This document shows positions 1-64,000 of a stretch of DNA of 64,000 bases, piece by piece. Every line of letters begins with the position of its first letter. Within the stretch, counting starts at the first letter, position 1. The notes beneath the pieces were generated by a model. That model searched no databases and was not told the origin of the DNA. It saw only the letters and a list, made by a program, of their open reading frames with translations. Source of the DNA: Streptomyces halstedii (lineage in GTDB: Bacteria > Actinomycetota > Actinomycetes > Streptomycetales > Streptomycetaceae); NCBI GenBank assembly GCA_000720535.1, contig JOAZ01000006.1:186001-250000 (forward strand), given 5' to 3'. The position numbers and the translations under genes are program-made.

Positions 1-486
1 GGGCACCAGGCCGCCGCCGAACGCCAGATAGGCGCGGAGTCCGTGCAGCGCGGGCCCGGCCTCCAGCACCGCCCCGGCCGGTACGCGCACGGGCGCGCCC
101 CAGGCCGCCGGCCTCCCGTCCACGGTCACCCGGCACACCGCCCCGCCGACCACGGCGGTGACGGGGCGGGGACCGGTGACGCGGACCGCGCAGCCCGTGA
201 GGGTGGTCTCCAGCACGGCCGCGTCCGGGGGGTTGCCGACGAGCCGGTTGGCCAGGTCCCGGGCCGGGCCGTCCAGCGCCCCCGCGCGGGGCACGCCGAG
301 ATGCGCCCGGCCGGTCCGCCCCGCGTCCTGCACCGTCGTCAGCGCCCCGGCCCGTACGACCTCCAGCCGGGCACCGGCGGCCGCCACGTCCCCGCGCCCG
401 GCGGCACTCGCCTCCCCGCGCCCGGGGCCCGGGACCCGCGGCGCGTCCCGGGCGGTGCCCCGGGCCGTGCCGGCCCCCCGGGTCAT
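1..486 (-). CDS. pxpC: 5-oxoprolinase subunit PxpC (biotin-dependent carboxyltransferase/KipA family), 3' end cut off
   Basis: The frame begins at ATG 486 and runs off the left edge of the window, so the C-terminal part is missing. About 20-30 residues of low-complexity N-terminus precede the recognisable family start, which reads LEVVRAGALTTVQDAGRTG, followed by GVPRAGALDGPA. This is the KipA/PxpC (AHS2) family, a subunit of bacterial ATP-dependent 5-oxoprolinase that converts 5-oxoproline to glutamate. The ATG overlaps the pxpB stop as ATGA, so translation is probably coupled. Gene order pxpA-pxpB-pxpC is the usual one for this enzyme. The family is clear; only the missing end limits the call. 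Confidence 0.85.
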   Translation of the reverse strand, partial: MTRGAGTARGTARDAPRVPGPGRGEASAAGRGDVAAAGARLEVVRAGALTTVQDAGRTGRAHLGVPRAGALDGPARDLANRLVGNPPDAAVLETTLTGCAVRVTGPRPVTAVVGGAVCRVTVDGRPAAWGAPVRVPAGAVLEAGPALHGLRAYLAFGGGLVP

Positions 487-1127
487 CCGGCGCCCCCCGC
501 GACCACGAAGCGCACCCGGGACCCCGGACCGAGCAGCGCGGCCGGTTCACGTCCCGGGTCCCACAGGGCCTCCGGCTCCGGTGTCCGGCCGATGAGCTGC
601 CAGCCGCCGGGCGAGGGGCGCGGGTAGAGCCCGGTGTACGGCCCGGCGAGGGCCAGCGCACCGGCGGGCACCCGGGTGCGCGGTGTGGCCCGGCGCGGCA
701 CCCGCAGATGACCGGGCAGCCCCGTGAGATAGCCGAATCCGGGCGCGAACCCGCAGAACGCCACCCGGAACTCGGTCCGCGCGTGGATGCGCGGCACGTC
801 CGCGACGGGCACACCCCACGCCCCGGCGACCTCGGCGAGGTCCGGACCGTCGTAGACCACCGGTATCTCGACGGCCGCACCGCCGCCCTGCCGCAGGGGC
901 GGCACCTCCCAGGACGTCAGCCGCCGGGCGAGCGCGGCGGCCGCCCCGGGCTCGATCCCGTCCAGCAGCACGGTGGTGGCTCCCGGGACGATCTCGCGGA
1001 CGGCGGGCAGCGCGCCCCGTGAACGGCGGCGCAGCAGCTCCGCGTGGAAGGCCTCGGCCGCCTCCCCGCAGGACAGCTCGACCAGCAGGGCGTCCGGTCC
1101 GGCCGGGAGCACCCGTACCGCGCTCAC
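483..1127 (-). CDS. pxpB: 5-oxoprolinase subunit PxpB (KipI family)
   Basis: The protein has 214 residues and starts at GTG 1127, which overlaps the pxpA stop as GTGA. Family signatures are visible: a VLLDGIEPG-like N-terminal half, then HARTEFRVAFCGFAPGFGYL followed by LPRRATPRTRVPAGALALAG and PSPGGWQLIGRTP near the end. These are hallmarks of the AHS1/KipI family, the middle subunit of PxpABC. The length is normal. It lies between pxpA and pxpC with 4-base overlaps on both sides, so the three genes form a translationally coupled operon. In Bacillus, related proteins were first described as kinase inhibitors, but this context supports 5-oxoprolinase. Confidence 0.9.
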   Translation of the reverse strand: MSAVRVLPAGPDALLVELSCGEAAEAFHAELLRRRSRGALPAVREIVPGATTVLLDGIEPGAAAALARRLTSWEVPPLRQGGGAAVEIPVVYDGPDLAEVAGAWGVPVADVPRIHARTEFRVAFCGFAPGFGYLTGLPGHLRVPRRATPRTRVPAGALALAGPYTGLYPRPSPGGWQLIGRTPEPEALWDPGREPAALLGPGSRVRFVVAGGAG

Positions 1128-1873
1128 ACGAACGCCCGTACCGTCACGCCCGCGTCCTCCAGGGCGGTCCGGACGCGCCGGGCGAGCGCCGCCGCCCCGG
1201 GGGTGTCTCCGTGGACGCACAGCGACCTCGCGTCGACCGGTATCCGGCTGCCGTCCACTCCGGTCACGGCGCGCTCGACGGCCATGCCGACGCTCCGGCG
1301 TACGACTTCGTCCGCGTCGTGCACCACCGCGCCTTCCTCGCCCCGGGGGACGAGCGTGCCCCGGGGTGTGTAGGCGCGGTCGGCGAAGGCCTCCTCCACG
1401 GCGGTCAGTCCCGCCTCCCGGGCATGGGCGAGCAGCCGGGAGCCGGGCAGGCCCAGGACGGCGGGACGGCCCCCGGCGAGCAGCACCCCGGCGACGACTG
1501 CGGCCGCCTGCCCGTCGTCGTGGACGGTGCGGTTGTACAGCGCGCCGTGCGGTTTGACGTAGGTGACGGCGGAACCGGCCGCCTCGGCGAACACCCGGAG
1601 CGCGCCGATCTGGTAGGCGGTCTCGGCGGTGAGTTCGGCCGCCGGTACGTCCATGGCGCGGCGCCCGAATCCGGCCAGGTCCCGGTAGGAGACCTGTGCC
1701 CCGATCCGCACGCCCCGGGCCGCCGCCGCGTCGCAGACCCGCCGCATCACGGAGGCGTCTCCGGCATGGAAGCCGCAGGCCACGTTGGCGCTGGTGACAC
1801 AGGTCAGCAGCGCCTCGTCCTCGGTGAGGGTCCAGCGCCCGAACCCCTCCCCGAGATCGGCGTTGAGGTCCAT
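1124..1873 (-). CDS. pxpA: 5-oxoprolinase subunit PxpA (LamB/YcsF family)
   Basis: This is a 249-residue protein. The start is placed at ATG 1873 because family members begin MDLNADLGEGFGRW; an open frame continues upstream but without family resemblance. Further signatures are SANVACGFHAGDASVM, VKPHGALYN and the C-terminal SLCVHGDTPGA, which place it in the LamB/YcsF family of TIM-barrel-like deacetylase-fold proteins. With PxpB and PxpC it forms the cytosolic 5-oxoprolinase that recycles the damage product 5-oxoproline. It is the promoter-proximal gene of the operon. Confidence 0.92.
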   Translation of the reverse strand: MDLNADLGEGFGRWTLTEDEALLTCVTSANVACGFHAGDASVMRRVCDAAAARGVRIGAQVSYRDLAGFGRRAMDVPAAELTAETAYQIGALRVFAEAAGSAVTYVKPHGALYNRTVHDDGQAAAVVAGVLLAGGRPAVLGLPGSRLLAHAREAGLTAVEEAFADRAYTPRGTLVPRGEEGAVVHDADEVVRRSVGMAVERAVTGVDGSRIPVDARSLCVHGDTPGAAALARRVRTALEDAGVTVRAFV

Positions 1874-2045
1874 CGCGTACGGCGTGGCGGCGAGGGCCGC
1901 GCCGTGGTCCGCCCGGTACGCCGGGAGCGCCGCTTCTGTCACCGCCGCAACGTAACCACTGGTCGGCCCGCCCGACAAGGTCCCGGCACCGGCACCCGCC
2001 CGCCGGGATCCCCGGCACCGGCACCGGCCGCTCTACCCTCGCCCT

Positions 2046-2690
2046 ATGACCGACGCCTCCGCACTCCGCCGCCGCTGGCAGGACGCCCTCGTCGCCGTAC
2101 GGGGCACGGCCTCCGGGCCCGACCCTCTGCCGTACGCCGAGCACCTCCTGGAACGCTGGGGCGAGCCCCAGCGGCGCTACCACACCACGGCCCACCTCGC
2201 CCAGGTCCTGGACCACGTCGACACGCTGGCCGGTCACGCCGCCGACCCGGACGTGGTGCGCCTGGCCGTCTGGTTCCACGACGCGGTCTACCGCCCCGAC
2301 CGCTCCGAGAACGAGGAGCGCAGCGCCGCGCTGGCCGAACGGGCGCTGCCCGAGGCGGGGGTGCCCGACGCGGCGACGGCCGAGGTGGCCCGGCTGGTCC
2401 GGCTCACCGTCACCCACGACCCGGCGGACGGCGACCGGGACGGCGAGGTGCTGTGCGACGCGGACCTGGCGATCCTGGCGTCGGCCCCCAGGGAGTACGC
2501 GGCGTACGCGGCCCAGGTGCGCGAGGAGTACGGCTTCGTCCCGGACGACCTCTTCCGCGCGGGACGGGCCGATGTCCTGCGTCACCTGCTGGGGCTGCCA
2601 CGCCTGTTCCGTACGCCCCACGGGGCCGCCGTGTGGGAGCCGAGGGCCCGGCAGAACGTGACGACGGAACTGGAGCTGCTCACCGGCTGA
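2046..2690 (+). CDS. HD-domain phosphohydrolase-like protein
   Basis: The protein has 214 residues and begins at ATG 2046. A TACCCT hexamer a few bases upstream suggests a leaderless transcript. Metal-binding signatures of the HD superfamily are present: YHTTAHL at about residues 46-52, the HD pair in VWFHDAVY near residue 78, a later TVTHDP, and DADLAIL near residue 138. This combination is typical of small actinobacterial HD-domain proteins annotated as predicted metal-dependent phosphohydrolases. Substrate unknown. It reads divergently from the pxp operon and is followed 9 bases later by the MFS gene, with which it could be co-transcribed. Confidence 0.8.
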   Translation: MTDASALRRRWQDALVAVRGTASGPDPLPYAEHLLERWGEPQRRYHTTAHLAQVLDHVDTLAGHAADPDVVRLAVWFHDAVYRPDRSENEERSAALAERALPEAGVPDAATAEVARLVRLTVTHDPADGDRDGEVLCDADLAILASAPREYAAYAAQVREEYGFVPDDLFRAGRADVLRHLLGLPRLFRTPHGAAVWEPRARQNVTTELELLTG

Positions 2691-2699
2691 GACAGGGGA

Positions 2700-4022
2700 A
2701 TGGCGGGCACCGGGTCGCTGTTGCTGTGTGTCATGCCCGACTCTGCTTCCCGCCGCGCCCGTATGCCCCTGGCCGTGTACATCCTCGGCCTCTCGGTCTT
2801 CGCTCTCGGTACCAGTGAGTTCATGCTCTCCGGGCTGCTGCCGCCGATAGCCGACGACATGGACGTGTCGATACCGCAGGCCGGACTCCTGATATCCGCG
2901 TTCGCGATCGGCATGGTGGTGGGCGCCCCGCTGCTGGCCGTGGCCACCCTGCGGCTGCCTCGCCGTACGACGCTCATCGCCCTCATCTCGGTCTTCGGGG
3001 TGGGCCAGATCGCGGGTGCGCTGGCACCGACGTACGAGGTGCTGTTCGTCTCCCGGGTGGTGAGCGCGCTGGCCTGCGCGGGCTTCTGGGCGGTCGGGGC
3101 GGCGGTCGCCATCGCGATGGTCCCGGTGAACGCGCGGGCCAGGGCGATGGCCGTGATGATCGGCGGACTGTCGATCGCCAACGTGCTGGGGGTGCCGCTG
3201 GGCGCGTTCCTCGGTGAGCACTTCGGCTGGCGTTCGGCGTTCTGGGCGGTCGGCGCCGCCTCCGCGGTCGCCCTGGCCGGGGTCGTCACCCGGATCCCGC
3301 GCATCCCGCTGCCGGAGAAGAAGCCGCAGCTGAGGCGTGAGCTGGCGATCTACCGGGACCGGCAGGTGTGGCTGTCGATCGTCATCACGGCGCTCGCCGC
3401 GGGCGGGGTGTTCTGCGCGTTCAGCTATCTGGCACCGCTGCTGACGGACGTCGCGGGGTTCGGTTCGGGGTGGGTGCCCTGGGTGCTGGGGCTGTTCGGC
3501 CTGGGCGCCCTCATCGGCACGATGATCGGCGGCCGGGTCGCGGACGCGCACCTCTTCGGTGTGCTGCTGAGCGGTATCAGCGCGTCGACGGTCTTCCTGG
3601 TGGCACTGGCACTGTTCGCGTCCAGCCAGGTGGCGGTGGTGGTGCTGGCGTTCCTGCTGGGGCTGTCCGCGTTCTTCACCGCCCCGGCGCTCAACGCCCG
3701 GATGTTCAACGTGGCGGGCGCCGCCCCGACGCTGGCGGGCGCGACGACGACGGCCGCGTTCAACCTGGGCAACACCAGCGGCCCCTGGCTGGGCGGCGCG
3801 GTGATCGACGCGGACTTCGGCTTCCAGGCGACCGCGTGGGCGGGTGCGGCCATGCTGGTCGTCGGCCTGGCGGCCGTGGGGGTCTCGCTGCGGCTGGGCG
3901 GCGCCGGGACGCCGTCCCTGCGGGTGGCGGGCGCGAGCGCCGGTTCCGGGCCGCGAGCCACGGTCTCCCCGGCGTCCGTCACGGGGACGGCCTCAGTCAC
4001 GGGGACGGCGTCGTCGGAGTGA
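2700..4022 (+). CDS. MFS efflux transporter, Cmx/CmlR-like (DHA1) family
   Basis: This is a 12-helix major facilitator protein of up to 440 residues. The first helix reads VYILGLSVFALGTSEFMLSG, a signature of the DHA1 group containing the chloramphenicol exporters Cmx/CmlR and arabinose-efflux-like carriers. Helix 4-5 loops (FVSRVVSALACAGFWAVG) fit the same group. The start is uncertain: ATG 2700 has little ribosome-binding site, and ATG 2733 or 2763 would place the first helix nearer the N-terminus as usual. The tail after about residue 400 is low-complexity Ser/Gly/Thr. It overlaps the convergent DUF4031 gene by 26 bases. Drug specificity cannot be read from sequence. Confidence 0.82.
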   Translation: MAGTGSLLLCVMPDSASRRARMPLAVYILGLSVFALGTSEFMLSGLLPPIADDMDVSIPQAGLLISAFAIGMVVGAPLLAVATLRLPRRTTLIALISVFGVGQIAGALAPTYEVLFVSRVVSALACAGFWAVGAAVAIAMVPVNARARAMAVMIGGLSIANVLGVPLGAFLGEHFGWRSAFWAVGAASAVALAGVVTRIPRIPLPEKKPQLRRELAIYRDRQVWLSIVITALAAGGVFCAFSYLAPLLTDVAGFGSGWVPWVLGLFGLGALIGTMIGGRVADAHLFGVLLSGISASTVFLVALALFASSQVAVVVLAFLLGLSAFFTAPALNARMFNVAGAAPTLAGATTTAAFNLGNTSGPWLGGAVIDADFGFQATAWAGAAMLVVGLAAVGVSLRLGGAGTPSLRVAGASAGSGPRATVSPASVTGTASVTGTASSE

Positions 4023-4329
4023 GGGGCGTTTCCCGCGTGAGCGCCGTCGTCGTCTGCGCGGGCGGCGCCGGGCGGCCCTTCGGCCGCCGTAGCCCGGCGG
4101 CCGTGAGCCGGCGCACGATCTCCTTCGATCCGACCTCCCTCGCCCCGGCGCGCACCGCGTCGGCGTAGTGCCCCTCAGGGATGTCGTAGTGGTCGCGCTC
4201 GAAGGCGCGCGGCGGGCAGCCGATGGTGGCGGCGAAGGCGTGCAGCTCCTCGAACGACACGTCGCTGACCAGGTGAGACCAGAGGCGCCCGTGGCCCGGC
4301 CAGGTCGGTGGGTCGATGTAGAGAGTCAT
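3997..4329 (-). CDS. DUF4031 domain protein
   Basis: A 110-residue protein starting at ATG 4329, inside a 4-base ATGA overlap with the upstream small gene. It opens with MTLYIDPPTWPGHGRLWSHL and contains SFEELHAFAATIGCPPRAF and DHYDIPEGHYADAV, a pattern I recognise as the DUF4031 family of small actinobacterial and proteobacterial proteins of unknown function. The C-terminal 25 residues are proline- and threonine-rich and extend into the end of the convergent MFS gene. The conserved Asp, His and Trp residues could suggest metal binding or catalysis, but that is only inference. Confidence 0.75.
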   Translation of the reverse strand: MTLYIDPPTWPGHGRLWSHLVSDVSFEELHAFAATIGCPPRAFERDHYDIPEGHYADAVRAGAREVGSKEIVRRLTAAGLRRPKGRPAPPAQTTTALTRETPLTPTTPSP

Positions 4330-4691
4330 CGGCGCAGCACGCCGGCCAGCCCGCCCACGGGGGCGACGGACACCGCGGTCTCGGTGCAGACCCAGTGCGG
4401 GTCGGGGCCGAGCTCCGGTTCGACGTCGAGCGCGTGCGGTCCCTCCGTGCACACCGGGCAGAGCGGCCAGCGGCCGTAACGCTCCAGCAGGGCGTCCTGG
4501 ACGTCCTGCGCGATCAGGCCGGTGACGTAGGACACGCCCTCGGGCCACTGCTCCACCCACCACCGGCGATGGGTCACCGCGTCCTCGACCAGCGAGACGA
4601 TCTGGGCCTCGGCGACGTCGCCCGCGACGAGATCGGCCATCACCAGCGCGCGTGCGGTGTGCAGTGCTCGTTCCAGGGTGTTCAACTCCAT
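4326..4691 (-). CDS. Conserved small soluble protein, unknown function
   Basis: A 121-residue protein. The start is set at ATG 4691 (MELNTLERALHTARAL) because the open frame upstream is low-complexity and overlaps the divergent rpiR promoter. The N-terminal half is predicted helical; the C-terminal half holds PLCPVCTEGPHALDVEPELG and HWVCTE, i.e. a CxxC plus a later cysteine that could bind a metal. The layout suggests a small zinc-ribbon-like protein, which I cannot name. It overlaps the DUF4031 gene by four bases, so the two are likely translated together. Confidence 0.65.
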   Translation of the reverse strand: MELNTLERALHTARALVMADLVAGDVAEAQIVSLVEDAVTHRRWWVEQWPEGVSYVTGLIAQDVQDALLERYGRWPLCPVCTEGPHALDVEPELGPDPHWVCTETAVSVAPVGGLAGVLRR

Positions 4692-4784
4692 GCCTCCATT
4701 GTCCTCCTGCCTGTCTTCCCGCTCGCCCTCCCGGCCCGCGCCGGGTGGGCCGGAAGGGTTTTCCACAGGTCGGACCAAAGGGGG

Positions 4785-4817
4785 TTGACGGGACACGGGG
4801 TTGAAAATATCTTTCAA
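4785..4817 (+). promoter_or_regulatory. rpiR promoter with dyad operator over the -10
   Basis: TTGACG (4785-4790) and TATCTT (4808-4813), separated by 17 bp, form a good vegetative promoter. An inverted repeat TTGAAA-N5-TTTCAA (4801-4817) covers the -10. The GTG start lies only 7 bases beyond the -10, so the transcript would be leaderless. A second GAAA-G-TTTC motif lies at 4838-4846 just inside the gene. Autoregulation by the RpiR-family product is the simplest reading. Confidence 0.6.
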
Positions 4818-4819
4818 AC

Positions 4820-5737
4820 GTGACCAATGACGTGAAGGAAAGTTTCAGCGCCGATTCCCCGCCCGCGCCCGCCGCCCTCGCGGCCAAGGTGCGGACCCTC
4901 GCCCCGTCCATGACCCGCTCCATGCAGCGGGTGGCCGAAGCCGTCGCGGGGGACCCCGCGGGGTGCGCCGCCCTCACCGTCACCGGTCTCGCCGAGCTCA
5001 CCGGCACCAGCGAGGCCACCGTGGTCCGCACCGCCCGCCTCCTCGGCTACCCGGGCTACCGCGACCTGCGCCTGGCCCTGGCGGGGCTCGCCGCCCATCA
5101 GCAGTCGGGCCGGGCGCCCGCCGTCACCGCGGACATCGCGGTCGACGACCCGATCGCCGACGTCGTCGCCAAGCTCGCCTACGACGAGCAGCAGACCCTC
5201 GCGGACACGGCCGCCGGGCTCGACACCGTCCAGCTCGGCGCCGCCGTGTCGGCCGCCGCGACCGCCCGCCGTATCGACGTCTACGGCGTGGGCGCCTCCT
5301 CCCTCGTCGGCCAGGACCTCGCGCAGAAGCTCCTGCGGATCGGCCTGATAGCGCACGCCCACACGGACCCGCACCTCGCCGTGACGAACGCGGTGCAGCT
5401 GCGCTCGGGAGACGTGGCCATCGCCATCACCCACTCCGGCTCCACCGGTGACGTCATAGAGCCGCTGCGGGTCGCCTTCGACCGGGGCGCGACGACCATC
5501 GCGATCACCGGACGCCCGGACGGGCCGGTCACCCAGTACGCCGACCACATCCTGACCACCTCGACCGCCCGGGAGAGCGAGCTGCGGCCCGCGGCGATGT
5601 CCAGCCGGACGAGCCAACTGCTGGTCGTGGACTGCCTGTTCATAGGCGTCGCCCAGCGCACGTACGAGACGGCCGCGCCCGCATTGTCCGCCTCGTACGA
5701 GGCGCTGGCCCACCGCCACGCCCCCCGCAGCCGCTGA
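4820..5737 (+). CDS. MurR/RpiR-family transcriptional regulator
   Basis: A 305-residue regulator. The N-terminal HTH_6 domain (about residues 20-95) includes LTGTSEATVVRTARLLGYPG followed by YRDLRLAL, typical of RpiR proteins. A C-terminal SIS sugar-phosphate-binding domain (about residues 125-260) contains VYGVGASSLVGQDLAQKL and IAITHSGSTGDVIEPL. The start GTG 4820 sits immediately after a dyad that overlaps the promoter, fitting a self-regulated leaderless mRNA. The next genes are murQ and a PTS permease, so the likely effector is a MurNAc- or GlcNAc-related sugar phosphate and the likely role is control of that catabolic unit. Confidence 0.9.
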   Translation: MTNDVKESFSADSPPAPAALAAKVRTLAPSMTRSMQRVAEAVAGDPAGCAALTVTGLAELTGTSEATVVRTARLLGYPGYRDLRLALAGLAAHQQSGRAPAVTADIAVDDPIADVVAKLAYDEQQTLADTAAGLDTVQLGAAVSAAATARRIDVYGVGASSLVGQDLAQKLLRIGLIAHAHTDPHLAVTNAVQLRSGDVAIAITHSGSTGDVIEPLRVAFDRGATTIAITGRPDGPVTQYADHILTTSTARESELRPAAMSSRTSQLLVVDCLFIGVAQRTYETAAPALSASYEALAHRHAPRSR

Positions 5738-5825
5738 CGGCGCCCCGCCGACGCCGCCCCCGCGTACCCCGCACCCGCACCCGCACCCGCACGTGATGAT
5801 GAACGAGAAAGCAGAGCCGCCGTCC

Positions 5826-6788
5826 ATGACCTCCACCACCGACGCCGACGCCGCCACCCCCGACGGCTACGGCGCCCTGCGCGCCCAGCTCGCCACCCTG
5901 ACCACCGAGGCGTTCCGCCCCGAGCTGGCCGAGATCGACCAGCTCCCCACGGCCGAGATAGCCGCCATCATGAACGGCGAGGACAACACCGTCCCCGCCG
6001 CCGTCTCCCGGGTGCTCCCCCGGATCGCCGCCGCGATCGACGCCACCGCCGAGCGCATGGCGCGCGGCGGCCGGCTGATCTACGCGGGCGCCGGCACCGC
6101 GGGCCGCCTCGGGGTCCTCGACGCCAGCGAGTGCCCGCCCACCTTCAACACCGACCCGTCCGAGGTGATCGGCCTGATCGCGGGCGGCCCGTCCGCCATG
6201 ATCACCGCCGTCGAGGGCGCCGAGGACAGCAAGGAGCTGGCCGCCGCCGACCTGGACGGGCTGGGTCTGACCGCCGACGACACCGTGGTCGGGATCTCCG
6301 CCTCCGGCCGCACCCCGTACGCCGTGGGCGCCGTCGAGCACGCCCGCTCCCGGGGAGCGCTCACCCTCGGCCTCTCCTGCAACGCGGACTCCGCGCTCGG
6401 GGCGGCGGCCGAACACGGCCTGGAGGTCGTCGTCGGCCCCGAGCTGCTGACCGGCTCCACCCGGCTCAAGGCCGGTACGGCCCAGAAGCTCGTGCTCAAC
6501 ATGATCTCGACGATCACGATGATCCGGCTGGGCAAGACGTACGGGAACCTGATGGTGGACGTGCGCGCCTCCAACGAGAAGCTGCGCGCCCGCTCCCGCC
6601 GGATCGTCTCGCTCGCCACCGGCGCCACCGACCAGGAGATCGAGGCGGCGCTCGCCGCCACCGGCGGCGAGGTGAAGAACGCCGTCCTCACCATCCTGGG
6701 CGGCGTCGACGGGCCCACGGCCTCCCGCCTCCTCGCCGACTCGCACGGCCACCTCCGCGCCGCCCTCGCGGCCGTCCGCACCACCTGA
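5826..6788 (+). CDS. murQ: N-acetylmuramic acid 6-phosphate etherase
   Basis: This cytosolic enzyme cleaves the lactyl ether of MurNAc-6-phosphate, giving GlcNAc-6-phosphate and D-lactate in cell-wall recycling. The protein is 320 residues from ATG 5826 (MTSTTDAD); an upstream ATG at 5793 is possible but less likely. Signatures are the SIS-domain segment IYAGAGTAGRLGVLDASECP, then GISASGRTPYAVGA, and the MurQ-specific GSTRLKAGTAQKLVLNMIS. The C-terminal helical domain carries ATGGEVKNAVLTIL. It follows rpiR by 88 bp, a stretch with a short CCCGCA tandem repeat, and precedes the PTS EIIBC gene by 36 bp. Its product would feed NagA encoded at 27.7 kb. Confidence 0.93.
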   Translation: MTSTTDADAATPDGYGALRAQLATLTTEAFRPELAEIDQLPTAEIAAIMNGEDNTVPAAVSRVLPRIAAAIDATAERMARGGRLIYAGAGTAGRLGVLDASECPPTFNTDPSEVIGLIAGGPSAMITAVEGAEDSKELAAADLDGLGLTADDTVVGISASGRTPYAVGAVEHARSRGALTLGLSCNADSALGAAAEHGLEVVVGPELLTGSTRLKAGTAQKLVLNMISTITMIRLGKTYGNLMVDVRASNEKLRARSRRIVSLATGATDQEIEAALAATGGEVKNAVLTILGGVDGPTASRLLADSHGHLRAALAAVRTT

Positions 6789-6824
6789 CGCACCACTCCC
6801 CCGCACAGCAAGGCACGACGCACC

Positions 6825-8408
6825 ATGGCTACTGAAGACAAGAACCGCGCGACAGCCGCCGCGATCCTTCCGCTCGTCGGTGGCGCGGCGAACGTCAGCT
6901 CGATCGCCCACTGCATGACCCGGCTCCGGCTCGGACTGCACGACCGCTCCCTCGTCGACGACGAGGCCCTGAAGGCCGTCCCCGCCGTGATGGGCGTGGT
7001 CGAGGACGACACGTACCAGATCGTGCTCGGTCCGGGCACCGTCGCCCGGGTCACCCCCGAGTTCGAGCGCCTCGTCGAGGAAGGCCGGGACTCGGCCCCC
7101 GCCGAGCCGGCCTCCGGCACCCCCGCCCCGGTGTCGGCGGAGGAGCTGGCCGCCCAGGGCGCGGCCATCAGGGCACAGCGGAAGGCGAAGAACGCCACCC
7201 CGTTCAAGCTGTTCCTGCGCCGCGTCGCGAACATCTTCGTGCCGCTGATCCCCGCCCTGATCGGCTGCGGCATCATCGCGGGCCTCAACGGCCTGCTGGT
7301 GAACCTGGGCTGGCTGCCGTCCGTCACCCCCGCGCTCGCCGCGATGGCCTCCGGCTTCATGGCGCTGATCGCGGTCTTCGTCGGCTACAACACGGCGAAG
7401 GAGTTCGGCGGTACGCCGATCCTGGGCGGCGCGGTCGCGGCGATCATCGTCTTCCCGGGCGTCGCGAACATCGACGCCTTCGGCCAGACCCTCGCCCCGG
7501 GCCAGGGCGGTGTCCTCGGTGCCCTCGGCGCGGCCGTCCTCGCGGTGTACGTCGAGAAGTGGTGCCGCCGCTGGGTGCCGGAGGCCCTGGACGTCCTGGT
7601 CACCCCGACCCTCACCGTCCTGGTCTCGGGCCTCGTCACGATCTTCGGCCTGATGTTCGTGGCCGGTGAGGTCTCCTCCGCGATCGGCACGTTCGCGGAC
7701 TGGCTGCTGTCGACGGGCGGCGCGGGAGCGGGCTTCCTGCTCGGCGGCTTCTTCCTGCCGCTGGTGATGCTGGGCCTGCACCAGGCCCTCATCCCGATCC
7801 ACACGACGCTGATCGAGCAGCAGGGCTTCACGGTCCTGCTCCCGATCCTCGCGATGGCCGGGGCCGGCCAGGTCGGCGCGGCGGCCGCGGTCTATCTGCG
7901 CCTCCCCCGCAACGAGTCGATCCGCAAGACCATCAAGTCGGCCTTCCCCGCGGGCCTGCTGGGTGTCGGTGAGCCCCTGATCTACGGCGTCTCGCTCCCC
8001 CTGGGCCGTCCGTTCGTCACGGCCTGTGTGGGCGGCGCGTTCGGCGGCGGCTTCGTGGGCCTGTTCAACCAGCTCGGCGACTCGGTGGGTTCCACGGCCA
8101 TCGGCCCGTCCGGCTGGGCCCTGTTCCCGCTCCTGGACGGCAACCACGGCCTGGGCACGACGGTCGCGATCTACGCGGGCGGCCTGCTCGTGGGATACGT
8201 CGCCGGGTTCGCCGCCACGTACTTCTTCGGCTTCAGCACGTCGCTGCTGGAGGAGTTCAACGTCTCCCAGCAACCGGCCCCGGCCTCGGCCTCGGCCGAG
8301 CCCACGACCACGCCCACCGGCCACCCCGGGGCACCGGCGTCCGCCTCCGAGGACCGCGACTCGGGCGGCTCCGACGACCCCACGGCGAAGGAACCGGCGG
8401 GGGTCTGA
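6825..8408 (+). CDS. PTS transporter subunit EIIBC, probable MurNAc/amino-sugar type
   Basis: A 527-residue phosphotransferase permease. Residues 1-85 are an EIIB domain, with the phosphorylatable cysteine at about residue 30 in SIAHCMTRLRLGL. From about residue 125 a membrane EIIC domain of roughly ten segments begins (VPLIPALIGCGIIAGLNGLL), with GEPLIYGVSLPLGRPFV and DGNHGLGTT conserved EIIC loops. No EIIA domain is fused, so EIIA must come from elsewhere. The C-terminal 50 residues are Pro/Ala/Thr/Ser-rich and probably disordered. Directly behind murQ, the best guess is MurNAc uptake and phosphorylation (MurP-like); GlcNAc or another glucoside-type sugar is an alternative. Confidence 0.85.
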   Translation: MATEDKNRATAAAILPLVGGAANVSSIAHCMTRLRLGLHDRSLVDDEALKAVPAVMGVVEDDTYQIVLGPGTVARVTPEFERLVEEGRDSAPAEPASGTPAPVSAEELAAQGAAIRAQRKAKNATPFKLFLRRVANIFVPLIPALIGCGIIAGLNGLLVNLGWLPSVTPALAAMASGFMALIAVFVGYNTAKEFGGTPILGGAVAAIIVFPGVANIDAFGQTLAPGQGGVLGALGAAVLAVYVEKWCRRWVPEALDVLVTPTLTVLVSGLVTIFGLMFVAGEVSSAIGTFADWLLSTGGAGAGFLLGGFFLPLVMLGLHQALIPIHTTLIEQQGFTVLLPILAMAGAGQVGAAAAVYLRLPRNESIRKTIKSAFPAGLLGVGEPLIYGVSLPLGRPFVTACVGGAFGGGFVGLFNQLGDSVGSTAIGPSGWALFPLLDGNHGLGTTVAIYAGGLLVGYVAGFAATYFFGFSTSLLEEFNVSQQPAPASASAEPTTTPTGHPGAPASASEDRDSGGSDDPTAKEPAGV

Positions 8409-8524
8409 CGCCCGGCCGGGCACCCGCGCCGGAACCTGCGGCCGCGCGGCCATGAAAAGAATCCACGAGCGATCGGTGTATCGAATTAATCAAGGGGCAC
8501 CAGACGTGTCGGAGGTTGATAACT

Positions 8525-8695
8525 ATGGGTCCCCTGCTTCTCGTTCTTCTGCTCGCCCTGATTCTTTTCGGTGCCGGTTTTGCACTCAAGGCACTGTGGT
8601 GGATCGCGGTGATCGTACTCATCGTCTGGCTGATCGGATTCTTCGTCCGGCCCGCCGCGAGTGGCGGTAAGCGCGGTCGGTGGTACCGCTGGTAG
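8525..8695 (+). CDS. Small hydrophobic membrane protein
   Basis: A 56-residue protein from ATG 8525, with GGAGG about ten bases upstream. The body is almost entirely two hydrophobic stretches (LLLVLLLALILFGAGFALKA and WWIAVIVLIVWLIGFFV) followed by a basic tail GGKRGRWYRW. It belongs to the short hydrophobic proteins commonly annotated in Streptomyces simply as 'hydrophobic protein'. A very strong terminator follows 24 bases after the stop. Function unknown; small size and context next to a PRC-barrel gene suggest a stress-linked membrane peptide, which is inference. Confidence 0.7.
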   Translation: MGPLLLVLLLALILFGAGFALKALWWIAVIVLIVWLIGFFVRPAASGGKRGRWYRW

Positions 8696-8718
8696 ACAGC
8701 GCTTCACCATGACCGATG

Positions 8719-8758
8719 ATGCGAGTGGGCCGGAAAGAGATTTCCGGCCCACTCGCAT
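8719..8758 (+). terminator. Strong intrinsic terminator
   Basis: A perfect 18-bp inverted repeat (ATGCGAGTGGGCCGGAAA and its complement) closed by a GAGA tetraloop, followed by a T-rich stretch (TTTTCATTTCTTT). It ends transcription of the small hydrophobic protein gene. Confidence 0.9.
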
Positions 8759-8849
8759 TTTCATTTCTTTCTCCATGCGTGTGTGTCTTCCATGATCGGG
8801 GGCACCCGCCTTGTCGAGACCGAATGGACCGTCACGAAAGGAGCCGATG

Positions 8850-9203
8850 ATGAGCGACCACCTGTGGGGTTACCAGCCGACAAGCGGTCATACCGCGGGC
8901 GCCGACCTGACCGGTTACACGGTCGAGGCGACCGATGGCAGCATCGGAAAGGTGGACAAGCACTCGGACGACGTGGGCTCGGCCTACCTCGTGGTCGACA
9001 CCGGCGTCTGGATCTTCGGCAAGGAGGTGCTTCTGCCCGCCGGCACCGTCAAGGGCATCGACACCGAGCACCGGACGATCTTCGTCGACCTGACCAAGGA
9101 ACAGATCAAGGACTCGCCGGAGTTCGACAAGCACAAGCACACCGGCGACCCGGCCTACCACGCCCAGGTCGAGAGCTACTACGTCGGCCACCGCCTGCGG
9201 TAG
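8850..9203 (+). CDS. PRC-barrel domain protein
   Basis: A 117-residue protein. ATG 8850 is preferred over ATG 8847 because GGAG lies at 8840-8843 with better spacing. The PRC-barrel signature is LTGYTVEATDGSIGKVDKHS, followed by AYLVVDTGVWIFGKEVLLPA and GIDTEHRTIFVDLTKEQIKD, as in the stand-alone PRC-barrel proteins widespread in actinobacteria. The fold is a small beta-barrel used in adaptor proteins; no catalytic function is indicated. A GC-rich hairpin follows the stop codon. Confidence 0.85.
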   Translation: MSDHLWGYQPTSGHTAGADLTGYTVEATDGSIGKVDKHSDDVGSAYLVVDTGVWIFGKEVLLPAGTVKGIDTEHRTIFVDLTKEQIKDSPEFDKHKHTGDPAYHAQVESYYVGHRLR

Positions 9204-9231
9204 GCACGACGCAGGCACCGCCGCCGGACAC

Positions 9232-9271
9232 AGGCGGGGGCAGACCCGGACACACGGGCCTGCCCCCGCCT
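9232..9271 (+). terminator. GC-rich hairpin terminator
   Basis: Arms AGGCGGGGGCAG and CTGCCCCCGCCT (12 bp) enclose an inner CCCG/CGGG pair, giving one long stem 29 bases after the PRC-barrel stop. No T-tract, as is usual in Streptomyces. Confidence 0.6.
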
Positions 9272-9330
9272 CTCGGCGTGCGGGGCAGGACGCCGGCAGG
9301 AGCACGGAGCGCTTCCGACCGGCGCCACGG

Positions 9331-9567
9331 TCATCGCGGCAGCTGCCCTTCCCGGTTGATCTCCCTCACCCGGGCCCGCAGCGCGACGCCCGGCGGCGCC
9401 GGGCGCACGGACTCCCACGGGCACTCCCACTCCGCGCCGCCACCCGGCGGCCGCAGTTGTACGTACGGTCCCACGCGCCTCATCACCCGGCCCACCCGTC
9501 CGTCGCGGCCGTCCACCGCGAAGGTGCCGGGCTCGGGCGTACACGGCTCACGTCCTTCAACTGTCAT
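9331..9567 (-). CDS. Small basic/acidic protein, unknown
   Basis: A 78-residue frame from ATG 9567, reading MTVEGREPCTPEPGTFAVDG. A core FAVDGRDGRVGRVMRRVGPY and VQLRPPGGGAEWECPW suggests a small beta-barrel resembling the histidine-kinase-neighbour or ribosome-associated small proteins seen beside regulatory genes in Streptomyces. I do not recognise the family. Its first 11 bases overlap the end of the upstream 80-residue gene on the same strand, favouring a two-gene transcript. Confidence 0.5.
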   Translation of the reverse strand: MTVEGREPCTPEPGTFAVDGRDGRVGRVMRRVGPYVQLRPPGGGAEWECPWESVRPAPPGVALRARVREINREGQLPR

Positions 9568-9799
9568 GAGGGGCCTTCGCTTCGAGCTGGGCGGTCAGGC
9601 GCAGCGCCGTCTCGATCGAGCACCGGCCGAGATCGACCAGCGGGACCGGCTCGCCGCCCGCGCACGACACCGGGTCGACGCCCAGCGACGGCAGTTTCAC
9701 CCCGACCGACGCGAGCCCGGCCCGCAACCGCGCCACCGCCTCCTCCGCCGCCCGCACTCTGTCCCCTGCTTCATCGCGCCGTTCCGTAGCCGTCATCAT
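9557..9799 (-). CDS. Small helical protein, unknown
   Basis: About 80 residues starting at ATG 9799 (MMTATERRDEAGDRV); ATG 9811 and GTG 9817 are in-frame alternatives and GGGAAAG lies just upstream. The N-terminal half is a probable amphipathic helix (ERRDEAGDRVRAAEEAVARL), followed by VKLPSLGVDPVSCAGGEPVP and a second helix. It has the look of the small Streptomyces proteins that accompany secreted or regulatory genes, but no function can be assigned. Overlap with the next small gene suggests co-expression. Confidence 0.5.
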   Translation of the reverse strand: MMTATERRDEAGDRVRAAEEAVARLRAGLASVGVKLPSLGVDPVSCAGGEPVPLVDLGRCSIETALRLTAQLEAKAPHDS

Positions 9800-9912
9800 G
9801 ATCTTTCCCATTTCCACGCTGAGTAGCGGGTATGCCTACACAGCGTGGCCAATTCCCCGACGCGGAGGAAGAGATGTGGTCTCCGCGGCCGCCCGTGCCC
9901 GCGTCGAGGGGG

Positions 9913-11238
9913 TCAACAGGGCACGGGGCGGCTGTCGTCGTCCGTGTCGTCGGCGGCGTCCACCGCGTCCACGGTGTCACCGGGAGCCAGGGAACGGATG
10001 CCGGGTATCGGCGACGGCAGGAGCCAGAGCAGCGACAGGGCTCCGCCGACAGCGGCGACGAGGAGAGTCGGCCTCAGACCGACGAAGGTGGCGAGGAGCC
10101 CTCCGACGACGGCACCGAGGGGGCGTACGCCGTAGTTGATCGTGCCGTACGCGCCGGCCACGCGACTGCGCATGCCGTCGGGGATCACCGCGGCCTGGAG
10201 GGAGTTGAGGTTGACGTCGAACAGCATGACGCCGAAGCCGGACAGGAACTCGGCCGCGGCCAGCGCACCGGCGCGGAGCCAGAGCGGGCCGTCGGCCGCG
10301 GCGACAAGGGCGGTCGGCGCGGGAAACAGGACGGCCCCCACGCAGATGCTGCGCCCCACACCGATCCGTCGCGAGATCTTCGGGGCGAGCACCGCGCCGA
10401 GCAGGGATCCGGTCGCGCCGACCCCGAACGCGATGCCGATCGCTCCCGCCGAGAGCTCCAGGGTCCGGTTGGCGAACAGCACGAGCAGTCCGCTGCCCGC
10501 GACGAAGGAGAAGAAGTTGACGGTCGCCGCGCAGCTGAGGGCGGCCCGCAGCACCGGATGGCGGACGACGAACGTCAGCCCCTCCCGGGCGCGTCGCCAC
10601 AACGGAGGCGCCACCGGGTCCCCAGGGGCGGAAGGCGGTTCGTCGACCGGTACCCGGCCCACCAGGACCGCTGACGCCAGAAAGGTCAGGGCGTCCACGA
10701 CAAGGGTGACGGGCGCGGTCAGCACCTGGATCAGAGCGCCGCCGACGGCCGGGCCGACGACGTACGACGCGGACCGGGTGGCGCTGAGCTTGCTGTTCGC
10801 GTCGACGTAGGAGGCGCGCGGCACCAGGCGTACGAAGAAGGGCGGATAGGCGGTGTTGAACAGCACCCCGGCGGCGCCCGTCAGCAGCGCCACGGCGTAC
10901 AACTGCCCCAGTGTCACCGCCCCCAGCAGGTAGGCCACCGGGACGCTGAGCAGTACCACGGCGCGCACCAGGTCGGCGAGGACCATCAGGCGGCGCTTAC
11001 GGGCGCGTTGGTCGACCCAGGCCCCCAGAATGATCGCGAGGAGGTTCGGGGTCCAGATGAGAGCGGTCAGCCACGCCACCTGGTTGGCCGAGGCGTTCAG
11101 GGCGCTGACGGCGATCAGGGGCAGGGCGAGTTCGGTGATCCGGTCGCCGAACTGCGAGACCGACTGACCGGCCCAGAAGCGGCGGAACCGTCGATCCCGC
11201 CACAGGGATGTCGCCGCGACCGGCTCCGGGCCGCTCAC
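9913..11238 (-). CDS. MFS transporter (enterobactin-exporter/multidrug-like)
   Basis: A 441-residue, roughly 12-segment transporter starting at GTG 11238, which overlaps the upstream regulator stop as GTGA. The opening SLWRDRRFRRFWAGQSVSQFGD and ITELALPLIAV are characteristic of the MFS subgroup often paired with ArsR-type regulators in actinobacteria. Other conserved segments are WVDQRARKRRLMVLADLVRA, NTAYPPFFVRLVP and SRVAGAYGTINYGVRPLGAV. The C-terminus ends in an acidic Asp-rich tail. Likely a drug or metabolite exporter controlled by the linked regulator; substrate unknown. Confidence 0.85.
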   Translation of the reverse strand: MSGPEPVAATSLWRDRRFRRFWAGQSVSQFGDRITELALPLIAVSALNASANQVAWLTALIWTPNLLAIILGAWVDQRARKRRLMVLADLVRAVVLLSVPVAYLLGAVTLGQLYAVALLTGAAGVLFNTAYPPFFVRLVPRASYVDANSKLSATRSASYVVGPAVGGALIQVLTAPVTLVVDALTFLASAVLVGRVPVDEPPSAPGDPVAPPLWRRAREGLTFVVRHPVLRAALSCAATVNFFSFVAGSGLLVLFANRTLELSAGAIGIAFGVGATGSLLGAVLAPKISRRIGVGRSICVGAVLFPAPTALVAAADGPLWLRAGALAAAEFLSGFGVMLFDVNLNSLQAAVIPDGMRSRVAGAYGTINYGVRPLGAVVGGLLATFVGLRPTLLVAAVGGALSLLWLLPSPIPGIRSLAPGDTVDAVDAADDTDDDSRPVPC

Positions 11239-11933
11239 GGCGCCTTCCGCGTCTGCCCGGCCTGACCGGACTCCCCGGCCCGCTCGGACTCTCCAGACTC
11301 CCCGGCCTGCCCAGCCTGCTCCTCGGAGCCGGCCTCCCCGACCTGCCCCTCGGAGCCTTCCGGCAGTACGTACCGCATCAGCAGGACGCCACGGCCGTCG
11401 GCGGGCCGCTCGGCCGGGTCGCGGGTGACGTACGGCGCGAGAACGCGCTCGATCCCGTCCTCGATCGCCGCGAGTTCCTCGGCGGACACGACGACCCGGG
11501 TGTTGGCCAGCCCGGCCAGCCTGAGCCACGTCGGGTCGAGTGCGGGTCCGACCTCGTCGGCCCATCGGCTCGGGAGGTCGGCGTAGCGCCGGAACATCTG
11601 CTGTGACAGCACCCGCGCGGCGGCCTGGCCCTCCTCGTCGGCCGGGTCCAGCGGCGCCTCGAACCGGAAGCCGCGTGCCGCCGCCTCCCACCTCCGCTGT
11701 CGGCGGTCCGGGCCGGGCTCGCTGTCACGGACCAGCCCGAAACCGGCCAGATGGCGCAGATGCCAACTGGTCACCGAGGGCGTCGCTCCCACATCGGGCG
11801 CGAGTTGGGTGGCGGTCGCGGGTCCGTGCCGCCGCAGGTGGTCGAGGATCGCCAGCCGCACCGGATGCGCCAGCGCCCGCATGGCCTGCGGATCGGTGAT
11901 TTCGATGTCGCCCAAGCGGTTAGGGGTGCCCAT
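11235..11933 (-). CDS. ArsR-like winged-helix regulator
   Basis: A 232-residue protein. The start is placed at ATG 11933 (MGTPNRLGDIEI), because the open frame upstream runs into an operator dyad. Residues about 15-85 form a winged helix: ALAHPVRLAILDHLRRHGPA, TATQLAPDVGATPSVTSWHL and RHLAGFGLV, typical of HTH_20/ArsR regulators. The C-terminal 45 residues are a repetitive Gly/Glu/Ser/Gln tract (EGSEGQVGEAGSEEQAGQAG). It overlaps the MFS gene by four bases, forming a regulator-exporter operon. Two inverted repeats just upstream of the start are the likely autoregulatory operator. Confidence 0.85.
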   Translation of the reverse strand: MGTPNRLGDIEITDPQAMRALAHPVRLAILDHLRRHGPATATQLAPDVGATPSVTSWHLRHLAGFGLVRDSEPGPDRRQRRWEAAARGFRFEAPLDPADEEGQAAARVLSQQMFRRYADLPSRWADEVGPALDPTWLRLAGLANTRVVVSAEELAAIEDGIERVLAPYVTRDPAERPADGRGVLLMRYVLPEGSEGQVGEAGSEEQAGQAGESGESERAGESGQAGQTRKAP

Positions 11934-11936
11934 GAC

Positions 11937-11976
11937 GTGAGAGTGTCCTCTCACAATTCGTGAGAGTCAACTCTCA
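11937..11976. promoter_or_regulatory. Paired operator dyads upstream of the ArsR-like gene
   Basis: Two adjacent palindromes: GTGAGAG-N4-CTCTCAC (11937-11954) and TGAGAGT-CA-ACTCTCA (11961-11976). They begin 3 bases upstream of the regulator's start codon on the minus strand. The repeated TGAGAG half-site and position fit autorepression by a dimeric winged-helix protein. Confidence 0.65.
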
Positions 11977-12172
11977 GATCTCTCCGGTGCGCGGCGGACA
12001 CGCCGTGATCGCGGTCGTCCCGGCGGGCAGCGAGGCGGCCTCGGCGAGGCCGGTGTTCCCGGGGGCGTACGACAAGCGGCGGGGCCGGACCACGACGCAC
12101 TCGGCGGCGCTGCCGGACGCGCCCGGCCCTCGTACAGCACCGGCCCGTCGGCCCGGGCGCCCCGCCGGGCCG

Positions 12173-12805
12173 TCAGGCCTTGCGCACCTTCCAGAGCCAG
12201 CCCGAGCCCACGGCCACCATGACCAGCATCGCTCCCGTCAGCAGCCACGGCAGGAAGGCCGGCACATCGCTGGAGGAGACACCGAAGTTGTAGCCGAGGG
12301 CGATGACCGTCGGGAGGAAGGCGGTCACCGCGACGCCCACCCACTTCTGGTTCCAGTCCCAGTGCCGGGACCTGCACAGCACCACCACGCCGACGATCCT
12401 CAGCACCAGGCCGAGGACGCCCACGAGGATCCCCGCCAGCATCGCGACGACCGGCAGCGCGACCACGACCCAGGCGGGCGTGCGGCGCCTGCCCGAGCCG
12501 CTCACCGGTTCCACGGTCACCGGCGCCACCGCGCGCCCCTCGGGCGCGGCCGCCGCCCCGGAGCCCGCGCCGACCCCCGACTCCTGGAGCGCGGTGGCCG
12601 CGATGGTGCGCGGGTCGCCCAGCTCGCTCAGGATCTCCCGCGTCCCGCCCGGCCGCTCGGCCAGGGCGATCTCGATGTGTTCGGCGAGGTCGGAGACGAG
12701 CTCCTGACGCCGCTCCGGCGGGAGCGCCGACGCCTCACGCCCGACTGCCGCGAGGTACTGCTCCACCAGCGCACGCTCGGTGTCGCCCGCGTTCTCGGCC
12801 TTCAT
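12173..12805 (-). CDS. HAAS-domain (DUF1700-like) membrane protein
   Basis: A 210-residue protein from ATG 12805, overlapping the PadR stop as ATGA. The N-terminal region (ALVEQYLAAVGREASALPPE, then RRQELVSDLAEHIEIAL and LGDPRTIAATAL) is the HAAS domain, a helical module found in membrane proteins paired with PadR regulators. A Gly/Ala linker leads to three or four membrane segments from about residue 110 (WVVVALPVVAMLAGILVGVL, LPWLLTGAMLVMVAVGSGWL). HAAS proteins are thought to be signalling or anti-regulatory partners of PadR; the specific input here is unknown. Confidence 0.8.
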   Translation of the reverse strand: MKAENAGDTERALVEQYLAAVGREASALPPERRQELVSDLAEHIEIALAERPGGTREILSELGDPRTIAATALQESGVGAGSGAAAAPEGRAVAPVTVEPVSGSGRRRTPAWVVVALPVVAMLAGILVGVLGLVLRIVGVVVLCRSRHWDWNQKWVGVAVTAFLPTVIALGYNFGVSSSDVPAFLPWLLTGAMLVMVAVGSGWLWKVRKA

Positions 12806-13191
12806 TCCTCTGCCTTTCCAGATGGCTGCGCGCACGCCGTCGGCGTGAGCAGGCGGTCCACCGCGTCCCGGAAGCCGGGCCACGTCCCCGTGAACTCCGC
12901 GAGTGCCGCGTGTCCGGCCTCGGTCAACTCGTAGTAGCGGCGGGGCGGTCCGGAGGTGGACTCCCGCCAGCTGGTGACGACGAGTTCGTCCCGTCGCAGC
13001 CGTGACAGCAACGGGTAGACCGTGCCCTGGCTCGTCGCCAGCGCCCCCGTCTCCTCCAGCTCCCGGAGCAGCTCCACCCCGTACCTCGGCCCGTCGCGCA
13101 TCAGGGCGAGCACGCAGTACTCCAGGACGCCCTTACGGAGCTGGCTGGCCGCCTTGCTCGGGGTGCGATGCCTCGACCCGGTCGGTTCCAT
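12802..13191 (-). CDS. PadR-family transcriptional regulator
   Basis: A 129-residue regulator. ATG 13191 (MEPTGSRHR) is preferred; GTG 13200 is in frame. The PadR winged helix reads LRKGVLEYCVLALMRDGPRY, GVELLREL, then SQGTVYPLLSRLRRDELV and PPRRYYELTEAGHAAL. This is the short PadR-s1 type with a minimal C-terminal helix. The 4-base overlap with the HAAS gene is the common PadR-HAAS operon form. It probably controls its own operon. Confidence 0.9.
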   Translation of the reverse strand: MEPTGSRHRTPSKAASQLRKGVLEYCVLALMRDGPRYGVELLRELEETGALATSQGTVYPLLSRLRRDELVVTSWRESTSGPPRRYYELTEAGHAALAEFTGTWPGFRDAVDRLLTPTACAQPSGKAEE

Positions 13192-13340
13192 GCAATGCAC
13201 AGTACCTTGCGGCTACGAGTTCCGGAACGGCGGGGCGGCGAGATCCCGTCCACCACACGGGCCCACCGCGCACGGAAAGGGCCCGGAGGCGGCGCACCCC
13301 GCGAAGGGCGGCCGCGTCCGGGCCCGAGTGGCCCTCCGGG

Positions 13341-16007
13341 TCAGCCCGACGCGCAGGCCCGGCCGTTCAGCTTGAACGTGCCCGGGTCCGCGGCCGCCCC
13401 CGTGGCCGAGGTGTTGAAGCCGAAGTCGACCGCCGTACCCGGTGCCAGCGTCCGGTTCCACGCCAGCGGCCGTGCACTGACCGTGCGCCCGTGCTGCTCG
13501 AACTCCGCGCTCCACGTGTGGCTGAGCTTCTGCTCACCGGGCAGCAGCCAGGTCAGCGCCCACGGCTCGACCGGCGCCGAGCCGGTGTTCTCGACCCTCA
13601 CCGACACGGTCGAACCACCGCTCCAGGGGTGCGAGGAGTACGTGACCTCGCAGGTGCGGGCTGCGGTGGTCTGCCCGCCGTCGCCCGCGTCGTCCAGGTA
13701 GGAGGCGATGAAGGCGAGGGGGGCGTTCCAGTTGACGGTGATCTCGTTGGTCGACCAGGAGCCGATGTCGTCGATGTAGCACATCGCGGGCGCGCAGCCG
13801 CTCAGCTTCTCCGCCGCCACCGGGTCACCGGAGCCGGCGGCGGTGCGGTTGGGGCCGCCCGCGACCGAACCGGGCGCCGGGTTCGGCAGGCTGGAGTCGT
13901 ACTGGTGCGCCCAGAAGCGGTGGTGCTGGTTGTGCGAGTCCCGCTCGCCGTAGCCGGTGACGTACGACTGGTTCAGCGGGTTGCGGCCGAACAGGTAGTC
14001 GGCGCCCCGCAGCACGGCGTCCTGGTAGGCGGCCTCGCCGGTCAGGTCGTGGGCGACGGCCAGCACCACCATGTTGTTGAGCACCTGGCTGTTGGACCCC
14101 CAGACGTAGTCCGTTCCCCGGGGCGCGTACGGCAGCCCGTACGCCTGCGCACGGGACTGGGCGGCGTAGCGGTCGGCCGCTGTGGTCACCGTGGCCCGCA
14201 CACCGTCGAGTTGATCGGTAGTCAGGTTGTTGGGCACGGTCGCCAGGGTCAGCGCGCCGAGCCCGGCGGTGGCGCCCCAGGAGAGGCCGCCGCCCGCCGG
14301 GAAGACCGCGTCCGCGTCATCGTGCAGGTCGGAGGAGAGCACCGCCTGGCGGTAGGTGTCCTTGCCCGTGGTGGTGAACAGCTCCGCCGCCGCCCAGTAG
14401 AACTCGTCGGAGACGTCGTTGTCGTCGTACGTGCCGCCGCCGACGCCGTCGTTCGGGTCGGCGAACACGTCCGGGTGCCGCTTCGCCGCGTCCCACGCGG
14501 TCTCGGCGGCCCGCAGGCAGCGGTCCGCGAAGTCCTCGTCGTAGGGGGCGTAGAGCCGGGCGCACTGGGCGGCCGTGGCGGCGAGGTTGAGCGTGGCGGC
14601 CGTGGACGGGGCGTGCAACTCACGCTGCTGCGGGTCCAGATGCGGCTTCATCGGCAGCCCGGTCCACTCGGCGTCGTGCATCTTGTGATGGACCATCCCC
14701 GCCAGCGGCTCGCCGGCCGGGACCTGCATCTTGATCAGGAAGTCCATCTCCCAGCGCGCCTCGTCCAGGATGTCCGGCACCCCGTTGTCCCGCTCCGGCA
14801 CCCACAGCGCGCCGTCATCGAGCTGGGCCGACTCGGCGTTGTCGGCGGTCAGCGTCCGCTCGTAGGTGGACATCAGCTGGGCCACCGAGATCCCGCCGTT
14901 GACCACGTACTTGCCGTGGTCGCCCGCGTCGTACCAGCCGCCCGACACGTCCAGCCGGTAGTCGCAGACCCCCGGCTTGCACGGGACGTCCGTGTCCCCC
15001 TTGTTCGGCGCGACACCGATGTGCCCGGCCGGACGCGCGTACTCCTCACCGACGAGATCCGCGTCGATCTCGATGCCACTGCGGTTGTGGTAGAAGTACG
15101 CCAGCGCGTCGGAGCGCAGACCGTCGTAGAGGTCCCCGCGGATCGAGAACGGCTCGCTCACCTCGCCGTCGACCTCCACGGTGTAGCCGTCGCCCGGCGT
15201 GGTGAGACCGCCGAAGTCGAAGGTGTGGACCCGCTGGCGCGAACTGGGGTCCTCGCCCCGCGGAACGGTCGTACCGGTGGCGGCCGTCGAGCCGTCCCCG
15301 GCCTTCACGGTCCACGTCAGCGGCGCCTCCGCGTCGGTGACCACGGTGCCGCTCTTGACGCCCCGGGGCAGGTAGCCGACCTGGTTGACGCGGACCGGCG
15401 AGCCGGTGTCCGGTACGTACACCGGAGGCTCGGCCCCGCCGCGCAGCGACACGTCGTCCAGGCAGAAGGTCGTGGCGCGCTCGCCACCGCCGATCTGCAA
15501 CTGCACCGACGCGGCCGGCTGGTCCACCGACGCCGTGAACGTACGGGTGACCTGGGTGTCCTCCGTGCCCACCGGGTCGGCGGTGGCGAGCACGGTGCCG
15601 TACGGCTCGACGGCCTCCTGCACCCGCGTCTGGACGGTCAGCGGCACGGTCGAACGGGCGGTGTAGGACAGCTCGTAGCTCTCGCCCGCGACGATCGGGA
15701 TGTCGTTCTGGCCGACGATGACGTCCCAGGCCTCGGCCGTACCGGCGGGGACCTCGACGCACAGCCGCCCCTCGGACACGGCCGCCGAGGCGTTCGGCGT
15801 CCACCACCACGGGGCGGTGCCGGCGGAGAAGTCGCCGTTGGTAATCTGCTCGGGTCCGGGCGCGTCGTCGTCGGCCAGGGCCGTGCCGGGAACCGCCAGG
15901 GCACCCGCGCACAGCAGGGCGGCGGCCGAGATCCCGAGCGCGCGCCTCCCGTACCGGGACCGTGATCGGACGGGTGCGGGCCGGGCGGGGGGTGGTAGGG
16001 CGTTCAC
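13341..16007 (-). CDS. Secreted glycoside hydrolase family 9 endoglucanase with CBMs
   Basis: An 888-residue secreted cellulase from GTG 16007, with AAAGG about nine bases upstream. Signal peptide: basic RSRSRYGRRALG then AAALLCAGALAVPGTALA. Order: CBM4/9-like module (about 50-185, ITNGDFSAGTAPWWW), CelD-type Ig-like domain (about 195-285, RVNQVGYLPRGVKSG), GH9 catalytic domain (about 290-760), and a C-terminal CBM2-like module (about 775-888) with CEVTYSSHPWSGGSTVSV and two cysteines. Catalytic residues are visible: DAGD in GGWYDAGDHGKYVVNGG and the acid/base Glu in WSTNEITVNWNAPLAF. Two CebR-type boxes lie just upstream, so induction by cello-oligosaccharides is expected. Confidence 0.93.
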   Translation of the reverse strand: MNALPPPARPAPVRSRSRYGRRALGISAAALLCAGALAVPGTALADDDAPGPEQITNGDFSAGTAPWWWTPNASAAVSEGRLCVEVPAGTAEAWDVIVGQNDIPIVAGESYELSYTARSTVPLTVQTRVQEAVEPYGTVLATADPVGTEDTQVTRTFTASVDQPAASVQLQIGGGERATTFCLDDVSLRGGAEPPVYVPDTGSPVRVNQVGYLPRGVKSGTVVTDAEAPLTWTVKAGDGSTAATGTTVPRGEDPSSRQRVHTFDFGGLTTPGDGYTVEVDGEVSEPFSIRGDLYDGLRSDALAYFYHNRSGIEIDADLVGEEYARPAGHIGVAPNKGDTDVPCKPGVCDYRLDVSGGWYDAGDHGKYVVNGGISVAQLMSTYERTLTADNAESAQLDDGALWVPERDNGVPDILDEARWEMDFLIKMQVPAGEPLAGMVHHKMHDAEWTGLPMKPHLDPQQRELHAPSTAATLNLAATAAQCARLYAPYDEDFADRCLRAAETAWDAAKRHPDVFADPNDGVGGGTYDDNDVSDEFYWAAAELFTTTGKDTYRQAVLSSDLHDDADAVFPAGGGLSWGATAGLGALTLATVPNNLTTDQLDGVRATVTTAADRYAAQSRAQAYGLPYAPRGTDYVWGSNSQVLNNMVVLAVAHDLTGEAAYQDAVLRGADYLFGRNPLNQSYVTGYGERDSHNQHHRFWAHQYDSSLPNPAPGSVAGGPNRTAAGSGDPVAAEKLSGCAPAMCYIDDIGSWSTNEITVNWNAPLAFIASYLDDAGDGGQTTAARTCEVTYSSHPWSGGSTVSVRVENTGSAPVEPWALTWLLPGEQKLSHTWSAEFEQHGRTVSARPLAWNRTLAPGTAVDFGFNTSATGAAADPGTFKLNGRACASG

Positions 16008-16061
16008 CGATGAGACCTTTCGTCCGGACGTACGGGGCGGGGTGCGGGTGGGGCGAACACA

Positions 16062-16075
16062 TGGGAGCGCTCCCA
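16062..16075. promoter_or_regulatory. CebR operator (perfect 14-bp palindrome)
   Basis: TGGGAGCGCTCCCA is the consensus binding site of the cellulose-utilisation repressor CebR known from Streptomyces. It lies 55 bp upstream of the cellulase start codon. Confidence 0.9.
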
Positions 16076-16105
16076 TCTTGCCGGGGCGCAACGGGCCACG
16101 GCGCG

Positions 16106-16119
16106 TGGGAGCGGTTCCA
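16106..16119. promoter_or_regulatory. Second CebR-like box
   Basis: TGGGAGCGGTTCCA matches the CebR consensus at 12 of 14 positions and lies 30 bp beyond the perfect box. Paired sites suggest tight repression of the GH9 gene. Confidence 0.65.
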
Positions 16120-16238
16120 TGGGACGCGGCCATTGTGCGGCCTGAGACGGGCGTTACGCCAGGGTCATGACAGAAATCGGGGTCCGGCCCGGACAGCACA
16201 CCCGCCGGACGCGGCACACCGCACACGGCACCACACAG

Positions 16239-16280
16239 ACGACCGCCGGCCCCAGGACGAATCCCGGGGCCGGCGGTCGT
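16239..16280 (-). terminator. groEL2 terminator
   Basis: Perfect 15-bp inverted repeat (ACGACCGCCGGCCCC and its complement, 12-base loop) located 43 bp beyond the groEL2 stop codon. Confidence 0.8.
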
Positions 16281-16322
16281 ACAGGTACTACGGGGTACCG
16301 CTGGAACTCTGATCCCGGAGGA

Positions 16323-18017
<1,695 letters not shown>

Positions 18018-18071
18018 TCAGTGGTTCCTTGCCCCACTGGGCCTGCGGGCCTCACCGGCCCGGTCCAAGTT

Positions 18072-18116
18072 CTGTCACTCTCACCTGGAGAGTGCTAACG
18101 CCAATGATTAGCACTC
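18072..18116 (-). promoter_or_regulatory. CIRCE-type HrcA operator region of groEL2
   Basis: Three CIRCE-like half-sites are spaced by 9 bp. On the plus strand they read CTGTCACTC (18072-18080), GAGTGCTAA (18090-18098) and TTAGCACTC (18108-18116). The first pair has the conventional CIRCE order with one degenerate arm (6 of 9). The second pair is a perfect inverted repeat but in the everted order. HrcA control of groEL genes is established in Streptomyces. Confidence 0.75.
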
Positions 18117-18210
18117 GACCCCCGCGAGTGCAAGCGCCTTCGAGGAACACCCACCGAGGGTCGGCGGTCGGGCGACGGGTGGGCGCGAGCGCCTTCGCCC
18201 TCCTGAGGGT

Positions 18211-18290
18211 GTCGCCGCGGCCTCGCCGACGGAGTCGCCACGGCCTCGCCGAGGGAGTCGCCACGGCCTCGCCGAGGGAGTCGCCCGGGG
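18211..18290. repeat. 23-bp tandem repeat, about 3.3 copies
   Basis: Units at 18211-18233, 18234-18256 and 18257-18279 share GTCGCCACGGCCTCGCCGAG plus GGA; units 2 and 3 are identical and unit 1 differs at two positions. A partial fourth unit follows. It lies in the spacer between groEL2 and the cold-shock gene. Confidence 0.85.
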
Positions 18291-18313
18291 CTCCCGGCCG
18301 GACGGCGCGCGGG

Positions 18314-18367
18314 CACGCACGCAGGGCCCGTCCCCCCTTTTACGGAGGTACGGGCCCTGCGTGCGTG
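18314..18367 (-). terminator. Long-stem terminator of the cold-shock gene
   Basis: Perfect 18-bp arms (CACGCACGCAGGGCCCGT and complement) with an 18-base loop, 31 bp downstream of the cold-shock stop. The loop contains CCCCCCTTTT. Confidence 0.8.
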
Positions 18368-18397
18368 AGTAGTGTCGTTCGACCGACCGCGCCGAGC

Positions 18398-18604
18398 TCA
18401 GCCGACGGCGAGCTTGACCATGTCCGCCTGGGGCCCCTTCTGGCCCTGCGAGATCTCGAACTCAACTCGCTGACCCTCTTCGAGGGTGCGGTACCCGTCC
18501 ATCTGGATCGCGCTGTAGTGGACGAAAACATCCGCACCACCGTCGACCGCGATGAAGCCGTACCCCTTCTCCGCGTTGAACCACTTGACGGTGCCCTGAG
18601 CCAT
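18398..18604 (-). CDS. Cold-shock domain protein
   Basis: A 68-residue single cold-shock domain protein from ATG 18604. RNP1-like GYGFIAVD and RNP2-like VFVHYSAI motifs follow the opening [17 protein letters not shown]; the end is [12 protein letters not shown]. These motifs bind single-stranded RNA or DNA. The short OB-fold size is standard. It is separated from groEL2 by tandem repeats and a terminator, so it is probably monocistronic. It belongs to the ScoF/CspA-like group of Streptomyces, but which paralogue cannot be decided here. Confidence 0.95.
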
Positions 18605-18960
18605 GCCTAACTCCCCTATTACTGGCCCTTGCACGAGCCCGCACTTCGCGGGCCCGGGTCAGAACTCACCCTCCGTCAGGAGAGGGTGGTGTGCGTCGGA
18701 ACGCGTCGACCGCCGCTGAATGTATCTGTCCAACTGCCCTCTGCAACAGGTCAATCGGACGAGAATTCTGGGCACGCCGGAACACCCGGATGGAGAAATC
18801 GGGGGAGATTCCTGGGCAAGTCGGGCCTGACAAAGGCCGCTTATGCCGCAAGTAGTACACGCACTTTGGCTGCTTCTAGTCGTGACGGGGCGCATTCTCA
18901 TATGCGGATGGCACGAGCAGCGGAGGGGACTTCCCCAACTGTACCCCGCTCAACCATGCA
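18605..18960. other. Intergenic region upstream of the cold-shock gene
   Basis: About 350 bp without a convincing gene. It has lower GC than the flanks, which fits the promoter and 5' leader of the cold-shock gene on the minus strand. Short open frames here lack ribosome-binding sites and family resemblance. Confidence 0.5.
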
Positions 18961-18997
18961 GAATTGCCCCCTCCGTTTCTCCCGGAGGGGGCAATTC
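18961..18997. terminator. Terminator of the thrC-moaD transcript
   Basis: Perfect 15-bp inverted repeat GAATTGCCCCCTCCG / CGGAGGGGGCAATTC with a 7-base loop, 32 bp beyond the MoaD-like stop codon. Confidence 0.85.
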
Positions 18998-19028
18998 AGG
19001 GGACGCGGCGGCCCGGCGGCCGGGCGGG

Positions 19029-19304
19029 TCAGCCTCCGGCGACGGCCGGGATGATCGAGATGCCGGCGCCGTCCGGGGTGGCCGTCCGCAGGCCCTCCTC
19101 GAAGCGCACGTCGTCGTCGTTGACGTACACGTTCACGAAGCGGCGCAGCTTGCCCTCGTCGTCCAGGACGCGGGCGGCGATGCCGGGGTGGTTCTTCTCC
19201 AGGGACTCGATGACCTCGGAGAGGACCGAGCCCTCCGCCTCGACCTCGGACAGACCGCCCGTGTAGGTGCGGAGGATGGTGGGGATACGGACCTTGACGC
19301 TCAT
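19029..19304 (-). CDS. MoaD/ThiS-family ubiquitin-like sulfur carrier
   Basis: A 91-residue protein starting at ATG 19304 and ending ...IPAVAGG. The terminal Gly-Gly is the functional signature of sulfur carriers that are adenylated and thiocarboxylated. VRIPTILRTYTGGLSEVEAE and RRFVNVYVNDDDVRFEEGLR match the beta-grasp MoaD-like family. It sits 27 bp behind thrC and shares its terminator, so it is probably co-transcribed. Roles in molybdopterin, thiamine or amino-acid thiolation are possible; proximity to thrC and a SAM riboswitch hints at sulfur amino-acid metabolism, but this is inference. Confidence 0.85.
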   Translation of the reverse strand: MSVKVRIPTILRTYTGGLSEVEAEGSVLSEVIESLEKNHPGIAARVLDDEGKLRRFVNVYVNDDDVRFEEGLRTATPDGAGISIIPAVAGG

Positions 19305-19331
19305 GTGGGTGCCTTCCTCGTTCTCGGGTGG

Positions 19332-20627
19332 TCAGTTGGCGGCGAGGCCCGCGTCGCGGAACGCCTCAAGGCTGGGCCGGATCGTCGCCGACAGGCCGGT
19401 CGTCGGGGCGACCGCGTCGAGCGTCTTCAGCCCGTCGCCGGTGTTCAGGACGACGGTGGTCAGCGCCGGGTCGATCAGCCCCGCCTCGATCAGCTTCTTC
19501 GTCACGCCGACCGTCACACCGCCCGCGGTCTCCGCGAAGATGCCCTCGGTGCGGGCCAGCAGCTTGATCGCGTCCACGACCTGCTCGTCGTCGACGTCCT
19601 CCACGGCGCCGCCGGTGCGCCGGGCGATGTCCAGGACGTACGGTCCGTCCGCCGGGTTGCCGATCGCCAGGGACTTGGCGATGGTGTTCGGCTTCTGCGG
19701 GCGCACCACGTCGTGACCGCCCTTGAAGGCGGCGGAGACCGGGGAGCAGCCCTCGGCCTGGGCACCGAAGATCTTGTACGGCTTGTCCTCGACCAGGCCG
19801 AGCTTGATCAGCTCCTGGAGACCCTTGTCGATCTTCGTGAGCTGCGATCCGGACGCGATCGGGATGACGATCTGGTCGGGCAGCCGCCAGCCGAGCTGCT
19901 CGCAGATCTCGTACGCCAGCGTCTTGGAGCCCTCGCCGTAGTACGGGCGCAGGTTGACGTTGACGAAGCCCCAGCCCTCACCGAGCGGGTCGCCGATGAG
20001 CTCCGAGCAGAAGCGGTTGACGTCGTCGTAGTTGCCCTCGATGCCGACCAGCTCACCGCCGTAGACGGCGGCCATGACGACCTTGCCCTGCTCCAGGTCG
20101 TGCGGGATGAAGACGCAGGAGCGGAAACCGGCGCGGGCCGCGGCGGCGCCCACCGCGCCGGCGAGGTTGCCCGTCGAGGAGCAGGAGAGGGTGGTGAACC
20201 CGAAGGCGCGGGCGGCCTCGACGGCGATGGCGACGACACGGTCCTTGAAGGAGTGCGTCGGGTTGCCGGAGTCGTCCTTGACGTACAGGCCGCCGGTGAC
20301 GCCCAGCTCACGGGCGAGGTTGTCGGCCTTGACCAGCTTGGTGAAGCCGGGGTTGATGTTGGGCTTGTCCGCGACGTCGGACGGCACGGGCAGCAGCGGC
20401 GCGTAGCGCCAGATGTTGGCCGGGCCCTCGGCGATGCGCTTCTTCAGCTCCTCGGGCGAGCCGCTCGGCAGGTCGTACGCCACTTCGAGCGGCCCGAAAC
20501 AGGACGCGCAGGCGAAAAGGGGGCCGAGGGGGAATCGCTCACCGCATTCGCGGCAGGAAAGCGCCGCGGCGGGACCGAGGTCCACGGTGGAAGCGGGGTC
20601 GTTCGCGGCAACTGTCTGCACAGCCAT
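19332..20627 (-). CDS. thrC: Threonine synthase
   Basis: A 431-residue PLP enzyme converting O-phosphohomoserine to threonine. The PLP lysine lies in NPTHSFKDRVVAIAVEAARA (about residue 127). The phosphate-binding SSTGNLAGAVGAAAARAG and the C-terminal GDGLKTLDAV also match the family. The N-terminus carries a four-cysteine, zinc-ribbon-like segment, LSCRECGERF and LFACASCFG. The start ATG 20627 lies about 20 bases downstream of a SAM-I riboswitch; GAGGAGAAAGGG upstream is the likely ribosome-binding region and abuts the riboswitch P1 stem. Cytosolic. Confidence 0.95.
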   Translation of the reverse strand: MAVQTVAANDPASTVDLGPAAALSCRECGERFPLGPLFACASCFGPLEVAYDLPSGSPEELKKRIAEGPANIWRYAPLLPVPSDVADKPNINPGFTKLVKADNLARELGVTGGLYVKDDSGNPTHSFKDRVVAIAVEAARAFGFTTLSCSSTGNLAGAVGAAAARAGFRSCVFIPHDLEQGKVVMAAVYGGELVGIEGNYDDVNRFCSELIGDPLGEGWGFVNVNLRPYYGEGSKTLAYEICEQLGWRLPDQIVIPIASGSQLTKIDKGLQELIKLGLVEDKPYKIFGAQAEGCSPVSAAFKGGHDVVRPQKPNTIAKSLAIGNPADGPYVLDIARRTGGAVEDVDDEQVVDAIKLLARTEGIFAETAGGVTVGVTKKLIEAGLIDPALTTVVLNTGDGLKTLDAVAPTTGLSATIRPSLEAFRDAGLAAN

Positions 20628-20647
20628 GATGGCGGAGGCCCTTTCTC

Positions 20648-20773
20648 CTCATCTTCCTCGTGACGGATTTCGCCACAAGACGGAATTGGCACCTTCCCCG
20701 CCATGACCTCTCGGTGCGGCGGGGGGGTTGCCGGGACTTCAACGGGCCGTTCCCTCTGTCCCTCTGGATGAGC
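20648..20773 (-). promoter_or_regulatory. SAM-I (S-box) riboswitch in the thrC leader
   Basis: On the minus strand the leader contains the S-box elements in order: the 5' P1 strand CTCATC, GAGGGAACGGCCCGTTGAAG, CCCGGCAACC, a GC-rich P3 with CCCCGCC pairing to GGCGGGG, AAGGTGCCAATTCC, and the closing P1 strand GATGAG. The P1 strands (20768-20773 and 20648-20653) are complementary, and the thrC ribosome-binding region follows at once. This is a clear SAM-I consensus. S-adenosylmethionine-dependent control of thrC translation or transcription is expected. Confidence 0.88.
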
Positions 20774-20928
20774 GCTATGGCACCGGATCCGTGGATCCGG
20801 GCGTTTATCGGCGGACCGACCCCGACATGCGAGGGCCATCCGCGTTGTTCAAGACTGTAACCGAAGCCCCGGACGATGGAGGTAGTCGTCCGAACCGCGA
20901 GATGGATCACATACAGGGAGTACCGACC

Positions 20929-21879
20929 GTGCTGGAAGAGGTCGAACGCTGGCTGACCAGGCGTTCCTGGTCGGCCGCCGACCGTCCGCTCGACCGCCTC
21001 ACGGCGGCCAGGGAGAAGGACCCGCACCGCGCGAGCGTGAGCGTCGTGCTGCCGGCGCTGGACGAGGAGGCGACGGTCGGCGCGATCGTCGCGGAGATCC
21101 GGCGCGAGCTGATGGAGAAGGTCCGGCTGGTCGACGAGCTGGTGGTCATCGACTCCGGCTCCACCGACGCCACCGCCGAGGTCGCCCGCGCGGCGGGGGC
21201 ACGGGTCGTGCACCGGGACGCGATCCTGCCCCGGATACCGGCCGTCCCCGGCAAGGGCGAGGTGCTGTGGCGCTCCCTGCTGGTGACCACCGGTGAGGTC
21301 GTCTGCTTCATCGACGCCGACCTCAAGGACTTCTCGGCGGACTTCGTCTCCGGAACCGTCGGCCCGCTGCTGACCGACCCCTCGGTGCAGTTCGTCAAGG
21401 CGATGTACGACCGGCCGCTGGGCGAGAGCACCGGCCAGGGCGGCCGGGTCACCGAACTGGTGGCCCGCCCGCTGCTCAACCTGCACTGGCCCCTGCTGGC
21501 GGGCTTCGTCCAGCCGCTGGGCGGTGAGTACGCGGTCCGCCGTTCCCTGCTCGAACAGCTCCCCTTCCCCGTCGGTTACGGCGTGGAGCTGGGCCTGCTC
21601 GTGGACGCCCTGCACACGGTGGGTCTGGACGCGCTCGGCCAGGTGGACGTCGGCGTACGCAAACACCGCCACCAGGACGGCCGGGCGCTGGGCCGCATGG
21701 CCGCGGCGATCTACCGCACCGCGCAGCTACGGCTGTCGCGGGGCCATCTGGTGCGGCCCGAGATCACCCAGTTCGAGCGGGGCGCGCACGGCTTCGAACC
21801 GCGCACCTACCCGGTGGACACCGAGGAGCGGCCGCCGATGGCCCGGATCGCCGAGTACGCCTCCCGCCGGGCGGCCTGA
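20929..21879 (+). CDS. gpgS: Glucosyl-3-phosphoglycerate synthase
   Basis: A 316-residue GT-A glycosyltransferase (GT81-like). GTG 20929 (VLEEVERWLTRRSW) is chosen because GGAG lies 8 bases upstream; ATG 20902 is in frame. Signatures: VSVVLPALDEEATVGAIVAE for nucleotide binding, VIDSGSTDATAEVARAAGA, the metal-binding CFIDADLKDF, and VQPLGGEYAVRRSLLEQLPF. The enzyme transfers glucose from an NDP-glucose to 3-phosphoglycerate, starting glucosylglycerate or methylglucose-polysaccharide synthesis. It reads divergently from thrC. The nearby otsA and otsB genes make compatible-solute metabolism a local theme. Confidence 0.88.
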   Translation: MLEEVERWLTRRSWSAADRPLDRLTAAREKDPHRASVSVVLPALDEEATVGAIVAEIRRELMEKVRLVDELVVIDSGSTDATAEVARAAGARVVHRDAILPRIPAVPGKGEVLWRSLLVTTGEVVCFIDADLKDFSADFVSGTVGPLLTDPSVQFVKAMYDRPLGESTGQGGRVTELVARPLLNLHWPLLAGFVQPLGGEYAVRRSLLEQLPFPVGYGVELGLLVDALHTVGLDALGQVDVGVRKHRHQDGRALGRMAAAIYRTAQLRLSRGHLVRPEITQFERGAHGFEPRTYPVDTEERPPMARIAEYASRRAA

Positions 21880-21901
21880 GGGCCGGGCGGGCGGGCCCGC
21901 G

Positions 21902-22339
21902 TCACGTTCCGTGCAGGCAGTCGTCCTTGACGCTGATCGTCACCGGGGCGGTCTGGGTCGCCGTGCCGTCCGAGGCGCGGAGTTCGGCGGCGTACTCGCC
22001 GACCGGCGTCGGTGCGATCGACACATGGACGAAGCCGACGAACGCGCCGGTGCGGTTCAGCTCATCGGGATAGATCCTTCCGCCCTGGCTGGACGAGCCG
22101 GGCGGCAGCTTCTGGATTCTGGTCTCGATGACCTCCGCCGTGCTTCCGGTGACGGAGGCGAGGAAATAGGTCTGGGGCCACCCGTGTTCGGGGGTGACGC
22201 ATATCCGCTGATTCCCCGGGTTCAGGGTCCAGGTCGCCGCCGGGTCGGCCGCCGAGGCCTGTGCCGCGCCGGCCGGCACCAGCGCGAAGGCCGTGGCCAG
22301 GGCGAACAGTAAGCCGGCCCCGCGATGGATTGATGTCAT
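21902..22339 (-). CDS. Small secreted protein, unknown
   Basis: A 145-residue protein with a clear signal peptide (MTSIHRGAGLLFALATAFAL, cleavage near AQASA). The mature part, beginning near AADPAATWTLNPGNQRICVT, contains two cysteines that could form one disulfide and beta-strand-rich segments such as AFVGFVHVSIAPTPVGEYAA. It resembles secreted Ig-like domains, but I do not recognise the family. It is convergent with gpgS and divergent from otsA. Confidence 0.65.
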   Translation of the reverse strand: MTSIHRGAGLLFALATAFALVPAGAAQASAADPAATWTLNPGNQRICVTPEHGWPQTYFLASVTGSTAEVIETRIQKLPPGSSSQGGRIYPDELNRTGAFVGFVHVSIAPTPVGEYAAELRASDGTATQTAPVTISVKDDCLHGT

Positions 22340-22532
22340 CAGTACCTCCTGGCTGGGCGCGTACGAGACGTCGCGTCCCCCGGCCGGTGACCGCCAGGAG
22401 ACCGTCCGAGAAGTGTCACCCGGCGGATACGCGCCTCACAAGGCGCGGGACCCGCCCCGCGGTGATCGTTGGTCCCAGGCCCCCGGGCCTTGTCACGTTT
22501 GGCGGCTTCCGCTTCGGGCTAGGTTCGGGTAC

Positions 22533-23909
22533 ATGGTCTCCGAGCACGCTGCCAAGGTCCTCGTCGCGTCCAACCGCGGCCCCGTGTCGTACACCCCGCG
22601 GGAGGACGGCTCGCTCGACTCGAAACGGGGCGGGGGCGGGCTCGTCTCCGGGCTGAGCGCCGTCGAGGACAAGGTGTGGGTGTGCGCGGCCCTGAGCGAC
22701 GGCGACCGCGAGGCGGTGCGGCGCGGGGTGTCCGAGCCCGGGGTGCGGATGCTCGACATCGACGCCTCCGTGCACACCGACGCGTACAACGGCATCGCGA
22801 ACTCGGTGCTCTGGTTCGTCCACCACATGCTCTACCAGACGCCCCTGGAGCCCGTCTTCGACGCGGAGTTCCGGCGGCAGTGGGCGTCCTACGAGGCGTA
22901 CAACCGCGCCTTCGCCGAGGCGCTGGCCGAAGAGGCCGACCCCGGTTCGGCGGTCCTCGTGCAGGACTACCACCTGACGCTGGTCCCCGGCATGCTGCGC
23001 GACCTCCGCCCCGACCTGCGGATCGGGCACTTCTCACACACCCCGTGGGCGCCCGTCGACTACTTCCGGCTGCTGCCCGACGACATCGGCGAGCAGGTGC
23101 TGCGCGGCATCCTGGGCGCCGACCGGGCCGCGTTCCTGACCCGCCGCTGGGCGGACGCGTTCATCGGCTGCTGCACGGAGATCCTGGGCGGCACCGGCGG
23201 GACCCGCATCGGCGTGCACGGCCTCGGAGCCGACGCGGACTTCCTGCGCCGCCGCTCGCACGAGGCGGACGTGGACCAGCGGATGGCGACCCTGCGGGAG
23301 CAGGTGGGCGCCGGCCGGAAGACGATCGTCCGGGTGGACCGCACGGAACTCTCCAAGAACATCGTGCGCGGGCTGCACGCCTACCGGGCGCTGCTGGAGG
23401 AGCGCCCCGAGTGGCGGGAACGCGTGGTGCACGTGGCGTTCGCCTACCCCTCACGGCAGGACCTCGCGGTCTACCGCGACTACACGGCGGAGGTCCAGCG
23501 GGTCGCCGAGGACATCAACGCGACGTACGGCACGGCCGACTGGACCCCGGTGCTGCTCCACGTCGACGACGACTTCGCCCGCTCGCTCGCCGCCTACCGG
23601 CTGGCGGACGTGGCCCTGGTCAATCCGATCCGCGACGGCATGAACCTGGTCGCCAAGGAGGTCCCGGTCGTCTCCGACCACGGCTGCGCGCTGGTGCTGT
23701 CCCGGGAGGCGGGTGCCTACGAGGAGCTGGGCGACGACGCGATCGTGGTCAATCCGTACGACGTGTCGGCCACGGCGGCGGCCCTGCACGAGGCGCTGAC
23801 CCTGGACGACGACGAGCGGTCGGCCCGCACCGGCCGCCTGGCCGACGCGGCGACCGCGCTGCCGCCGCAGCGGTGGTTCCTGGACCAGCTGGACGCGCTG
23901 CGCGGTTAG
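22533..23909 (+). CDS. otsA: Trehalose-6-phosphate synthase
   Basis: A 458-residue GT20 enzyme from ATG 22533, forming trehalose-6-phosphate from UDP/GDP-glucose and glucose-6-phosphate. Motifs: VASNRGPVSY, GGGGLVSGLS, VQDYHLTLVPGML, GHFSHTPWAP, the sugar-nucleotide site VDRTELSKNI and NPIRDGMNLVAKE. A TAGGTT hexamer lies 8 bases before the ATG and no ribosome-binding site is seen, so the mRNA may be leaderless. The matching phosphatase gene otsB lies convergently 84 bp downstream. Confidence 0.94.
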   Translation: MVSEHAAKVLVASNRGPVSYTPREDGSLDSKRGGGGLVSGLSAVEDKVWVCAALSDGDREAVRRGVSEPGVRMLDIDASVHTDAYNGIANSVLWFVHHMLYQTPLEPVFDAEFRRQWASYEAYNRAFAEALAEEADPGSAVLVQDYHLTLVPGMLRDLRPDLRIGHFSHTPWAPVDYFRLLPDDIGEQVLRGILGADRAAFLTRRWADAFIGCCTEILGGTGGTRIGVHGLGADADFLRRRSHEADVDQRMATLREQVGAGRKTIVRVDRTELSKNIVRGLHAYRALLEERPEWRERVVHVAFAYPSRQDLAVYRDYTAEVQRVAEDINATYGTADWTPVLLHVDDDFARSLAAYRLADVALVNPIRDGMNLVAKEVPVVSDHGCALVLSREAGAYEELGDDAIVVNPYDVSATAAALHEALTLDDDERSARTGRLADAATALPPQRWFLDQLDALRG

Positions 23910-23993
23910 CCGGCCGGGCCCCACCGACCGGGGCGGGCCGGACGGGACGCGGCGTGCCGGACGGGGCCGGCCGGTCGCGATCAGTCGTCCGGA

Positions 23994-24878
23994 TCAGTCG
24001 GCCCGGGGCCAGTCGGCCGGGGTCGCCCCGTCCAGCTCCAGGTGGCGGGCCAGCGAGGCCAGCAGGTCCGCCACCTCCGCCGGGCCGGACAGCAGCAGGT
24101 CGGCCCGGGCCGCGAGTTCGGGGACCTCGGTGCCGCTGCACACCAGCAGGCCGTAGACGCCCTGGGCGCGGAGCGCCTCCACCGTGGCGTACGCGGCGAG
24201 GTCCCCGAGGTCGTCCCCGGCGTACAGCACGGCCTCGGCGCCCGTCTCCCGTACGTACTCCGCCAGCGCCACGCCCTTGTCCATGCCCGGCGGGCGCAAC
24301 TCCAGGACGAGACGGCCGGGTTCGACGATCAGGCCGTGCCGTCCGGCGAGGTCGGTCAGCGGGCCGCGCAGGGCTTCGAAGGCGGCCTGGGGGTCGGTCG
24401 CCCGGCGGGTGTGTACGGCGAGGGCGTGGCCCTTGTCCTCGACCCGCGCGCCCTCGGCGGCGGCCCGCTCCAGGACGGCGGCGAGTTCGGCGCGGACGGC
24501 CTCGACACCCGGGGACGGTTCGGGGGCGTGGACGGTGTCCGTGGCGGCGTCCCACCGCTCGGCGCCGTAGTGGCCGAGTACGACGAGGTGGTCCAGGCCG
24601 GGTGCCCCGGCGAAGCCGCCGTACCGGACGGCGACGTCGGCCGGGCGGCCGGTGATCACGGCCACCGAGGCGACCCGCGGGGCGAGCGCGGAGAGGGCCG
24701 GGACGGCGTCGGCGTGGGCGCGGGACTGCTCGGGGTCCGGGACGATGTCGGCGAGTGTGCCGTCGAAGTCCAGCGCGACGACGGCGCGGGCGGGGCGGGC
24801 GAGGAGCGCGGCGAGCCCGTCGCGGCCGGCCTCGGTGGACGGGGCCGGCAGGGGGCGGAGGGGGTCCGGGGTGGCCAT
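23994..24878 (-). CDS. otsB: Trehalose-6-phosphate phosphatase
   Basis: A 294-residue HAD-superfamily phosphatase. The catalytic DxDGT motif is in VALDFDGTLADIVPDPEQSR (about residues 33-52), motif II VAVITGR follows, the Lys is in GVALAEYV/MDKG, and the Mg-binding YAGDDLGDLAAYA is motif IV. The cap segment includes VLGHYGAERW. It removes the phosphate from trehalose-6-phosphate made by the convergent otsA. The first 25 residues are Pro/Ala-rich. Length is normal for actinobacterial OtsB. Confidence 0.92.
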   Translation of the reverse strand: MATPDPLRPLPAPSTEAGRDGLAALLARPARAVVALDFDGTLADIVPDPEQSRAHADAVPALSALAPRVASVAVITGRPADVAVRYGGFAGAPGLDHLVVLGHYGAERWDAATDTVHAPEPSPGVEAVRAELAAVLERAAAEGARVEDKGHALAVHTRRATDPQAAFEALRGPLTDLAGRHGLIVEPGRLVLELRPPGMDKGVALAEYVRETGAEAVLYAGDDLGDLAAYATVEALRAQGVYGLLVCSGTEVPELAARADLLLSGPAEVADLLASLARHLELDGATPADWPRAD

Positions 24879-24940
24879 GGGGCGAGCGTATCGGGGCCGG
24901 GCGGGGGGTGCGGGGTGCTTCGGCCGGTGGACGGGCGGGC

Positions 24941-25065
24941 GTCGGGCGCTCCGGCCGGGCGGCCGTAGGCGGGGAAGGGCCGCGCGGGGTCAGCGGCTGC
25001 GGCCCGTCGGGCGCTCCGGCCGGGGCCGGAAGGCGGGGAAGGGCCGCGCGGGTCAGCGGCTGCGG
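24941..25065. repeat. Imperfect direct repeat, about 60 bp, two copies
   Basis: GTCGGGCGCTCCGGCCGGG, then GGCGGGGAAGGGCCGCGCGG, then TCAGCGGCTGCGG appear at 24941-25002 and again at 25006-25065. The second copy includes the last codons and stop of the DUF3263 gene, so the first is an intergenic duplicate of that gene end. Confidence 0.75.
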
Positions 25066-25304
25066 CGCCGGGTGTCCCGGATCCGGCGCAGGCGGTTGAC
25101 CGTGACCGGGTCCTCCGCCAAGGCACGGCGGTCGTCCAGGAGGGCGTTGAGGAGCTGGTAGTAGCGGACCGGGGAAATGCCCAGCCGCTCCCGGATCGCG
25201 CGTTCCTTGGCGCCCGGGCCCGGCCAGGACTGCCGTTCCACCGCCAGCACCGCGCGCTCCTGGTCGGAGAGCGCGGCTTCGGGGCCCGGGTCGGCGGCGG
25301 TCAT
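25053..25304 (-). CDS. DUF3263 small helix-turn-helix-like protein
   Basis: An 83-residue protein from ATG 25304 (MTAADPGPEAAL); a TTG at 25313 is in frame. The core LSDQERAVLAVERQSWPGPG, AKERAIRERLGISPVRYYQL and LNALLDDRRAL matches DUF3263, an actinobacterial family with an HTH-like arrangement suggesting DNA or RNA binding. The end is basic. It is separated by 10 bp from the sugar-binding protein gene upstream on the same strand, so read-through is likely. Confidence 0.8.
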   Translation of the reverse strand: MTAADPGPEAALSDQERAVLAVERQSWPGPGAKERAIRERLGISPVRYYQLLNALLDDRRALAEDPVTVNRLRRIRDTRRRSR

Positions 25305-25314
25305 ACCGGCCAAC

Positions 25315-26601
25315 TTACTCCGCGCTCTCCGCCTCCCGCGCCACGGAGGCGATGTTCCCGAGCACGGTCTCCGGGTTGCCGCCCGGCTCGACCGCGGAGC
25401 CGATCTTCTCCTTGACCGCCTCGCTGACCTGCGCCCATGACGTCTTGCCGAACGGGTAGAGCTGGGAGTTGGGCAGCGCCGCCACGAAGTCGTGCAGCTT
25501 CTTCTGCTTGCGGTCGGCCTCCATCCGCGCCGACGCGCTCCCGGTCACCGGCAGCAGGTCGTAGGCGTCGGCGAAGGCCAGGACGTTCGTGTCCTCGTAC
25601 GCGAAGTCGAGGAAGGTGCCTATCTCCTTGCGGTGGCCGTTCTGCTTGAAGCCCATCATCCAGTCGGCCACACCCATCGAGCCCTCGGTCGGACCGTCGG
25701 GCCCCGGCAGCGGGACCATGCCGACCTCGACGCCCTTCTTCTCGGCGTCCTGCATGAGCGTCGGGTGGCCGTTGAGCATGCCCACGTCGCCCTTGGTGAA
25801 CGCCTCGAACGCCTTCGCCCGGTCGAGCTTGCCGGGAGCGACCGGCCCGGTGAGCCCCTTGCCGACGAGGTCGTCCCTCAGCCACTGGAAGGTCTCGACG
25901 TTGGCCGCGGAGTCGATGGCGTACGTACCGGAGTCGTCGGTGTAGCCGCCGCCTCCGCTGAGCAGCCACATCAGGGTCTCGGCCTGGGACTCCTCCTGGC
26001 CGAGGGGCAGGGCGAAGGGATAGGTCACCCCGCTCTTCTTGAGCTTCTCGGCGTCGGCGCCGATGTCGTCCCAGGTCTGCGGGGCGTCGATGCCCGCCTC
26101 TGCGAACAGCCCCTTGTTGTAGAAGAGCAGCCGGGTGCTCGCCACGAACGGGAGGCCGTACAGGGCGCTGCCGACCTTGCCCGCCTCGCTGAGCGAGGGG
26201 AGGAAGTTGGACTCGGTCCGGATGGCGAGCATCTCGTTGGCGCGGTAGAGCTTGCCGGCCTTGGCGTAGTCGGCGTACGCGCCGATCTGCGCGATGTCCG
26301 GGGCCTCGTCGCGCTTGACCATGTCGGCGACCTCGCGGTCGACGTCCTTCCAGGAGTGGACGGTGACGTCGACCTTGATGCCGGGGTGGGTCTTCTCGAA
26401 CGTGGTGACGAGGTCGTCCCAGTACTTCTTCGAGGTGTTCTCCGCGCCGGTGCCGTAGTCCGCGGCGACCAGCTTCAGGGTGACACCCCCGGAGCCGCCG
26501 TCCGTCCCGCACCCCGACAACGTTGCCGTCAGACCGAGGGCGGCCACCGCCGCGGTCACACCCGTATAGCGCCGCTGCACAGTCTCGCCGTCCCTCTTCA
26601 T
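25315..26601 (-). CDS. ABC transporter sugar-binding lipoprotein
   Basis: A 428-residue extracellular solute-binding protein (family 1). Start ATG 26601 (MKRDGETVQRR) gives a normal lipoprotein signal with lipobox LSGC at about residues 29-32. Conserved segments are VTTFEKTHPGIKVDV, LYGLPFVASTRLLFYNKGLF and GDVGMLNGHPTLM. No permease genes are adjacent, so it is an orphan here, or its permeases are elsewhere; MsiK encoded at 58.3 kb could supply ATPase activity. It reads divergently from nagK across a shared region holding a dre site, suggesting an amino-sugar or related ligand. Confidence 0.85.
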   Translation of the reverse strand: MKRDGETVQRRYTGVTAAVAALGLTATLSGCGTDGGSGGVTLKLVAADYGTGAENTSKKYWDDLVTTFEKTHPGIKVDVTVHSWKDVDREVADMVKRDEAPDIAQIGAYADYAKAGKLYRANEMLAIRTESNFLPSLSEAGKVGSALYGLPFVASTRLLFYNKGLFAEAGIDAPQTWDDIGADAEKLKKSGVTYPFALPLGQEESQAETLMWLLSGGGGYTDDSGTYAIDSAANVETFQWLRDDLVGKGLTGPVAPGKLDRAKAFEAFTKGDVGMLNGHPTLMQDAEKKGVEVGMVPLPGPDGPTEGSMGVADWMMGFKQNGHRKEIGTFLDFAYEDTNVLAFADAYDLLPVTGSASARMEADRKQKKLHDFVAALPNSQLYPFGKTSWAQVSEAVKEKIGSAVEPGGNPETVLGNIASVAREAESAE

Positions 26602-26709
26602 GCCCGCGTGTGGTCCGCGCATGGTGGTCTACACCAGCGCGGTATCGATTCGGCAATGTAGCAGGGGGGCGGCCGGGGTCGTTTGTATGCGTACGCAACA
26701 AACTGCGCT

Positions 26710-26725
26710 AGTGGACTAGACCTTT
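26710..26725. promoter_or_regulatory. DasR-responsive element (dre) between the binding-protein gene and nagK
   Basis: AGTGGACTAGACCTTT matches the dre consensus (A[C/G]TGGTCTAGACCA[C/G]T) at 13 of 16 positions and lies 28 bp upstream of the nagK start. DasR control of nagKA is established in Streptomyces; the site could also affect the divergent lipoprotein gene. Confidence 0.8.
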
Positions 26726-26753
26726 TGGGGGTCCACGGGCGAAACTGTCTCCC

Positions 26754-27686
26754 GTGAGACATGTCATCGCCCTCGATGTGGGCGGCACAGGAATGAAGGC
26801 CGCACTGGTCGGGGAAGACGGCACCCTGCTCCACGAGGCGCGCCGCGCCACGGGCAGGGAGCGCGGCGCCGAGGCCGTCGTGGACGGCATCCTCGACTTC
26901 GCGGCGGAGCTGTACGCGCACGGGGCGGAGCGGTTCGGCGCGGGCGCCGTCGCCGCCGGGGTGGCCGTACCGGGGATCGTCGACGCCGACCGGGGCATCG
27001 CCGTCTACGCCGCCAACCTCGGCTGGCGCGACGTCCCGCTGCGGGCCCTGCTCGGCGAGCGGCTCGGCGGCATCCCCGTCGCGCTCGGCCACGACGTCAG
27101 GACGGGGGGCCTCGCGGAGGGCCGGATCGGCGCGGGCAGGGGCGCCGACCGCTTCCTGTTCGTGCCGCTGGGCACCGGCATCGCCGGGGCCATCGGCATC
27201 GCGGGCACCATCGAGGCGGGCGCCCACGGCTACGCGGGCGAGATCGGCCATGTCGTCGTACGCCCGGACGGTCCCGCGTGCGGCTGCGGACAGCGCGGCT
27301 GCCTGGAGACGCTGGCCTCCGCGTCCGCCGTCTCCCGGGCCTGGGCCCAGGCGTCCGGCGACCCGGACGCCGACGCGGCGGACTGCGCCAAGGCCGTGGC
27401 CTCCGGCGACCCCGCCGCGCTGCGCGTCTGGCGGGACGCCGTGGACGCGCTGGCCGCCGGACTGGTCACCGCCCTCACCCTGCTGGACCCCCGCACGCTG
27501 ATCATCGGTGGCGGTCTGGCCGAGGCGGGGGAAACGTTGTTCACACCACTGCGTGCGGCCGTCGAGGAACGCGTCACGTTCCAGAAGCTGCCCCACATCG
27601 TCCCGGCGGCCCTCGGGGACACCGCCGGATGCCTGGGCGCGGGGCTGCTCGCCTGGGATCTACTCTCCACGGAGGTAACCGCCTGA
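26754..27686 (+). CDS. nagK: ROK-family N-acetylglucosamine kinase
   Basis: A 310-residue ROK kinase from GTG 26754. The ATP site is IALDVGGTGMKAALVGEDG; the zinc/ROK signature CGCGQRGCLET lies near residues 178-188; the catalytic region is GHDVRTGGLAEGRIGAG, preceded by GVAVPGIVDADRGIAVYAAN. Its stop overlaps the nagA ATG by one base (TGATG). With nagA and a dre site upstream, phosphorylation of GlcNAc is the best assignment; glucokinase-like activity is the alternative within the family. Confidence 0.87.
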   Translation: MRHVIALDVGGTGMKAALVGEDGTLLHEARRATGRERGAEAVVDGILDFAAELYAHGAERFGAGAVAAGVAVPGIVDADRGIAVYAANLGWRDVPLRALLGERLGGIPVALGHDVRTGGLAEGRIGAGRGADRFLFVPLGTGIAGAIGIAGTIEAGAHGYAGEIGHVVVRPDGPACGCGQRGCLETLASASAVSRAWAQASGDPDADAADCAKAVASGDPAALRVWRDAVDALAAGLVTALTLLDPRTLIIGGGLAEAGETLFTPLRAAVEERVTFQKLPHIVPAALGDTAGCLGAGLLAWDLLSTEVTA

Positions 27687-28834
27687 TGGCCGGACGCGCA
27701 GACAGCACAGTTCTGGCAGGTGCCCGGGTGGTGCTTCCCACCGGGACCGTCGAGAACGGCCGGGTGATCGTCGAGGGCACCCGGATCGCCGGCAGCACGC
27801 CGGACGGCGCCCGGACCGTCGATCTGCGGGGCCACTGGGTGGTCCCCGGCTTCGTGGACATGCACAACCACGGCGGTGGCGGCGCCTCCTTCGCCACCGG
27901 CACCGCCGAGGACGTCCTGACCGGCGTCCGGACGCACCGCGCCCACGGCTCGACCACCGTCGTCGCCTCCACCGTCACCGGCGACCTGGACTTCCTCGCC
28001 CGGCAGGCCGGGATGCTCTCCGAACTGGTGGAACAGGGCGAACTCGCCGGGATCCACTTCGAGGGCCCCTTCATCTCCCCCTGCCGCAAAGGCGCCCACA
28101 GCGAGGCGCTGCTGCGCGACCCCGACCCCGCCGAGGTCCGCAAGCTGGTCGACGCCGCCCGCGGTACGGCGAAGATGGTCACCCTGGCCACCGAACTCCC
28201 GGGCGGCATCGAGTCCGTACGGCTGCTCGCCGAGCACGGGGTGATCGCCGCCGTCGGGCACACGGACGCCACGTACGAGCAGACCGTCGCGGCGATCGAG
28301 GCCGGCGCCACCGTCGCCACCCACCTCTTCAACGCGATGCCCGCCCTCGGCCACCGCGCGCCCGGACCGATCGCGGCCCTCCTGGAGGACGAGCGCGTCA
28401 CCGTCGAGCTGATCAACGACGGGACGCACCTGCACCCCGCCGCCCTCGAACTGGCCTACCACCACGCGGGCGCCGGCCGGGTCGCGCTCATCACCGACGC
28501 CATGGACGCCGCCGGATCCGCCGACGGCGACTACCTCCTCGGCCCGCTCGGCGTCGTGGTCAAGGACGGCGTCGCCCGGCTCGTGGACGGCGGCTCGATC
28601 GCCGGCTCGACCCTGACCCTGGACACCGCGTTCCGCAGGGCCGTCACCGTCGACAAGATCCCCGTCGAGGACGTCGTCCGGTCCATCTCCGCCAACCCGG
28701 CGCGGCTGCTCGGCCTGGACGACCGGGTCGGCTCCCTCGAACCGGGCAAGGACGCCGACCTCGTGGTCCTGGACGAGGACTTCACGCTCAAGGGCGTCAT
28801 GCGCCGCGGTGCGTGGATCGTCGACCCCACCTGA
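27686..28834 (+). CDS. nagA: N-acetylglucosamine-6-phosphate deacetylase
   Basis: A 382-residue amidohydrolase from ATG 27686, with GGAGG 11 bases upstream. Signatures: VVPGFVDMHNHGGGGASFAT (metal HxH region), IHFEGPFISPCRKGAH with the catalytic-site Glu, VGHTDATYEQ, THLFNAMPALGHRAPG, INDGTHLHP and LITDAMDAAG. It converts GlcNAc-6-P to GlcN-6-P and acetate in the cytosol and is the common step for GlcNAc from NagK and from MurQ. It forms an operon with nagK, ended by the hairpin at 28867. Confidence 0.93.
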   Translation: MAGRADSTVLAGARVVLPTGTVENGRVIVEGTRIAGSTPDGARTVDLRGHWVVPGFVDMHNHGGGGASFATGTAEDVLTGVRTHRAHGSTTVVASTVTGDLDFLARQAGMLSELVEQGELAGIHFEGPFISPCRKGAHSEALLRDPDPAEVRKLVDAARGTAKMVTLATELPGGIESVRLLAEHGVIAAVGHTDATYEQTVAAIEAGATVATHLFNAMPALGHRAPGPIAALLEDERVTVELINDGTHLHPAALELAYHHAGAGRVALITDAMDAAGSADGDYLLGPLGVVVKDGVARLVDGGSIAGSTLTLDTAFRRAVTVDKIPVEDVVRSISANPARLLGLDDRVGSLEPGKDADLVVLDEDFTLKGVMRRGAWIVDPT

Positions 28835-28866
28835 GCCGACGACCGGTTGAACACGTAACGAAGCGA

Positions 28867-28900
28867 CGGCGGTTGTCCCGGGGGGCTGGGACGGCCGCCG
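28867..28900 (+). terminator. nagKA terminator
   Basis: Arms CGGCGGTTGTCCC and GGGACGGCCGCCG pair over 13 bp, including two G-U pairs in RNA, around an 8-base G-rich loop, followed by CCTCTTT. Confidence 0.75.
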
Positions 28901-28984
28901 CCTCTTTGGCATGATCACCAAAGAAGCGCCATACGGAGGAGACGGCGCGGGGCCGTCCTACGAACGAACCGGGAGCCGGTGCGG

Positions 28985-29917
28985 GTGATACTGACCGTCA
29001 CGCTGAACACCGCGCTCGACCTGACCTACAGCGTCCCCGCCCTCGTCCCGCACACCAGCCACCGGGTCGGCGAGATGTCCGAACGTCCCGGCGGCAAGGG
29101 CGTCAACGTGGCCCGGGTGCTCCGCCTGCTGGGCCACGACACCGTGGTCACGGGCTTCGCCGGGGGCGCCACCGGGGCCGTCCTGCGCGACCTGCTCGCC
29201 GCGCTCCCGCACCGCCCCGCCGACGCCCTCGTCGAGGTGGCGGGCAGCACCCGGCGCACCGTCGCCGTCGTGGACCGCGCCACCGGCGACACCACCCAGC
29301 TCAACGAGCCCGGACCGCACATCGGCCCCGACGAGTGGGACGCCTTCCTGCGGACGTACCGCGAACTCCTCGACGGGGCCGACGCGGTCGCCCTCTGCGG
29401 CAGCCTGCCGCCCGGCATCCACGTCGGCGCGTACGCGGACCTGATCCGGATCGCCCGCTCCGCCGGGGTACCCGCCCTGCTCGACACCAGCGGCGAACCC
29501 CTGCGCCGCGGCATCGCCGCCCGCCCCGACCTCGTCAAGCCGAACGCCGACGAGCTGGCCCAGCTCACCGGTGCCCGCGAACCGCTGCGCGCCACCCGGG
29601 ACGCCCGCCGCCGGGGCGCGCACAGCGTGGTCGCCTCGCTGGGCGCGGACGGGCTGCTCGCCGTCACCCCGGACGGCATCTGGCGGGCCGCGCCCCCCGC
29701 GCCGGTCCGGGGCAACCCGACGGGCGCGGGCGACTCCGCGGTGGCCGGGCTGCTCTCCGGGCTCGCGGAGGGACTGGACTGGCCCGGCCGGCTGGCGCGG
29801 GCGGTGTCCCTGGCGACGGCGACCGTACTGGCCCCCACGGCGGGTGAGTTCGACCACACGGTCTACGAGGAGCTGCTGCCCCGCGTCACGGTCGAGCGCC
29901 ACAGTCCGGGCGCCTGA
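28985..29917 (+). CDS. PfkB-family sugar kinase, 1-phosphofructokinase-like
   Basis: About 310 residues. GTG 28985 (VILTVTLNTALDLTYSV) is preferred because GGGAG ends 9 bases upstream; GTG 28979 is also in frame. The opening matches the 1-phosphofructokinase/tagatose-6-P kinase branch. PfkB signature 1 is RPGGKGVNVARVLRLLG; signature 2, with the catalytic Asp, is GNPTGAGDSAVAGLLSGL. The conserved CGSLPPGI and KPNADELAQLTG are also present. The substrate may be a sugar phosphate such as fructose-1-P or tagatose-6-P. It follows nagKA after a terminator and so has its own promoter. Confidence 0.82.
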   Translation: MILTVTLNTALDLTYSVPALVPHTSHRVGEMSERPGGKGVNVARVLRLLGHDTVVTGFAGGATGAVLRDLLAALPHRPADALVEVAGSTRRTVAVVDRATGDTTQLNEPGPHIGPDEWDAFLRTYRELLDGADAVALCGSLPPGIHVGAYADLIRIARSAGVPALLDTSGEPLRRGIAARPDLVKPNADELAQLTGAREPLRATRDARRRGAHSVVASLGADGLLAVTPDGIWRAAPPAPVRGNPTGAGDSAVAGLLSGLAEGLDWPGRLARAVSLATATVLAPTAGEFDHTVYEELLPRVTVERHSPGA

Positions 29918-29963
29918 GCCGCGCGGAACCCCCCGGACACCACGGGGCGGGCCGTCGCACGGC

Positions 29964-29997
29964 CGCGCCCCGGCTCTCGGGCGAGAACCGGGGCGCG
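29964..29997. terminator. Bidirectional terminator between converging genes
   Basis: CGCGCCCCGG and CCGGGGCGCG arms with an inner TCTC/GAGA pair and a GGGC loop make one long hairpin. Confidence 0.8.
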
Positions 29998-30033
29998 GGG
30001 GTGGTGTTCCTGCGTACCGCGGGAGGCAATCCG

Positions 30034-30087
30034 GTGGGAGGCGTTCCGTGGGAGGCGTTCCGCGGATGTGTTCAGCGGATGTGTTCA
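30034..30087. repeat. Two adjacent short tandem duplications
   Basis: GTGGGAGGCGTTCC occurs twice (30034-30047, 30048-30061), followed directly by GCGGATGTGTTCA twice (30062-30074, 30075-30087). It lies just beyond the end of the CBM-like membrane protein gene. Confidence 0.85.
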
Positions 30088-30113
30088 GCGGGTGCTTCCC
30101 CGGGAGGGCCGGA

Positions 30114-31079
30114 CTACTTGGTGTGGCCCGACTTCAGCTCCAGCTGGTCGAGGTTGGCGTCGCACGAGTCGCCCTCACGGCACGACAGCATCAGCGTGTT
30201 GGAGCCCTTCTTCAGCTGCACCCACGCGTACGTGTTGGTCCAGCCCTTCTCCAGGTCACCCTCCGCGGCCTGCGCGTAGTTCTTCATGTTGATGGAACGG
30301 GGGTCCTCGTCGTTGACCGTCAGGGACGTCTTGGCGTCCTTGCCGGGCACTCCGTAGGTCACGTAGAGGGTGTACGGCCCGTCCTCCGGCACGTCCACCG
30401 TCCAGGTCGCCGACCGGCCCACCTCGTTGAGGCTGATGTACTGGCCGTTCGCGCCCTTGGCGCCCTTGACCGAGCTGTCCAGGGCCGCCGTACCGCCGAG
30501 TGTCAGCGTCGCCGCGTCCTGCTTGGGCAGCTCGACCGGCTCCGGGTCGTCCTCATCGGCCGACTTCGTCGGCTCCGGGGACTCCTCGGCCTCACCGGCG
30601 GGGCCCGCCGACGAGCCGGCCTCCTGCTTCTTCTTGTCGGAGTCGTCGTCCGTCATCAGCGCGGCGCCGATACCGATGAGCACGACCGCGACCACGGCGA
30701 CCGCGACGATCAGCAGCACCTTCGTGTTGGGGCCGCCACGCCCGGGACCGCCGCCCCGGCCGCCGCCGTGCGGAGCGGCCGGCGCACCGCCCGGGTAGGT
30801 CTCCGGGGCCGCGTACTGCGGGTTCGGCCCGCCGTACTGCGGCGGGGGCTGCTGACCGTAGGCCTGCTGCGGAGGGACCTGCCCGTACTGGCGCTCGCCG
30901 ACGGTCCGCACCTGGTTGTACGAGGTTCTGGGCACGCCGGGCTGCTGCGCGGCCGGGCCGGGGTAGCCGTAGCCGCCCTGTCCCGGCGGCTGGGCACCCG
31001 CCGCCTGCCCGTCCGCGTACAGATAGCCGAACGGATCGTCGTCCTCGGGTTTGCTCGCGCCGTTGTTCCCGGCCGTCAT
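30114..31079 (-). CDS. Membrane-anchored protein with C-terminal CBM35-like domain
   Basis: A 321-residue protein from ATG 31079 (MTAGNNGASKPED). Residues about 1-110 are Pro/Gln/Gly/Tyr-rich and disordered (YGYPGPAAQQPG, PPPQYGGPNPQY). One transmembrane helix follows near residues 117-140 (KVLLIVAVAVVAVVLIGIGA). After an acidic linker, a beta-sandwich domain from about residue 200 (ATLTLGGTAALDSSVKGAKG, GPYTLYVTYGVPGKDAKTSL, WVQLKKGSNTLMLSCREGDS) resembles family 35/6 carbohydrate-binding modules. This predicts a cytoplasmic tail and an external sugar- or wall-binding domain. Function unknown. Confidence 0.78.
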   Translation of the reverse strand: MTAGNNGASKPEDDDPFGYLYADGQAAGAQPPGQGGYGYPGPAAQQPGVPRTSYNQVRTVGERQYGQVPPQQAYGQQPPPQYGGPNPQYAAPETYPGGAPAAPHGGGRGGGPGRGGPNTKVLLIVAVAVVAVVLIGIGAALMTDDDSDKKKQEAGSSAGPAGEAEESPEPTKSADEDDPEPVELPKQDAATLTLGGTAALDSSVKGAKGANGQYISLNEVGRSATWTVDVPEDGPYTLYVTYGVPGKDAKTSLTVNDEDPRSINMKNYAQAAEGDLEKGWTNTYAWVQLKKGSNTLMLSCREGDSCDANLDQLELKSGHTK

Positions 31080-31211
31080 CCCTGGGTCACTCCTCACCAT
31101 GTCGCCAGCCGTCGCCGACCGGCCGAGCCTACCCCGAACGGAGCAGACCTCGAATTGCCCTCGGCCGCCCCGGAAACCGGGCGTGGTACGGGAAGGACAG
31201 GGGCGTGAACG

Positions 31212-32888
31212 TCAGCCGGCTCTGCGGTGAACCTTCGACCGGGACCGCTTCTCCACGTACATCCGCTGGTCGGCGGAGCTCAGGACCTCTTCCACCGTCA
31301 TGCCGCACTCGGCCCAGCCGATGCCGAAACTCGCGCCGACCCTGACGGCCCGGCCGTCCACCCTGATGGGCGGAATGATGGCGTTACGCAAGCGTACGGC
31401 CAGATCCGCGGCATCCGCCGCCGCGAGCCCGTCCGCGAGGACGACGAATTCGTCACCCCCGAGCCGGGCGACGGTGTCCCCGTCCCGTACGCAGGTGGTG
31501 AGCCGCCTGGCGACCTCGATGAGAACCGCGTCACCCGTGTGATGTCCGAAACGGTCGTTGATGGACTTGAAGCCGTCGAGGTCGCAGAAGAGGACCGCCA
31601 GGCCCTTCGAGCCGTCGTCGCGTTCCTCGTCCGGGGCGACGGTGTGCACGTGGTGGTCGTACGGCCCGCCGTCGGGGGCAGCCTCCCCCTCGAAGCCGTC
31701 CGCGCGGTAGCCGTGCGCGGGCGAGGGCCCCGTGTCCCCGTACGCGGCGTCCAGCGCCTCGATCGCCGTGGAGGCGGAGGAAGCGGCGGAGGCGGCCACC
31801 GAGTGGGGCCTCTCACACAGCCGGGCGCTGAGCCGGGAGCGCAGCTCGGCGCTGTTGGGCAGGCCGGTGAGCGCGTCGTGGGAGGCCCGGTGGGCGAGGT
31901 TCAGCTCGTTGCGCTTGCGCTCCTCGATGTCCTCGACGTGGGTGAGCAGGAAGCGCGGGCCGTCGGCGGTGTCCGCGACCACGGAGTTGCGCAGCGAGAC
32001 CCAGAGGTAGGTGCCGTCCCGGCGGCCGAGCCGCAGCTCCGCCCGGCCGCCCTCGGCGGACGTCCGCAGCAGGGTGCCGATGTCCTCGGGGTGGACGAGG
32101 TCCGCGAAGGAGTACCGCCGCAGCACGGAGGCGGGGCGGCCCATCAGACGGCAGAGCGCGTCGTTGGTCCGCAGCAGCCTGCCGTGCTGGTCGCCGCCCA
32201 TCTCGGCGATGGCCATACCGCTGGGGGCGTACTCGAAGGCCTGGCGGAAGGACTCCTCACTGGCCCGCAGCGCCTGCTGCTCGCGCTCCAGACGGACCAG
32301 GGCGCGCTGCATGTTTGCTCGCAGGCGAGCGTTACTGATCGCAATCGCCGCCTGGGACGCGTACATCTGGAGGGCCTCACGTCCCCAGGCACCGGGCCGG
32401 CGGCCGTTACGCGGCCGGTCGACGGAGAGGACGCCCAAGAGGTCCATACCTCCGCCGGAGGCGTACATGGGGGCGTACAGCCGGTCCAGGGGGTGCCACT
32501 CGTCCTCGAAGCGGGGCTCGGGTCCGTCGGTGTGCCACTGGGGCACGTCGTCGTCGAGGAGGACCCAGCCGTCGGTGTGGGGGATGAACCGGAGCTCGTC
32601 CCAGGGTTCACCCATGGACAGCCGGCGCTCCCAGGACTCCCGGGAGCCCACACGGCCGGTGATCAGCGCTTCCGCGGCGGAGTTCCCGGCGAAGGCGGCG
32701 ACGACGAGATCGCCGTCGGGGCGTACCAGGTTGACGCAGCCCAGTTCGTAGCCGAGCCCGGTGACGATGCCGTCGGCCACGGCCTGCAAGGTGTCGGCCA
32801 GACTCCGCGCCCTGTTGAGATCAGCGACGGCCTGGTGCAGCTGCCGCATGGTCGCAAGGCGGACATACGGCTCCGACTCGGCCTCCAT
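31212..32888 (-). CDS. cdgB: GAF-PAS-GGDEF diguanylate cyclase (CdgB-type)
   Basis: A 558-residue cytosolic c-di-GMP synthase from ATG 32888. Order: GAF domain (about 20-190), coiled helix (ALVRLEREQQALRASEESF), PAS/PAC domain (about 215-335, VHPEDIGTLL, LLTHVEDIEERKR), then a GGDEF domain with SHDALTGLPN, a variable insert of about 60 residues, and the intact active site ARLGGDEFVVLADG. An RxxD inhibitory site (RDGD) sits five residues before GGDEF, so product inhibition is expected. Domain order and neighbourhood match CdgB of S. coelicolor, a developmental diguanylate cyclase. There is no EAL domain. A BldD-like box lies upstream. Confidence 0.9.
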   Translation of the reverse strand: MEAESEPYVRLATMRQLHQAVADLNRARSLADTLQAVADGIVTGLGYELGCVNLVRPDGDLVVAAFAGNSAAEALITGRVGSRESWERRLSMGEPWDELRFIPHTDGWVLLDDDVPQWHTDGPEPRFEDEWHPLDRLYAPMYASGGGMDLLGVLSVDRPRNGRRPGAWGREALQMYASQAAIAISNARLRANMQRALVRLEREQQALRASEESFRQAFEYAPSGMAIAEMGGDQHGRLLRTNDALCRLMGRPASVLRRYSFADLVHPEDIGTLLRTSAEGGRAELRLGRRDGTYLWVSLRNSVVADTADGPRFLLTHVEDIEERKRNELNLAHRASHDALTGLPNSAELRSRLSARLCERPHSVAASAASSASTAIEALDAAYGDTGPSPAHGYRADGFEGEAAPDGGPYDHHVHTVAPDEERDDGSKGLAVLFCDLDGFKSINDRFGHHTGDAVLIEVARRLTTCVRDGDTVARLGGDEFVVLADGLAAADAADLAVRLRNAIIPPIRVDGRAVRVGASFGIGWAECGMTVEEVLSSADQRMYVEKRSRSKVHRRAG

Positions 32889-32987
32889 CGCTCGCACTCC
32901 CCGAGACCTCGACAGCAACTCCAGATTTCATATCGACGTACTTGTTGCAGTGTCACGGTCACTGAATCACAGTGCGCTGCGCACCCG

Positions 32988-33000
32988 GTACACAGGGTCA
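32988..33000. promoter_or_regulatory. BldD-like box upstream of cdgB
   Basis: GTACACAGGGTCA fits the BldD consensus T-n-A-C-n-C-[A/T]-G-n-G-T-n-A with one mismatch; it lies 100 bp upstream of the cdgB start. BldD control of diguanylate cyclase genes is established in Streptomyces, but this site itself is only predicted. Confidence 0.5.
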
Positions 33001-33107
33001 ACAAATAGTGCCTTCTGTGTCCCAAGTCACAACAAGCGCCGCAGGAGTGACGGATGCCCGACAGACCGCCTCCTGCCCCGTTCGGTTGTTTCCCGAACGC
33101 AAAGTCC

Positions 33108-33134
33108 GGGTGCGGGTGGGAGCGGGTGGGTGGG
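33108..33134 (+). repeat. G-tract cluster, possible G-quadruplex
   Basis: Six runs of GGG with loops of 1-3 bases (GGGTGCGGGTGGGAGCGGG then TGGGTGGG) lie on the plus strand in the cdgB/flavin reductase spacer. The remaining roughly 415-bp intergenic region holds a CGTTCGG/CCGAACG hairpin (33079-33099) and a GTCCTAGGAC palindrome (33246-33255), but no gene. Confidence 0.55.
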
Positions 33135-33280
33135 TGGCCGTGGGGGTGCGTGCCGGGTGGGGCCGTGAGGCGCGTGCGTGCCGGGTGCCGCGTAGGGACG
33201 AGGGGTACGTGCCAGGTGCGGCCGTGGCGCGTCGTTCCGGCCGGAGTCCTAGGACCCGGCTGGTCCCCTGGCCCGATGCG

Positions 33281-33319
33281 GCGGCACATCCCGGGCCACT
33301 AGCGTGCCTGATGTGCCGC
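33281..33319. promoter_or_regulatory. Inverted repeat spanning the flavin reductase start
   Basis: GCGGCACATC and GATGTGCCGC are perfect 10-bp arms separated by 19 bp. The second arm lies inside the first codons. It could be an operator or an mRNA hairpin. Confidence 0.4.
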
Positions 33320-33876
33320 AGAAGACTTCCTCCACTCCGCCCCCCACGCCCATACCGCATGCTGAAGGGGTGAGCAACGACGCATTCCGTGCCGCCCTGG
33401 CCCGCCTGGCCGCGGGGGTGGTGCTGATCACGGCCGAGGAACCACCCCTCGACGCCCACGGCCGGGGTGAGGACGTCGGGATGACGGCGACCGCCTTCGT
33501 CTCGGTCTCCCTCGATCCCCCGCTGGTCATGGTCAGCCTGCGCAACGACTCACGGATGGACGACCTGCTGGCGGAGCAGCCGCTGTGGGCGGTCTCGGTG
33601 CTCGCGGAGGACCAGCGGAAGATCGCGGCGATGTTCGCCATGAAGGGCCGGATCAGCGACCGCCTGCTGTTCGAGGGCGTCCCCTACCTCCGGGGCGAGA
33701 TGACGGGCGCGCCGCTGGTCGGCGGCGCCCTGGCGACGCTGGAGTGCCGTACGGAGCAGCGGGTGCGGGCAGGCGACCACACCCTGGTGATCGGGCGGGT
33801 GCTGACCGCCGCGCTGCCGAGCGGCGAGGGCGAACCCCTGACGTACTTCAAGGGGCGCTACCGCCGACTGGACTGA
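33304..33876 (+). CDS. Flavin reductase domain (FMN-binding) protein
   Basis: A 190-residue protein from GTG 33304; GTG 33369 (VSNDAFRAALARLAAGV) is a possible shorter start with GAAGGGG upstream. The flavin-reductase signature includes FRAALARLAAGVVLITA, GMTATAFVSVSLDPPLVMVS, a WAVSVLAEDQ segment and HTLVIGRVLTA, ending YFKGRYRRLD. Such proteins reduce FMN/FAD with NAD(P)H to supply two-component monooxygenases, or bind flavin for other roles. No monooxygenase lies next to it, so the partner is unknown. Confidence 0.85.
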   Translation: MPDVPQKTSSTPPPTPIPHAEGVSNDAFRAALARLAAGVVLITAEEPPLDAHGRGEDVGMTATAFVSVSLDPPLVMVSLRNDSRMDDLLAEQPLWAVSVLAEDQRKIAAMFAMKGRISDRLLFEGVPYLRGEMTGAPLVGGALATLECRTEQRVRAGDHTLVIGRVLTAALPSGEGEPLTYFKGRYRRLD

Positions 33877-33999
33877 GGCCCCCGGCGCCCGGCCGGTACG
33901 TCCCCGGCGTACGGGGACGTACGGCGCCTTCACGGCGCCTTCGCGGAGCCTTGCGGACCTTGTGGAGCCTTACGGGCCTCGGGGGCAGCGGCGCCGGTG

Positions 34000-34425
34000 T
34001 CACCAATCGCGGCCGGAGCGGCCGCGCTTGGTCTCGCCGCGCTGCTTCTTCTCGCGCAGGCGGCGCTCGTTGATCCCACGCGGGACGCGCTTCTTGCGGC
34101 GTGGCTTCGGCGGCGGGGCGGTGGCCTCGGCGAGCAGCGCCGCGAGTCGCACGGCGGCCGTCTCGCGGTTACGCCACTGCGAACGGTGGTCCGAGGCGCG
34201 TACGGAAACAACGCCGCCCACCAGTCGGCCCGCCAGCCGTTCGAGCGCACGGGCCTTCCACACCTCGGGCAGCGCCTCGGTCGCCGCCAGGTCGAACCGG
34301 AGTTCCACCTGGGAGTCGCTGGTGTTGACGTGCTGCCCGCCGGGTCCCGACGAGCGGGAGAAACGCCACATGAGTTCGGCCTCCGGCAGGGAGACCGAAC
34401 CGCGGATGACATAGGGCCCGGACAT
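34000..34425 (-). CDS. arfB: Alternative ribosome-rescue factor ArfB (peptidyl-tRNA hydrolase)
   Basis: A 141-residue RF-1 domain protein; ATG 34425 (MSGPYVIRG) is preferred, with ATG 34434 also in frame. The catalytic GGQ motif lies in FSRSSGPGGQHVNTSDSQVE (about residue 30). The C-terminal tail is Lys/Arg-rich (KPRRKKRVPRGINERRLREK and beyond), which in ArfB/ICT1 enters the empty mRNA channel of stalled ribosomes. It hydrolyses peptidyl-tRNA on ribosomes lacking a stop codon. Length is typical. Confidence 0.9.
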   Translation of the reverse strand: MSGPYVIRGSVSLPEAELMWRFSRSSGPGGQHVNTSDSQVELRFDLAATEALPEVWKARALERLAGRLVGGVVSVRASDHRSQWRNRETAAVRLAALLAEATAPPPKPRRKKRVPRGINERRLREKKQRGETKRGRSGRDW

Positions 34426-34605
34426 GACACCCATGGTCCCTGCCCCGGCACCGGTTCGTCACCTTCTTTTGCCCGCGTTCGACGAGAAGTTCGGCAAAGA
34501 AAGTAAAGGGAGCAGGAACCTCATGGTCCACTGCCTGCGTTAGGACGAGTGACGGTAGCTTCGTGATGGCACGAAGCCCGCACACGACGAGGAAAGGGAC
34601 TTCCC

Positions 34606-35181
34606 ATGGCAGTAAGCCTGTCCAAGGGCGGCAACGTCTCGCTCACCAAGGAGGCCCCGGGCCTGACCGCCGTCACGGTCGGCCTCGGCTGGGACGTCCG
34701 CACCACCACCGGCACCGACTTCGACCTCGACGCCTCGGCGATCGCGGTCAACACGGCCGGCAAGGTCTACTCCGACGGCCACTTCGTCTTCTTCAACAAC
34801 AAGGCGACGGCGGACCAGACCATCGTCCACACCGGTGACAACGTCACGGGCGAGGGCGAGGGCGACGACGAGCAGATCAACGTCAACCTGGCGGGCCTCC
34901 CGGCGGACATCGACAAGATCGTCTTCCCGGTCTCCATCTACGACGCCGAGGCCCGCAGCCAGAACTTCGGCCAGGTGCGCAACGCCTTCATCCGCATCAT
35001 CAACCAGGCCGGCGGCACCGAGATCGCCCGCTACGACCTGAGCGAGGACGCCGCCACCGAGACCGCCATGGTCTTCGGCGAGCTCTACCGCAACGGCGCC
35101 GAGTGGAAGTTCCGCGCGGTGGGCCAGGGTTACGCCTCGGGCCTGCGCGGCATCGCCCAGGACTTCGGCGTCAACCTCTGA
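34606..35181 (+). CDS. terD: TerD-family tellurium resistance/stress protein
   Basis: A 191-residue TerD-domain protein from ATG 34606, with GAGGAAAGGG upstream. Signatures: [40 protein letters not shown], and the calcium-binding acidic loop [20 protein letters not shown]. Streptomyces has several terD paralogues linked to stress signalling and calcium-dependent development. No other ter genes are adjacent, so it is a stand-alone copy. A GC hairpin closes the transcript. Confidence 0.93.
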
Positions 35182-35195
35182 TGTAGCGTCACCGA

Positions 35196-35232
35196 GAGCC
35201 CCCGGCCCGCCACTTCGGCACCCCGGGGGCTC
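35196..35232 (+). terminator. terD terminator
   Basis: Perfect 10-bp arms GAGCCCCCGG / CCGGGGGCTC with a 17-base loop, 15 bp after the terD stop. Confidence 0.75.
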
Positions 35233-35329
35233 CCGTGCGTCTGGACGGGGACGGTACTCCGTCGTGCGGCCCGGCCTGGACGCGCAGCCGCACGGGCCCG
35301 TACTCCGCGCTCGGCGGGCCGGGCCGGGC

Positions 35330-35690
35330 TGGGCCGATCCGACCGATCCGGTCCGGTCCGGTCCGGGCCAGGCCGGTCCGAGCCGGTCCGGTCTGGGCCG
35401 ATCCGGCTGAGCCGGTCCGAGCCGGGCCGATCCGGGCCAGGCCGAGCCGGGCCAGGCCGATCCGAGCCGGGCCAGGCCGATCCGAGCCGGTCCGGTCTGG
35501 GCTGAGCCGGTCCGATCCGGTCCGATCCGGGCCGATCCGGGCCGATCCGGGCCGATCCGGGCCGATCCGGGCCGATCCGGGCCGATCCGAGCCGATCCGA
35601 GCCGGTCCGGTCTGGGCTGGGCTGGGCTGAGCCGGTCCGAGCCGGGCCAGGCCCATCCGGGCCAGGCCGGTCCGAGCCAGGCGTAGAGTC
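35330..35690. repeat. Long degenerate decamer-type repeat array
   Basis: About 360 bp built of GCCGATCCGG, GCCGGTCCGA and GCCAGGCC-like units. At 35530-35590 the 10-bp unit CCGATCCGGG is repeated about six times perfectly, with variants on both sides. Reading frames through it give only repetitive Arg/Gly/Pro/Ser and have no ribosome-binding site, so I consider it non-coding. It lies between terD and the next gene; the rest of this 680-bp gap holds only the terD terminator and the promoter of the downstream gene. Confidence 0.85.
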
Positions 35691-35863
35691 GCACGGGCCC
35701 GTACCGGCCGGAGGCCGATCGGTCGGCCAGGCCCCCCACCTCCGCACCCCCACCGGCCGGCCCCCAGGCCCCCGGCCGCGCCCATGCCGCCCCCCGGACG
35801 CCCCCCGGCCTCCGGTGACCCCGGTCGGCGCGGGTCGCTCAGCGGGCATGACACCATCGGACC

Positions 35864-36361
35864 GTGCTCGACATCGGCTACTCCCTCTCCCGGCGCTTCC
35901 CGGACCCCCCGCAGACCGACTACCGCCGCGCGGACGTCCGTGCCCTGCGGCACGACCTGTTCTCCGGCGACGTCTACCTCGCCGACACCAAGGCGGACCG
36001 CGAGCTGTCCACAGCCTGGGGATGGGTTCCGGTGCTCGACTTCGCCTGGGCGCTGTGCGACATCGTCGAGCAGATCGACCAGGACCCGCGCGGCAACCGC
36101 TCCCACCGCCGGCAGTTCGCCGAGCTGGACTTCACCGAGTCCTCCGACCGCATGCTCTTCGAGCGCCGCTTCGGCTGGGTGGACGTCGAGGCGGACTGGA
36201 TGCCCGGCGAGGAACCGCCGCTCACCTTCAGCCACTCCCTGCTGCGCCGCGAGGCCCGCGACTTCTTGCACGACCTGATCGCCGACCTGGCCGACCTCCA
36301 CGAAGGCCTCGCCGACAACCCGGCCGTCTGGGACCTCCAGGCCCGCTTCCCCCGCGTCTGA
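35864..36361 (+). CDS. Conserved Streptomyces protein, unknown function
   Basis: A 165-residue protein from GTG 35864 (VLDIGYSLSRRFPDPPQTDY). It is acidic and rich in Trp, Phe and Asp, with segments DVYLADTKADRELSTAWGW, VPVLDFAWALCDIVEQIDQD and a helical C-terminus ARDFLHDLIADLADLHEGLA. No signal peptide or membrane segment. The codon use and composition are normal for the region, so it is probably a real cytosolic protein. I do not recognise the family. Confidence 0.7.
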   Translation: MLDIGYSLSRRFPDPPQTDYRRADVRALRHDLFSGDVYLADTKADRELSTAWGWVPVLDFAWALCDIVEQIDQDPRGNRSHRRQFAELDFTESSDRMLFERRFGWVDVEADWMPGEEPPLTFSHSLLRREARDFLHDLIADLADLHEGLADNPAVWDLQARFPRV

Positions 36362-36393
36362 ACCCGCCGCCCCGCCTCGGACGGGCGGCCCCC

Positions 36394-37092
36394 CTACGCC
36401 TCCACCCGCACCCCGATCTGGGCCGCGAACGCCGGTGCCAGCTCCATCAGCTGGGTCGGACTGATCACCGCTCCCGCCAGCCGGTCCACACCGCGTGCGA
36501 TGTCGAGCTCCGCCACCGTCCGCAGATCGACCGACTCCATCCGTACGGCGTTGAAGTCGGCCCGCCGCACCACGCAGTCCCGGAACTCCACCCGGGTCAG
36601 CTGGGCCTCCCCGAAGTCCGGCTCCGAGAGCACACAGCCCTCGAACACGACGTCCTTCAGCCGCGCCGTGCGCAGATTCAGGTAGTCGATCTTCCCGCCC
36701 CGCACCACGACCCGTTCGAGCACCGCACCGTGCAACTGCGTCCCGCCGAGCCGCGCGTCCACGATCTCCACATCGCGCAGTGACGCCCCGGCGAGATTCG
36801 TGCCCACACCCCGCACGTCCGTCAGGACCGAGTCCAGGAACCTGGCCCGGGGCAGCTCCGTGCGGTCCAGGGCGCAGCCGCGCAGCTCGCAGTCCATGAA
36901 GCGGGCGCCGGGGCCCGCCTCGTCCGCCAGGTCCACCTCATCGAACCGCACACCGTCGTAGTCCCCGTCCGGCTCCAGCCCCTCCCCCTCGTACGCCACG
37001 AGCGGCGGCAACCGGATCTCCGGCCGCCGCACCACGGCCACCGCGCCCTTCGCGCCCGCACGCCCACCGCTTCTGCTGCCTCGCTCTGCCAT
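36394..37092 (-). CDS. Pentapeptide-repeat protein
   Basis: A 232-residue protein from ATG 37092 (MAERGSRSGGRAG). After about 40 residues of basic and linker sequence, degenerate A(D/N)LXX repeats run from about residue 48 to 200, for example FMDCELRGCALDRTELPRAR, TNLAGASLRDVEIVDARLGG and DYLNLRTARLKDVVFEGC. These form a right-handed quadrilateral beta-helix. Some family members mimic DNA and protect gyrase, but most actinobacterial ones are uncharacterised. The C-terminus (VISPTQLMELAPAFAAQIGV) is helical. Confidence 0.85.
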   Translation of the reverse strand: MAERGSRSGGRAGAKGAVAVVRRPEIRLPPLVAYEGEGLEPDGDYDGVRFDEVDLADEAGPGARFMDCELRGCALDRTELPRARFLDSVLTDVRGVGTNLAGASLRDVEIVDARLGGTQLHGAVLERVVVRGGKIDYLNLRTARLKDVVFEGCVLSEPDFGEAQLTRVEFRDCVVRRADFNAVRMESVDLRTVAELDIARGVDRLAGAVISPTQLMELAPAFAAQIGVRVEA

Positions 37093-37257
37093 ACCCCCAT
37101 CGTGACGTACACCACTGACAGTCCCCTCACCCGTCCCACGTCCCGGGCCGGACCGGGCGTGCCGCACCGGACCGGGCCGCACCGTGTCACAGACCGCCCC
37201 CGCCGATCCGTCTCCTTACCGACGTACCCACCGTCCGACCCACGAGGAGACCCGGTC

Positions 37258-38460
37258 ATGCAGCGCATCCATGTCGTCGGCGGCGGCCTCGCCGGACTCG
37301 CCGCGGCCGTCACCGCCGCCGAATCCGAGGCACCCGTCACCCTGTACGAGGCCCACCACACCCTGGGCGGACGGGCCAGGACCGCGAACGGCCCCTACCT
37401 GACGAACGAGGGCCCCCACGCCCTGTACCACCGGGGACCCCACTGGGCGTGGCTCCGGCAGCGCGGGCTTCTCGGCCCGATGGCCTCCGTACCGCTCCTC
37501 GAAGGCGCCCGCTTCCGGTTCCACCGCGGCGGCGTCCTGCGCCGGACCCCGCCCCTCGCGCTGTTCCGGCTCGCCCGCCGCCCGGCCCGTACCGCCCCCG
37601 TGGACCACGACTTCCTCAGCTGGGCGACCCGGCAGGTGGGCGAGGACGGCGCCCGCGCGGCCGCCCACTACATAGGGGTGGCCCTCTTCCACCACGACCC
37701 CGGCTCCCTCTCCGCCGCCTTCGTCCAGGAACGGCTCCGCCGCGCCACCGCCCTGCCGCCCGAGGCGCACTTCCCGGTCGGCGGCTGGGCCGGGATCGTC
37801 GGCCGGATGGCCGACCGGGCGCACGCCCTCGGCGTACGGACCGAGACGTCCGCGCGCGTCGACCCCGCCGCCCTGCGCGACCTCGCCCGCACCGGCCCGG
37901 TCGTGGTCGCCACCCATCTCGCCGCCGCCCGCACCCTCCTCGACGACCCCACCCTGGTCTGGGACAGCGGCCGGACCGCCCTGATCGATCTGGCCGTACG
38001 GAGCCGGCGCGGCGACCCGTACATCGTCTCCGACCTCGACGCCCCTGGCTGGATCGAGCGCTTCACCGCGCAGGACCCCACCCTGGCCCCCGCCGGGGAG
38101 CAGCTCGTCCAGGGGCAGATCCCGCTGGCCCCCGACACCCCGCGCGCCGACGCCACCCGGCGCGCCGAGGAACTCCTCGATCTCGGCTTCCCGGGCTGGC
38201 GCGACCGCACCACCTGGCGGCGTGACGCCCTCGCCGCGGGCCGTACGGGGGCCGTCGACCGGCCCGGCACCACCTGGCGCGACCGGCCCGCGATCGACCG
38301 GGGCGACGGCATCCTGCTGGCGGGCGACCAGGTCGCCGCCCCCGGGCTCCTCTGCGAGGTCTCGTTCAACAGCGGCATCGAGGCGGCGCTGCTGGCCCTG
38401 GCCCGGCTCTCAAAGCCCGGCCGGCGCCCGGCCACCGGGCTTGACCGCGAGCGGACATGA
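37258..38460 (+). CDS. FAD-dependent amine oxidase/phytoene desaturase-like protein
   Basis: A 400-residue flavoprotein from ATG 37258, with GAGGAGA upstream. The N-terminal dinucleotide-binding motif is IHVVGGGLAGLAAAVTAAES, followed by the acidic strand end VTLYEAHHTLGGRART. The C-terminal FAD motif GDGILLAGDQVAAPGLLCEV is also present. The middle section contains the Trp-rich LSWATRQVGEDGARAAAHYI and LPPEAHFPVGGWAGIVGRMA. It resembles NAD(P)/FAD-dependent oxidoreductases related to carotenoid desaturases. Substrate unknown; no carotenoid genes are near. Confidence 0.8.
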   Translation: MQRIHVVGGGLAGLAAAVTAAESEAPVTLYEAHHTLGGRARTANGPYLTNEGPHALYHRGPHWAWLRQRGLLGPMASVPLLEGARFRFHRGGVLRRTPPLALFRLARRPARTAPVDHDFLSWATRQVGEDGARAAAHYIGVALFHHDPGSLSAAFVQERLRRATALPPEAHFPVGGWAGIVGRMADRAHALGVRTETSARVDPAALRDLARTGPVVVATHLAAARTLLDDPTLVWDSGRTALIDLAVRSRRGDPYIVSDLDAPGWIERFTAQDPTLAPAGEQLVQGQIPLAPDTPRADATRRAEELLDLGFPGWRDRTTWRRDALAAGRTGAVDRPGTTWRDRPAIDRGDGILLAGDQVAAPGLLCEVSFNSGIEAALLALARLSKPGRRPATGLDRERT

Positions 38461-38529
38461 GACCGACCGCGGCACCCGCGCACCGCCCCTGACCGTGCCC
38501 TGCCCTGACCCGCCCCCTGACCCGAACCC

Positions 38530-39006
38530 TCAGGCCCCGCCCAGCTCCGCCAGCGCCCCGTCCGTCAGCCGGTACACCGTCCACTCGTCCTGCGGACGCG
38601 CGCCCAGCGACTCGTAGAACGCGATGGACGGGGCGTTCCAGTTCAGCACCGACCACTCCAGCCGCCCGTACCCACGCTCCACACAGATCCGCGCCAACCG
38701 GGCGAGCAGCGCCTTCCCGTGCCCGCCGCCGCGCCGCTCCGGGCGCACGTACAGATCCTCCAGATACACACCGTGCACCCCGCGCCACGTCGAGAAGTTG
38801 AGGAACCACAGCGCGAACCCGACCACCTCGCCGTCCTCGTCGGAGACCGCGAGGTGGGCGTACGCCGCCGGACGCTCCCCGAACAGCGCCTCCCGCAGGT
38901 GCTCCTCGGTGGCCTTCGCCTCATGGAGCGCCTTCTCGTACTCGGCGAGTTCACGGATCATGGAGTGGATCGCGGGGACGTCTTCGACAGTGGCGGCACG
39001 AATCAT
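38530..39006 (-). CDS. GNAT N-acetyltransferase (diamine acetyltransferase-like)
   Basis: A 158-residue GNAT protein starting at ATG 39006 (MIRAATVEDVPAIHSMIREL). The acetyl-CoA motif is RPERRGGGHGKALLARLARI. GVYLEDLYV before it and the C-terminal RLEWSVLNWNAPSIAFYESL, GARPQDEWTVYRL closely fit the spermidine/spermine or thialysine acetyltransferase type (SSAT). It acetylates a primary amine with acetyl-CoA in the cytosol; the polyamine assignment is inference from this resemblance. Confidence 0.87.
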   Translation of the reverse strand: MIRAATVEDVPAIHSMIRELAEYEKALHEAKATEEHLREALFGERPAAYAHLAVSDEDGEVVGFALWFLNFSTWRGVHGVYLEDLYVRPERRGGGHGKALLARLARICVERGYGRLEWSVLNWNAPSIAFYESLGARPQDEWTVYRLTDGALAELGGA

Positions 39007-39043
39007 GGCGGCAGCCTAAACACGCGGGCCGTACGGCCGCCCG

Positions 39044-39952
39044 TCAATTCCGCCGCAGCAACCGCCGGGCGATCTCCACATGATCGGGCGGCAGCCGCCG
39101 CGCCCCGCCGCCGGTCGACCAGACGGCGTTCTGGAGCACCCGTCCGAGCGTCCAGGCCCGCGCCCGTTCCCGGTCAAGACCCAGCACCTCGGTCAGCAGA
39201 TCGAACCGCCACACCACCTCGTCGGCCTCGAACCGGTTGTCCAGCGCGGGAAGCAGCTCGAACCCCGGGTCCCCCGCGAGCGGCTTGGGGTCCAGCGCCA
39301 CCCACCGGTCCGCCCGCCCCTCCTCGGCCCGCCCCGCCAGGACGTTGCCGTAGTGCAGGTCCCAGTGCAGCAACCGGTCCCCCGGCTCCCCCGCCACCTC
39401 CCCTACCGCCGCGGCGCAGTCCCCCAGCAACCGCCGCTCCCTCTCGTCCACCAGCGCCGCGGCCGCCCCCGGCGCCGCCTCGGTCAGGCGTACCGCCGCG
39501 TCGGCCAGCCGCCGCACCCCCTCGGGCGCCGGTACGGACACCAGCCGGGCCAGCAACCGCGCCAGAACCTCCGCCGCCGCCCGCCCGTCCGCCATCCCGG
39601 CCAGCGGGCGGCTTTCGTCCAGCCGCTCCAGCAGCATCGCCCCGGTCCGCGCGTCGTGCTCCAGCAGACCGACCGCGCCCACGCCCGCCGCACCCCACGC
39701 CCGCAGCGCGACCGGCTCCCCCACCGTCTCGTCGTCGACCAGCTGCAACTTCAGCGCCGCCGGCCGGCCGTCCTCGCGCAGCACCGGCAGCACCAGCGCG
39801 CACATCCCGTACATCACCGCGCCGTCCCGCCGCAGCCCCCACTCCGCCAGGAACCGCGCGGCCAGCCCCGGCAGCGCCGCGCAGAACGCCGCTCCCGCCG
39901 CGCCGTTGAACTCCGCCTGCCCGGTCGCGAACCCCTCAGGAACCTCGATCAC
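39044..39952 (-). CDS. Aminoglycoside phosphotransferase, APH(6)/streptomycin-kinase-like
   Basis: A 302-residue kinase from ATG 39952 (MIEVPEGFATGQAEFNG). The catalytic loop is DRLLHWDLHYGNVLAGR (HxDxxxxN), followed by ALDPKPLAGDPGFELLPALD in place of DFG; the ATP-lysine strand is AALKLQLVDDETVGEPVALR. The pattern matches the APH(6)-type proteins common in Streptomyces, many of which do not give resistance. It could phosphorylate streptomycin or another hydroxylated small molecule. No antibiotic cluster is adjacent. Confidence 0.85.
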   Translation of the reverse strand: MIEVPEGFATGQAEFNGAAGAAFCAALPGLAARFLAEWGLRRDGAVMYGMCALVLPVLREDGRPAALKLQLVDDETVGEPVALRAWGAAGVGAVGLLEHDARTGAMLLERLDESRPLAGMADGRAAAEVLARLLARLVSVPAPEGVRRLADAAVRLTEAAPGAAAALVDERERRLLGDCAAAVGEVAGEPGDRLLHWDLHYGNVLAGRAEEGRADRWVALDPKPLAGDPGFELLPALDNRFEADEVVWRFDLLTEVLGLDRERARAWTLGRVLQNAVWSTGGGARRLPPDHVEIARRLLRRN

Positions 39953-40161
39953 GCCCCGAGCCTACGAGGCCACCGGGCCGGGCGGAACACGCGCGAAGCC
40001 CTGACGCGGAGGGGCTCCGCCGCCTCCACCGGAACGCGCACGTATCCTGCAAGCACGCCTGAAGAAGTGCGGCGCGAAGTACCGGCAGCCGATATGAGAG
40101 CGGGGGTGGTCCTGCGATGTGCAGTGAGCCTCGTAGTCCGTACACCGCGTAGCACCCGCCT

Positions 40162-40190
40162 TTCCGCTCCTGCGGGAGCAGGACATGGAA
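40162..40190 (+). promoter_or_regulatory. Hairpin in the mgtE leader
   Basis: TCCTGC-GGGA-GCAGGA forms a 6-bp stem with a GNRA-type loop, flanked by TTCC and GGAA that can pair further out. It lies about 65 bp before mgtE. The wider 300-bp spacer (39953-40253) has several other short complementary segments, but I could not identify a known Mg2+ riboswitch. Confidence 0.4.
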
Positions 40191-40253
40191 CGGTGCCCGC
40201 GGTGGCCTCCGGACGCCCGATCTCCGATCTCACCGTTGTGCTGAGGACCTTCC

Positions 40254-41621
40254 ATGTCGCACTCCCGCCTGCCCCACGAGCCGGACTCCGAGCCCGACGA
40301 GTCGCTTGAGGACCTCGTCAAGGACCACCGGCTGCTCGCCGCCCAGCAGTGGCTGGGCACCCACCAGCCCCATGTGATCGCCGACGCGCTGGCCCGGATG
40401 AACGCGGTCGACGCCGGAGTGGCCTTCCGTCTGCTGGACAAGGACCGGGCCCTGGCGGCCTTCGAGGAACTGGAGCCGGTCAACCAGCAGCAGATCCTCG
40501 AAGGACTGCGCGACCGCGCGTTCCTGGACCTGGTCGAGAACATGGAACCCGACGACCGCGTCCGGATGCTGAACGAGGCTCCGGCCAAGGTCGCCAAACG
40601 GGTCCTGGCCGGGCTGAGCCCGAACGAACGCCGGATGACCTCCGCCCTGCTCGGCTACCCGGAGGGCTCGGTCGGACGCTACATGACCCCCGAAGTGGTG
40701 GCGCTCCCGCAGAACCTGACGGTGGAACAGGCGCTGCGGACCGTACGGGCCAAGGGCGCCGACGCGGAGACGGTGTACACGCTGCCCGTGGTGGACTCCG
40801 GGCGACGGCTGACCGGCATCGTGGAACTACGCGAACTGGTGCTGAACCCGACGGACATGATGATGTCGGAGCTGGTGGTCACCGAGCCGACCTCCGCGTA
40901 CGCCACCGACTCCGCCGAGCGGGCCGCCCGCCTGATGCGGGAGACCAACGACCTGAACCTGCCCGTCGTCGACAGCGAGGACCGGCTCGTCGGACTGTTC
41001 ACGATCGACGACGCGGTGGAGGTCATCGAGGCCGCCGACTCCGAGGACGTGGCCCGGCAGGCCGGTGCCGCCCCCTGGGCCGGCCACTACATGGCCGCCT
41101 CGGTATGGCAGTTGGCCCGGTACCGCGCCCTGTGGCTGATGCTGCTCCTGGTCGCCGCGACCCTGACGATCGGCGTGACGCAGGCGTTCGAGGCCACGCT
41201 GGAGCAGGTCGCCCAGCTCGCCCTGTTCATCCCGATGCTGATCGGCGCGGGCGGCAACGCCGGCGCCCAGGCCGCCACGGCGTGCGTGCGCGCGCTCGCG
41301 GTCGGCGAGGTACGCGGCTCGGACCTGCTGAAGGTCATCTGGCGGGAGTGCCGGGTCGGCCTGGTCCTGGGCTCGCTCCTGGCGGCCCTCGGTCTGCTGG
41401 TGGGCTCGCTCTTCGTCAGCCTGAAGATCGCCGTGGTGGTCGGGATCACCCTCGTACTGATCTGCGGCTGGGCCGCGACCATCGGCGGCACGATGCCCCT
41501 GCTCGCCAAACGGCTGCGCATCGACCCGGCGGTCGTCTCCGCCCCGATGGTCACCACCCTGGTGGACGCCACCGGGCTGATCATCTACTTCCTGACGGCG
41601 AAGGCGGTCCTCGGCGTCTGA
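40254..41621 (+). CDS. mgtE: Magnesium transporter MgtE
   Basis: A 455-residue MgtE from ATG 40254, with GAGGA upstream. Order: N-terminal superhelical domain (about 20-130, ALARMNAVDAGVAFRLLDKD), two CBS domains (about 135-255, YMTPEVVALPQNLTVEQALR, LPVVDSEDRLVGLFTIDDAV), connecting helix, and five membrane segments from about 285. The pore signature PMLIGAGGNAGAQAATACVR is intact, as is IGGTMPLLAKRLRIDPA. The N and CBS domains sense cytosolic Mg2+ and close the pore. It is a stand-alone gene. Confidence 0.95.
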   Translation: MSHSRLPHEPDSEPDESLEDLVKDHRLLAAQQWLGTHQPHVIADALARMNAVDAGVAFRLLDKDRALAAFEELEPVNQQQILEGLRDRAFLDLVENMEPDDRVRMLNEAPAKVAKRVLAGLSPNERRMTSALLGYPEGSVGRYMTPEVVALPQNLTVEQALRTVRAKGADAETVYTLPVVDSGRRLTGIVELRELVLNPTDMMMSELVVTEPTSAYATDSAERAARLMRETNDLNLPVVDSEDRLVGLFTIDDAVEVIEAADSEDVARQAGAAPWAGHYMAASVWQLARYRALWLMLLLVAATLTIGVTQAFEATLEQVAQLALFIPMLIGAGGNAGAQAATACVRALAVGEVRGSDLLKVIWRECRVGLVLGSLLAALGLLVGSLFVSLKIAVVVGITLVLICGWAATIGGTMPLLAKRLRIDPAVVSAPMVTTLVDATGLIIYFLTAKAVLGV

Positions 41622-41698
41622 CCCCGCCCGTACCGCCGCGCGCGCCGGGGACCTGCGGGGTCGCGCCGGGCGGCGTCGAAGTCGAGGACGCCGGACGC

Positions 41699-41737
41699 GG
41701 TGACCGGGGCCGGTGACCGGGGCCGGTGACCCGGGCC
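41699..41737. repeat. 13-bp tandem repeat, three copies
   Basis: GGTGACCGGGGCC occurs twice (41699-41711, 41712-41724) and once with one change as GGTGACCCGGGCC (41725-41737), in the mgtE-gvpO spacer. Confidence 0.85.
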
Positions 41738-41875
41738 GGCGCTCCGGGCCGTGCCCCGGGCTCGTGCCTTGGGCGACCGGCCACGGGGTGCTGCCGTACG
41801 CACCACGGGCAGCGGCCGGAGATCCGTCGGCGGGCCATGGGGCCCGTCATCCGCACGGACCAGGTCCGCAGGCGG

Positions 41876-41899
41876 ATTCTGAGTACCGGTACTCAGAAT
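41876..41899. promoter_or_regulatory. Perfect 24-bp palindrome before gvpO
   Basis: The left half ATTCTGAGTACC is followed at once by its exact complement. The dyad ends six bases before the gvpO start codon and so is placed to repress transcription or translation of the whole gas-vesicle operon. The cognate regulator is not encoded next to it. Confidence 0.75.
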
Positions 41900-41905
41900 G
41901 CAGTC

Positions 41906-42238
41906 ATGACGGAGCAACGCGAACGACTTGCGCGTACCGGAAAGAAGTCCGCCGCTTCCTCGAAGAAATCCACCGCCACGTCCACGATCGGGCCGGAAGT
42001 CGCCGCGCGGCACGCCTGTCGCGGTCTCGGCCGCCTGATCGGCCACGACGCGGAGGGAGTGTCGGCCGTACGGCGGGCCGAGCAGGGCTGGCGCGTGCAC
42101 GTCGACGTGGTGGAAGTGCTCCGCATTCCGGATACGACCAGCCTGCTCGCCACCTACGAGGTCGATCTGGACACACATGGCGAGCTGACCCAGTACCGAA
42201 GAATCCGGCGTTACCGGCGTGGTGAGAGCGACGACTGA
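41906..42238 (+). CDS. gvpO: Gas vesicle protein GvpO
   Basis: A 110-residue protein from ATG 41906. A Lys/Ser/Thr-rich N-terminus (TGKKSAASSKKSTATSTIG) precedes the GvpO domain: GLGRLIGHDAEGVSAVRRAE, GWRVHVDVVEVLRIPDTTSL, LATYEVDLDTHGELTQYRRI. GvpO is an accessory or regulatory gas-vesicle factor. It is the first gene of the gvpO-A-F-G-Y-Z-J-L-S-K order known from streptomycetes. A perfect palindrome lies directly upstream. Confidence 0.9.
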   Translation: MTEQRERLARTGKKSAASSKKSTATSTIGPEVAARHACRGLGRLIGHDAEGVSAVRRAEQGWRVHVDVVEVLRIPDTTSLLATYEVDLDTHGELTQYRRIRRYRRGESDD

Positions 42239-42267
42239 GGCTGCACGCCCGAAAGGAAGAGCCCCCC

Positions 42268-42762
42268 ATGACGACCAACGCCACCTACACCGAAGCCGTC
42301 GCGTGTGCGCCGCGCACAGGCACCCTCTATGACGTGCTCGAACTGATCCTCGATCGCGGCATGGTCATCGACATCTTCGTCCGCGTGTCCCTCGTCGGCA
42401 TCGAGATCCTCAAGATAGACGCGCGCATCGTCGTCGCCAGCGTGGACACCTACCTGCGCTTCGCCGAGGTCTGCAACCGGCTCGACCTCGCCAACGACCC
42501 GAGCTCCCGGACCGTACCGGAGCTCTTCACCGGTATGGCGGGGGGCGTGGCCAAGAGCGGTGCGAAGAGCACGGCCAAGTCGGTGGGCGGCAAGCTCAAG
42601 GACGCCGTCGGCCTGGGCGACGACGAAGACGAGGACGGCGACGACGGCGAGCACGAGGAACGGGAACCGGCGCCCGAGCGCGGTGCCTCACGCTCCCGTT
42701 CCCGGAGCTCGGACAGCGAGACCTCGCGCGCCGGCCGACGCACCCGGTCCCGGACGGCGTGA
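42268..42762 (+). CDS. gvpA: Gas vesicle structural protein GvpA with long C-terminal extension
   Basis: A 164-residue GvpA-family protein from ATG 42268, with GAAAGGAAGAG upstream. The core, about residues 17-75, reads GTLYDVLELILDRGMVIDIF, VRVSLVGIEILKIDARIVVA and SVDTYLRFAEVCNRL, the conserved shell-forming fold. Classical GvpA has about 70 residues, so the remaining 90 are an extension. It consists of an Ala/Gly/Lys segment (AGGVAKSGAKSTAKSVGGKL), an acidic run and an Arg/Ser tail. Such extensions occur in actinobacterial GvpA. It starts 29 bases after gvpO. Confidence 0.9.
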   Translation: MTTNATYTEAVACAPRTGTLYDVLELILDRGMVIDIFVRVSLVGIEILKIDARIVVASVDTYLRFAEVCNRLDLANDPSSRTVPELFTGMAGGVAKSGAKSTAKSVGGKLKDAVGLGDDEDEDGDDGEHEEREPAPERGASRSRSRSSDSETSRAGRRTRSRTA

Positions 42763-42765
42763 GAC

Positions 42766-43548
42766 ATGGAAACCTCCCGTGTCTACGTCTACGGCATCGT
42801 CCACGCCGACCGGGCGCTGCCCCCGGAACTCACCGGCGTGGGCAGGCCCGCGGCGGCCGTCCACCTGCTGCCCGTGGGCGACCTCGCCGCCGTCGTGAGC
42901 GACGTACCGGACGATCTGCGCGCACGGCGGCGCGATCTGATGGCCCATCAGGACGTGTTGCTGAGAGTCGGATCGGTGACACCGGTGCTGCCGATGCGGT
43001 TCGGCATGGTGGCCGACGACGCGGTGACGGTCGCACAGGCCGTCGACAACGCCGCCGGGGCCCACCGCGAGGCGCTCGAACGCATCGGCGGCCACACCGA
43101 GATGAACGTGAAGGCGACGCCTGCCCAGGACCAGGTGGAGTCCCTCGTCCGGGGCGACGCGGGCTTGCGACGGCTCCTCACCGACGTACGGAGCCACCCC
43201 TCCTACGAGGGCAACGTCCGGCTCGGCGAGGCGGTCGCCAAGGGCCTGGCCCGCCGCGCCACGGCGGCTGTCGAGGAGATGCTGCCCGAACTACGCGCTT
43301 TGGCGACCGAGTTCGTACACGGACCCGAGGTGCCCGGATGCGTGTTCAACGTGTCCTTCCTCGTTCCGGAGGCCCGGAGCGAGCGTTTCCGGGCGGCGGT
43401 CGAGCGCTTCACCGCCGCCCGGAGTGACCACGTCGAACTGCGGCTGACCGGCCCGCTGCCCTGCTACAGCTTCGTCGCCCCGGAGCCTCTCCCAGCCGGC
43501 CGGACGGGCGACCCCACGAGGGCCGAACGTGCGGCGGTCGCGGGCTGA
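42766..43548 (+). CDS. gvpF: Gas vesicle protein GvpF (GvpL/GvpF family)
   Basis: A 260-residue protein beginning three bases after the gvpA stop. Signatures are VYVYGIVHADRALPPELTGV at the N-terminus, LMAHQDVLLRVGSVTPVLPM and RFGM, and LTGPLPCYSFVAPEP at the C-terminus. GvpF/L proteins are minor components that are thought to bind GvpA and aid nucleation of vesicle assembly. The cluster has a second family member, gvpL, at 45757. Confidence 0.9.
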   Translation: METSRVYVYGIVHADRALPPELTGVGRPAAAVHLLPVGDLAAVVSDVPDDLRARRRDLMAHQDVLLRVGSVTPVLPMRFGMVADDAVTVAQAVDNAAGAHREALERIGGHTEMNVKATPAQDQVESLVRGDAGLRRLLTDVRSHPSYEGNVRLGEAVAKGLARRATAAVEEMLPELRALATEFVHGPEVPGCVFNVSFLVPEARSERFRAAVERFTAARSDHVELRLTGPLPCYSFVAPEPLPAGRTGDPTRAERAAVAG

Positions 43549-43549
43549 C

Positions 43550-43885
43550 ATGGGACTGTTCAGCGCCGTGCTGCTCCTGCCCCTGGCACCACTGCGGGGC
43601 GTCGAGTGGGTGGCCGGGCGCCTCCTTGACACCGCGGAAAGCGAATTCCGCGACCCCCCGATGCTCCGGGCCCGCCTCGGTGAGCTCAACCGGGCCTATG
43701 AGGAGGGGGAGATCAGCGAGGAGGAGTTCGAGCGCGAAGAAGAACGTCTGCTGGACCTTCTCGAACACCGGACGCCGGCCGTGGTGACGCACACCTCCAC
43801 CCGTTCCGAATCCACAGCAGATGAGCCGAGTTCCCCGTCCGAGTCGGACCTATCACAAGGAACGAGCCATGGAAGACAGTTGTAA
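43550..43885 (+). CDS. gvpG: Gas vesicle protein GvpG
   Basis: A 111-residue protein from ATG 43550, one base after the gvpF stop. The family core is MGLFSAVLLLPLAPLRGVEW, VAGRLLDTAESEF, then an acidic helix LGELNRAYEEGEISEEEFER. The final 35 residues are Ser/Thr-rich and probably disordered. GvpG is a small assembly factor. Its end overlaps the start of gvpY by 17 bases. Confidence 0.85.
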   Translation: MGLFSAVLLLPLAPLRGVEWVAGRLLDTAESEFRDPPMLRARLGELNRAYEEGEISEEEFEREEERLLDLLEHRTPAVVTHTSTRSESTADEPSSPSESDLSQGTSHGRQL

Positions 43886-44414
43886 GAAGGCCGTTGCCCT
43901 CGCTGTCGCGGGCGGCTACGTCCTCGGCCGTACCAAGAAGGCGAAGCTCGCCCTCGCCCTCGGTTCGCTGGTCGCCGGCCGCCGTCTCGGCCTGAACCCG
44001 CAGGACCTCCTCACCCAGGGATTCAAGAAGGTCACCGAGCTGCCGCAGTTCCAAGAACTGAGCGTGGAGGTCAAAGGCCAGCTCCTGACGGCAGCCCGCA
44101 CCGCGGCCACGGCGATGGCGAACCGCCGTATCGAAGGACTCGTCGACTCCCTGCGCGAGCGTACGGAGGGCCTGCGCGGACCGGGACAGGCGAAGGACGA
44201 GGACGAGGAGCGCGGAGACGAGGAGGGCGGACGGGACGAGGAGCCGGAGGAAGAGGAGCCGGCACCGTCTCGCGGGAAGTCCGGCGCGGAGACCGGCAGA
44301 TCGCGGAAGCCGGCACCGCCGAAGTCGAGGCCCTCCTCCGGTCGGCCGAGCAGGAAGTCGTCCCCCGGCGGTACGAGCAGGAAGCCCGCCACCCACTCCG
44401 GGCGCGGAAGGTAA
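43869..44414 (+). CDS. gvpY: Gas vesicle-associated protein GvpY
   Basis: A 181-residue protein from ATG 43869. The N-terminal 95 residues (CKKAVALAVAGGYVLGRTKK, LALALGSLVAGRRLGLNPQD, helix-rich) are the conserved part. The C-terminal half is low-complexity: an acidic run (KDEDEERGDEEGGRDEEPEE) followed by a Lys/Arg/Pro/Ser tail. Position between gvpG and an SRPBCC gene fits gvpY of the Streptomyces clusters. Biochemical role unknown. Confidence 0.75.
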   Translation: MEDSCKKAVALAVAGGYVLGRTKKAKLALALGSLVAGRRLGLNPQDLLTQGFKKVTELPQFQELSVEVKGQLLTAARTAATAMANRRIEGLVDSLRERTEGLRGPGQAKDEDEERGDEEGGRDEEPEEEEPAPSRGKSGAETGRSRKPAPPKSRPSSGRPSRKSSPGGTSRKPATHSGRGR

Positions 44415-44419
44415 CCCCC

Positions 44420-45376
44420 ATGACTGAGCAGGCGAAAAGCGCGGCCTCGGGTGAGGGCCCTTCACCCCTGGACCAGTTGCGCGACCAGGTCCTGGAATAC
44501 GCGACCTCGCTGGGCAAGCACGCGGTCGGCAAGGTGACCGACAAGCTCAACGGCATGTCGGGCGGCGGCGACATCGCGAGCGCCGCGGCAGCGGTGGGCA
44601 AGGGCGAGAACCCGATGAAGGCGATCGCCAAGGACAAGGTGAAGGGCGCCAAGGACAAGGTGGTCGGCTCGGCCAAGGAGGCGGTCGGCATGGGGGACGG
44701 TGGCGGCGAGGCCGGGGACATCAAGGCGATCAACATCATCGAGCACGTGGACATCGGCCGCCCGCTGCGGGTGGTCTACAACCACTTCTCGCAGTTCGAG
44801 GACTTCGGCACGTTCACCAACGGTGTCAGCAGTGTGTCCAAGGACGACGAGGACGAGACCAAGAGCAACTGGAAGGTCCGGGTCTGGCCGTCGAGCCGCA
44901 GCTGGGACGCCACCACCCAGGAGATGATCCCGGACGAGCGGATCGTGTGGACGTCCGAGGGCTCGAAGGGCACCACGCACGGTGCGGTCAGCTTTCACTA
45001 CCTCGACGAGAGCCTGACCCGCGTCGCGGTGGTCGTGGAGTACTACCCGTCCGGCTTCTTCGAGAAGCTCGGCAACATCTGGCGCGCCCAGGGCAGGCGG
45101 CTCCGCCTCGACCTCAAGCACTTCCAGCGCTACGTCACGCTCCAGGCGGAGGAGGTGGAGGGCTGGCGCGGCGAGATCCGCGACGGCGAGGTCGTCCGCA
45201 GCCACGAGGAGGTGGTCCAGCAGGAGGAAGAGGAAGAGCAGGAGGACCAGGAGCCGGACGACGAGGACGAGGAGTCCGAAGACGGCGAGGAAGAAGAGGA
45301 AGAGGGGGACGACGACGGCGAGGACGACGACGATTACGAGGAGGACGAGGATGAGGATGAGGACGACCAGCGGTGA
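44420..45376 (+). CDS. gvpZ: GvpZ, SRPBCC (polyketide cyclase-like) protein with poly-acidic tail
   Basis: A 318-residue protein. Residues 1-95 are Lys/Ala/Gly-rich helices (KAIAKDKVKGAKDKVVGSAK). Residues about 105-245 are a START/SRPBCC domain beginning INIIEHVDIGRPLRVVYNHF and SQFEDFGTFTNGVSSVSKDD. From about 255 to the end almost every residue is Glu or Asp (EEEEEQEDQEPDDEDEESED). The fold normally binds hydrophobic ligands. It corresponds to gvpZ in the Streptomyces order, and its role in gas-vesicle biology is unknown. Confidence 0.75.
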   Translation: MTEQAKSAASGEGPSPLDQLRDQVLEYATSLGKHAVGKVTDKLNGMSGGGDIASAAAAVGKGENPMKAIAKDKVKGAKDKVVGSAKEAVGMGDGGGEAGDIKAINIIEHVDIGRPLRVVYNHFSQFEDFGTFTNGVSSVSKDDEDETKSNWKVRVWPSSRSWDATTQEMIPDERIVWTSEGSKGTTHGAVSFHYLDESLTRVAVVVEYYPSGFFEKLGNIWRAQGRRLRLDLKHFQRYVTLQAEEVEGWRGEIRDGEVVRSHEEVVQQEEEEEQEDQEPDDEDEESEDGEEEEEEGDDDGEDDDDYEEDEDEDEDDQR

Positions 45377-45388
45377 GGAGGGCCGGCC

Positions 45389-45760
45389 ATGACGGAACGG
45401 ACCATCACCCACGTACCCTCGATGCCCTCCGGCCCCGCCAACCTCGCCGACATCCTCGAACGTGTCCTGGACAAGGGCATCGTGATCGCCGGTGACATCA
45501 AGATCGATCTCCTCGACATCGAGTTGCTGACCATCCGTCTGCGGCTGTTCGTCTCGTCCGTCGAGACGGCGAAGAAGGCGGGCATCGACTGGTGGGAGAC
45601 CGACCCCGCTCTGTCCACCAGGGCACACCGTGCCGCCGTGGACGAGGAGAACACGCGGCTACGGAAGCGGATCGCCGAGCTGGAAGGTGGCGAGGACACC
45701 GGCCGGGCCGGACGTGAAGACCCGGGCGGGGAGCGCGTGAAGGAGGTGCGGAGCCGATGA
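45389..45760 (+). CDS. gvpJ: Gas vesicle protein GvpJ (GvpA-like)
   Basis: A 123-residue GvpA/J family protein. The core NLADILERVLDKGIVIAGDI, KIDLLDIELLTIRLRLFVSS ends with GIDWWETDP, which distinguishes GvpJ/M-type minor proteins from shell GvpA. A coiled helix ENTRLRKRIAELEGGED follows. GvpJ is needed for nucleation in characterised systems. Its stop overlaps the gvpL start by four bases (ATGA). Confidence 0.87.
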   Translation: MTERTITHVPSMPSGPANLADILERVLDKGIVIAGDIKIDLLDIELLTIRLRLFVSSVETAKKAGIDWWETDPALSTRAHRAAVDEENTRLRKRIAELEGGEDTGRAGREDPGGERVKEVRSR

Positions 45761-46680
45761 CGCGACCGCTACCCGGAGCCGTCGTCACCCCGGGCGGCCA
45801 CCCGGCCACCACCACCGCCACCGCCACCTACGTCTTCGCCGTCTGCCACGGCTGCGACCCCGCCGTGCTCACCGGGCTGGCCGGGCAGGCGGCGGGAGCT
45901 CCCGTACGGCTGCTGCGGTTCGGATCGCTGGAGGCGGTGGTCCAGGACGTGCCCGCGGAGATGTTCGGCGAAGAGGCCCTGCGGGAGCGGCTGGCGAACC
46001 GTGCGGAGCTCGAACACTGCGCTCGCGCCCACCACGCGGTGGTCGCGGCAGCCGCCGGCCGCGCGCCGACCCTCCCGCTGCCACTGGCCACGCTCTACCT
46101 GAGCGACGAGCGGGCGAGAGCGGCGCTGTGCGAGGACGAGAACCGCTTCCGTTCGGTCATGGGACGCATCGCCGGACGGGTCGAGTGGGGCGTCAAGGTC
46201 TATGCGGCGCCGGGCCGGCCGCCACCCACCCGGCCGGAGCGGACCGGCCCGCCGGCGCCGGCCGCGGCCCCGACGACGACCACCCTGACCGCGACCGCCC
46301 CGCCGGAAACCACGACCGCGGCGCGTACGGGCACCCGCCCCGGACACGCCTACCTCGACCGGGCGCGCGGCGCACGACGCGCGCGCGAAGAGCGGCAGGA
46401 AGCCGGACTCAACGCGGCCGCGTCGGTGGACCGGGCCCTGCGTGACATCGCCGTGGCGGGCCGGAGACTTCGCTCGCACGACACGGGCGTCACCGGCGCG
46501 GGCCGCGTGCAACTGCTGAACGCGGCCTATCTGGTGGAAAAGGGCCGGGAGGCAGACCTGATCGGTGCCGTCGAACTGCTCCGCACGAGCCCCGGGTACG
46601 AACGCGTCGAGCTGGAAGTGACCGGCCCCTGGGTTCCGTACTCGTTCGTGGACGGCGGTGACCTCGATGCCGATCAGTGA
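45757..46680 (+). CDS. gvpL: Gas vesicle protein GvpL (GvpL/GvpF family)
   Basis: A 307-residue GvpL/F family protein from ATG 45757. It has the N-terminal YVFAVCHGCDPAVLTGLAG and a middle RTPTL-type segment, APTLPLPLATLYLSDERARA. A Pro/Thr-rich insert (about 150-195) separates the two halves. The C-terminal half, GRVQLLNAAYLVEKGREADL and LEVTGPWVPYSFV, matches the end of GvpF. It is thought to interact with several Gvp proteins during assembly. Confidence 0.87.
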   Translation: MTRPLPGAVVTPGGHPATTTATATYVFAVCHGCDPAVLTGLAGQAAGAPVRLLRFGSLEAVVQDVPAEMFGEEALRERLANRAELEHCARAHHAVVAAAAGRAPTLPLPLATLYLSDERARAALCEDENRFRSVMGRIAGRVEWGVKVYAAPGRPPPTRPERTGPPAPAAAPTTTTLTATAPPETTTAARTGTRPGHAYLDRARGARRAREERQEAGLNAAASVDRALRDIAVAGRRLRSHDTGVTGAGRVQLLNAAYLVEKGREADLIGAVELLRTSPGYERVELEVTGPWVPYSFVDGGDLDADQ

Positions 46681-46906
46681 CCATGTGGGCGAGGTGGTGC
46701 CCTGGGAGGGACCCGGCAGCGGCGCACCGCTGGGTGTGCCGCTGGTGGACCTGCTGGACCGGGTACTGGCCACCGGCGTGGTGGTCAGCGGGGACCTGGT
46801 GCTGGCGATCGCGGAGGTTCCGCTGGTCCGGCTCTCGCTGCACGCGCTGCTGTCCTCGGTCAACGAACGAGTCGCCGCCCCCTGGGCGGACGGGGGCCCG
46901 CTGTGA
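46667..46906 (+). CDS. gvpS: Gas vesicle protein GvpS (GvpA-like, short)
   Basis: A 79-residue GvpA-family protein. ATG 46667 (MPISDHVGEVVPW) is chosen for its spacing to GGCGG; GTG 46658 is in frame. The core is VPLVDLLDRVLATGVVVSGD and LVLAIAEVPLVRLSLHALLS. It overlaps the end of gvpL by 14 bases and the start of gvpK by four. In Streptomyces clusters this position is gvpS, a third GvpA paralogue probably acting as a minor component. Confidence 0.8.
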   Translation: MPISDHVGEVVPWEGPGSGAPLGVPLVDLLDRVLATGVVVSGDLVLAIAEVPLVRLSLHALLSSVNERVAAPWADGGPL

Positions 46907-47229
46907 CGCCCGCGCGTACCGAGGCGAGCGATCCGGTCCGCGACCCGGTCCGGAAGGGCAACGGCACGCTGGACCTGGACCCGGACCAGGTCGGGCGCGA
47001 CCTGGTCTCCCTCGTGCTGACGGTCGTCGAGTTGCTGCGCCAGCTGATGGAGCGCCAGGCGCTCCGCCGGTGCGACCAGGGTGACGTCACCGACGACCAG
47101 GTGGAACGGATCGGCACGACGCTGATGCTGCTGGACCAGCGCATGGACGAACTGTGCGAACAGCACGGCCTGACACGGGACGACCTCAACCTCGACCTCG
47201 GCCCCCTGGGCACGCTGCTGGAACGCTGA
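46903..47229 (+). CDS. gvpK: Gas vesicle protein GvpK
   Basis: A 108-residue GvpK from GTG 46903, inside a GTGA overlap with gvpS. Signatures: LDLDPDQVGRDLVSLVLTVV, ELLRQLMERQALRRCDQGDV, DDQVERIGTTLMLLDQRMDE and LCEQHGLTRDDLNLDLGPLG. It is mainly helical and is the last gene of the gvp operon. No gvpN or gvpC is present in the cluster. Confidence 0.9.
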   Translation: MTPARTEASDPVRDPVRKGNGTLDLDPDQVGRDLVSLVLTVVELLRQLMERQALRRCDQGDVTDDQVERIGTTLMLLDQRMDELCEQHGLTRDDLNLDLGPLGTLLER

Positions 47230-47307
47230 GACGTCACACACCCCCGGCCCCTGGCGGCGCGGCTTCCGCGACGCCCCCACTGTGCGGCCGTCGCGCCCCG
47301 AACGCGA

Positions 47308-47385
47308 GAAACCCCAGGGCACGAACCACGTGACCTGGGGTTTCGCCGAGCCCCCTGTCGGATTCGAACCGACGACCTACGCATT
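47308..47385. repeat. Left attachment-site repeat: displaced tRNA-Thr 3' fragment with its terminator
   Basis: Positions 47345-47385 are identical over 41 bp to 58070-58110, covering the 3' part of the tRNA-Thr gene up to the anticodon loop. The repeat extends left through a diverged copy of the tRNA terminator (GAAACCCCAGG and CCTGGGGTTTC, 47308-47344). The tRNA 5' part is absent here. This is the signature of site-specific integration into a tRNA gene. The 470 bp that follow (47386-47853) hold a GCTCACGCA direct repeat and no gene. Confidence 0.85.
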
Positions 47386-47853
47386 TAAAGGGCCCGCGAG
47401 ATCCTCCCGGCTGGTGCCGGACGATGCCATAGAATCCCGTTTCCCCAGGTCAGGGACACCTGGCCTTGATCACTATGACGCTGGGTCCACCCTAGTGCTA
47501 CCCAGTCCGCTCACGCAGCGCTCACGCAAGCGAGACGTTCGGCGACCGAAAAACCGCAGGTCGCTGGCCTTCGAAAGGCGACCATCCGTACGGGCCCTCA
47601 CTCCTGGCCCTGCGTGAAGCGCCCCCGAGCCGGAGGCCTTAAACCTCACCCCTCGGCTGGAGCCCAGGGGCCCCGGGCGCTTCCTTCCGATCATCGCGCT
47701 GACCGATGAAGATGGCGGCGAGGTGGTGGTGGCTTCGTCGTAGCGGGTGGCCGGCCCCACCGCCGCTTCAGGGTGAAGCGGTTGCACGCATGCGGTGAGG
47801 CAGGGCCCGTCCAGCGAGATCCGGAAGGGCCCTGTCTGGCCTTGCCGGGATCA

Positions 47854-48057
47854 TCAACCCTTGCTGATCACGAGCCCCGCCATCGCGGCGCTCAACGTGA
47901 GACAGGCTCCGAACGCCGTGCCAGCCTTCAGCAGGACAGCCGGAAGAGGGTTGCCGCCGAGGTGGTGCAGTACGCCCGTGATCCCTCCGCAGATCACGGC
48001 CGTTTCCACGGCTACCAACCCGCTCAACACCCAGATGACGATGTACTCGTATGACAC
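47854..48057 (-). CDS. Small two-helix membrane protein
   Basis: A 67-residue protein from GTG 48057, with AAGGAGGG about nine bases upstream. It has two hydrophobic helices (YIVIWVLSGLVAVETAVICG and VLLKAGTAFGACLTLSAAMA) joined by a short loop with two glycines. It is divergent from the HTH-endonuclease fusion gene and shares its upstream region. Small membrane proteins in defence islands are sometimes toxins or effectors, but there is no direct evidence here. Confidence 0.6.
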   Translation of the reverse strand: MSYEYIVIWVLSGLVAVETAVICGGITGVLHHLGGNPLPAVLLKAGTAFGACLTLSAAMAGLVISKG

Positions 48058-48113
48058 CTGCAGCCCTCCTTCGTCGTTGTCCGGACCTACCTTCCACCCG
48101 TGATCGACACTTT

Positions 48114-48150
48114 TTGTTCACCATGCACAATGATGCACAGAGGTGAACAA
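48114..48150. promoter_or_regulatory. Operator-like inverted repeat at the HTH-endonuclease gene
   Basis: TTGTTCACC and GGTGAACAA are perfect 9-bp arms with a 19-bp spacer. The spacer holds the direct repeat ATGCACA-ATG-ATGCACA. It ends 19 bp before the chosen start codon, between divergent genes, and is a natural target for the XRE-type HTH encoded downstream. Confidence 0.6.
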
Positions 48151-48169
48151 GGGGATCGAGGGAGGGTGC

Positions 48170-49093
48170 GTGACGAACGACCCGCTGGCTGAACTGGGCC
48201 AGCGCCTGACTGACTTGCGTGTGATGAGCGGCTGGAACGTCAATCAGCTGGTCGCTAGGTGCGGTTCTCTGGGGCGGACAGTGATCAGCAACGCACTGAA
48301 CACCCGTAAGGGCCGGAAAATCCCATCTGCGGATACGGTCGTTAGGATCTGCCAGGCTCTCGGCGCGGACTCGACCCCGTTGCTTGAACTGCTCAGGCAA
48401 GCCAAGGAGGATCGGCGGACTCCGCCCCCCGGGCCGCGAGCAGAGGACCGGAGCCGGCAGTTCGCCCGAGAACCCAGCTCTGAGGTAGACGATGCCGCCG
48501 ACACTTCAGGCCGGTTCGACCCGCTACGACGCGAGAACCTGGAACGGTCAGTGCAGTGGGCGCTGGAAAGTGCTCCACCCGTCCCGCTTGCCTCGTTCCC
48601 TGCGGCGCCGGTCGAAGGTCTGTACGCCCTGTACTACGTGGGGTCGCACTCGCTCTATCGCCCGGTGTCCTCATCGGCTTGCGCGGTTCCGATCTATGTC
48701 GGCAAGTCCCTGCCGAGTGGGAAGTCTCGTAGCGGGATGGTCGTCCGGGGTTCCATGAATCGTCGGCTGCGCACTCACCTGAGATCGCTCGTGGACGTAC
48801 ACGACCTTGATGCCCAGGACTTCCTGGTGCGGTATCTCCCAGTAGACGAAATCTGGACGATCGGCCCTGAGCGGCTCATGATCGGTGATCACCGACCGGT
48901 CTGGAACGTCGTCGTCGAAGGCTTCGGGGTCCACATGCGGGGGAGCTTTCGGGCGGCAACGACCCCTCGGACGTTCTGGGATGAGCTGCATCCGGGAAGG
49001 CCGCAGTCCGAGCGCCAGAGGGACGCCGAGTTGAGCCGCGCCGATCTGCAACGGGCGGTGCGGCAGCACTTCGCTCGCATGGCAAGTATCTAA
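48170..49093 (+). CDS. XRE-type HTH fused to Eco29kI-like GIY-YIG endonuclease
   Basis: A 307-residue protein. GTG 48170 is chosen because GGAGGG precedes it; GTG 48143 lies within the operator. Residues about 5-75 form an XRE-type HTH (LGQRLTDLRVMSGWNVNQLV, then a recognition-helix region and SADTVVRICQALGADS). After a 40-residue linker, FDPLRRENLERSVQWAL opens an Eco29kI-family domain. GIY-YIG elements are intact: GLYALYYVG (150-158), IYVGK (175-179), RLRTH ending at His 203, Glu 234 in ERLMI, and Asn 246 in PVWNVVVEGFG. Eco29kI cuts CCGCGG; specificity here is unknown. The HTH suggests a self-regulated restriction enzyme. Confidence 0.8.
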   Translation: MTNDPLAELGQRLTDLRVMSGWNVNQLVARCGSLGRTVISNALNTRKGRKIPSADTVVRICQALGADSTPLLELLRQAKEDRRTPPPGPRAEDRSRQFAREPSSEVDDAADTSGRFDPLRRENLERSVQWALESAPPVPLASFPAAPVEGLYALYYVGSHSLYRPVSSSACAVPIYVGKSLPSGKSRSGMVVRGSMNRRLRTHLRSLVDVHDLDAQDFLVRYLPVDEIWTIGPERLMIGDHRPVWNVVVEGFGVHMRGSFRAATTPRTFWDELHPGRPQSERQRDAELSRADLQRAVRQHFARMASI

Positions 49094-49138
49094 AGCGCAT
49101 GGCTTCGACCGACGGACCAGGGGCTGGGGGCACCCGGA

Positions 49139-49327
49139 CTACAGCATGCCCTTCTCCAACAGATCACGGATGGCGTCGTCTCGCCTGCGAACAACGATCC
49201 GCCCATTCCCGGCGCTATACACAACGACAGCGGCTCCTGGAGACAGCCCCGCCTCCGCGGGTACCCCCAAGGGAATCTCGATGGCGCCTGCTTCGGAGAT
49301 GGTGGCCTCGGCTGGTTCCCTGATCAT
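49139..49327 (-). CDS. AbrB/SpoVT-like small DNA-binding protein
   Basis: A 62-residue protein from ATG 49327. The pattern ISEAGAIEIPLGVPAEAGLS, PGAAVVVYSAGNGRIVVRRR is the swapped-hairpin AbrB fold seen in transition regulators and in antitoxins. It ends with a helix DDAIRDLLEKGML. It lies 42 bp downstream of the second Eco29kI-like gene on the same strand, so the two are probably co-transcribed. It could regulate the nuclease operon. No toxin partner is seen adjacent. Confidence 0.6.
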   Translation of the reverse strand: MIREPAEATISEAGAIEIPLGVPAEAGLSPGAAVVVYSAGNGRIVVRRRDDAIRDLLEKGML

Positions 49328-49369
49328 TCCGCCAGTGCGCCACCGCCCACGGGTCGGCTTAGAGCATGA

Positions 49370-50059
49370 TCAGATCGCTCCGGGGGGCCGCCCGGCCGCG
49401 CTCGTCGGAGGCGTTGCATGCAGCTTCAGGTGCTCGCGGGCCGCTTCTCGGAGTGGCATGGGCCCCGATGGCTGGGGGCGCATCCCGTCGGCCCACGCCA
49501 CACCGGTGTGGACCTCATGCCACTTTGGTCGCATCTGTTCGGCCTGGCGGGGCCCTCCCTGGGGGTTCACGCCGAAGCCCTCAAGTATCACGTTCCAGAC
49601 AGGCTGGAGGTCTTGGATCATCAAGCGCTCGGCCATCGGCGTGAAGAGGTCGTCGGCGGGGAGGTAGCGGACGTAGAAGTCTTCCAGTTCGAAATCAGCG
49701 GCCGCTTTGAGCTTCCGCCTATGGGTCGAGAGTCGCTTCCAAAGCGGTGTTCCTGCCCACGCTTCGGCGACCTCAACACCCTTGCGGCCGCCCTCAGGAT
49801 CAGACTTGCCCACATAGATGGGCACCTCGAACGATCCGGAGATCGGCGCGTACAGCTCGTGGTCCCCCGCGTAGTAGATCGCGTAGATCCCGCAGCCGTT
49901 GAACGACCGGACCCTGTCCATCCGAATAGGCTCGCCGGACGTTAGCGCCCAGAGCACACTGCGCCCGAGGTTTTCCCGTCGAAGCGGGTCGTAGATGCTG
50001 TCGGCGCCAGCCTTTAGCGGCTCGTCCACGACGCCATCGAAGGGTAGTTGGGCTGACAC
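49370..50059 (-). CDS. Eco29kI-family GIY-YIG restriction endonuclease
   Basis: A 229-residue protein from GTG 50059, with GGAGAAG upstream. It matches the C-terminal part of the nearby HTH fusion: YDPLRRENLGRSVLWAL, then GIYAIYYAG (57-65), IYVGK (81-85), KRLSTHRRKL with His 113, FYVRYLPADDLFTPMAERL with Glu 144, and PVWNVILEGFGVNP with Asn 156, and KWHEVHTG. All GIY-YIG catalytic positions are intact. It lacks the HTH. It probably cuts unmodified DNA; the partner methylase is likely the C5 enzyme at 51083. It is followed by the AbrB-like gene. Confidence 0.82.
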   Translation of the reverse strand: MSAQLPFDGVVDEPLKAGADSIYDPLRRENLGRSVLWALTSGEPIRMDRVRSFNGCGIYAIYYAGDHELYAPISGSFEVPIYVGKSDPEGGRKGVEVAEAWAGTPLWKRLSTHRRKLKAAADFELEDFYVRYLPADDLFTPMAERLMIQDLQPVWNVILEGFGVNPQGGPRQAEQMRPKWHEVHTGVAWADGMRPQPSGPMPLREAAREHLKLHATPPTSAAGRPPGAI

Positions 50060-50126
50060 GGCGGCTTCTCCGTTCTTGTTCGGAATCGTTGGCTACTGGA
50101 TGGGATGCTGGTCCGCGCGGGCTGGG

Positions 50127-50966
50127 TCAGCCCCCTGTTGTTGGCGGATCGACTTCGATGTCCCCTGCCGGCTCGGCCTCGGGCACGGCGTTGACGCGTT
50201 GGCCAGCGCGGTAGTACCGCCACGCGCTCTTGTAGTCATTGGGGCTGTCGTCGTACATGATCACGTAGCCCATGAGAGCGGCGACCTGCCATTTAGCCGG
50301 TATCTCCGCCGAGACCAGCTGGAAGACCTCGTCGGCGGTCATTGCGGCCGATGGCACGTGAACGCTTCGAGCCTTGAAGTCCGCCGACTTTCCGTACCTG
50401 AAGTTGTACGGGAGGCCAGCTTTGATCGTCTCCAGGAGTTCCTGCAGCGTCGTCTCGCCGGGCGACAACCCCTTGATCGGTCGGTCAAGATCGATGGGGA
50501 ACACGACGTCGAAGTGGTTCTGCTTCAGGACGGTGCTGTCCCGCTGGCGGCCAGGATCCTTGTTGCCGAAGCCGTTGTTGTTCCAGGGGATGTCGCCCAT
50601 GCCCTTGTGATGGGTGATGAGCAGCTGTTCCGGGGCGAGGGCGGAGAAGTCCTCGGCTACGTACAGGCACGAGAAGGCCATCTCGTCCGGGGAGATGTTG
50701 CGGCGCCCCGAAATCTTGCCGAGGTGGTTGCGGAGACGGGCCGGCAGGGACTTGTCGGCCTTGCCGACGTAGACGAACTCGCCGTTCAAGTAGAGCTGGT
50801 AGACCCCAGGCTTCTCCTTGAGCCGCGCGATGTTCGGCTCCGTGAGTGGAGCCCTGTCGAGTCCATCGAGGGCGGCGGCCAGCTGGTCACCGAGCGCCTT
50901 GGTGATGCTCAACGTGAAGTCCTTGTGGTACTGCGTCCCGTCGTCGGAGCCCACCACCGGCGTCAT
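50127..50966 (-). CDS. Third GIY-YIG nuclease, divergent type
   Basis: A 279-residue protein from ATG 50966, with AGGGAG eight bases upstream. The GIY-YIG domain includes KPGVYQLYLNGEFVYVGKAD (about 52-71), LPARLRNHLGKI with Arg 77/79 and His 81, the metal-binding Glu 113 in LAPEQLLITHHKG, and WNNNGFGNKDPGR (Asn 129-131). The C-terminal 130 residues, with HFDVVFPIDLDRPIKGLSPG, have no family I know and may hold specificity. It is distinct from the two Eco29kI-like enzymes. It is divergent from the methyltransferase gene across 116 bp, the usual layout of restriction-modification pairs. Confidence 0.75.
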   Translation of the reverse strand: MTPVVGSDDGTQYHKDFTLSITKALGDQLAAALDGLDRAPLTEPNIARLKEKPGVYQLYLNGEFVYVGKADKSLPARLRNHLGKISGRRNISPDEMAFSCLYVAEDFSALAPEQLLITHHKGMGDIPWNNNGFGNKDPGRQRDSTVLKQNHFDVVFPIDLDRPIKGLSPGETTLQELLETIKAGLPYNFRYGKSADFKARSVHVPSAAMTADEVFQLVSAEIPAKWQVAALMGYVIMYDDSPNDYKSAWRYYRAGQRVNAVPEAEPAGDIEVDPPTTGG

Positions 50967-51048
50967 CGGTCCCACTCCCTTGTCGGCCTGATCCCGGGCA
51001 GCCTATCGGCGACCTGCACACACTGACGAACCTTCAGCTCGAAGCGGC

Positions 51049-51076
51049 TTGAAAATCTACAACTCCGCGGTATGCT
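51049..51076 (+). promoter_or_regulatory. Methyltransferase promoter containing CCGCGG
   Basis: TTGAAA (51049-51054) and TATGCT (51071-51076) are separated by 16 bp; the ATG follows 6 bases after the -10, so the mRNA is probably leaderless. The spacer ends with CCGCGG (51065-51070), the sequence cut by Eco29kI-family enzymes, which suggests that methylation could tune this promoter. Confidence 0.55.
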
Positions 51077-51082
51077 TTTGAA

Positions 51083-52399
51083 ATGGCTGAACTGCAAGAA
51101 GGATCAAAGAAGGACCGCACGGGGGTCGAGCTCTTCGCTGGCGCCGGCGGTCTGGCCATGGCCGTCCACCGTGCCGGATTCCGCCCCCTGCTCTTCAATG
51201 AGTTCGCCAAGCGGGCGTGCGAGACCCTGGAGGCCAACGGGGCCAAGCGGCTACCGGACGGCCAGAAGCCGACGCGGGCTCCCGAACCCGACGAGAAGGT
51301 GCCCCTCGTCGCGGGCGATGTCCAAGAACTCGACATGGACTACCTGGCCGGCGAAGTGGACGTCCTCGCTGGCGGCCCTCCCTGCCAGCCGTTCAGCCTC
51401 GGCGGCGTCGCCAAGGGCGACGAGGACAAGCGGAACATGTTCCCCCAGATGTTCAAGGCCGTCCGGCAGATCCAGCCGAAGGCCGTGATCTGCGAGAACG
51501 TCCGCGGTCTACTCAGGCCCTCATTCCGTCGCTACTTCGACTACATCCAGCGTGAGCTGGAGCTGCCTTTCGAGGAGCGAGTCGACGGCACCGACTGGGA
51601 GCAGCACTACGAGTACCTGCTGGAGCGCCGCGAGAAGGAGCTGGACGATCCCGGGAAGCGGTACGACACCGTCATGATGCCGGTGAACGCGGCCGACTAC
51701 GGGGTTCCGCAGATTCGCAATCGCGTGATCATCGTCGCGTTTCGTCGCGACCTGAACGCCGACCTTGAGCTCTTCAAGGATCTCGTGAGGCCGACGCACT
51801 CCGAGACTGCCCTCTTCCGATCCATGGAGGACGGGAGCTACTGGGAGCGGCACGCGAATGTGCCCGACCACGTGCGCGAGTGGGTCATGGCCCGCCTCCC
51901 GAAGTCCATGCCCATGGACGACCGCCTGCTCCCCTGGCACACCCTGCGTGACGCGATCGTCGGTATCGGTGACAACAAGCCACTGCCAGAGGTACCGGAC
52001 GAGTGGCTGGACCGCACCGAGCACTTCCTCGGCGGGTTCACGGAACACGTCGGTTGGCCCGGTGCCCGCATCTACGACGGGCACACCCCCAACGAACTCG
52101 ACCGCCCGGCGAAGACCGTCAAGGCCGGCGTGCACGGCGTGCCCGGCGGCGAGTCGGTCATGCTCCTGGACGAGCTGGTGGCCGACAAGGCCGCTCAGGG
52201 CGGCGTCCGGTACAAGTACCGGTACATGACGGTTCGCGAAACCGCTCGCGTCATGACCTTCCCCGACACGTGGGAGCTCAAGGGCCCGCGGGGGGAGAAA
52301 ATGCGCCAGCTCGGCAACGCCGTACCCGTTGCCCTTGGCGAGGTCTTCGCCAAGGCGGTCGCCGCCGTCCTGGACGAGGCGGAGGTGCGCCAGAAGTGA
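51083..52399 (+). CDS. DNA (cytosine-5)-methyltransferase
   Basis: A 438-residue C5 methyltransferase from ATG 51083. Motifs: I GVELFAGAGGLAMAV (residues 14-28), IV GGPPCQPFS with catalytic Cys 101, VI ENVRG (138-142), VIII QIRNRVIIVAF (210-220), and X QLGNAVPVALG (409-419). The target-recognition region between VIII and X is of ordinary size. It methylates cytosine in a specific sequence, protecting DNA from the linked endonucleases. Its stop overlaps the vsr start (GTGA). The C5 type together with Vsr means deaminated 5-methylcytosine is an anticipated by-product. Confidence 0.93.
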   Translation: MAELQEGSKKDRTGVELFAGAGGLAMAVHRAGFRPLLFNEFAKRACETLEANGAKRLPDGQKPTRAPEPDEKVPLVAGDVQELDMDYLAGEVDVLAGGPPCQPFSLGGVAKGDEDKRNMFPQMFKAVRQIQPKAVICENVRGLLRPSFRRYFDYIQRELELPFEERVDGTDWEQHYEYLLERREKELDDPGKRYDTVMMPVNAADYGVPQIRNRVIIVAFRRDLNADLELFKDLVRPTHSETALFRSMEDGSYWERHANVPDHVREWVMARLPKSMPMDDRLLPWHTLRDAIVGIGDNKPLPEVPDEWLDRTEHFLGGFTEHVGWPGARIYDGHTPNELDRPAKTVKAGVHGVPGGESVMLLDELVADKAAQGGVRYKYRYMTVRETARVMTFPDTWELKGPRGEKMRQLGNAVPVALGEVFAKAVAAVLDEAEVRQK

Positions 52400-53184
52400 C
52401 GGCGCCCACCAGCAGAGCGCAGAGCGGCTGGAAGCACGACCCGCCGCCGGACCGGGCGTGGAAGGGGCGGCCCGGCAGGGCACGCTCCGCCATCGCCGCT
52501 GAGCAGGACCGGGCGGCCGGCGGTCGTCACAGACGATCTGTGGACCTCGGCGAGGGGCGCTTCGCCCGAGCCTCTGTGGAGCTGAAGGTTCTTCCCGACA
52601 CACGACGCATTCGCGCGTACCTGCGCTGGTCCGACGGTGGCAAGTCCCCGGCCCGCTACCTCGGACAGGTCGAGCACGAGACCCGGGCCGCTAACCTCGC
52701 TGAGGGTTGGAGGATGGCCTGGGAAAAGGGCCTTCTCACCGAGGAACCGCCGGCTGAGGGCTCCTGGGCTTCCTCGCCATCCGTGCGTGCGGTGATGCGG
52801 GGCAACAGGAACAAGGACACCCGGCCAGAGCTGCGACTCCGCTCCTTGCTGCACAAGCAGGGCCTCCGCTACCGCGTGGCGGCACGGCCGCTTCCCGAAC
52901 TGCGACGAACCGCCGACGTGTTGTTCTCCAAGCCAAAGGTTGCGGTCTTCGTTGACGGCTGCTACTGGCACGGATGCCCCGAGCATCTTCGGGAGTCACA
53001 CAAGAACGCCGAGTTCTGGCGTAGCAAGATCGAGGGCAATCGCGCTCGCGATGCCGAGACCGACCGCCTGCTTGGTGAAGCGGGGTGGACCGTCGTCCGC
53101 GTCTGGGAGCACGAAGATCCTGTGGATGCCTGCGCTCGGATCGAGGGCATAGTGCGACAGGCATCAAGGGACTCGACCGGTTAA
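52396..53184 (+). CDS. vsr: Very-short-patch repair endonuclease with N-terminal extension
   Basis: A 262-residue protein from GTG 52396, overlapping the methyltransferase stop. The Vsr domain (about residues 125-255) reads MRGNRNKDTRPELRLRSLLH, RRTADVLFSKPKVAVFVDGC and YWHGCPEHLRESHKNAEFW, with the catalytic Asp in TADVLF and the Cys/His zinc site. Vsr nicks T:G mismatches caused by deamination of 5-methylcytosine. E. coli Vsr has about 156 residues; here about 115 extra N-terminal residues include RRIRAYLRWSDGGKSPARYL and GQVEHETRAANLAEGW, which look like a small separate domain I cannot name. Confidence 0.9.
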   Translation: MTAPTSRAQSGWKHDPPPDRAWKGRPGRARSAIAAEQDRAAGGRHRRSVDLGEGRFARASVELKVLPDTRRIRAYLRWSDGGKSPARYLGQVEHETRAANLAEGWRMAWEKGLLTEEPPAEGSWASSPSVRAVMRGNRNKDTRPELRLRSLLHKQGLRYRVAARPLPELRRTADVLFSKPKVAVFVDGCYWHGCPEHLRESHKNAEFWRSKIEGNRARDAETDRLLGEAGWTVVRVWEHEDPVDACARIEGIVRQASRDSTG

Positions 53185-53251
53185 AGACAGCGCCCGGGAA
53201 GTGCGTTCGCGGCTACGTGCTTGACTCCACCATTGAGGCATGGGGCATGGC

Positions 53252-53348
53252 ATGAACGATTCGATCGTTGAGTGGGCGGCACTGGTGGCGGAGGCAGAGC
53301 TCCGGAGTCCCCTTCCCCGGCGGTGGGCGCATACGCGTGGTGCGGCTG
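53252..53348 (+). pseudogene. Truncated HD-domain phosphohydrolase gene
   Basis: From ATG 53252 the frame reads NDSIVEWAALVAEAELRSPL, PRRWAHTRGAAG and then loses similarity exactly where a transposon-like inverted repeat begins (53349). The preserved part is typical of the start of small actinobacterial HD-domain proteins, which have His in RRWAH. The remainder of the gene is not found on the far side of the insertion, so it has been deleted or replaced. Confidence 0.55.
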
Positions 53349-53383
53349 GGGCCTGTCCGACGGATCTTGTGACCGTCTCGGTC

Positions 53384-54308
53384 CTAGTTCGTTGGCAGGC
53401 TCATGGGGCGGGGAGACCTCACAGGCGAAGAATGGGCTCGGCTGAAGCCGCATCTGCCGAGGTCCTGGCAGCGCGGGGGACGTTGGGGCAGCCACCGCGA
53501 GATCATCAATGGGATCTTGTACCGGAACCGGACCGGGGTGCCGTGGCGGGATCTGCCCACACGTTTCGGCAAGTGGAAGACCGTGTACGAGCGGCATCGG
53601 CGCTGGTCAGCAGACGGAACGTGGGACAGGCTCTTCGCGGCCGTCCTGACCGACGCCGACGAGGAAGGCCGCATCGACTGGTCGATGGTGAGCGTGGACT
53701 CCACCTCCTCCCGGGCCCACCAGCACGCCGCCGGAGCACGCAAGAAGCCTCCAAGGCTGCCGGGGAAAAGACACACGCCCCGGCGGCAGCACCGCCCCGA
53801 CGAGGAACTCGGACGCTCCCGTGGTGGCCTGACTTGCAAATCCACCCCGCCGGTGAGGGAGGGCGCCGGCCACTGGCCCTGCTGATCACCCCAGGCCAGT
53901 GGGGCGACGCCCAGCAGCTCATCCCGGTCATGGAGCGTGTCCGGGTCGCCCGCTTGGGCGGTGGGCGCCCCCGGACTCGGCCCGACCATCTCGGCGGCGA
54001 CAAGGCGTATTCCTCTCGCCGCAACCGCCGTTACCTGCGACGGCGCCAGATCAAGCACATGATCCCCGAGCCGAAAAACCAGCGGGCCAACCGCCAAGCC
54101 CGTGGCAACAAGGGCGGCCGGCCTGCCGGATTCGACAAGACGATCTACAAGCGCGGGAACGAAGTTGAGCGGACGATCAACGCACTGAAGAACTCCCGGG
54201 CAGTAGCTACCAGGTTCGACAAGCGCGCCTACATCTTCCACGGCACCGTCACCCTCGCCGCAGTCCGACTCTGGCTCTGCAGGTGATCCCACCCCTGACA
54301 AACCCTAG
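53384..54308 (+). mobile_element. IS5-family insertion sequence flanked by CTAG
   Basis: CTAG occurs at 53384-53387 and 54305-54308, consistent with a duplicated target. Next to these, TTCGTTGGCAGG on the left and the complement of CCTGACAAAC on the right are weakly matching ends. The transposase fills nearly all of the interior. The exact ends were judged by eye. Confidence 0.55.
53403..54286 (+). CDS. IS5-family transposase in two frames (frameshifted)
   Basis: The first frame (53403-53885) encodes DLTGEEWARLKPHLPRSWQR, GVPWRDLPTRFGKWKTVYER and the first catalytic Asp in MVSVDSTSSRAHQH. The second frame, one base back, continues through IHPAGEGGRRPLALLITPGQ to the second Asp in LGGDKAYSSRRNR and the Glu in NEVERTINALKNSR, ending at 54286. 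A -1 shift is needed, either at GGGGAAAAG (53762-53769) or near TGCAAATCC about 75 bases later. Programmed -1 frameshifting is known in this IS group, so it may be active; a disabling mutation is the alternative. Confidence 0.75.
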
Positions 54309-54655
54309 AGCCAGCGTTGCGCCGTCTCGAGGCTGTCCCCACCACTGGTGTTGAACGCAATGGCGGCCTGGGGCGCATGACGGCGAATCAGATTCACGAT
54401 CTGCTCGAAGAGCGGAAGTAGCTGCTCCGTCTTGCGGATTCCGGCCCCGACAACCACCACGTCCCAGGCACGCTCGGCCAGCGACGCGACGAGGGTGGGC
54501 TCGGCCGAATCGCCGAACACGACCAGCGTCATGGCGGCTTCGATGCTGTGCTCCCCGAACCGGGTCAGCTCCTCCTCCAGGGCCGCACGAAGGCCCTCCG
54601 CGTCGACGCCGGGTATTGCCTGCGGGTCATAACCAACAACAAGTACGGAAGGCAT
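54305..54655 (-). CDS. Conserved 116-residue protein, unknown
   Basis: A 116-residue protein from ATG 54655 (MPSVLVVGYDPQAIPGVDAE). Strand-helix alternation such as AAMTLVVFGDSAEPTLVASL, AWDVVVVGAGIRKTEQLLPL and HAPQAAIAFNTSGGDS suggests a Rossmann-like or receiver-like fold, but no phosphorylation site is obvious. Its TAG stop is part of the CTAG at the end of the IS, so the insertion spared the frame. I have seen similar stand-alone proteins in actinobacteria but know no function. Confidence 0.6.
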   Translation of the reverse strand: MPSVLVVGYDPQAIPGVDAEGLRAALEEELTRFGEHSIEAAMTLVVFGDSAEPTLVASLAERAWDVVVVGAGIRKTEQLLPLFEQIVNLIRRHAPQAAIAFNTSGGDSLETAQRWL

Positions 54656-54703
54656 GCAGCCAACCTACTCGCGCCTATCCGAGCATGATCCGCCGGACAG
54701 GCC

Positions 54704-54739
54704 CTAGGCCAGGGCAGCGGGGTATCTGACCTGGCCTAG
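54704..54739. terminator. Hairpin beyond the outer element
   Basis: Perfect arms CTAGGCCAGG / CCTGGCCTAG with a 16-base loop. It may terminate transcription from the left or right. The remaining 140 bp to the next gene show nothing else. Confidence 0.45.
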
Positions 54740-54882
54740 TCAGAGCAGTCCTCGGCATTCGTACCCGAGACCTACACGGCGTGGGGGACGGTCAGCGATA
54801 GACGCATCTGCCTGACATTGCCTTCCCGCAGCATCGACGCAGAACTCGTTGCCTGTATCGCCCCATCCACTCGTGCCCCAGC

Positions 54883-57378
54883 TCACAGATCCATAACGGC
54901 TCCAAGCGTGTCACCGAGCCGCTCAGAGATCGCGTTGTTCTTCTTCCTGATCCCTGCCACAGCCTTCGCGTACGCGCGCTGAACCTCGGCGGGCTCCGGA
55001 TCGAAACCCGCCTCGCTCCGAGCCTTTACTGCATCTTCGACAAGTTCGGCAAGCCGGACGGCTTGTTCGAGAGCTGCATCTACGCTCTCTCGCAGTTGGT
55101 CAATTCGCGGAGTGACCTGCTCGCGGAGCTCCGCAGCCCGGGCAGCGGGATCCACGAAGTCATGCGCACTACGCGCGGACTGCTCCGTCTCATCACCCTC
55201 GTCCACAATCGACTCGCTGTGATCTTCAGCATTCTGATCTTCATCGGTGGCATCGTCACCACGCCCCGTCCGTGCTCCCGCGAGCTTCGGAAACATGAGG
55301 TCGTACCAACCCTTGTCGGCCAGCACTCCCACCCGTGGACTCCCATCAGCGCCTAGGGCCCAAAATGTCCCCGGGGCTTTGCCGTCCACGCCATCAGCCG
55401 CCTCCGGAGCCCCTAGAACCGACCGCGCGAACACCACGAGCAGCGCATGGGTTACAGAGTCACGCTCAGGCTCTGTAAAGGCCCGAACCAACGCAAGCAC
55501 GGCGTTGGACGGCGTACGACGATCGCCCTTGCGTTCGGCACTCGTCTCCGACCCTTGCCCCGCCGTGATGAACGGCTCCGCCGCATTCACCAGCCCTGGG
55601 ACCATGTGCCGCCGGACGAGTACATTCCAAGCCGCTGCATCGCCGGTCTCACAGGCGGCAATGAGGACGTCTAGCGATCGGCGGTCCTGCACGACCCCGT
55701 ACTGGGTATCCTCGGCGGAAAAAAGTCCGCCCATCGCCGCAAGGTTGCGCTGGTGGACGAAATGCTGGGCAATGGCCGCGGCCCACACCTCCGTGCGCCG
55801 CTCTGCACGCTTCCCGCCCTTGGAGCTCCAGGGAGCCTCTTGGAGGGCTCCTCTGACGACCGGCCAGTAGCGACCAGTCGGCATCCAGGCTCGTGGCGGG
55901 AGGTCCTTAGGACGGGGCGGAACGGGGGGAAACAGCAGCACTGTCGTACAGCGAATCGCCATGTCCCGCAGATCAGCAGGTGCGGGCTCTACGTCGGTCG
56001 GCAGCAGGGCGGCCAGCGGGTCCAGGGGCCCCGCTCCCACCAGCGCGTCCACAATTCCCGGCTCATCCAGGCTGGACGGTTCTACCCTGCCCCCCGTCAG
56101 CTCGCCCGCCAGGAGCGATGTCAAGAGATTCGCTTCCTGGTACGCGGTCACCAGAAGGGTCCAGAGTCCCAGGCTCCTGTCCTCGTCCTCGAATAGCAGC
56201 TGGCCACGCAGATGATCATGGATGTTCAGATCACGCAGCGATGCCTCAAGACGCGCTGGGGAGGCAGCACCAACAACGACCCGGACAGGCACTTCAGCGA
56301 TCCGCTCGGCGCGGCTCGAACGGCACTCCGTGTCCTGCTCTGGGTCCACGGAGTCAACGCGTTCGGCATTGAGCTTGCCACTGACACGCCGCAGGATTTC
56401 GGGCAGCCCCCGCAGAAGTAGGTTGCGATCCGCCTTCTCCCCATCGCGGACCAAGAGCGGTTGCGGCACGCCCGTAAGAAGATGCTCTGCCTCGATGCCG
56501 AAGATCTGCAACCGGGCGTCGGCTCGGTTGTTCCCCGTGACCTGCATAAGTCGCCACGCAGAGAATCGAGTCCCATCAGGATCGGTCATACGTGTCTGCT
56601 GCAGCACTGCAACGGTGGACTCCCGCTGCCCCTCCTGCGACATCGACTCCACCAGGTCATAAGGACGGAGACGGCCACGTTCCCGCATCTGCTGGACAGC
56701 GAACCTCTGCACCGATGCCGCCAGGTCAACCGACATCAGCTCCGTGGTCAATGCGGCCCGCGCAGCTCCATCCTCTTGAGCTGCTTCGACCAGAGGAAGC
56801 GGCCGCCGCGCGCCCAGTGCTACGACGGCATCACGGTGGTCGACTGCAACCCGCTCCCGCACAGCCTGCGCCGCCTCCACGGCCTTTACCGCAGCGTCCT
56901 TCTCCGCCGATGTCGCCCCACGCCCCAACGCTCGCTGAGCGTCCTTCGCTCGACGCAGAGACGCCTCGGCTCCCGCAAGGGCCAATTCGGCAGCCACGAG
57001 GTGTTCATGCCGGACGATGTTCTCTGCCGTCGGCCGAACCCAGCTGCTCCGCGTACGGTCGTTGAGCGCCCACGGGAGCATTCCTGCCCCATGGCCGGAA
57101 AGGTTCAGCAGCAGCAGAGCGTGAGGGGTGCCCCTACCCTCAATGTGATAGGCGGCGGCCTTGAGACGGGGTTCACCGTTCCGGGGGGTCTCGACTACCC
57201 GCTTAGCCTCACCAGCAGCAAGAGTTGGCGCCAGCCCCTCGATCACCGCCTGCCTAGGCGGCGGCACCAGACCAGCGTCAGCGCAGGTGCTCACGATGGC
57301 CCGGTACAGCTTCTCCGGCCACTCCCCCGCCGTCGGGTACGGAAACGGCCCCTGAAGGTCCTTCTTACGGGATGCCAT
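54883..57378 (-). CDS. Large 831-residue island protein, unknown function
   Basis: ATG 57378 (MASRKKDLQGPFPYPTAGEW) is the likeliest start; GTG codons further upstream are in frame, and GGGAGGAAGG lies 15 bases before the ATG. Residues about 130-190 are helical and Ala-rich (coiled-coil-like). Around 225-300, ASVQRFAVQQMRERGRLRPY, RMTDPDGTRFSAWRLMQVTG and NNRADARLQIFG faintly recall ParB/DndB-like domains, but this is weak. No Walker, helicase or nuclease motif is evident. The C-terminus has an acidic linker (DDATDEDQNAEDHSESIVDE) and a final helical region. Position beside restriction-modification genes suggests a defence role by association only. Confidence 0.7.
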   Translation of the reverse strand: MASRKKDLQGPFPYPTAGEWPEKLYRAIVSTCADAGLVPPPRQAVIEGLAPTLAAGEAKRVVETPRNGEPRLKAAAYHIEGRGTPHALLLLNLSGHGAGMLPWALNDRTRSSWVRPTAENIVRHEHLVAAELALAGAEASLRRAKDAQRALGRGATSAEKDAAVKAVEAAQAVRERVAVDHRDAVVALGARRPLPLVEAAQEDGAARAALTTELMSVDLAASVQRFAVQQMRERGRLRPYDLVESMSQEGQRESTVAVLQQTRMTDPDGTRFSAWRLMQVTGNNRADARLQIFGIEAEHLLTGVPQPLLVRDGEKADRNLLLRGLPEILRRVSGKLNAERVDSVDPEQDTECRSSRAERIAEVPVRVVVGAASPARLEASLRDLNIHDHLRGQLLFEDEDRSLGLWTLLVTAYQEANLLTSLLAGELTGGRVEPSSLDEPGIVDALVGAGPLDPLAALLPTDVEPAPADLRDMAIRCTTVLLFPPVPPRPKDLPPRAWMPTGRYWPVVRGALQEAPWSSKGGKRAERRTEVWAAAIAQHFVHQRNLAAMGGLFSAEDTQYGVVQDRRSLDVLIAACETGDAAAWNVLVRRHMVPGLVNAAEPFITAGQGSETSAERKGDRRTPSNAVLALVRAFTEPERDSVTHALLVVFARSVLGAPEAADGVDGKAPGTFWALGADGSPRVGVLADKGWYDLMFPKLAGARTGRGDDATDEDQNAEDHSESIVDEGDETEQSARSAHDFVDPAARAAELREQVTPRIDQLRESVDAALEQAVRLAELVEDAVKARSEAGFDPEPAEVQRAYAKAVAGIRKKNNAISERLGDTLGAVMDL

Positions 57379-58032
57379 CTCGAGGACAGCCTTCCTCCCG
57401 ACGCCAATGCCCACGGACACGTCGCCGGGTATGAACGAACGCGTCCAGCAGAGGCCGGGCGCGGCACGCACCCGGGGACCGCAGACCTCGTTCCACCAAG
57501 GTCATACGTGGGCCGCCGCTCCCGGATCTGTCCCTCTGGGATAAGAAACGGTGCGGCCGTCGACCCCCTACGAGTCCGTTCTGCGGGTGATGCACGCGGA
57601 CATCTCCTCAGACACTCAGGAGGAACGCATGGCTCATACCCCTCGACCCTCCGCCGACGGCGGCATGGGGGGAATGGAACGACAGGATCACTGACGTGCA
57701 CTCAGAGCTTTGCGGGCCCCTGACCGCAGTCACATCAATTTGAAGGAAATGCCACGCAGATTCACCAAAAGCCACGGTTTAGGACAGCCCCTGTGATAAG
57801 GCCGCGATCACCTCGGCACGGAACACTCGATGCGGCCTGGTATTCAAGCACGCGTCGGCCAGTCAACGAGCTCCTCTGCGGATCAAGAACACCGGCGAGG
57901 TTGCAGCCAAGCTGTCCACTCCAGCGCGGGACCACCACCAGGCCACCGCGAGAAGGGACCCACTGCGGCTCCGCTCACGCATGCAACGCCACGGCACCCC
58001 GGCCGCGTCACGCGCCATGCCCCGAGCAACCG
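57379..58032. other. Gene-free right end of the island
   Basis: About 650 bp between the 831-residue gene and the tRNA terminator. Short open frames on both strands lack ribosome-binding sites or family resemblance. Its first part should hold the promoter of the large gene. An integrase would be expected here next to the tRNA but none is visible. Confidence 0.55.
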
Positions 58033-58069
58033 AAAACCCCAGGTCACGGGCTACGTGACCTGGGGTTTT
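58033..58069 (-). terminator. tRNA-Thr terminator
   Basis: Perfect 16-bp arms AAAACCCCAGGTCACG / CGTGACCTGGGGTTTT with a 5-base loop, directly downstream of the tRNA on the minus strand. A diverged copy lies at 47308-47344. Confidence 0.9.
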
Positions 58070-58073
58070 GCCG

Positions 58074-58147
58074 AGCCCCCTGTCGGATTCGAACCGACGA
58101 CCTACGCATTACAAGTGCGTTGCTCTGGCCAGCTGAGCTAAGGAGGC
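58074..58147 (-). tRNA. tRNA-Thr (anticodon UGU)
   Basis: The minus strand folds as a full cloverleaf: acceptor GCCTCCT/AGGGGGC (one G-U), D stem GCTC/GAGC, anticodon stem ACGCA/TGCGT with loop CTTGTAA, and T stem GTCGG/CCGAC with loop TTCGAAT. The discriminator is U and no CCA is encoded. Anticodon TGT reads Thr codons. Its 3' part is the attachment core of the island. Confidence 0.95.
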
Positions 58148-58257
58148 GTGCCGGAGCAGTGTAACCAACGTCGCGGGCCCGGCCGTGCGGAATATTCGGG
58201 ACCTCGGACTGCTGACAGAAACGAAAACGCCAGGTAGCGTCACCTCAGGTTCACTCC

Positions 58258-58273
58258 AGTGGACCACACCACT
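58258..58273. promoter_or_regulatory. DasR-like (dre) site upstream of msiK
   Basis: AGTGGACCACACCACT has perfect AGTGG/CCACT arms and matches the dre consensus at 13 of 16 positions. It lies 51 bp upstream of the msiK start. The nagK site has the same AGTGGAC left half. Confidence 0.6.
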
Positions 58274-58324
58274 CCCTTACTCGGATCGTCCGGCACGTTC
58301 CTGCCGGTGGAGGAGAAGATCAGC

Positions 58325-59461
58325 ATGGCCAGTGTCACGTTCGACAAGGCGTCCCGCGTCTACCCCGGCTCCACGAAGCCGGCCGTGGACCAGCTGGAGA
58401 TCGACATAGCGGACGGCGAGTTCCTCGTCCTCGTCGGTCCTTCCGGTTGTGGCAAGTCGACCTCCCTGCGCATGCTCGCGGGTCTTGAGGACGTCAACGG
58501 CGGTGCGATCCGCATCGGTGACCGCGACGTCACGCACCTGCCGCCGAAGGACCGGGACATCGCCATGGTGTTCCAGAACTACGCGCTCTACCCGCACATG
58601 ACCGTCGCGGACAACATGGGCTTCGCGCTCAAGATCGCCGGTGTGAACAAGACCGACATCCGGGCGAAGGTCGAAGAGGCCGCCAAGATGCTGGACCTCA
58701 CCGACTACCTCGACCGCAAGCCGAAGGCGCTCTCCGGTGGTCAGCGCCAGCGTGTGGCGATGGGCCGTGCCATCGTGCGTGAGCCGCAGGTCTTCCTCAT
58801 GGACGAGCCGCTGTCGAACCTCGACGCGAAGCTCCGTGTCTCGACGCGTACGCAGATCGCCTCCCTGCAGCGCCGCCTCGGCATCACCACCGTGTACGTC
58901 ACCCACGACCAGGTCGAGGCCCTCACCATGGGCGACCGGGTCGCGGTCCTCAAGGACGGTCTGCTCCAGCAGGTCGACTCGCCGCGCAACATGTACGACC
59001 GCCCCGCGAACCTCTTCGTCGCCGGCTTCATCGGCTCGCCCGCCATGAACCTCGTCGAGGTGCCGATCACCGACGGCGGCGTGAAGTTCGGCAACAGCGT
59101 CGTCCCGGTCTCCCGCGCCGCGCTCTCCGCCGCCGCCGACCGTGGCGACCGCACGGTCACCGTCGGCATCCGCCCGGAGCACTTCGACATCGTCGAGCAC
59201 GGTGGCGCCGCCGCCCAGGGTCTCTCCAAGGACTCCGCCGGCGCGCCGGCCGGTCTGGCCGTCTCCGTCAACGTCGTCGAGGAGCTCGGCGCCGACGGTT
59301 ACGTCTACGGTGCCGCGCAGGTCGGTGGCGAGCACAAGGACCTGGTCGTCCGTGTCGGCGGCCGCGCCGTCCCGGAGAAGGGCACCGAGCTGCACGTCGT
59401 CCCGCGCCCGGACGAGCTGCACGTCTTCGCGACCTCGACCGGTGAGCGCCTCACCGCCTGA
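58325..59461 (+). CDS. msiK: Multiple-sugar import ABC ATPase MsiK
   Basis: A 378-residue MalK-type ATPase from ATG 58325, with GGAGGAG upstream. Walker A GPSGCGKST (about 37-45), Q-loop MVFQNYALYPHMTV, signature LSGGQRQRVAMGRA, Walker B VFLMDEPLSNLDAKL, and H-loop VTHDQVEA are intact. The C-terminal TOBE/regulatory domain includes GFIGSPAMNLVEV and VGIRPEHF. MsiK is the shared ATPase for several Streptomyces sugar importers, including cellobiose, maltose and chitobiose systems. It is monocistronic. This fits the orphan binding protein and the cellulase in the same window. Confidence 0.95.
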   Translation: MASVTFDKASRVYPGSTKPAVDQLEIDIADGEFLVLVGPSGCGKSTSLRMLAGLEDVNGGAIRIGDRDVTHLPPKDRDIAMVFQNYALYPHMTVADNMGFALKIAGVNKTDIRAKVEEAAKMLDLTDYLDRKPKALSGGQRQRVAMGRAIVREPQVFLMDEPLSNLDAKLRVSTRTQIASLQRRLGITTVYVTHDQVEALTMGDRVAVLKDGLLQQVDSPRNMYDRPANLFVAGFIGSPAMNLVEVPITDGGVKFGNSVVPVSRAALSAAADRGDRTVTVGIRPEHFDIVEHGGAAAQGLSKDSAGAPAGLAVSVNVVEELGADGYVYGAAQVGGEHKDLVVRVGGRAVPEKGTELHVVPRPDELHVFATSTGERLTA

Positions 59462-59572
59462 TCCGGTCCACCGCCTGATCCGGCTGACCCGGTTCGCCGT
59501 CTGATCCGTCCGATCCGGTCCACCGCTTGTCGGCCCCGACCGGATCGCTCGACAGGCACCGCGCCACTCTGT

Positions 59573-59620
59573 GAACGGCCCCCGCACCCGGCTCGCCCGA
59601 GCCACGTGCGGGGGCCGTTC
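59573..59620 (+). terminator. msiK terminator
   Basis: Perfect 15-bp arms GAACGGCCCCCGCAC / GTGCGGGGGCCGTTC with an inner GGCTCG/CGAGCC hairpin. The 285 bp that follow, to 59905, show no gene. Confidence 0.85.
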
Positions 59621-59905
59621 GCGTGGGGCCTTCACAACGTGCCTCCCCCGGCCTCCCCGTGTCCCCTCGCGCCAGGCCCCCTCCCCCTGCTTACTCGTGC
59701 CAAGCCCTCGCGTGGCCGAAACGGCATCGCCGTGCGGTCGGGTCCGCCAGGCTGTGGCGGGCCGTTGGCGTGGTGCGGGCACTTACGGGTTTCGCCGCCG
59801 ACGGCCGCCGAACCCCGCGATTCCGCGCCATTCCGCCGCTCATGTCAACACCCCATTCGAAAAGGCGCGTCGAACCATCCCCCGGAAGGGTGACGGAATG
59901 TCGCC

Positions 59906-60352
59906 ATGTCATCACCTGCCGCTACGCTCACCTGCGTGACCCACACCGCGCGCCGAATCGGCCGATCCCTCGCTCTCGTACTGCCCGTCGTCATGGTCCT
60001 GTCCGGGACCCTCGCGGTCACCCGCGTGTCGTGGTCGGCGCAGGGCAGTGAGTCCCAGCTGCTGACCGCGGCCTCGGAGACCAGCCTGTCCAAGCAGGCC
60101 GTGGCGCCCGCCCCGCAGGACGTCCTCCGCGACAAGCTCCTCCTGGAGATGCGCGAGAAGGACCCGGGCGTCGCGCTCACCGAGTTGCAGCGCGCCGTCG
60201 AGGGGCGTCCCTCGCTGGCCCGGCACTGCATGTCCATCGCGAAGGCCCTGGGCAAGGCCGCCGTCGAGCAGTACGGCCCGACCCGCGCCCACCGCTTCTC
60301 CCGTCCCGTCTGCGACACCTCGTTCGCCTCCGGCGTCGCGCAGTTCAGCTGA
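59906..60352 (+). CDS. Small exported or membrane-anchored protein, unknown
   Basis: A 148-residue protein from ATG 59906; GTG 59936 (VTHTARRIGRSLALVL) is an alternative start with a TACGCT hexamer just upstream. A signal or anchor segment, LALVLPVVMVLSGTLAV, precedes a helical mature region LRDKLLLEMREKDPGVALTE, LQRAVEGRPSLARHCMSIAK, AVEQYGPTRAHRFSRPVCDT, with two cysteines. I do not recognise the family. The next gene begins 49 bp later on the same strand. Confidence 0.65.
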   Translation: MSSPAATLTCVTHTARRIGRSLALVLPVVMVLSGTLAVTRVSWSAQGSESQLLTAASETSLSKQAVAPAPQDVLRDKLLLEMREKDPGVALTELQRAVEGRPSLARHCMSIAKALGKAAVEQYGPTRAHRFSRPVCDTSFASGVAQFS

Positions 60353-60401
60353 GCGCGGGCTCCGCCGGGCGGGCCACCGGGCACGGCATATCGTGCCTGG
60401 C

Positions 60402-61124
60402 ATGCATACGTATCCGACGCAGGCCGTGATCCTGGCGGGTGGCCAGGGTTCGCGGCTGCGCCCGTACACCGACGACCGCCCCAAGCCGATGGTCGAGATC
60501 CCGGGCACCGGGACCCCGATCATCGGCCATCAGTTGTCCTGGCTGGCCGCCGAGGGCGTCACCGACGCCGTGGTCTCGTGCGGCCATCTCGCCGATGTGC
60601 TCCAGGAGTGGCTGGCGTCGGCCGATCTTCCGTTGCGCGTCACGACCGTCGTCGAGACCGAGCCTCTGGGCCGGGGCGGCGGTCTGAAGTATGCCGCGAC
60701 GCGGCTGCCCGACCCGTCCGAACCCTGGTACGCGACCAACGGTGACATCTGGACCCGGTTCTCCCTGCGCGAGATGGCCGCCTTCCACGCCGAGCGGGAC
60801 GCCACCGCGACGCTCGCCCTCGCCCGCCCCCGCATCCCGTGGGGTGCGGTGGAGACGGACGCCTTCGGGCACATCACCGACTTCATCGAGTCGCCGCCCT
60901 CTCCGTATCTGATCAACGCGGGGGTGTACGTCTTCGCGCCCGCGTTCACGTCGCTGCTGCCGGACCGCGGCGACCATGAGCGGACGACCTTCCCGGGCCT
61001 GGCCCGCGAGCGCCGGCTCGCCGGATATCCGCTGCCGCACGGGGCGTACTGGCGGGCCATCGACACCGCCAAGGACCTCACCGAGGCCGCGAAGGAGCTG
61101 GGCGCCCGCCCCTCGGGCATGTGA
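60402..61124 (+). CDS. NDP-sugar nucleotidyltransferase family protein
   Basis: A 240-residue protein from ATG 60402. The nucleotide-binding signature is AVILAGGQGSRLRPYTDDRP with KPMVEI following, then GTPIIGHQLSWLAAEGVTDA. The metal-binding Asp is in YATNGDIWTRFSL, and INAGVYVFAP and YWRAIDTAKDL complete the pattern. This is a short nucleotidyltransferase of the glucose-1-phosphate or mannose-1-phosphate type without a left-handed beta-helix. The sugar and nucleotide cannot be assigned from sequence. Convergent with the DoxX gene across a strong terminator. Confidence 0.85.
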   Translation: MHTYPTQAVILAGGQGSRLRPYTDDRPKPMVEIPGTGTPIIGHQLSWLAAEGVTDAVVSCGHLADVLQEWLASADLPLRVTTVVETEPLGRGGGLKYAATRLPDPSEPWYATNGDIWTRFSLREMAAFHAERDATATLALARPRIPWGAVETDAFGHITDFIESPPSPYLINAGVYVFAPAFTSLLPDRGDHERTTFPGLARERRLAGYPLPHGAYWRAIDTAKDLTEAAKELGARPSGM

Positions 61125-61208
61125 GGGCACACATACGCGGCACGGCACACCGCCTACGGACCGCGTACGCCTCCGCGTACCACCGCGGCACCGCGACTTC
61201 GCGTACGG

Positions 61209-61252
61209 CCGCGAGGGCGGTCACCGGACGGATCCGGTGACCGCCCTCGCGG
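61209..61252. terminator. Strong bidirectional terminator
   Basis: Perfect 20-bp arms starting CCGCGAGGGCGGTCACCGGA, with a CGGA tetraloop, between converging genes. Confidence 0.9.
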
Positions 61253-61280
61253 TCTTGTGCGGGCCTGTACGGCGCGCGGG

Positions 61281-62882
61281 TCAGCCGAGGAGACCGCCGA
61301 TGGGGTTCTGGCCGGCTCCGCCGGTCGAGCCCTCCTCGGGGGTGCCTCCCTCGTCGGAACCACCGGTGCCACCGCCGGCGCCCGCGCCGCCCGAGGACGT
61401 CGGGCCCGCGCTGCCGGCCGGGGGCTCCTGCGGGGTTGCCTCCTGCGGGGGTTCCTGGCCGGTGCCCTGGGTCATGCTGGGCTGCCCGGCGCTCGTCCCG
61501 GGGGCCCCGCCGGGCTCGCGGACGGTGTCGGACCCCGGGGTGGTGGTCTCGGCGGAGGGCGGGGTGGGGGCGGTGGACGGGGCGACCTCCTCGGGGCGCC
61601 GCTGCTCCGGAGAACGCGAGGGCTTCTTCTCCTTGCCGGAGGACTCGTCCGGCAGCGGCGAACCCGGAAGCTGGTTGGTCGGGTTGCCGTTGGGACCGGG
61701 CACGGTGACGACCTCCGTGGAGCGGACCGCCCCGCCGAGCATCGAGCCGACCAGCAGCGTCAGCCCGACGACCACGGTGGCGACGGCCGCGCCCCGGCGC
61801 AGGACCCGGCGGCGCAGGTCCCAGATCTCCGAGCGCGGTCCGAGCGTGCGCCAGGCCTCGCCGGCGAGGCGCCCGTCGAGGGAGTAGACGGGCGCCCCCG
61901 CGATGACGAGCGGGCTCCAGGCGGCCAGGAAGATGATGTCCGAGGCGTCGTAGGAGGCGGCGTCGCGCCGGCCGACCGTGACGAGGACGGTCGCGGCGAG
62001 CAGCAGACCGAAGGCCGCGGCGACCCGCTGCCAGAGGCCGAGGACGGTCAGGACGCCCACGACGACCTGGAGGAAGGCGACGGAGAGCCCCGTGCCCACG
62101 GGGTGGGTCAGAGCGAAGTCGCGGACGGGCTCGGCGACGGCCCAGGGGTGCAGCGAGGTCAGCCACTTCACCATGGAGCCGCGGTCGCCGTCGTCGAAGT
62201 AGACGGGATCGCAGAGCTTGCCCATGCCGGCGTAGATGGAGATGAAACCGATGAGGACGCGCAACGGGAGCAGGACGACACCGAGGTTCATCCGGCGCCC
62301 GGGGTAGTACGCGTGCCGGACGCTGTCACCGCTCTGCCTGCGCTCCCCGGCGGTGTCGTCGTCGGCCGGGGCGCCCTCGTCGTACAGGTCGCCGGAGGTG
62401 GGCTCGGCGCCGTCATAGGCGCCGACGGCCCGACGCATCGGGGGCAGCAGCGGTCCGGTGCGGGCCCCACCGGGCCGCTGGGGCGCGATGAGTACGGGGT
62501 TGGGCTGGGTCTCCTCCAGGAGCGGGATGACCTGGGTGCCGCCGCCCGTGGCGTCGCCGTAGTCGTCGGCGGGCGCGCGGTCGAGGCGGCCCGCGGTGGA
62601 GTTCCGCACGGCTTGCAGGAGTCCGGTCGCCCCGGTGTCGCCCGGCGCGGACCTGCCGCTCCAGACCACGGGAGCCCGCCTGCGGCCGGGCGCGCCGCTC
62701 ATGGCGGGGATCCTGACCGGTCCGGCGGGGGCCGCGGGGCGCAGACGTGTGCGCTGGCCCGGTGCGAGCTGCACCCGGAAGCTGGCGTGGCTGACGATGA
62801 CCTGGGCGGGGTCGCTGTCCACCTTCGTCATGCTCAGGGCGGGTTGGTCGTCGAACCGAGGCGTTCTGGTGTCCACACTCAT
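61281..62882 (-). CDS. DoxX-family membrane protein with long disordered ends
   Basis: A 533-residue protein from ATG 62882. Residues 1-200 are largely disordered, with Pro, Gly and Arg-rich segments. The DoxX-like membrane domain begins near residue 200 with LGVVLLPLRVLIGFISIYAG, MGKLCDPVYFDD, then VGTGLSVAFLQVVVGVLTVL and FGLLLAATVLVTVG, giving about four to five helices. One further helix lies near residue 370 (VVGLTLLVGSMLGG). The last 150 residues are Pro/Glu/Gly/Ser/Thr-rich. DoxX proteins are linked to redox and thiosulfate processes, but the role here is unknown. Confidence 0.82.
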   Translation of the reverse strand: MSVDTRTPRFDDQPALSMTKVDSDPAQVIVSHASFRVQLAPGQRTRLRPAAPAGPVRIPAMSGAPGRRRAPVVWSGRSAPGDTGATGLLQAVRNSTAGRLDRAPADDYGDATGGGTQVIPLLEETQPNPVLIAPQRPGGARTGPLLPPMRRAVGAYDGAEPTSGDLYDEGAPADDDTAGERRQSGDSVRHAYYPGRRMNLGVVLLPLRVLIGFISIYAGMGKLCDPVYFDDGDRGSMVKWLTSLHPWAVAEPVRDFALTHPVGTGLSVAFLQVVVGVLTVLGLWQRVAAAFGLLLAATVLVTVGRRDAASYDASDIIFLAAWSPLVIAGAPVYSLDGRLAGEAWRTLGPRSEIWDLRRRVLRRGAAVATVVVGLTLLVGSMLGGAVRSTEVVTVPGPNGNPTNQLPGSPLPDESSGKEKKPSRSPEQRRPEEVAPSTAPTPPSAETTTPGSDTVREPGGAPGTSAGQPSMTQGTGQEPPQEATPQEPPAGSAGPTSSGGAGAGGGTGGSDEGGTPEEGSTGGAGQNPIGGLLG

Positions 62883-63424
62883 CTAACCGAGTGACGTGAC
62901 GTTAGGACACTGCCTTGACGCGTCGGAAGTGTCCGAGACCCGTCAACAGCCGGTGACCGTCCCGTACTTCACCGCGCCTTGGCCCCGGATCGTCCCGGAA
63001 CGCCCCGTATCGCCCCTGGACCGGCCCGCGTTCGCGCTCCGGAGCGGCGTGGCATCCGCTCCGGTCCGCCCCGGTGCGGTCACCGTTCGTGTCCGGGGTG
63101 CCCCGCATCCGGTGGACCGGCGCGTGGACGCGGTACGTAGACGGGCTACGCGGACGGGTACGTGGACGAGCATGTGGAGGGGGCGCGCAGGGGCGGCGCC
63201 GGGCGTGCACCGCGCGCGGACGCCTCCGGTCCGGGCGCCGAGGACCGCCGGTCCGGCCGCCGGACACGCCGGACACGCCGGTCCGGCCGCCGTGCGTCCC
63301 GGCGCGCGGGAGAAGCCGACCGGAGCGCCTACAGCGCCCCCGGCCGACCCATGCCTCGCCGAGCCCCGCCGCACGCGGGCGCGCTCCGGCACGCACAGGC
63401 GCCGCCCAGGCACCCGGCCCCCGC
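62883..63424. other. Intergenic region without a recognised gene
   Basis: About 540 bp. It contains the promoter side of the DoxX gene and short direct repeats, for example ACGCGG/TACGTAGACGGG-like units around 63128-63175 and GGACACGCC twice near 63263-63281. No RNA gene or supported coding frame was seen. Confidence 0.5.
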
Positions 63425-64000
63425 TCAGGCGCGGCGGCGCGCCACCTCGTACAGGACGATGCCCGCGGCGACCCCCGCGTTGAGCGATTCGGCGCCGCCC
63501 GGCATGGAGATCCGGACGCGGTAGTCGCACGTCTCGCCGACGAGGCGGCCGAGGCCCTTGCCCTCGCTGCCGATGACGATGACAACCGGGCCGGCCAGCG
63601 CCTCCAGGTCCTCGACCGTGTGTTCGCCGTCGGCGGCGAGGCCGACGACGGTGAGGCCCGCCTTCTGGTAGCCCTCCAGGGCGCGGGTCAGGTTGGTGAC
63701 CCGGGAGACCGGGGTGCGGGCGGCGGTACCGGCCGAGGACTTCCACGCCCCGGCGGTCATCCCGGCGGCGCGGCGCTCGGGCACGACCACGCCGTGGCCG
63801 CCGAACGCGGAGACCGAGCGGACGATCGCCCCCAGGTTGCGCGGGTCGGTGACACCGTCGAGGGCGACGATGAGCGGGTCCTCGTCGTTGTCGTACGCGG
63901 CGGCGGTGAGGTCCTCGGGGTGGGCGTACTCGTACGGCGGGACCTGGAGGACGAGGCCCTGGTGGTTCAGGCCCTTGGTCATCCGGTCCAGCTCGGGGCG
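63425..64000 (-). CDS. rlmB: 23S rRNA (guanosine-2'-O-)-methyltransferase RlmB, N-terminus cut off
   Basis: The frame enters from the right edge, so the N-terminal substrate-binding domain and start codon are outside the window. The SpoU/TrmH catalytic domain is complete: [20 protein letters not shown] (motif 1 with the catalytic Arg), [20 protein letters not shown] (motif 2) and [20 protein letters not shown] (motif 3). The knot-forming family methylates a ribose 2'-OH in 23S rRNA. The closeness of the VPPYEY and [10 protein letters not shown] segments to RlmB/TrmH group 3 supports the name. Confidence 0.9.

What the first reader, a model, noticed from the sequence alone, without database searches (positions are those of the whole stretch)
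48170..53184. Three different GIY-YIG nucleases clustered with a C5 methyltransferase and Vsr
Within 5 kb the island encodes an HTH-Eco29kI fusion, a second Eco29kI-like enzyme, and a third, unrelated-looking GIY-YIG nuclease, with one cytosine methyltransferase and a Vsr. Seen directly: all three nucleases keep the Tyr/Tyr, Arg, His, Glu and Asn positions of the fold. Known: Eco29kI-type enzymes are ordinary Type II restriction nucleases, normally one per methylase. Inferred: this is a multi-nuclease restriction system in which one methylase protects against several cutters, or in which the nucleases split roles (for example phage cleavage versus regulation). I do not know of a described system with this composition.
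Basis: partly seen in the sequence, partly recalled or inferred. Interest (0 to 1): 0.85.

Follow-up and report, generated by a model that had tools for sequence, protein, structure and literature searches.

The report
One methylase, several interchangeable DNA cutters
A soil bacterium carries a restriction system in which one protective DNA methylase is accompanied by several related DNA-cutting enzymes; relatives in other actinobacteria keep one cutter, the other, or both, which suggests that the cutters share one DNA target.

Summary
In detail: three intact GIY-YIG nucleases, one C5 methylase and a Vsr at 48.1-53.2 kb. The arrangement recurs: of the 80 best of 140 loci with a nuc3-type nuclease, 79 also have methylase and Vsr, and 35 an Eco29kI-type nuclease. 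The two types replace each other beside closely similar methylases: L059 (Eco29kI type, with a nuc3 scar) versus L063 (nuc3 type), methylase 90.4% identical. The likely target: CCGCGG, the Eco29kI site, abuts a -10-like box in the methylase promoter in 78 of 87 loci; 0 of 394 other predicted genes have it at -18. Best reading: a CCGCGG (SacII/Eco29kI-type) Type II system with two interchangeable nucleases (nuc2, nuc3) and a methylase promoter that probably senses its own mark. nuc3 is a remote Eco29kI relative. nuc1 (HTH fusion) is a separate cassette, found without this methylase in two genomes; its role is open. Nothing was assayed. New variant of a known kind.

The parts
47309..47393 (.). 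left att-like direct repeat (partial tRNA-Thr copy)
   Evidence: 85 nt, 91% identical to 58034-58118
47854..48057 (-). small divergent membrane-protein ORF, travels with nuc1
   Evidence: tblastn: same ORF in front of nuc1 in L043, L044, L057, L058 (two copies), L085
48114..48150 (.). inverted repeat TTGTTCACC-N19-GGTGAACAA in front of nuc1, candidate operator of its HTH
   Evidence: only exact match in window, 0 in 100 shuffles; kept in L044, L057, L058, right arm deleted in L043
48143..49093 (+). nuc1: HTH_31 + Eco29kI-type nuclease (possible start 48170)
49139..49327 (-). 62-aa AbrB/MazE-like ORF behind the nuclease genes
   Evidence: Pfam MazE_antitoxin E 0.021, below cut-off; homologues in 31 of the 110 loci searched, some of them the same genome twice
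49370..50059 (-). nuc2: Eco29kI-type nuclease
   Evidence: PF09517 1.6e-40; R.Eco29kI 3mx4 3.3e-21
50127..50975 (-). nuc3: divergent GIY-YIG nuclease, remote Eco29kI relative with a longer C-terminal part
51065..51070 (.). CCGCGG site in the MTase promoter
   Evidence: sequence
51071..51076 (+). TATGCT, -10-like element shortly before the MTase ATG (leaderless transcript inferred)
   Evidence: TA and final T in 56 of 56 non-redundant loci anchored on CCGCGG
51083..52399 (+). C5-cytosine methyltransferase
   Evidence: PF00145 1.2e-51; sister to the M.Eco29kI group
52396..53184 (+). Vsr endonuclease with conserved ~125-aa N-terminal extension
   Evidence: TIGR00632 8.3e-34; best PDB fold match 1cw0
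58034..58118 (.). right att-like direct repeat, overlapping tRNA-Thr(TGT) 58073-58147

Best explanation
The core is a Type II restriction-modification system for CCGCGG (the SacII/Eco29kI site). The MTase puts m5C on CCGCGG and Vsr repairs the T:G mismatches left when that m5C deaminates. A divergent gene set, nuc3-nuc2-AbrB-like ORF, makes two GIY-YIG nucleases that both cut unmethylated CCGCGG, so one methylase shields the host from both. Either nuclease can serve alone, and loci gain, lose and swap them. The MTase starts from a probably leaderless promoter whose -10 box abuts a CCGCGG site, so methylation of that site probably lowers MTase transcription and sets the methylase level. nuc1 is a separate cassette, probably autoregulated by its own HTH at an inverted repeat, that landed beside the system in a tRNA-Thr island. 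Shown by sequence: gene content, intact catalytic residues, recurrence, the swap, the conserved promoter site. Inferred: target sequence, cleavage, operons, feedback, any role of nuc1.
For: Genus sample (composition): 28 of 392 genomes have a PF09517 match; by my tally 11 carry both types, 9 nuc3-type only, 6 Eco29kI-type only, 2 nuc1 alone. Genome contigs: of the 80 best loci (140 found), 79 have nuc3-type + MTase + Vsr, one (L142, at a contig end) shows no Vsr, and 35 also carry an Eco29kI-type gene. Of those 36 Eco29kI-type genes, 16 lie 68-230 bp from nuc3 on its strand and 11 lie 52-148 bp from Vsr on its strand, measured between match ends. Swap: L059 v L063, MTase 90.4%, Vsr 88.3%, four linked genes 87-93%; L059 keeps only residues 1-33 and 237-262 of nuc3. 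Second case: proteobacterial Vsr-MTase-nuc3 type (L186-L188) v Vsr-MTase-Eco29kI type (L042), MTases 56-61% identical. Promoter: CCGCGG within 120 nt of the MTase start in 74 of 87 loci, background 10.9% of windows; 57 of 87 at exactly -18, and CCGCGGTA...T in 78 of 87 after allowing for four starts that I take to be misplaced; of 394 other predicted genes in the 30 neighbourhoods 24 have CCGCGG at -60..-5 and none at -18. Two of the exceptions read CTGCGG, as m5C deamination would leave. dN/dS medians: nuc3-type 0.145, Eco29kI-type 0.107, MTase 0.093, Vsr 0.114 in ten loci with both nucleases.
Against: Nothing was assayed; CCGCGG as the target of nuc3 is inference. The 87 loci share descent, so they are not 87 independent cases. 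The L059 nuclease is only about 30% identical to nuc2. The 80 loci were ranked by likeness to nuc3, so 35 of 80 is not an unbiased rate. In one search at most 9 candidates per genome were scored, so its counts are lower bounds. dN/dS for the Eco29kI type was usable in 23 of 45 pairs, with one value of 1.19; in small groups single values reached 0.60 (nuc3 type), 0.70 (Vsr) and 0.56 (Eco29kI type). CCGCGG avoidance does not clearly mark genomes with the system: observed/expected 0.69 with, 0.79 without.
Confidence: 0.7

Rival explanations
1. Turnover only: Eco29kI-type and nuc3-type genes are selfish passengers that join any locus whose methylase already blocks their site; two at once is a passing state with no benefit.
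For: Decay is seen: nuc3 scar in L059, broken nuc2 copy in L050, Eco29kI-type gene beside an MTase fragment about 10 kb away in L052, nuc3 fragment beside an Eco29kI-type gene in L105. On the MTase tree, presence of the Eco29kI type needs at least 20 changes in 95 rows (shuffled labels 22-39).
Against: Low dN/dS medians for both nuclease types in loci that hold both and recurrent gene slots (27 of 36 Eco29kI-type genes close to and co-directional with nuc3 or Vsr).
Confidence: 0.35
2. Role splitting: the two nucleases share the site but differ in substrate, for example one site at a time versus two sites bridged, or different tolerance of modified cytosine.
For: Known members differ: Cfr42I is a tetramer that cuts two sites at once, Eco29kI cleaves one site at a time (PMC4081073, passage seen); R.DraR1 cuts m5C-CCGCGG while Eco29kI is said to be hindered by m5C (PMC10855626, passages seen). 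The C-terminal part of nuc3 beyond about residue 185 has no counterpart in the profile alignment with the Eco29kI type.
Against: No direct data; loci with one nuclease persist.
Confidence: 0.3
3. Hetero-oligomer: nuc2 and nuc3 are two subunits of one Type IIT-like enzyme.
For: Adjacent, co-directional genes; two-subunit REases exist (PMC4081073, passages).
Against: Loci with only one of the two are common: 44 of 80 with nuc3-type, MTase and Vsr but no Eco29kI-type gene on the stretch held, five Streptomyces loci with MTase, Vsr and only Eco29kI type. R.Eco29kI binds its site as a homodimer (PMC4081073).
Confidence: 0.05
4. nuc1 is the controller of the whole system (C-protein-nuclease fusion).
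For: HTH fused to a nuclease; natural regulator-REase fusions are known (PMC3850674: start of abstract in the listing; the term search met only its reference list).
Against: Its candidate operator occurs once in the window, before nuc1 only. nuc1 with its upstream ORF is found without a close relative of the MTase in L057 and L058. The right arm of the repeat and the start of nuc1 are deleted in L043 while the other four genes stay open.
Confidence: 0.12

Closest known systems
Eco29kI R-M system (also Cfr42I; R.DraR1 with an m4C methylase)
   Same: GIY-YIG nuclease with the same six residues, linked C5 MTase of the sister clade, CCGCGG site
   Different: one nuclease listed per methylase, R and M overlap in one direction; no CCGCGG before the MTase or the nuclease of the copy read (L073); no AbrB-like ORF in its (incomplete) gene table
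SacII of Streptomyces achromogenes (CCGCGG; enzyme and source recalled, not from a call)
   Same: S. achromogenes NRRL B-2120 holds a similar locus (L093: nuc3-type 82% to nuc3, MTase 85% to its best-matching query, Vsr, Eco29kI-type)
   Different: that this locus encodes SacII is inference; the rest of that genome could not be searched
MORC/paraMORC R-M neighbourhoods (Iyer et al. 2008, PMC2292703, passages seen)
   Same: C5 MTase + Vsr core; 19 of 80 relatives carry MORC-type ATPase and Mrr-helicase beside it
   Different: ATPase and helicase not found in the window island; the paper's main text has no 'GIY-YIG' (term search)
CfrBI and LlaDII, methylation-controlled promoters
   Same: cognate site in the MTase promoter
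   Different: known to me here from one passage and two reference titles of a review (PMC3874152); other sites, other nucleases

Membership tests
Eco29kI-type Type II R-M | GIY-YIG nuclease of PF09517 with Y49 Y76 R104 H108 E142 N154 | tested here: met
   nuc1 and nuc2 over cut-off, residues kept; nuc3 keeps all six but scores 30.4 v 30.8 bits (31.5 with its neighbours in frame)
Eco29kI-type Type II R-M | linked cytosine methylase related to M.Eco29kI | tested here: met
   42% identity to the MTase of L073, sister clade
Eco29kI-type Type II R-M | recognition of CCGCGG | tested here: inconclusive
   indirect: promoter motif in 78 of 87 loci, recognition-domain resemblance; no cleavage or methylation data
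Type IIT (two-subunit) REase | both subunits required | tested here: not met
   single-nuclease loci common
C-protein-REase fusion (for nuc1) | HTH regulator fused to the nuclease | tested here: met
   HTH_31 4e-7
C-protein-REase fusion (for nuc1) | controls its R-M operon through operators | tested here: inconclusive
   operator-like repeat before nuc1 only; nuc1 occurs without a close relative of the MTase
MORC/paraMORC R-M system | GHKL ATPase and SF2 helicase in the neighbourhood | tested here: not met
   none among the nine island proteins scanned; present in 19 of 80 relatives
Methylation-controlled R-M promoter | methylation of the site changes transcription | not testable with these tools
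   site and position conserved

The most novel reading that the evidence does not exclude
A widespread actinobacterial class of Type II systems in which one methylase is served by two same-site nucleases of different build, so that a phage blocking or evading one still meets the other, with a leaderless methylase promoter that reads its own mark; plus an HTH-gated Eco29kI nuclease (nuc1) that lives without this methylase in some genomes and would act as an inducible chromosome-cutting (abortive infection) effector there.
Probability: 0.2. Interest if true: 0.8.

Novelty: new variant of a known kind. Interest (0 to 1): 0.55.

Why it matters
Type II systems are usually thought of as one nuclease per methylase. 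Here natural swaps, scars and pairs of nucleases around one methylase family let one ask directly why a second same-site nuclease is kept. The CCGCGG site in the methylase promoter makes the target and a feedback model testable at once, and points to a candidate gene set for the classic SacII activity.
Full report
What is there. The window is high-GC DNA of a 7.74-Mb genome. Between a partial and a complete tRNA-Thr copy (85-nt direct repeats 47309-47393 and 58034-58118, 91% identical; tRNA-Thr 58073-58147) lies an island of lower GC. It carries the five genes of the finding, an AbrB/MazE-like ORF, a small membrane ORF, an IS5-type transposase and an 862-aa protein of unknown kind. I use nuc1, nuc2 and nuc3 for the three nucleases from left to right.

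Not unique. In 392 genomes of the genus, 28 have a PF09517 match (at most 9 candidates per genome scored). From the neighbourhoods and follow-up searches, my tally is 11 genomes with both types (in G059 the Eco29kI-type gene is about 10 kb off), 9 with nuc3-type only (one of them, G049, without the MTase), 6 with Eco29kI-type only (one, G114, with two) and 2 with nuc1 alone. A scan of the species genomes of genome contigs with the nuc3 alignment gave 140 relatives, of which the best 80 were kept. Of these 80, 79 have nuc3-type, MTase and Vsr together, one at a contig end shows no Vsr, and 35 also have an Eco29kI-type gene on the same stretch. Of the 36 Eco29kI-type genes in those 35 loci, 16 lie 68-230 bp from nuc3 on its strand, 11 lie 52-148 bp from Vsr on its strand, and 9 lie elsewhere (between match ends). 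The set reaches Nocardia, Frankia, Micromonospora and Myxococcus, and plasmids of Ruegeria, Rhizobium and Methylocaldum. Because the 80 were ranked by likeness to nuc3, 35 of 80 is not an unbiased rate.

Interchange. The best single case is L059 against L063. MTase 90.4%, Vsr 88.3% and four linked genes 87-93% are shared, yet L063 has only nuc3-type and L059 only an Eco29kI-type gene. L059 keeps scars of nuc3 (residues 1-33 and 237-262) between its MTase and its Eco29kI-type gene. In L050 the nuc2 copy is broken while nuc3 and a second Eco29kI-type gene stand. In Proteobacteria Vsr-MTase is followed by nuc3-type (L186-L188) or by Eco29kI-type (L042), MTases 56-61% identical. On an MTase tree of 95 rows, the state (nuc3, Eco29kI, both) needs at least 24 changes (shuffled 30-44), presence of the Eco29kI type 20 (22-39), presence of nuc3 7 (8-10), with 200 shuffles each. 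The tree is a quick one with flagged long branches, and 80 of its rows were chosen because they have nuc3. With that reserve, nuc3 looks the steadier partner and the Eco29kI type comes and goes.

Selection where both occur. In ten Eco29kI-Vsr-MTase-nuc3 loci, median dN/dS is 0.145 (nuc3), 0.107 (Eco29kI; 23 of 45 pairs usable, one at 1.19), 0.093 (MTase) and 0.114 (Vsr). Medians in four small tandem groups lie at 0.075-0.20, except one Eco29kI pair at 0.56 between proteins 31% identical; single values in the closest group reach 0.60 (nuc3) and 0.70 (Vsr), from few changes. Between the window and L044, nuc2 is 0.12, nuc3 0.10 and nuc1 0.46. Against L043, nuc2 is 0.14, nuc3 0.05 and nuc1 0.89, the last with a misaligned start. 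nuc1 against L057 and L058 is 0.44 and 0.35. So nuc1 is under weaker constraint than nuc2 and nuc3, on small numbers.

The target. Upstream of the MTase, CCGCGG lies within 120 nt in 74 of 87 loci (80 plus seven Streptomyces loci), against 10.9% of random windows of that length; the next palindrome, TGATCA, reaches 24 of 87. In 57 of 87 it is at exactly -18 and abuts a TATGnT-like box. Four further loci have CCGCGGTA...T just inside the start that my script chose, which I take as misplaced starts; with these, 78 of 87 have it. Of 394 other genes predicted by my simple caller in the 30 neighbourhoods, none has CCGCGG at -18 and 24 have it at -60..-5. Of the nine without the motif, two read CTGCGG at the same place (L102, L154), as deamination of m5C at the second C would leave; L162 and L164 read GCGCGG and TCGCGG; three are Myxococcus; L142 has CCGCGG only at -232; L144 has none. 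The same site is the known target of Eco29kI and Cfr42I (PMC4081073) and of R.DraR1 (PMC10855626). The MTase is sister to the M.Eco29kI group, with a related recognition-domain motif. The motif is absent before the reference MTases of L040-L042, L073, L075 and L186-L188. S. achromogenes NRRL B-2120 has the locus (L093). That this species is the source of SacII (CCGCGG) is recalled, and that L093 encodes SacII is inference.

Regulation. I infer that methylation of the promoter CCGCGG lowers MTase transcription; dependence on the methylation of a cognate site in the methylase promoter is reported for other systems (one review passage, PMC3874152, citing CfrBI and LlaDII work). The AbrB-like ORF follows nuc3 or nuc2, or lies by Vsr, in 31 of 110 loci searched, some of them the same genome twice. 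Its Pfam score is below cut-off, so the family is a lead.

nuc1. A 1.4-kb block of nuc1 and its small divergent ORF is 91-92% identical in L057 and L058, genomes in which only partial 38-39% matches to the MTase were found. The three genomes with nuc1 beside the system share a stretch of about 6 kb from nuc1 to Vsr at about 97.5% identity, in islands at the same tRNA-Thr, while the chromosomal stretches compared beyond the tRNA are 82-93% identical; the rest of the islands differs. I read this as one travelling stretch, not three inventions. An inverted repeat lies across the start of nuc1 and is kept in L044, L057 and L058; L043 has lost its right arm together with the first codons of nuc1. 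I read nuc1 as an autoregulated passenger whose target is unknown.

Verdict. It is a new variant of the Eco29kI-type Type II system, not a new kind. The features most worth testing are why a second same-site nuclease is kept and what the self-target in the methylase promoter does.

Noticed in passing
52396-52785: Vsr carries a ~125-residue N-terminal extension conserved in the 16 aligned relatives, window included, with no Pfam match; its model shows four strands and a helix at residues 48-110, and the only matches at E 0.001 or better are Vsr structures.
   Followed up: partly
54883-57471: 862-aa protein without Pfam, NCBIfam or PADLOC match; 16 of 150 genus genomes, the window's own included, have a match, in G068 two copies near the two chromosome ends.
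   Followed up: partly
53240-54286: IS5/DUF4096-type transposase inside the island, its two parts in different frames.
   Followed up: no
L059:13594-18280, also L051, L055, L060, L063, L069: MORC-type GHKL ATPase, Mrr-fused helicase and a 199-aa protein beside the same R-M core (domains read in L059; gene families, where L051 shows only the ATPase and the ~199-aa protein) and ATPase plus helicase in 19 of 80 genome-contig loci.
   Followed up: partly
window: CTCGAG is strongly scarce outside the island (observed/expected 0.09) and stands first among the scarcest palindromes in the other two region sets too (0.32 and 0.49).
   Followed up: no
L071:7717-11657: The same genome has a second place with two C5 methylases and another Vsr; the PF09517 matches of the genome lie elsewhere.
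   Followed up: no
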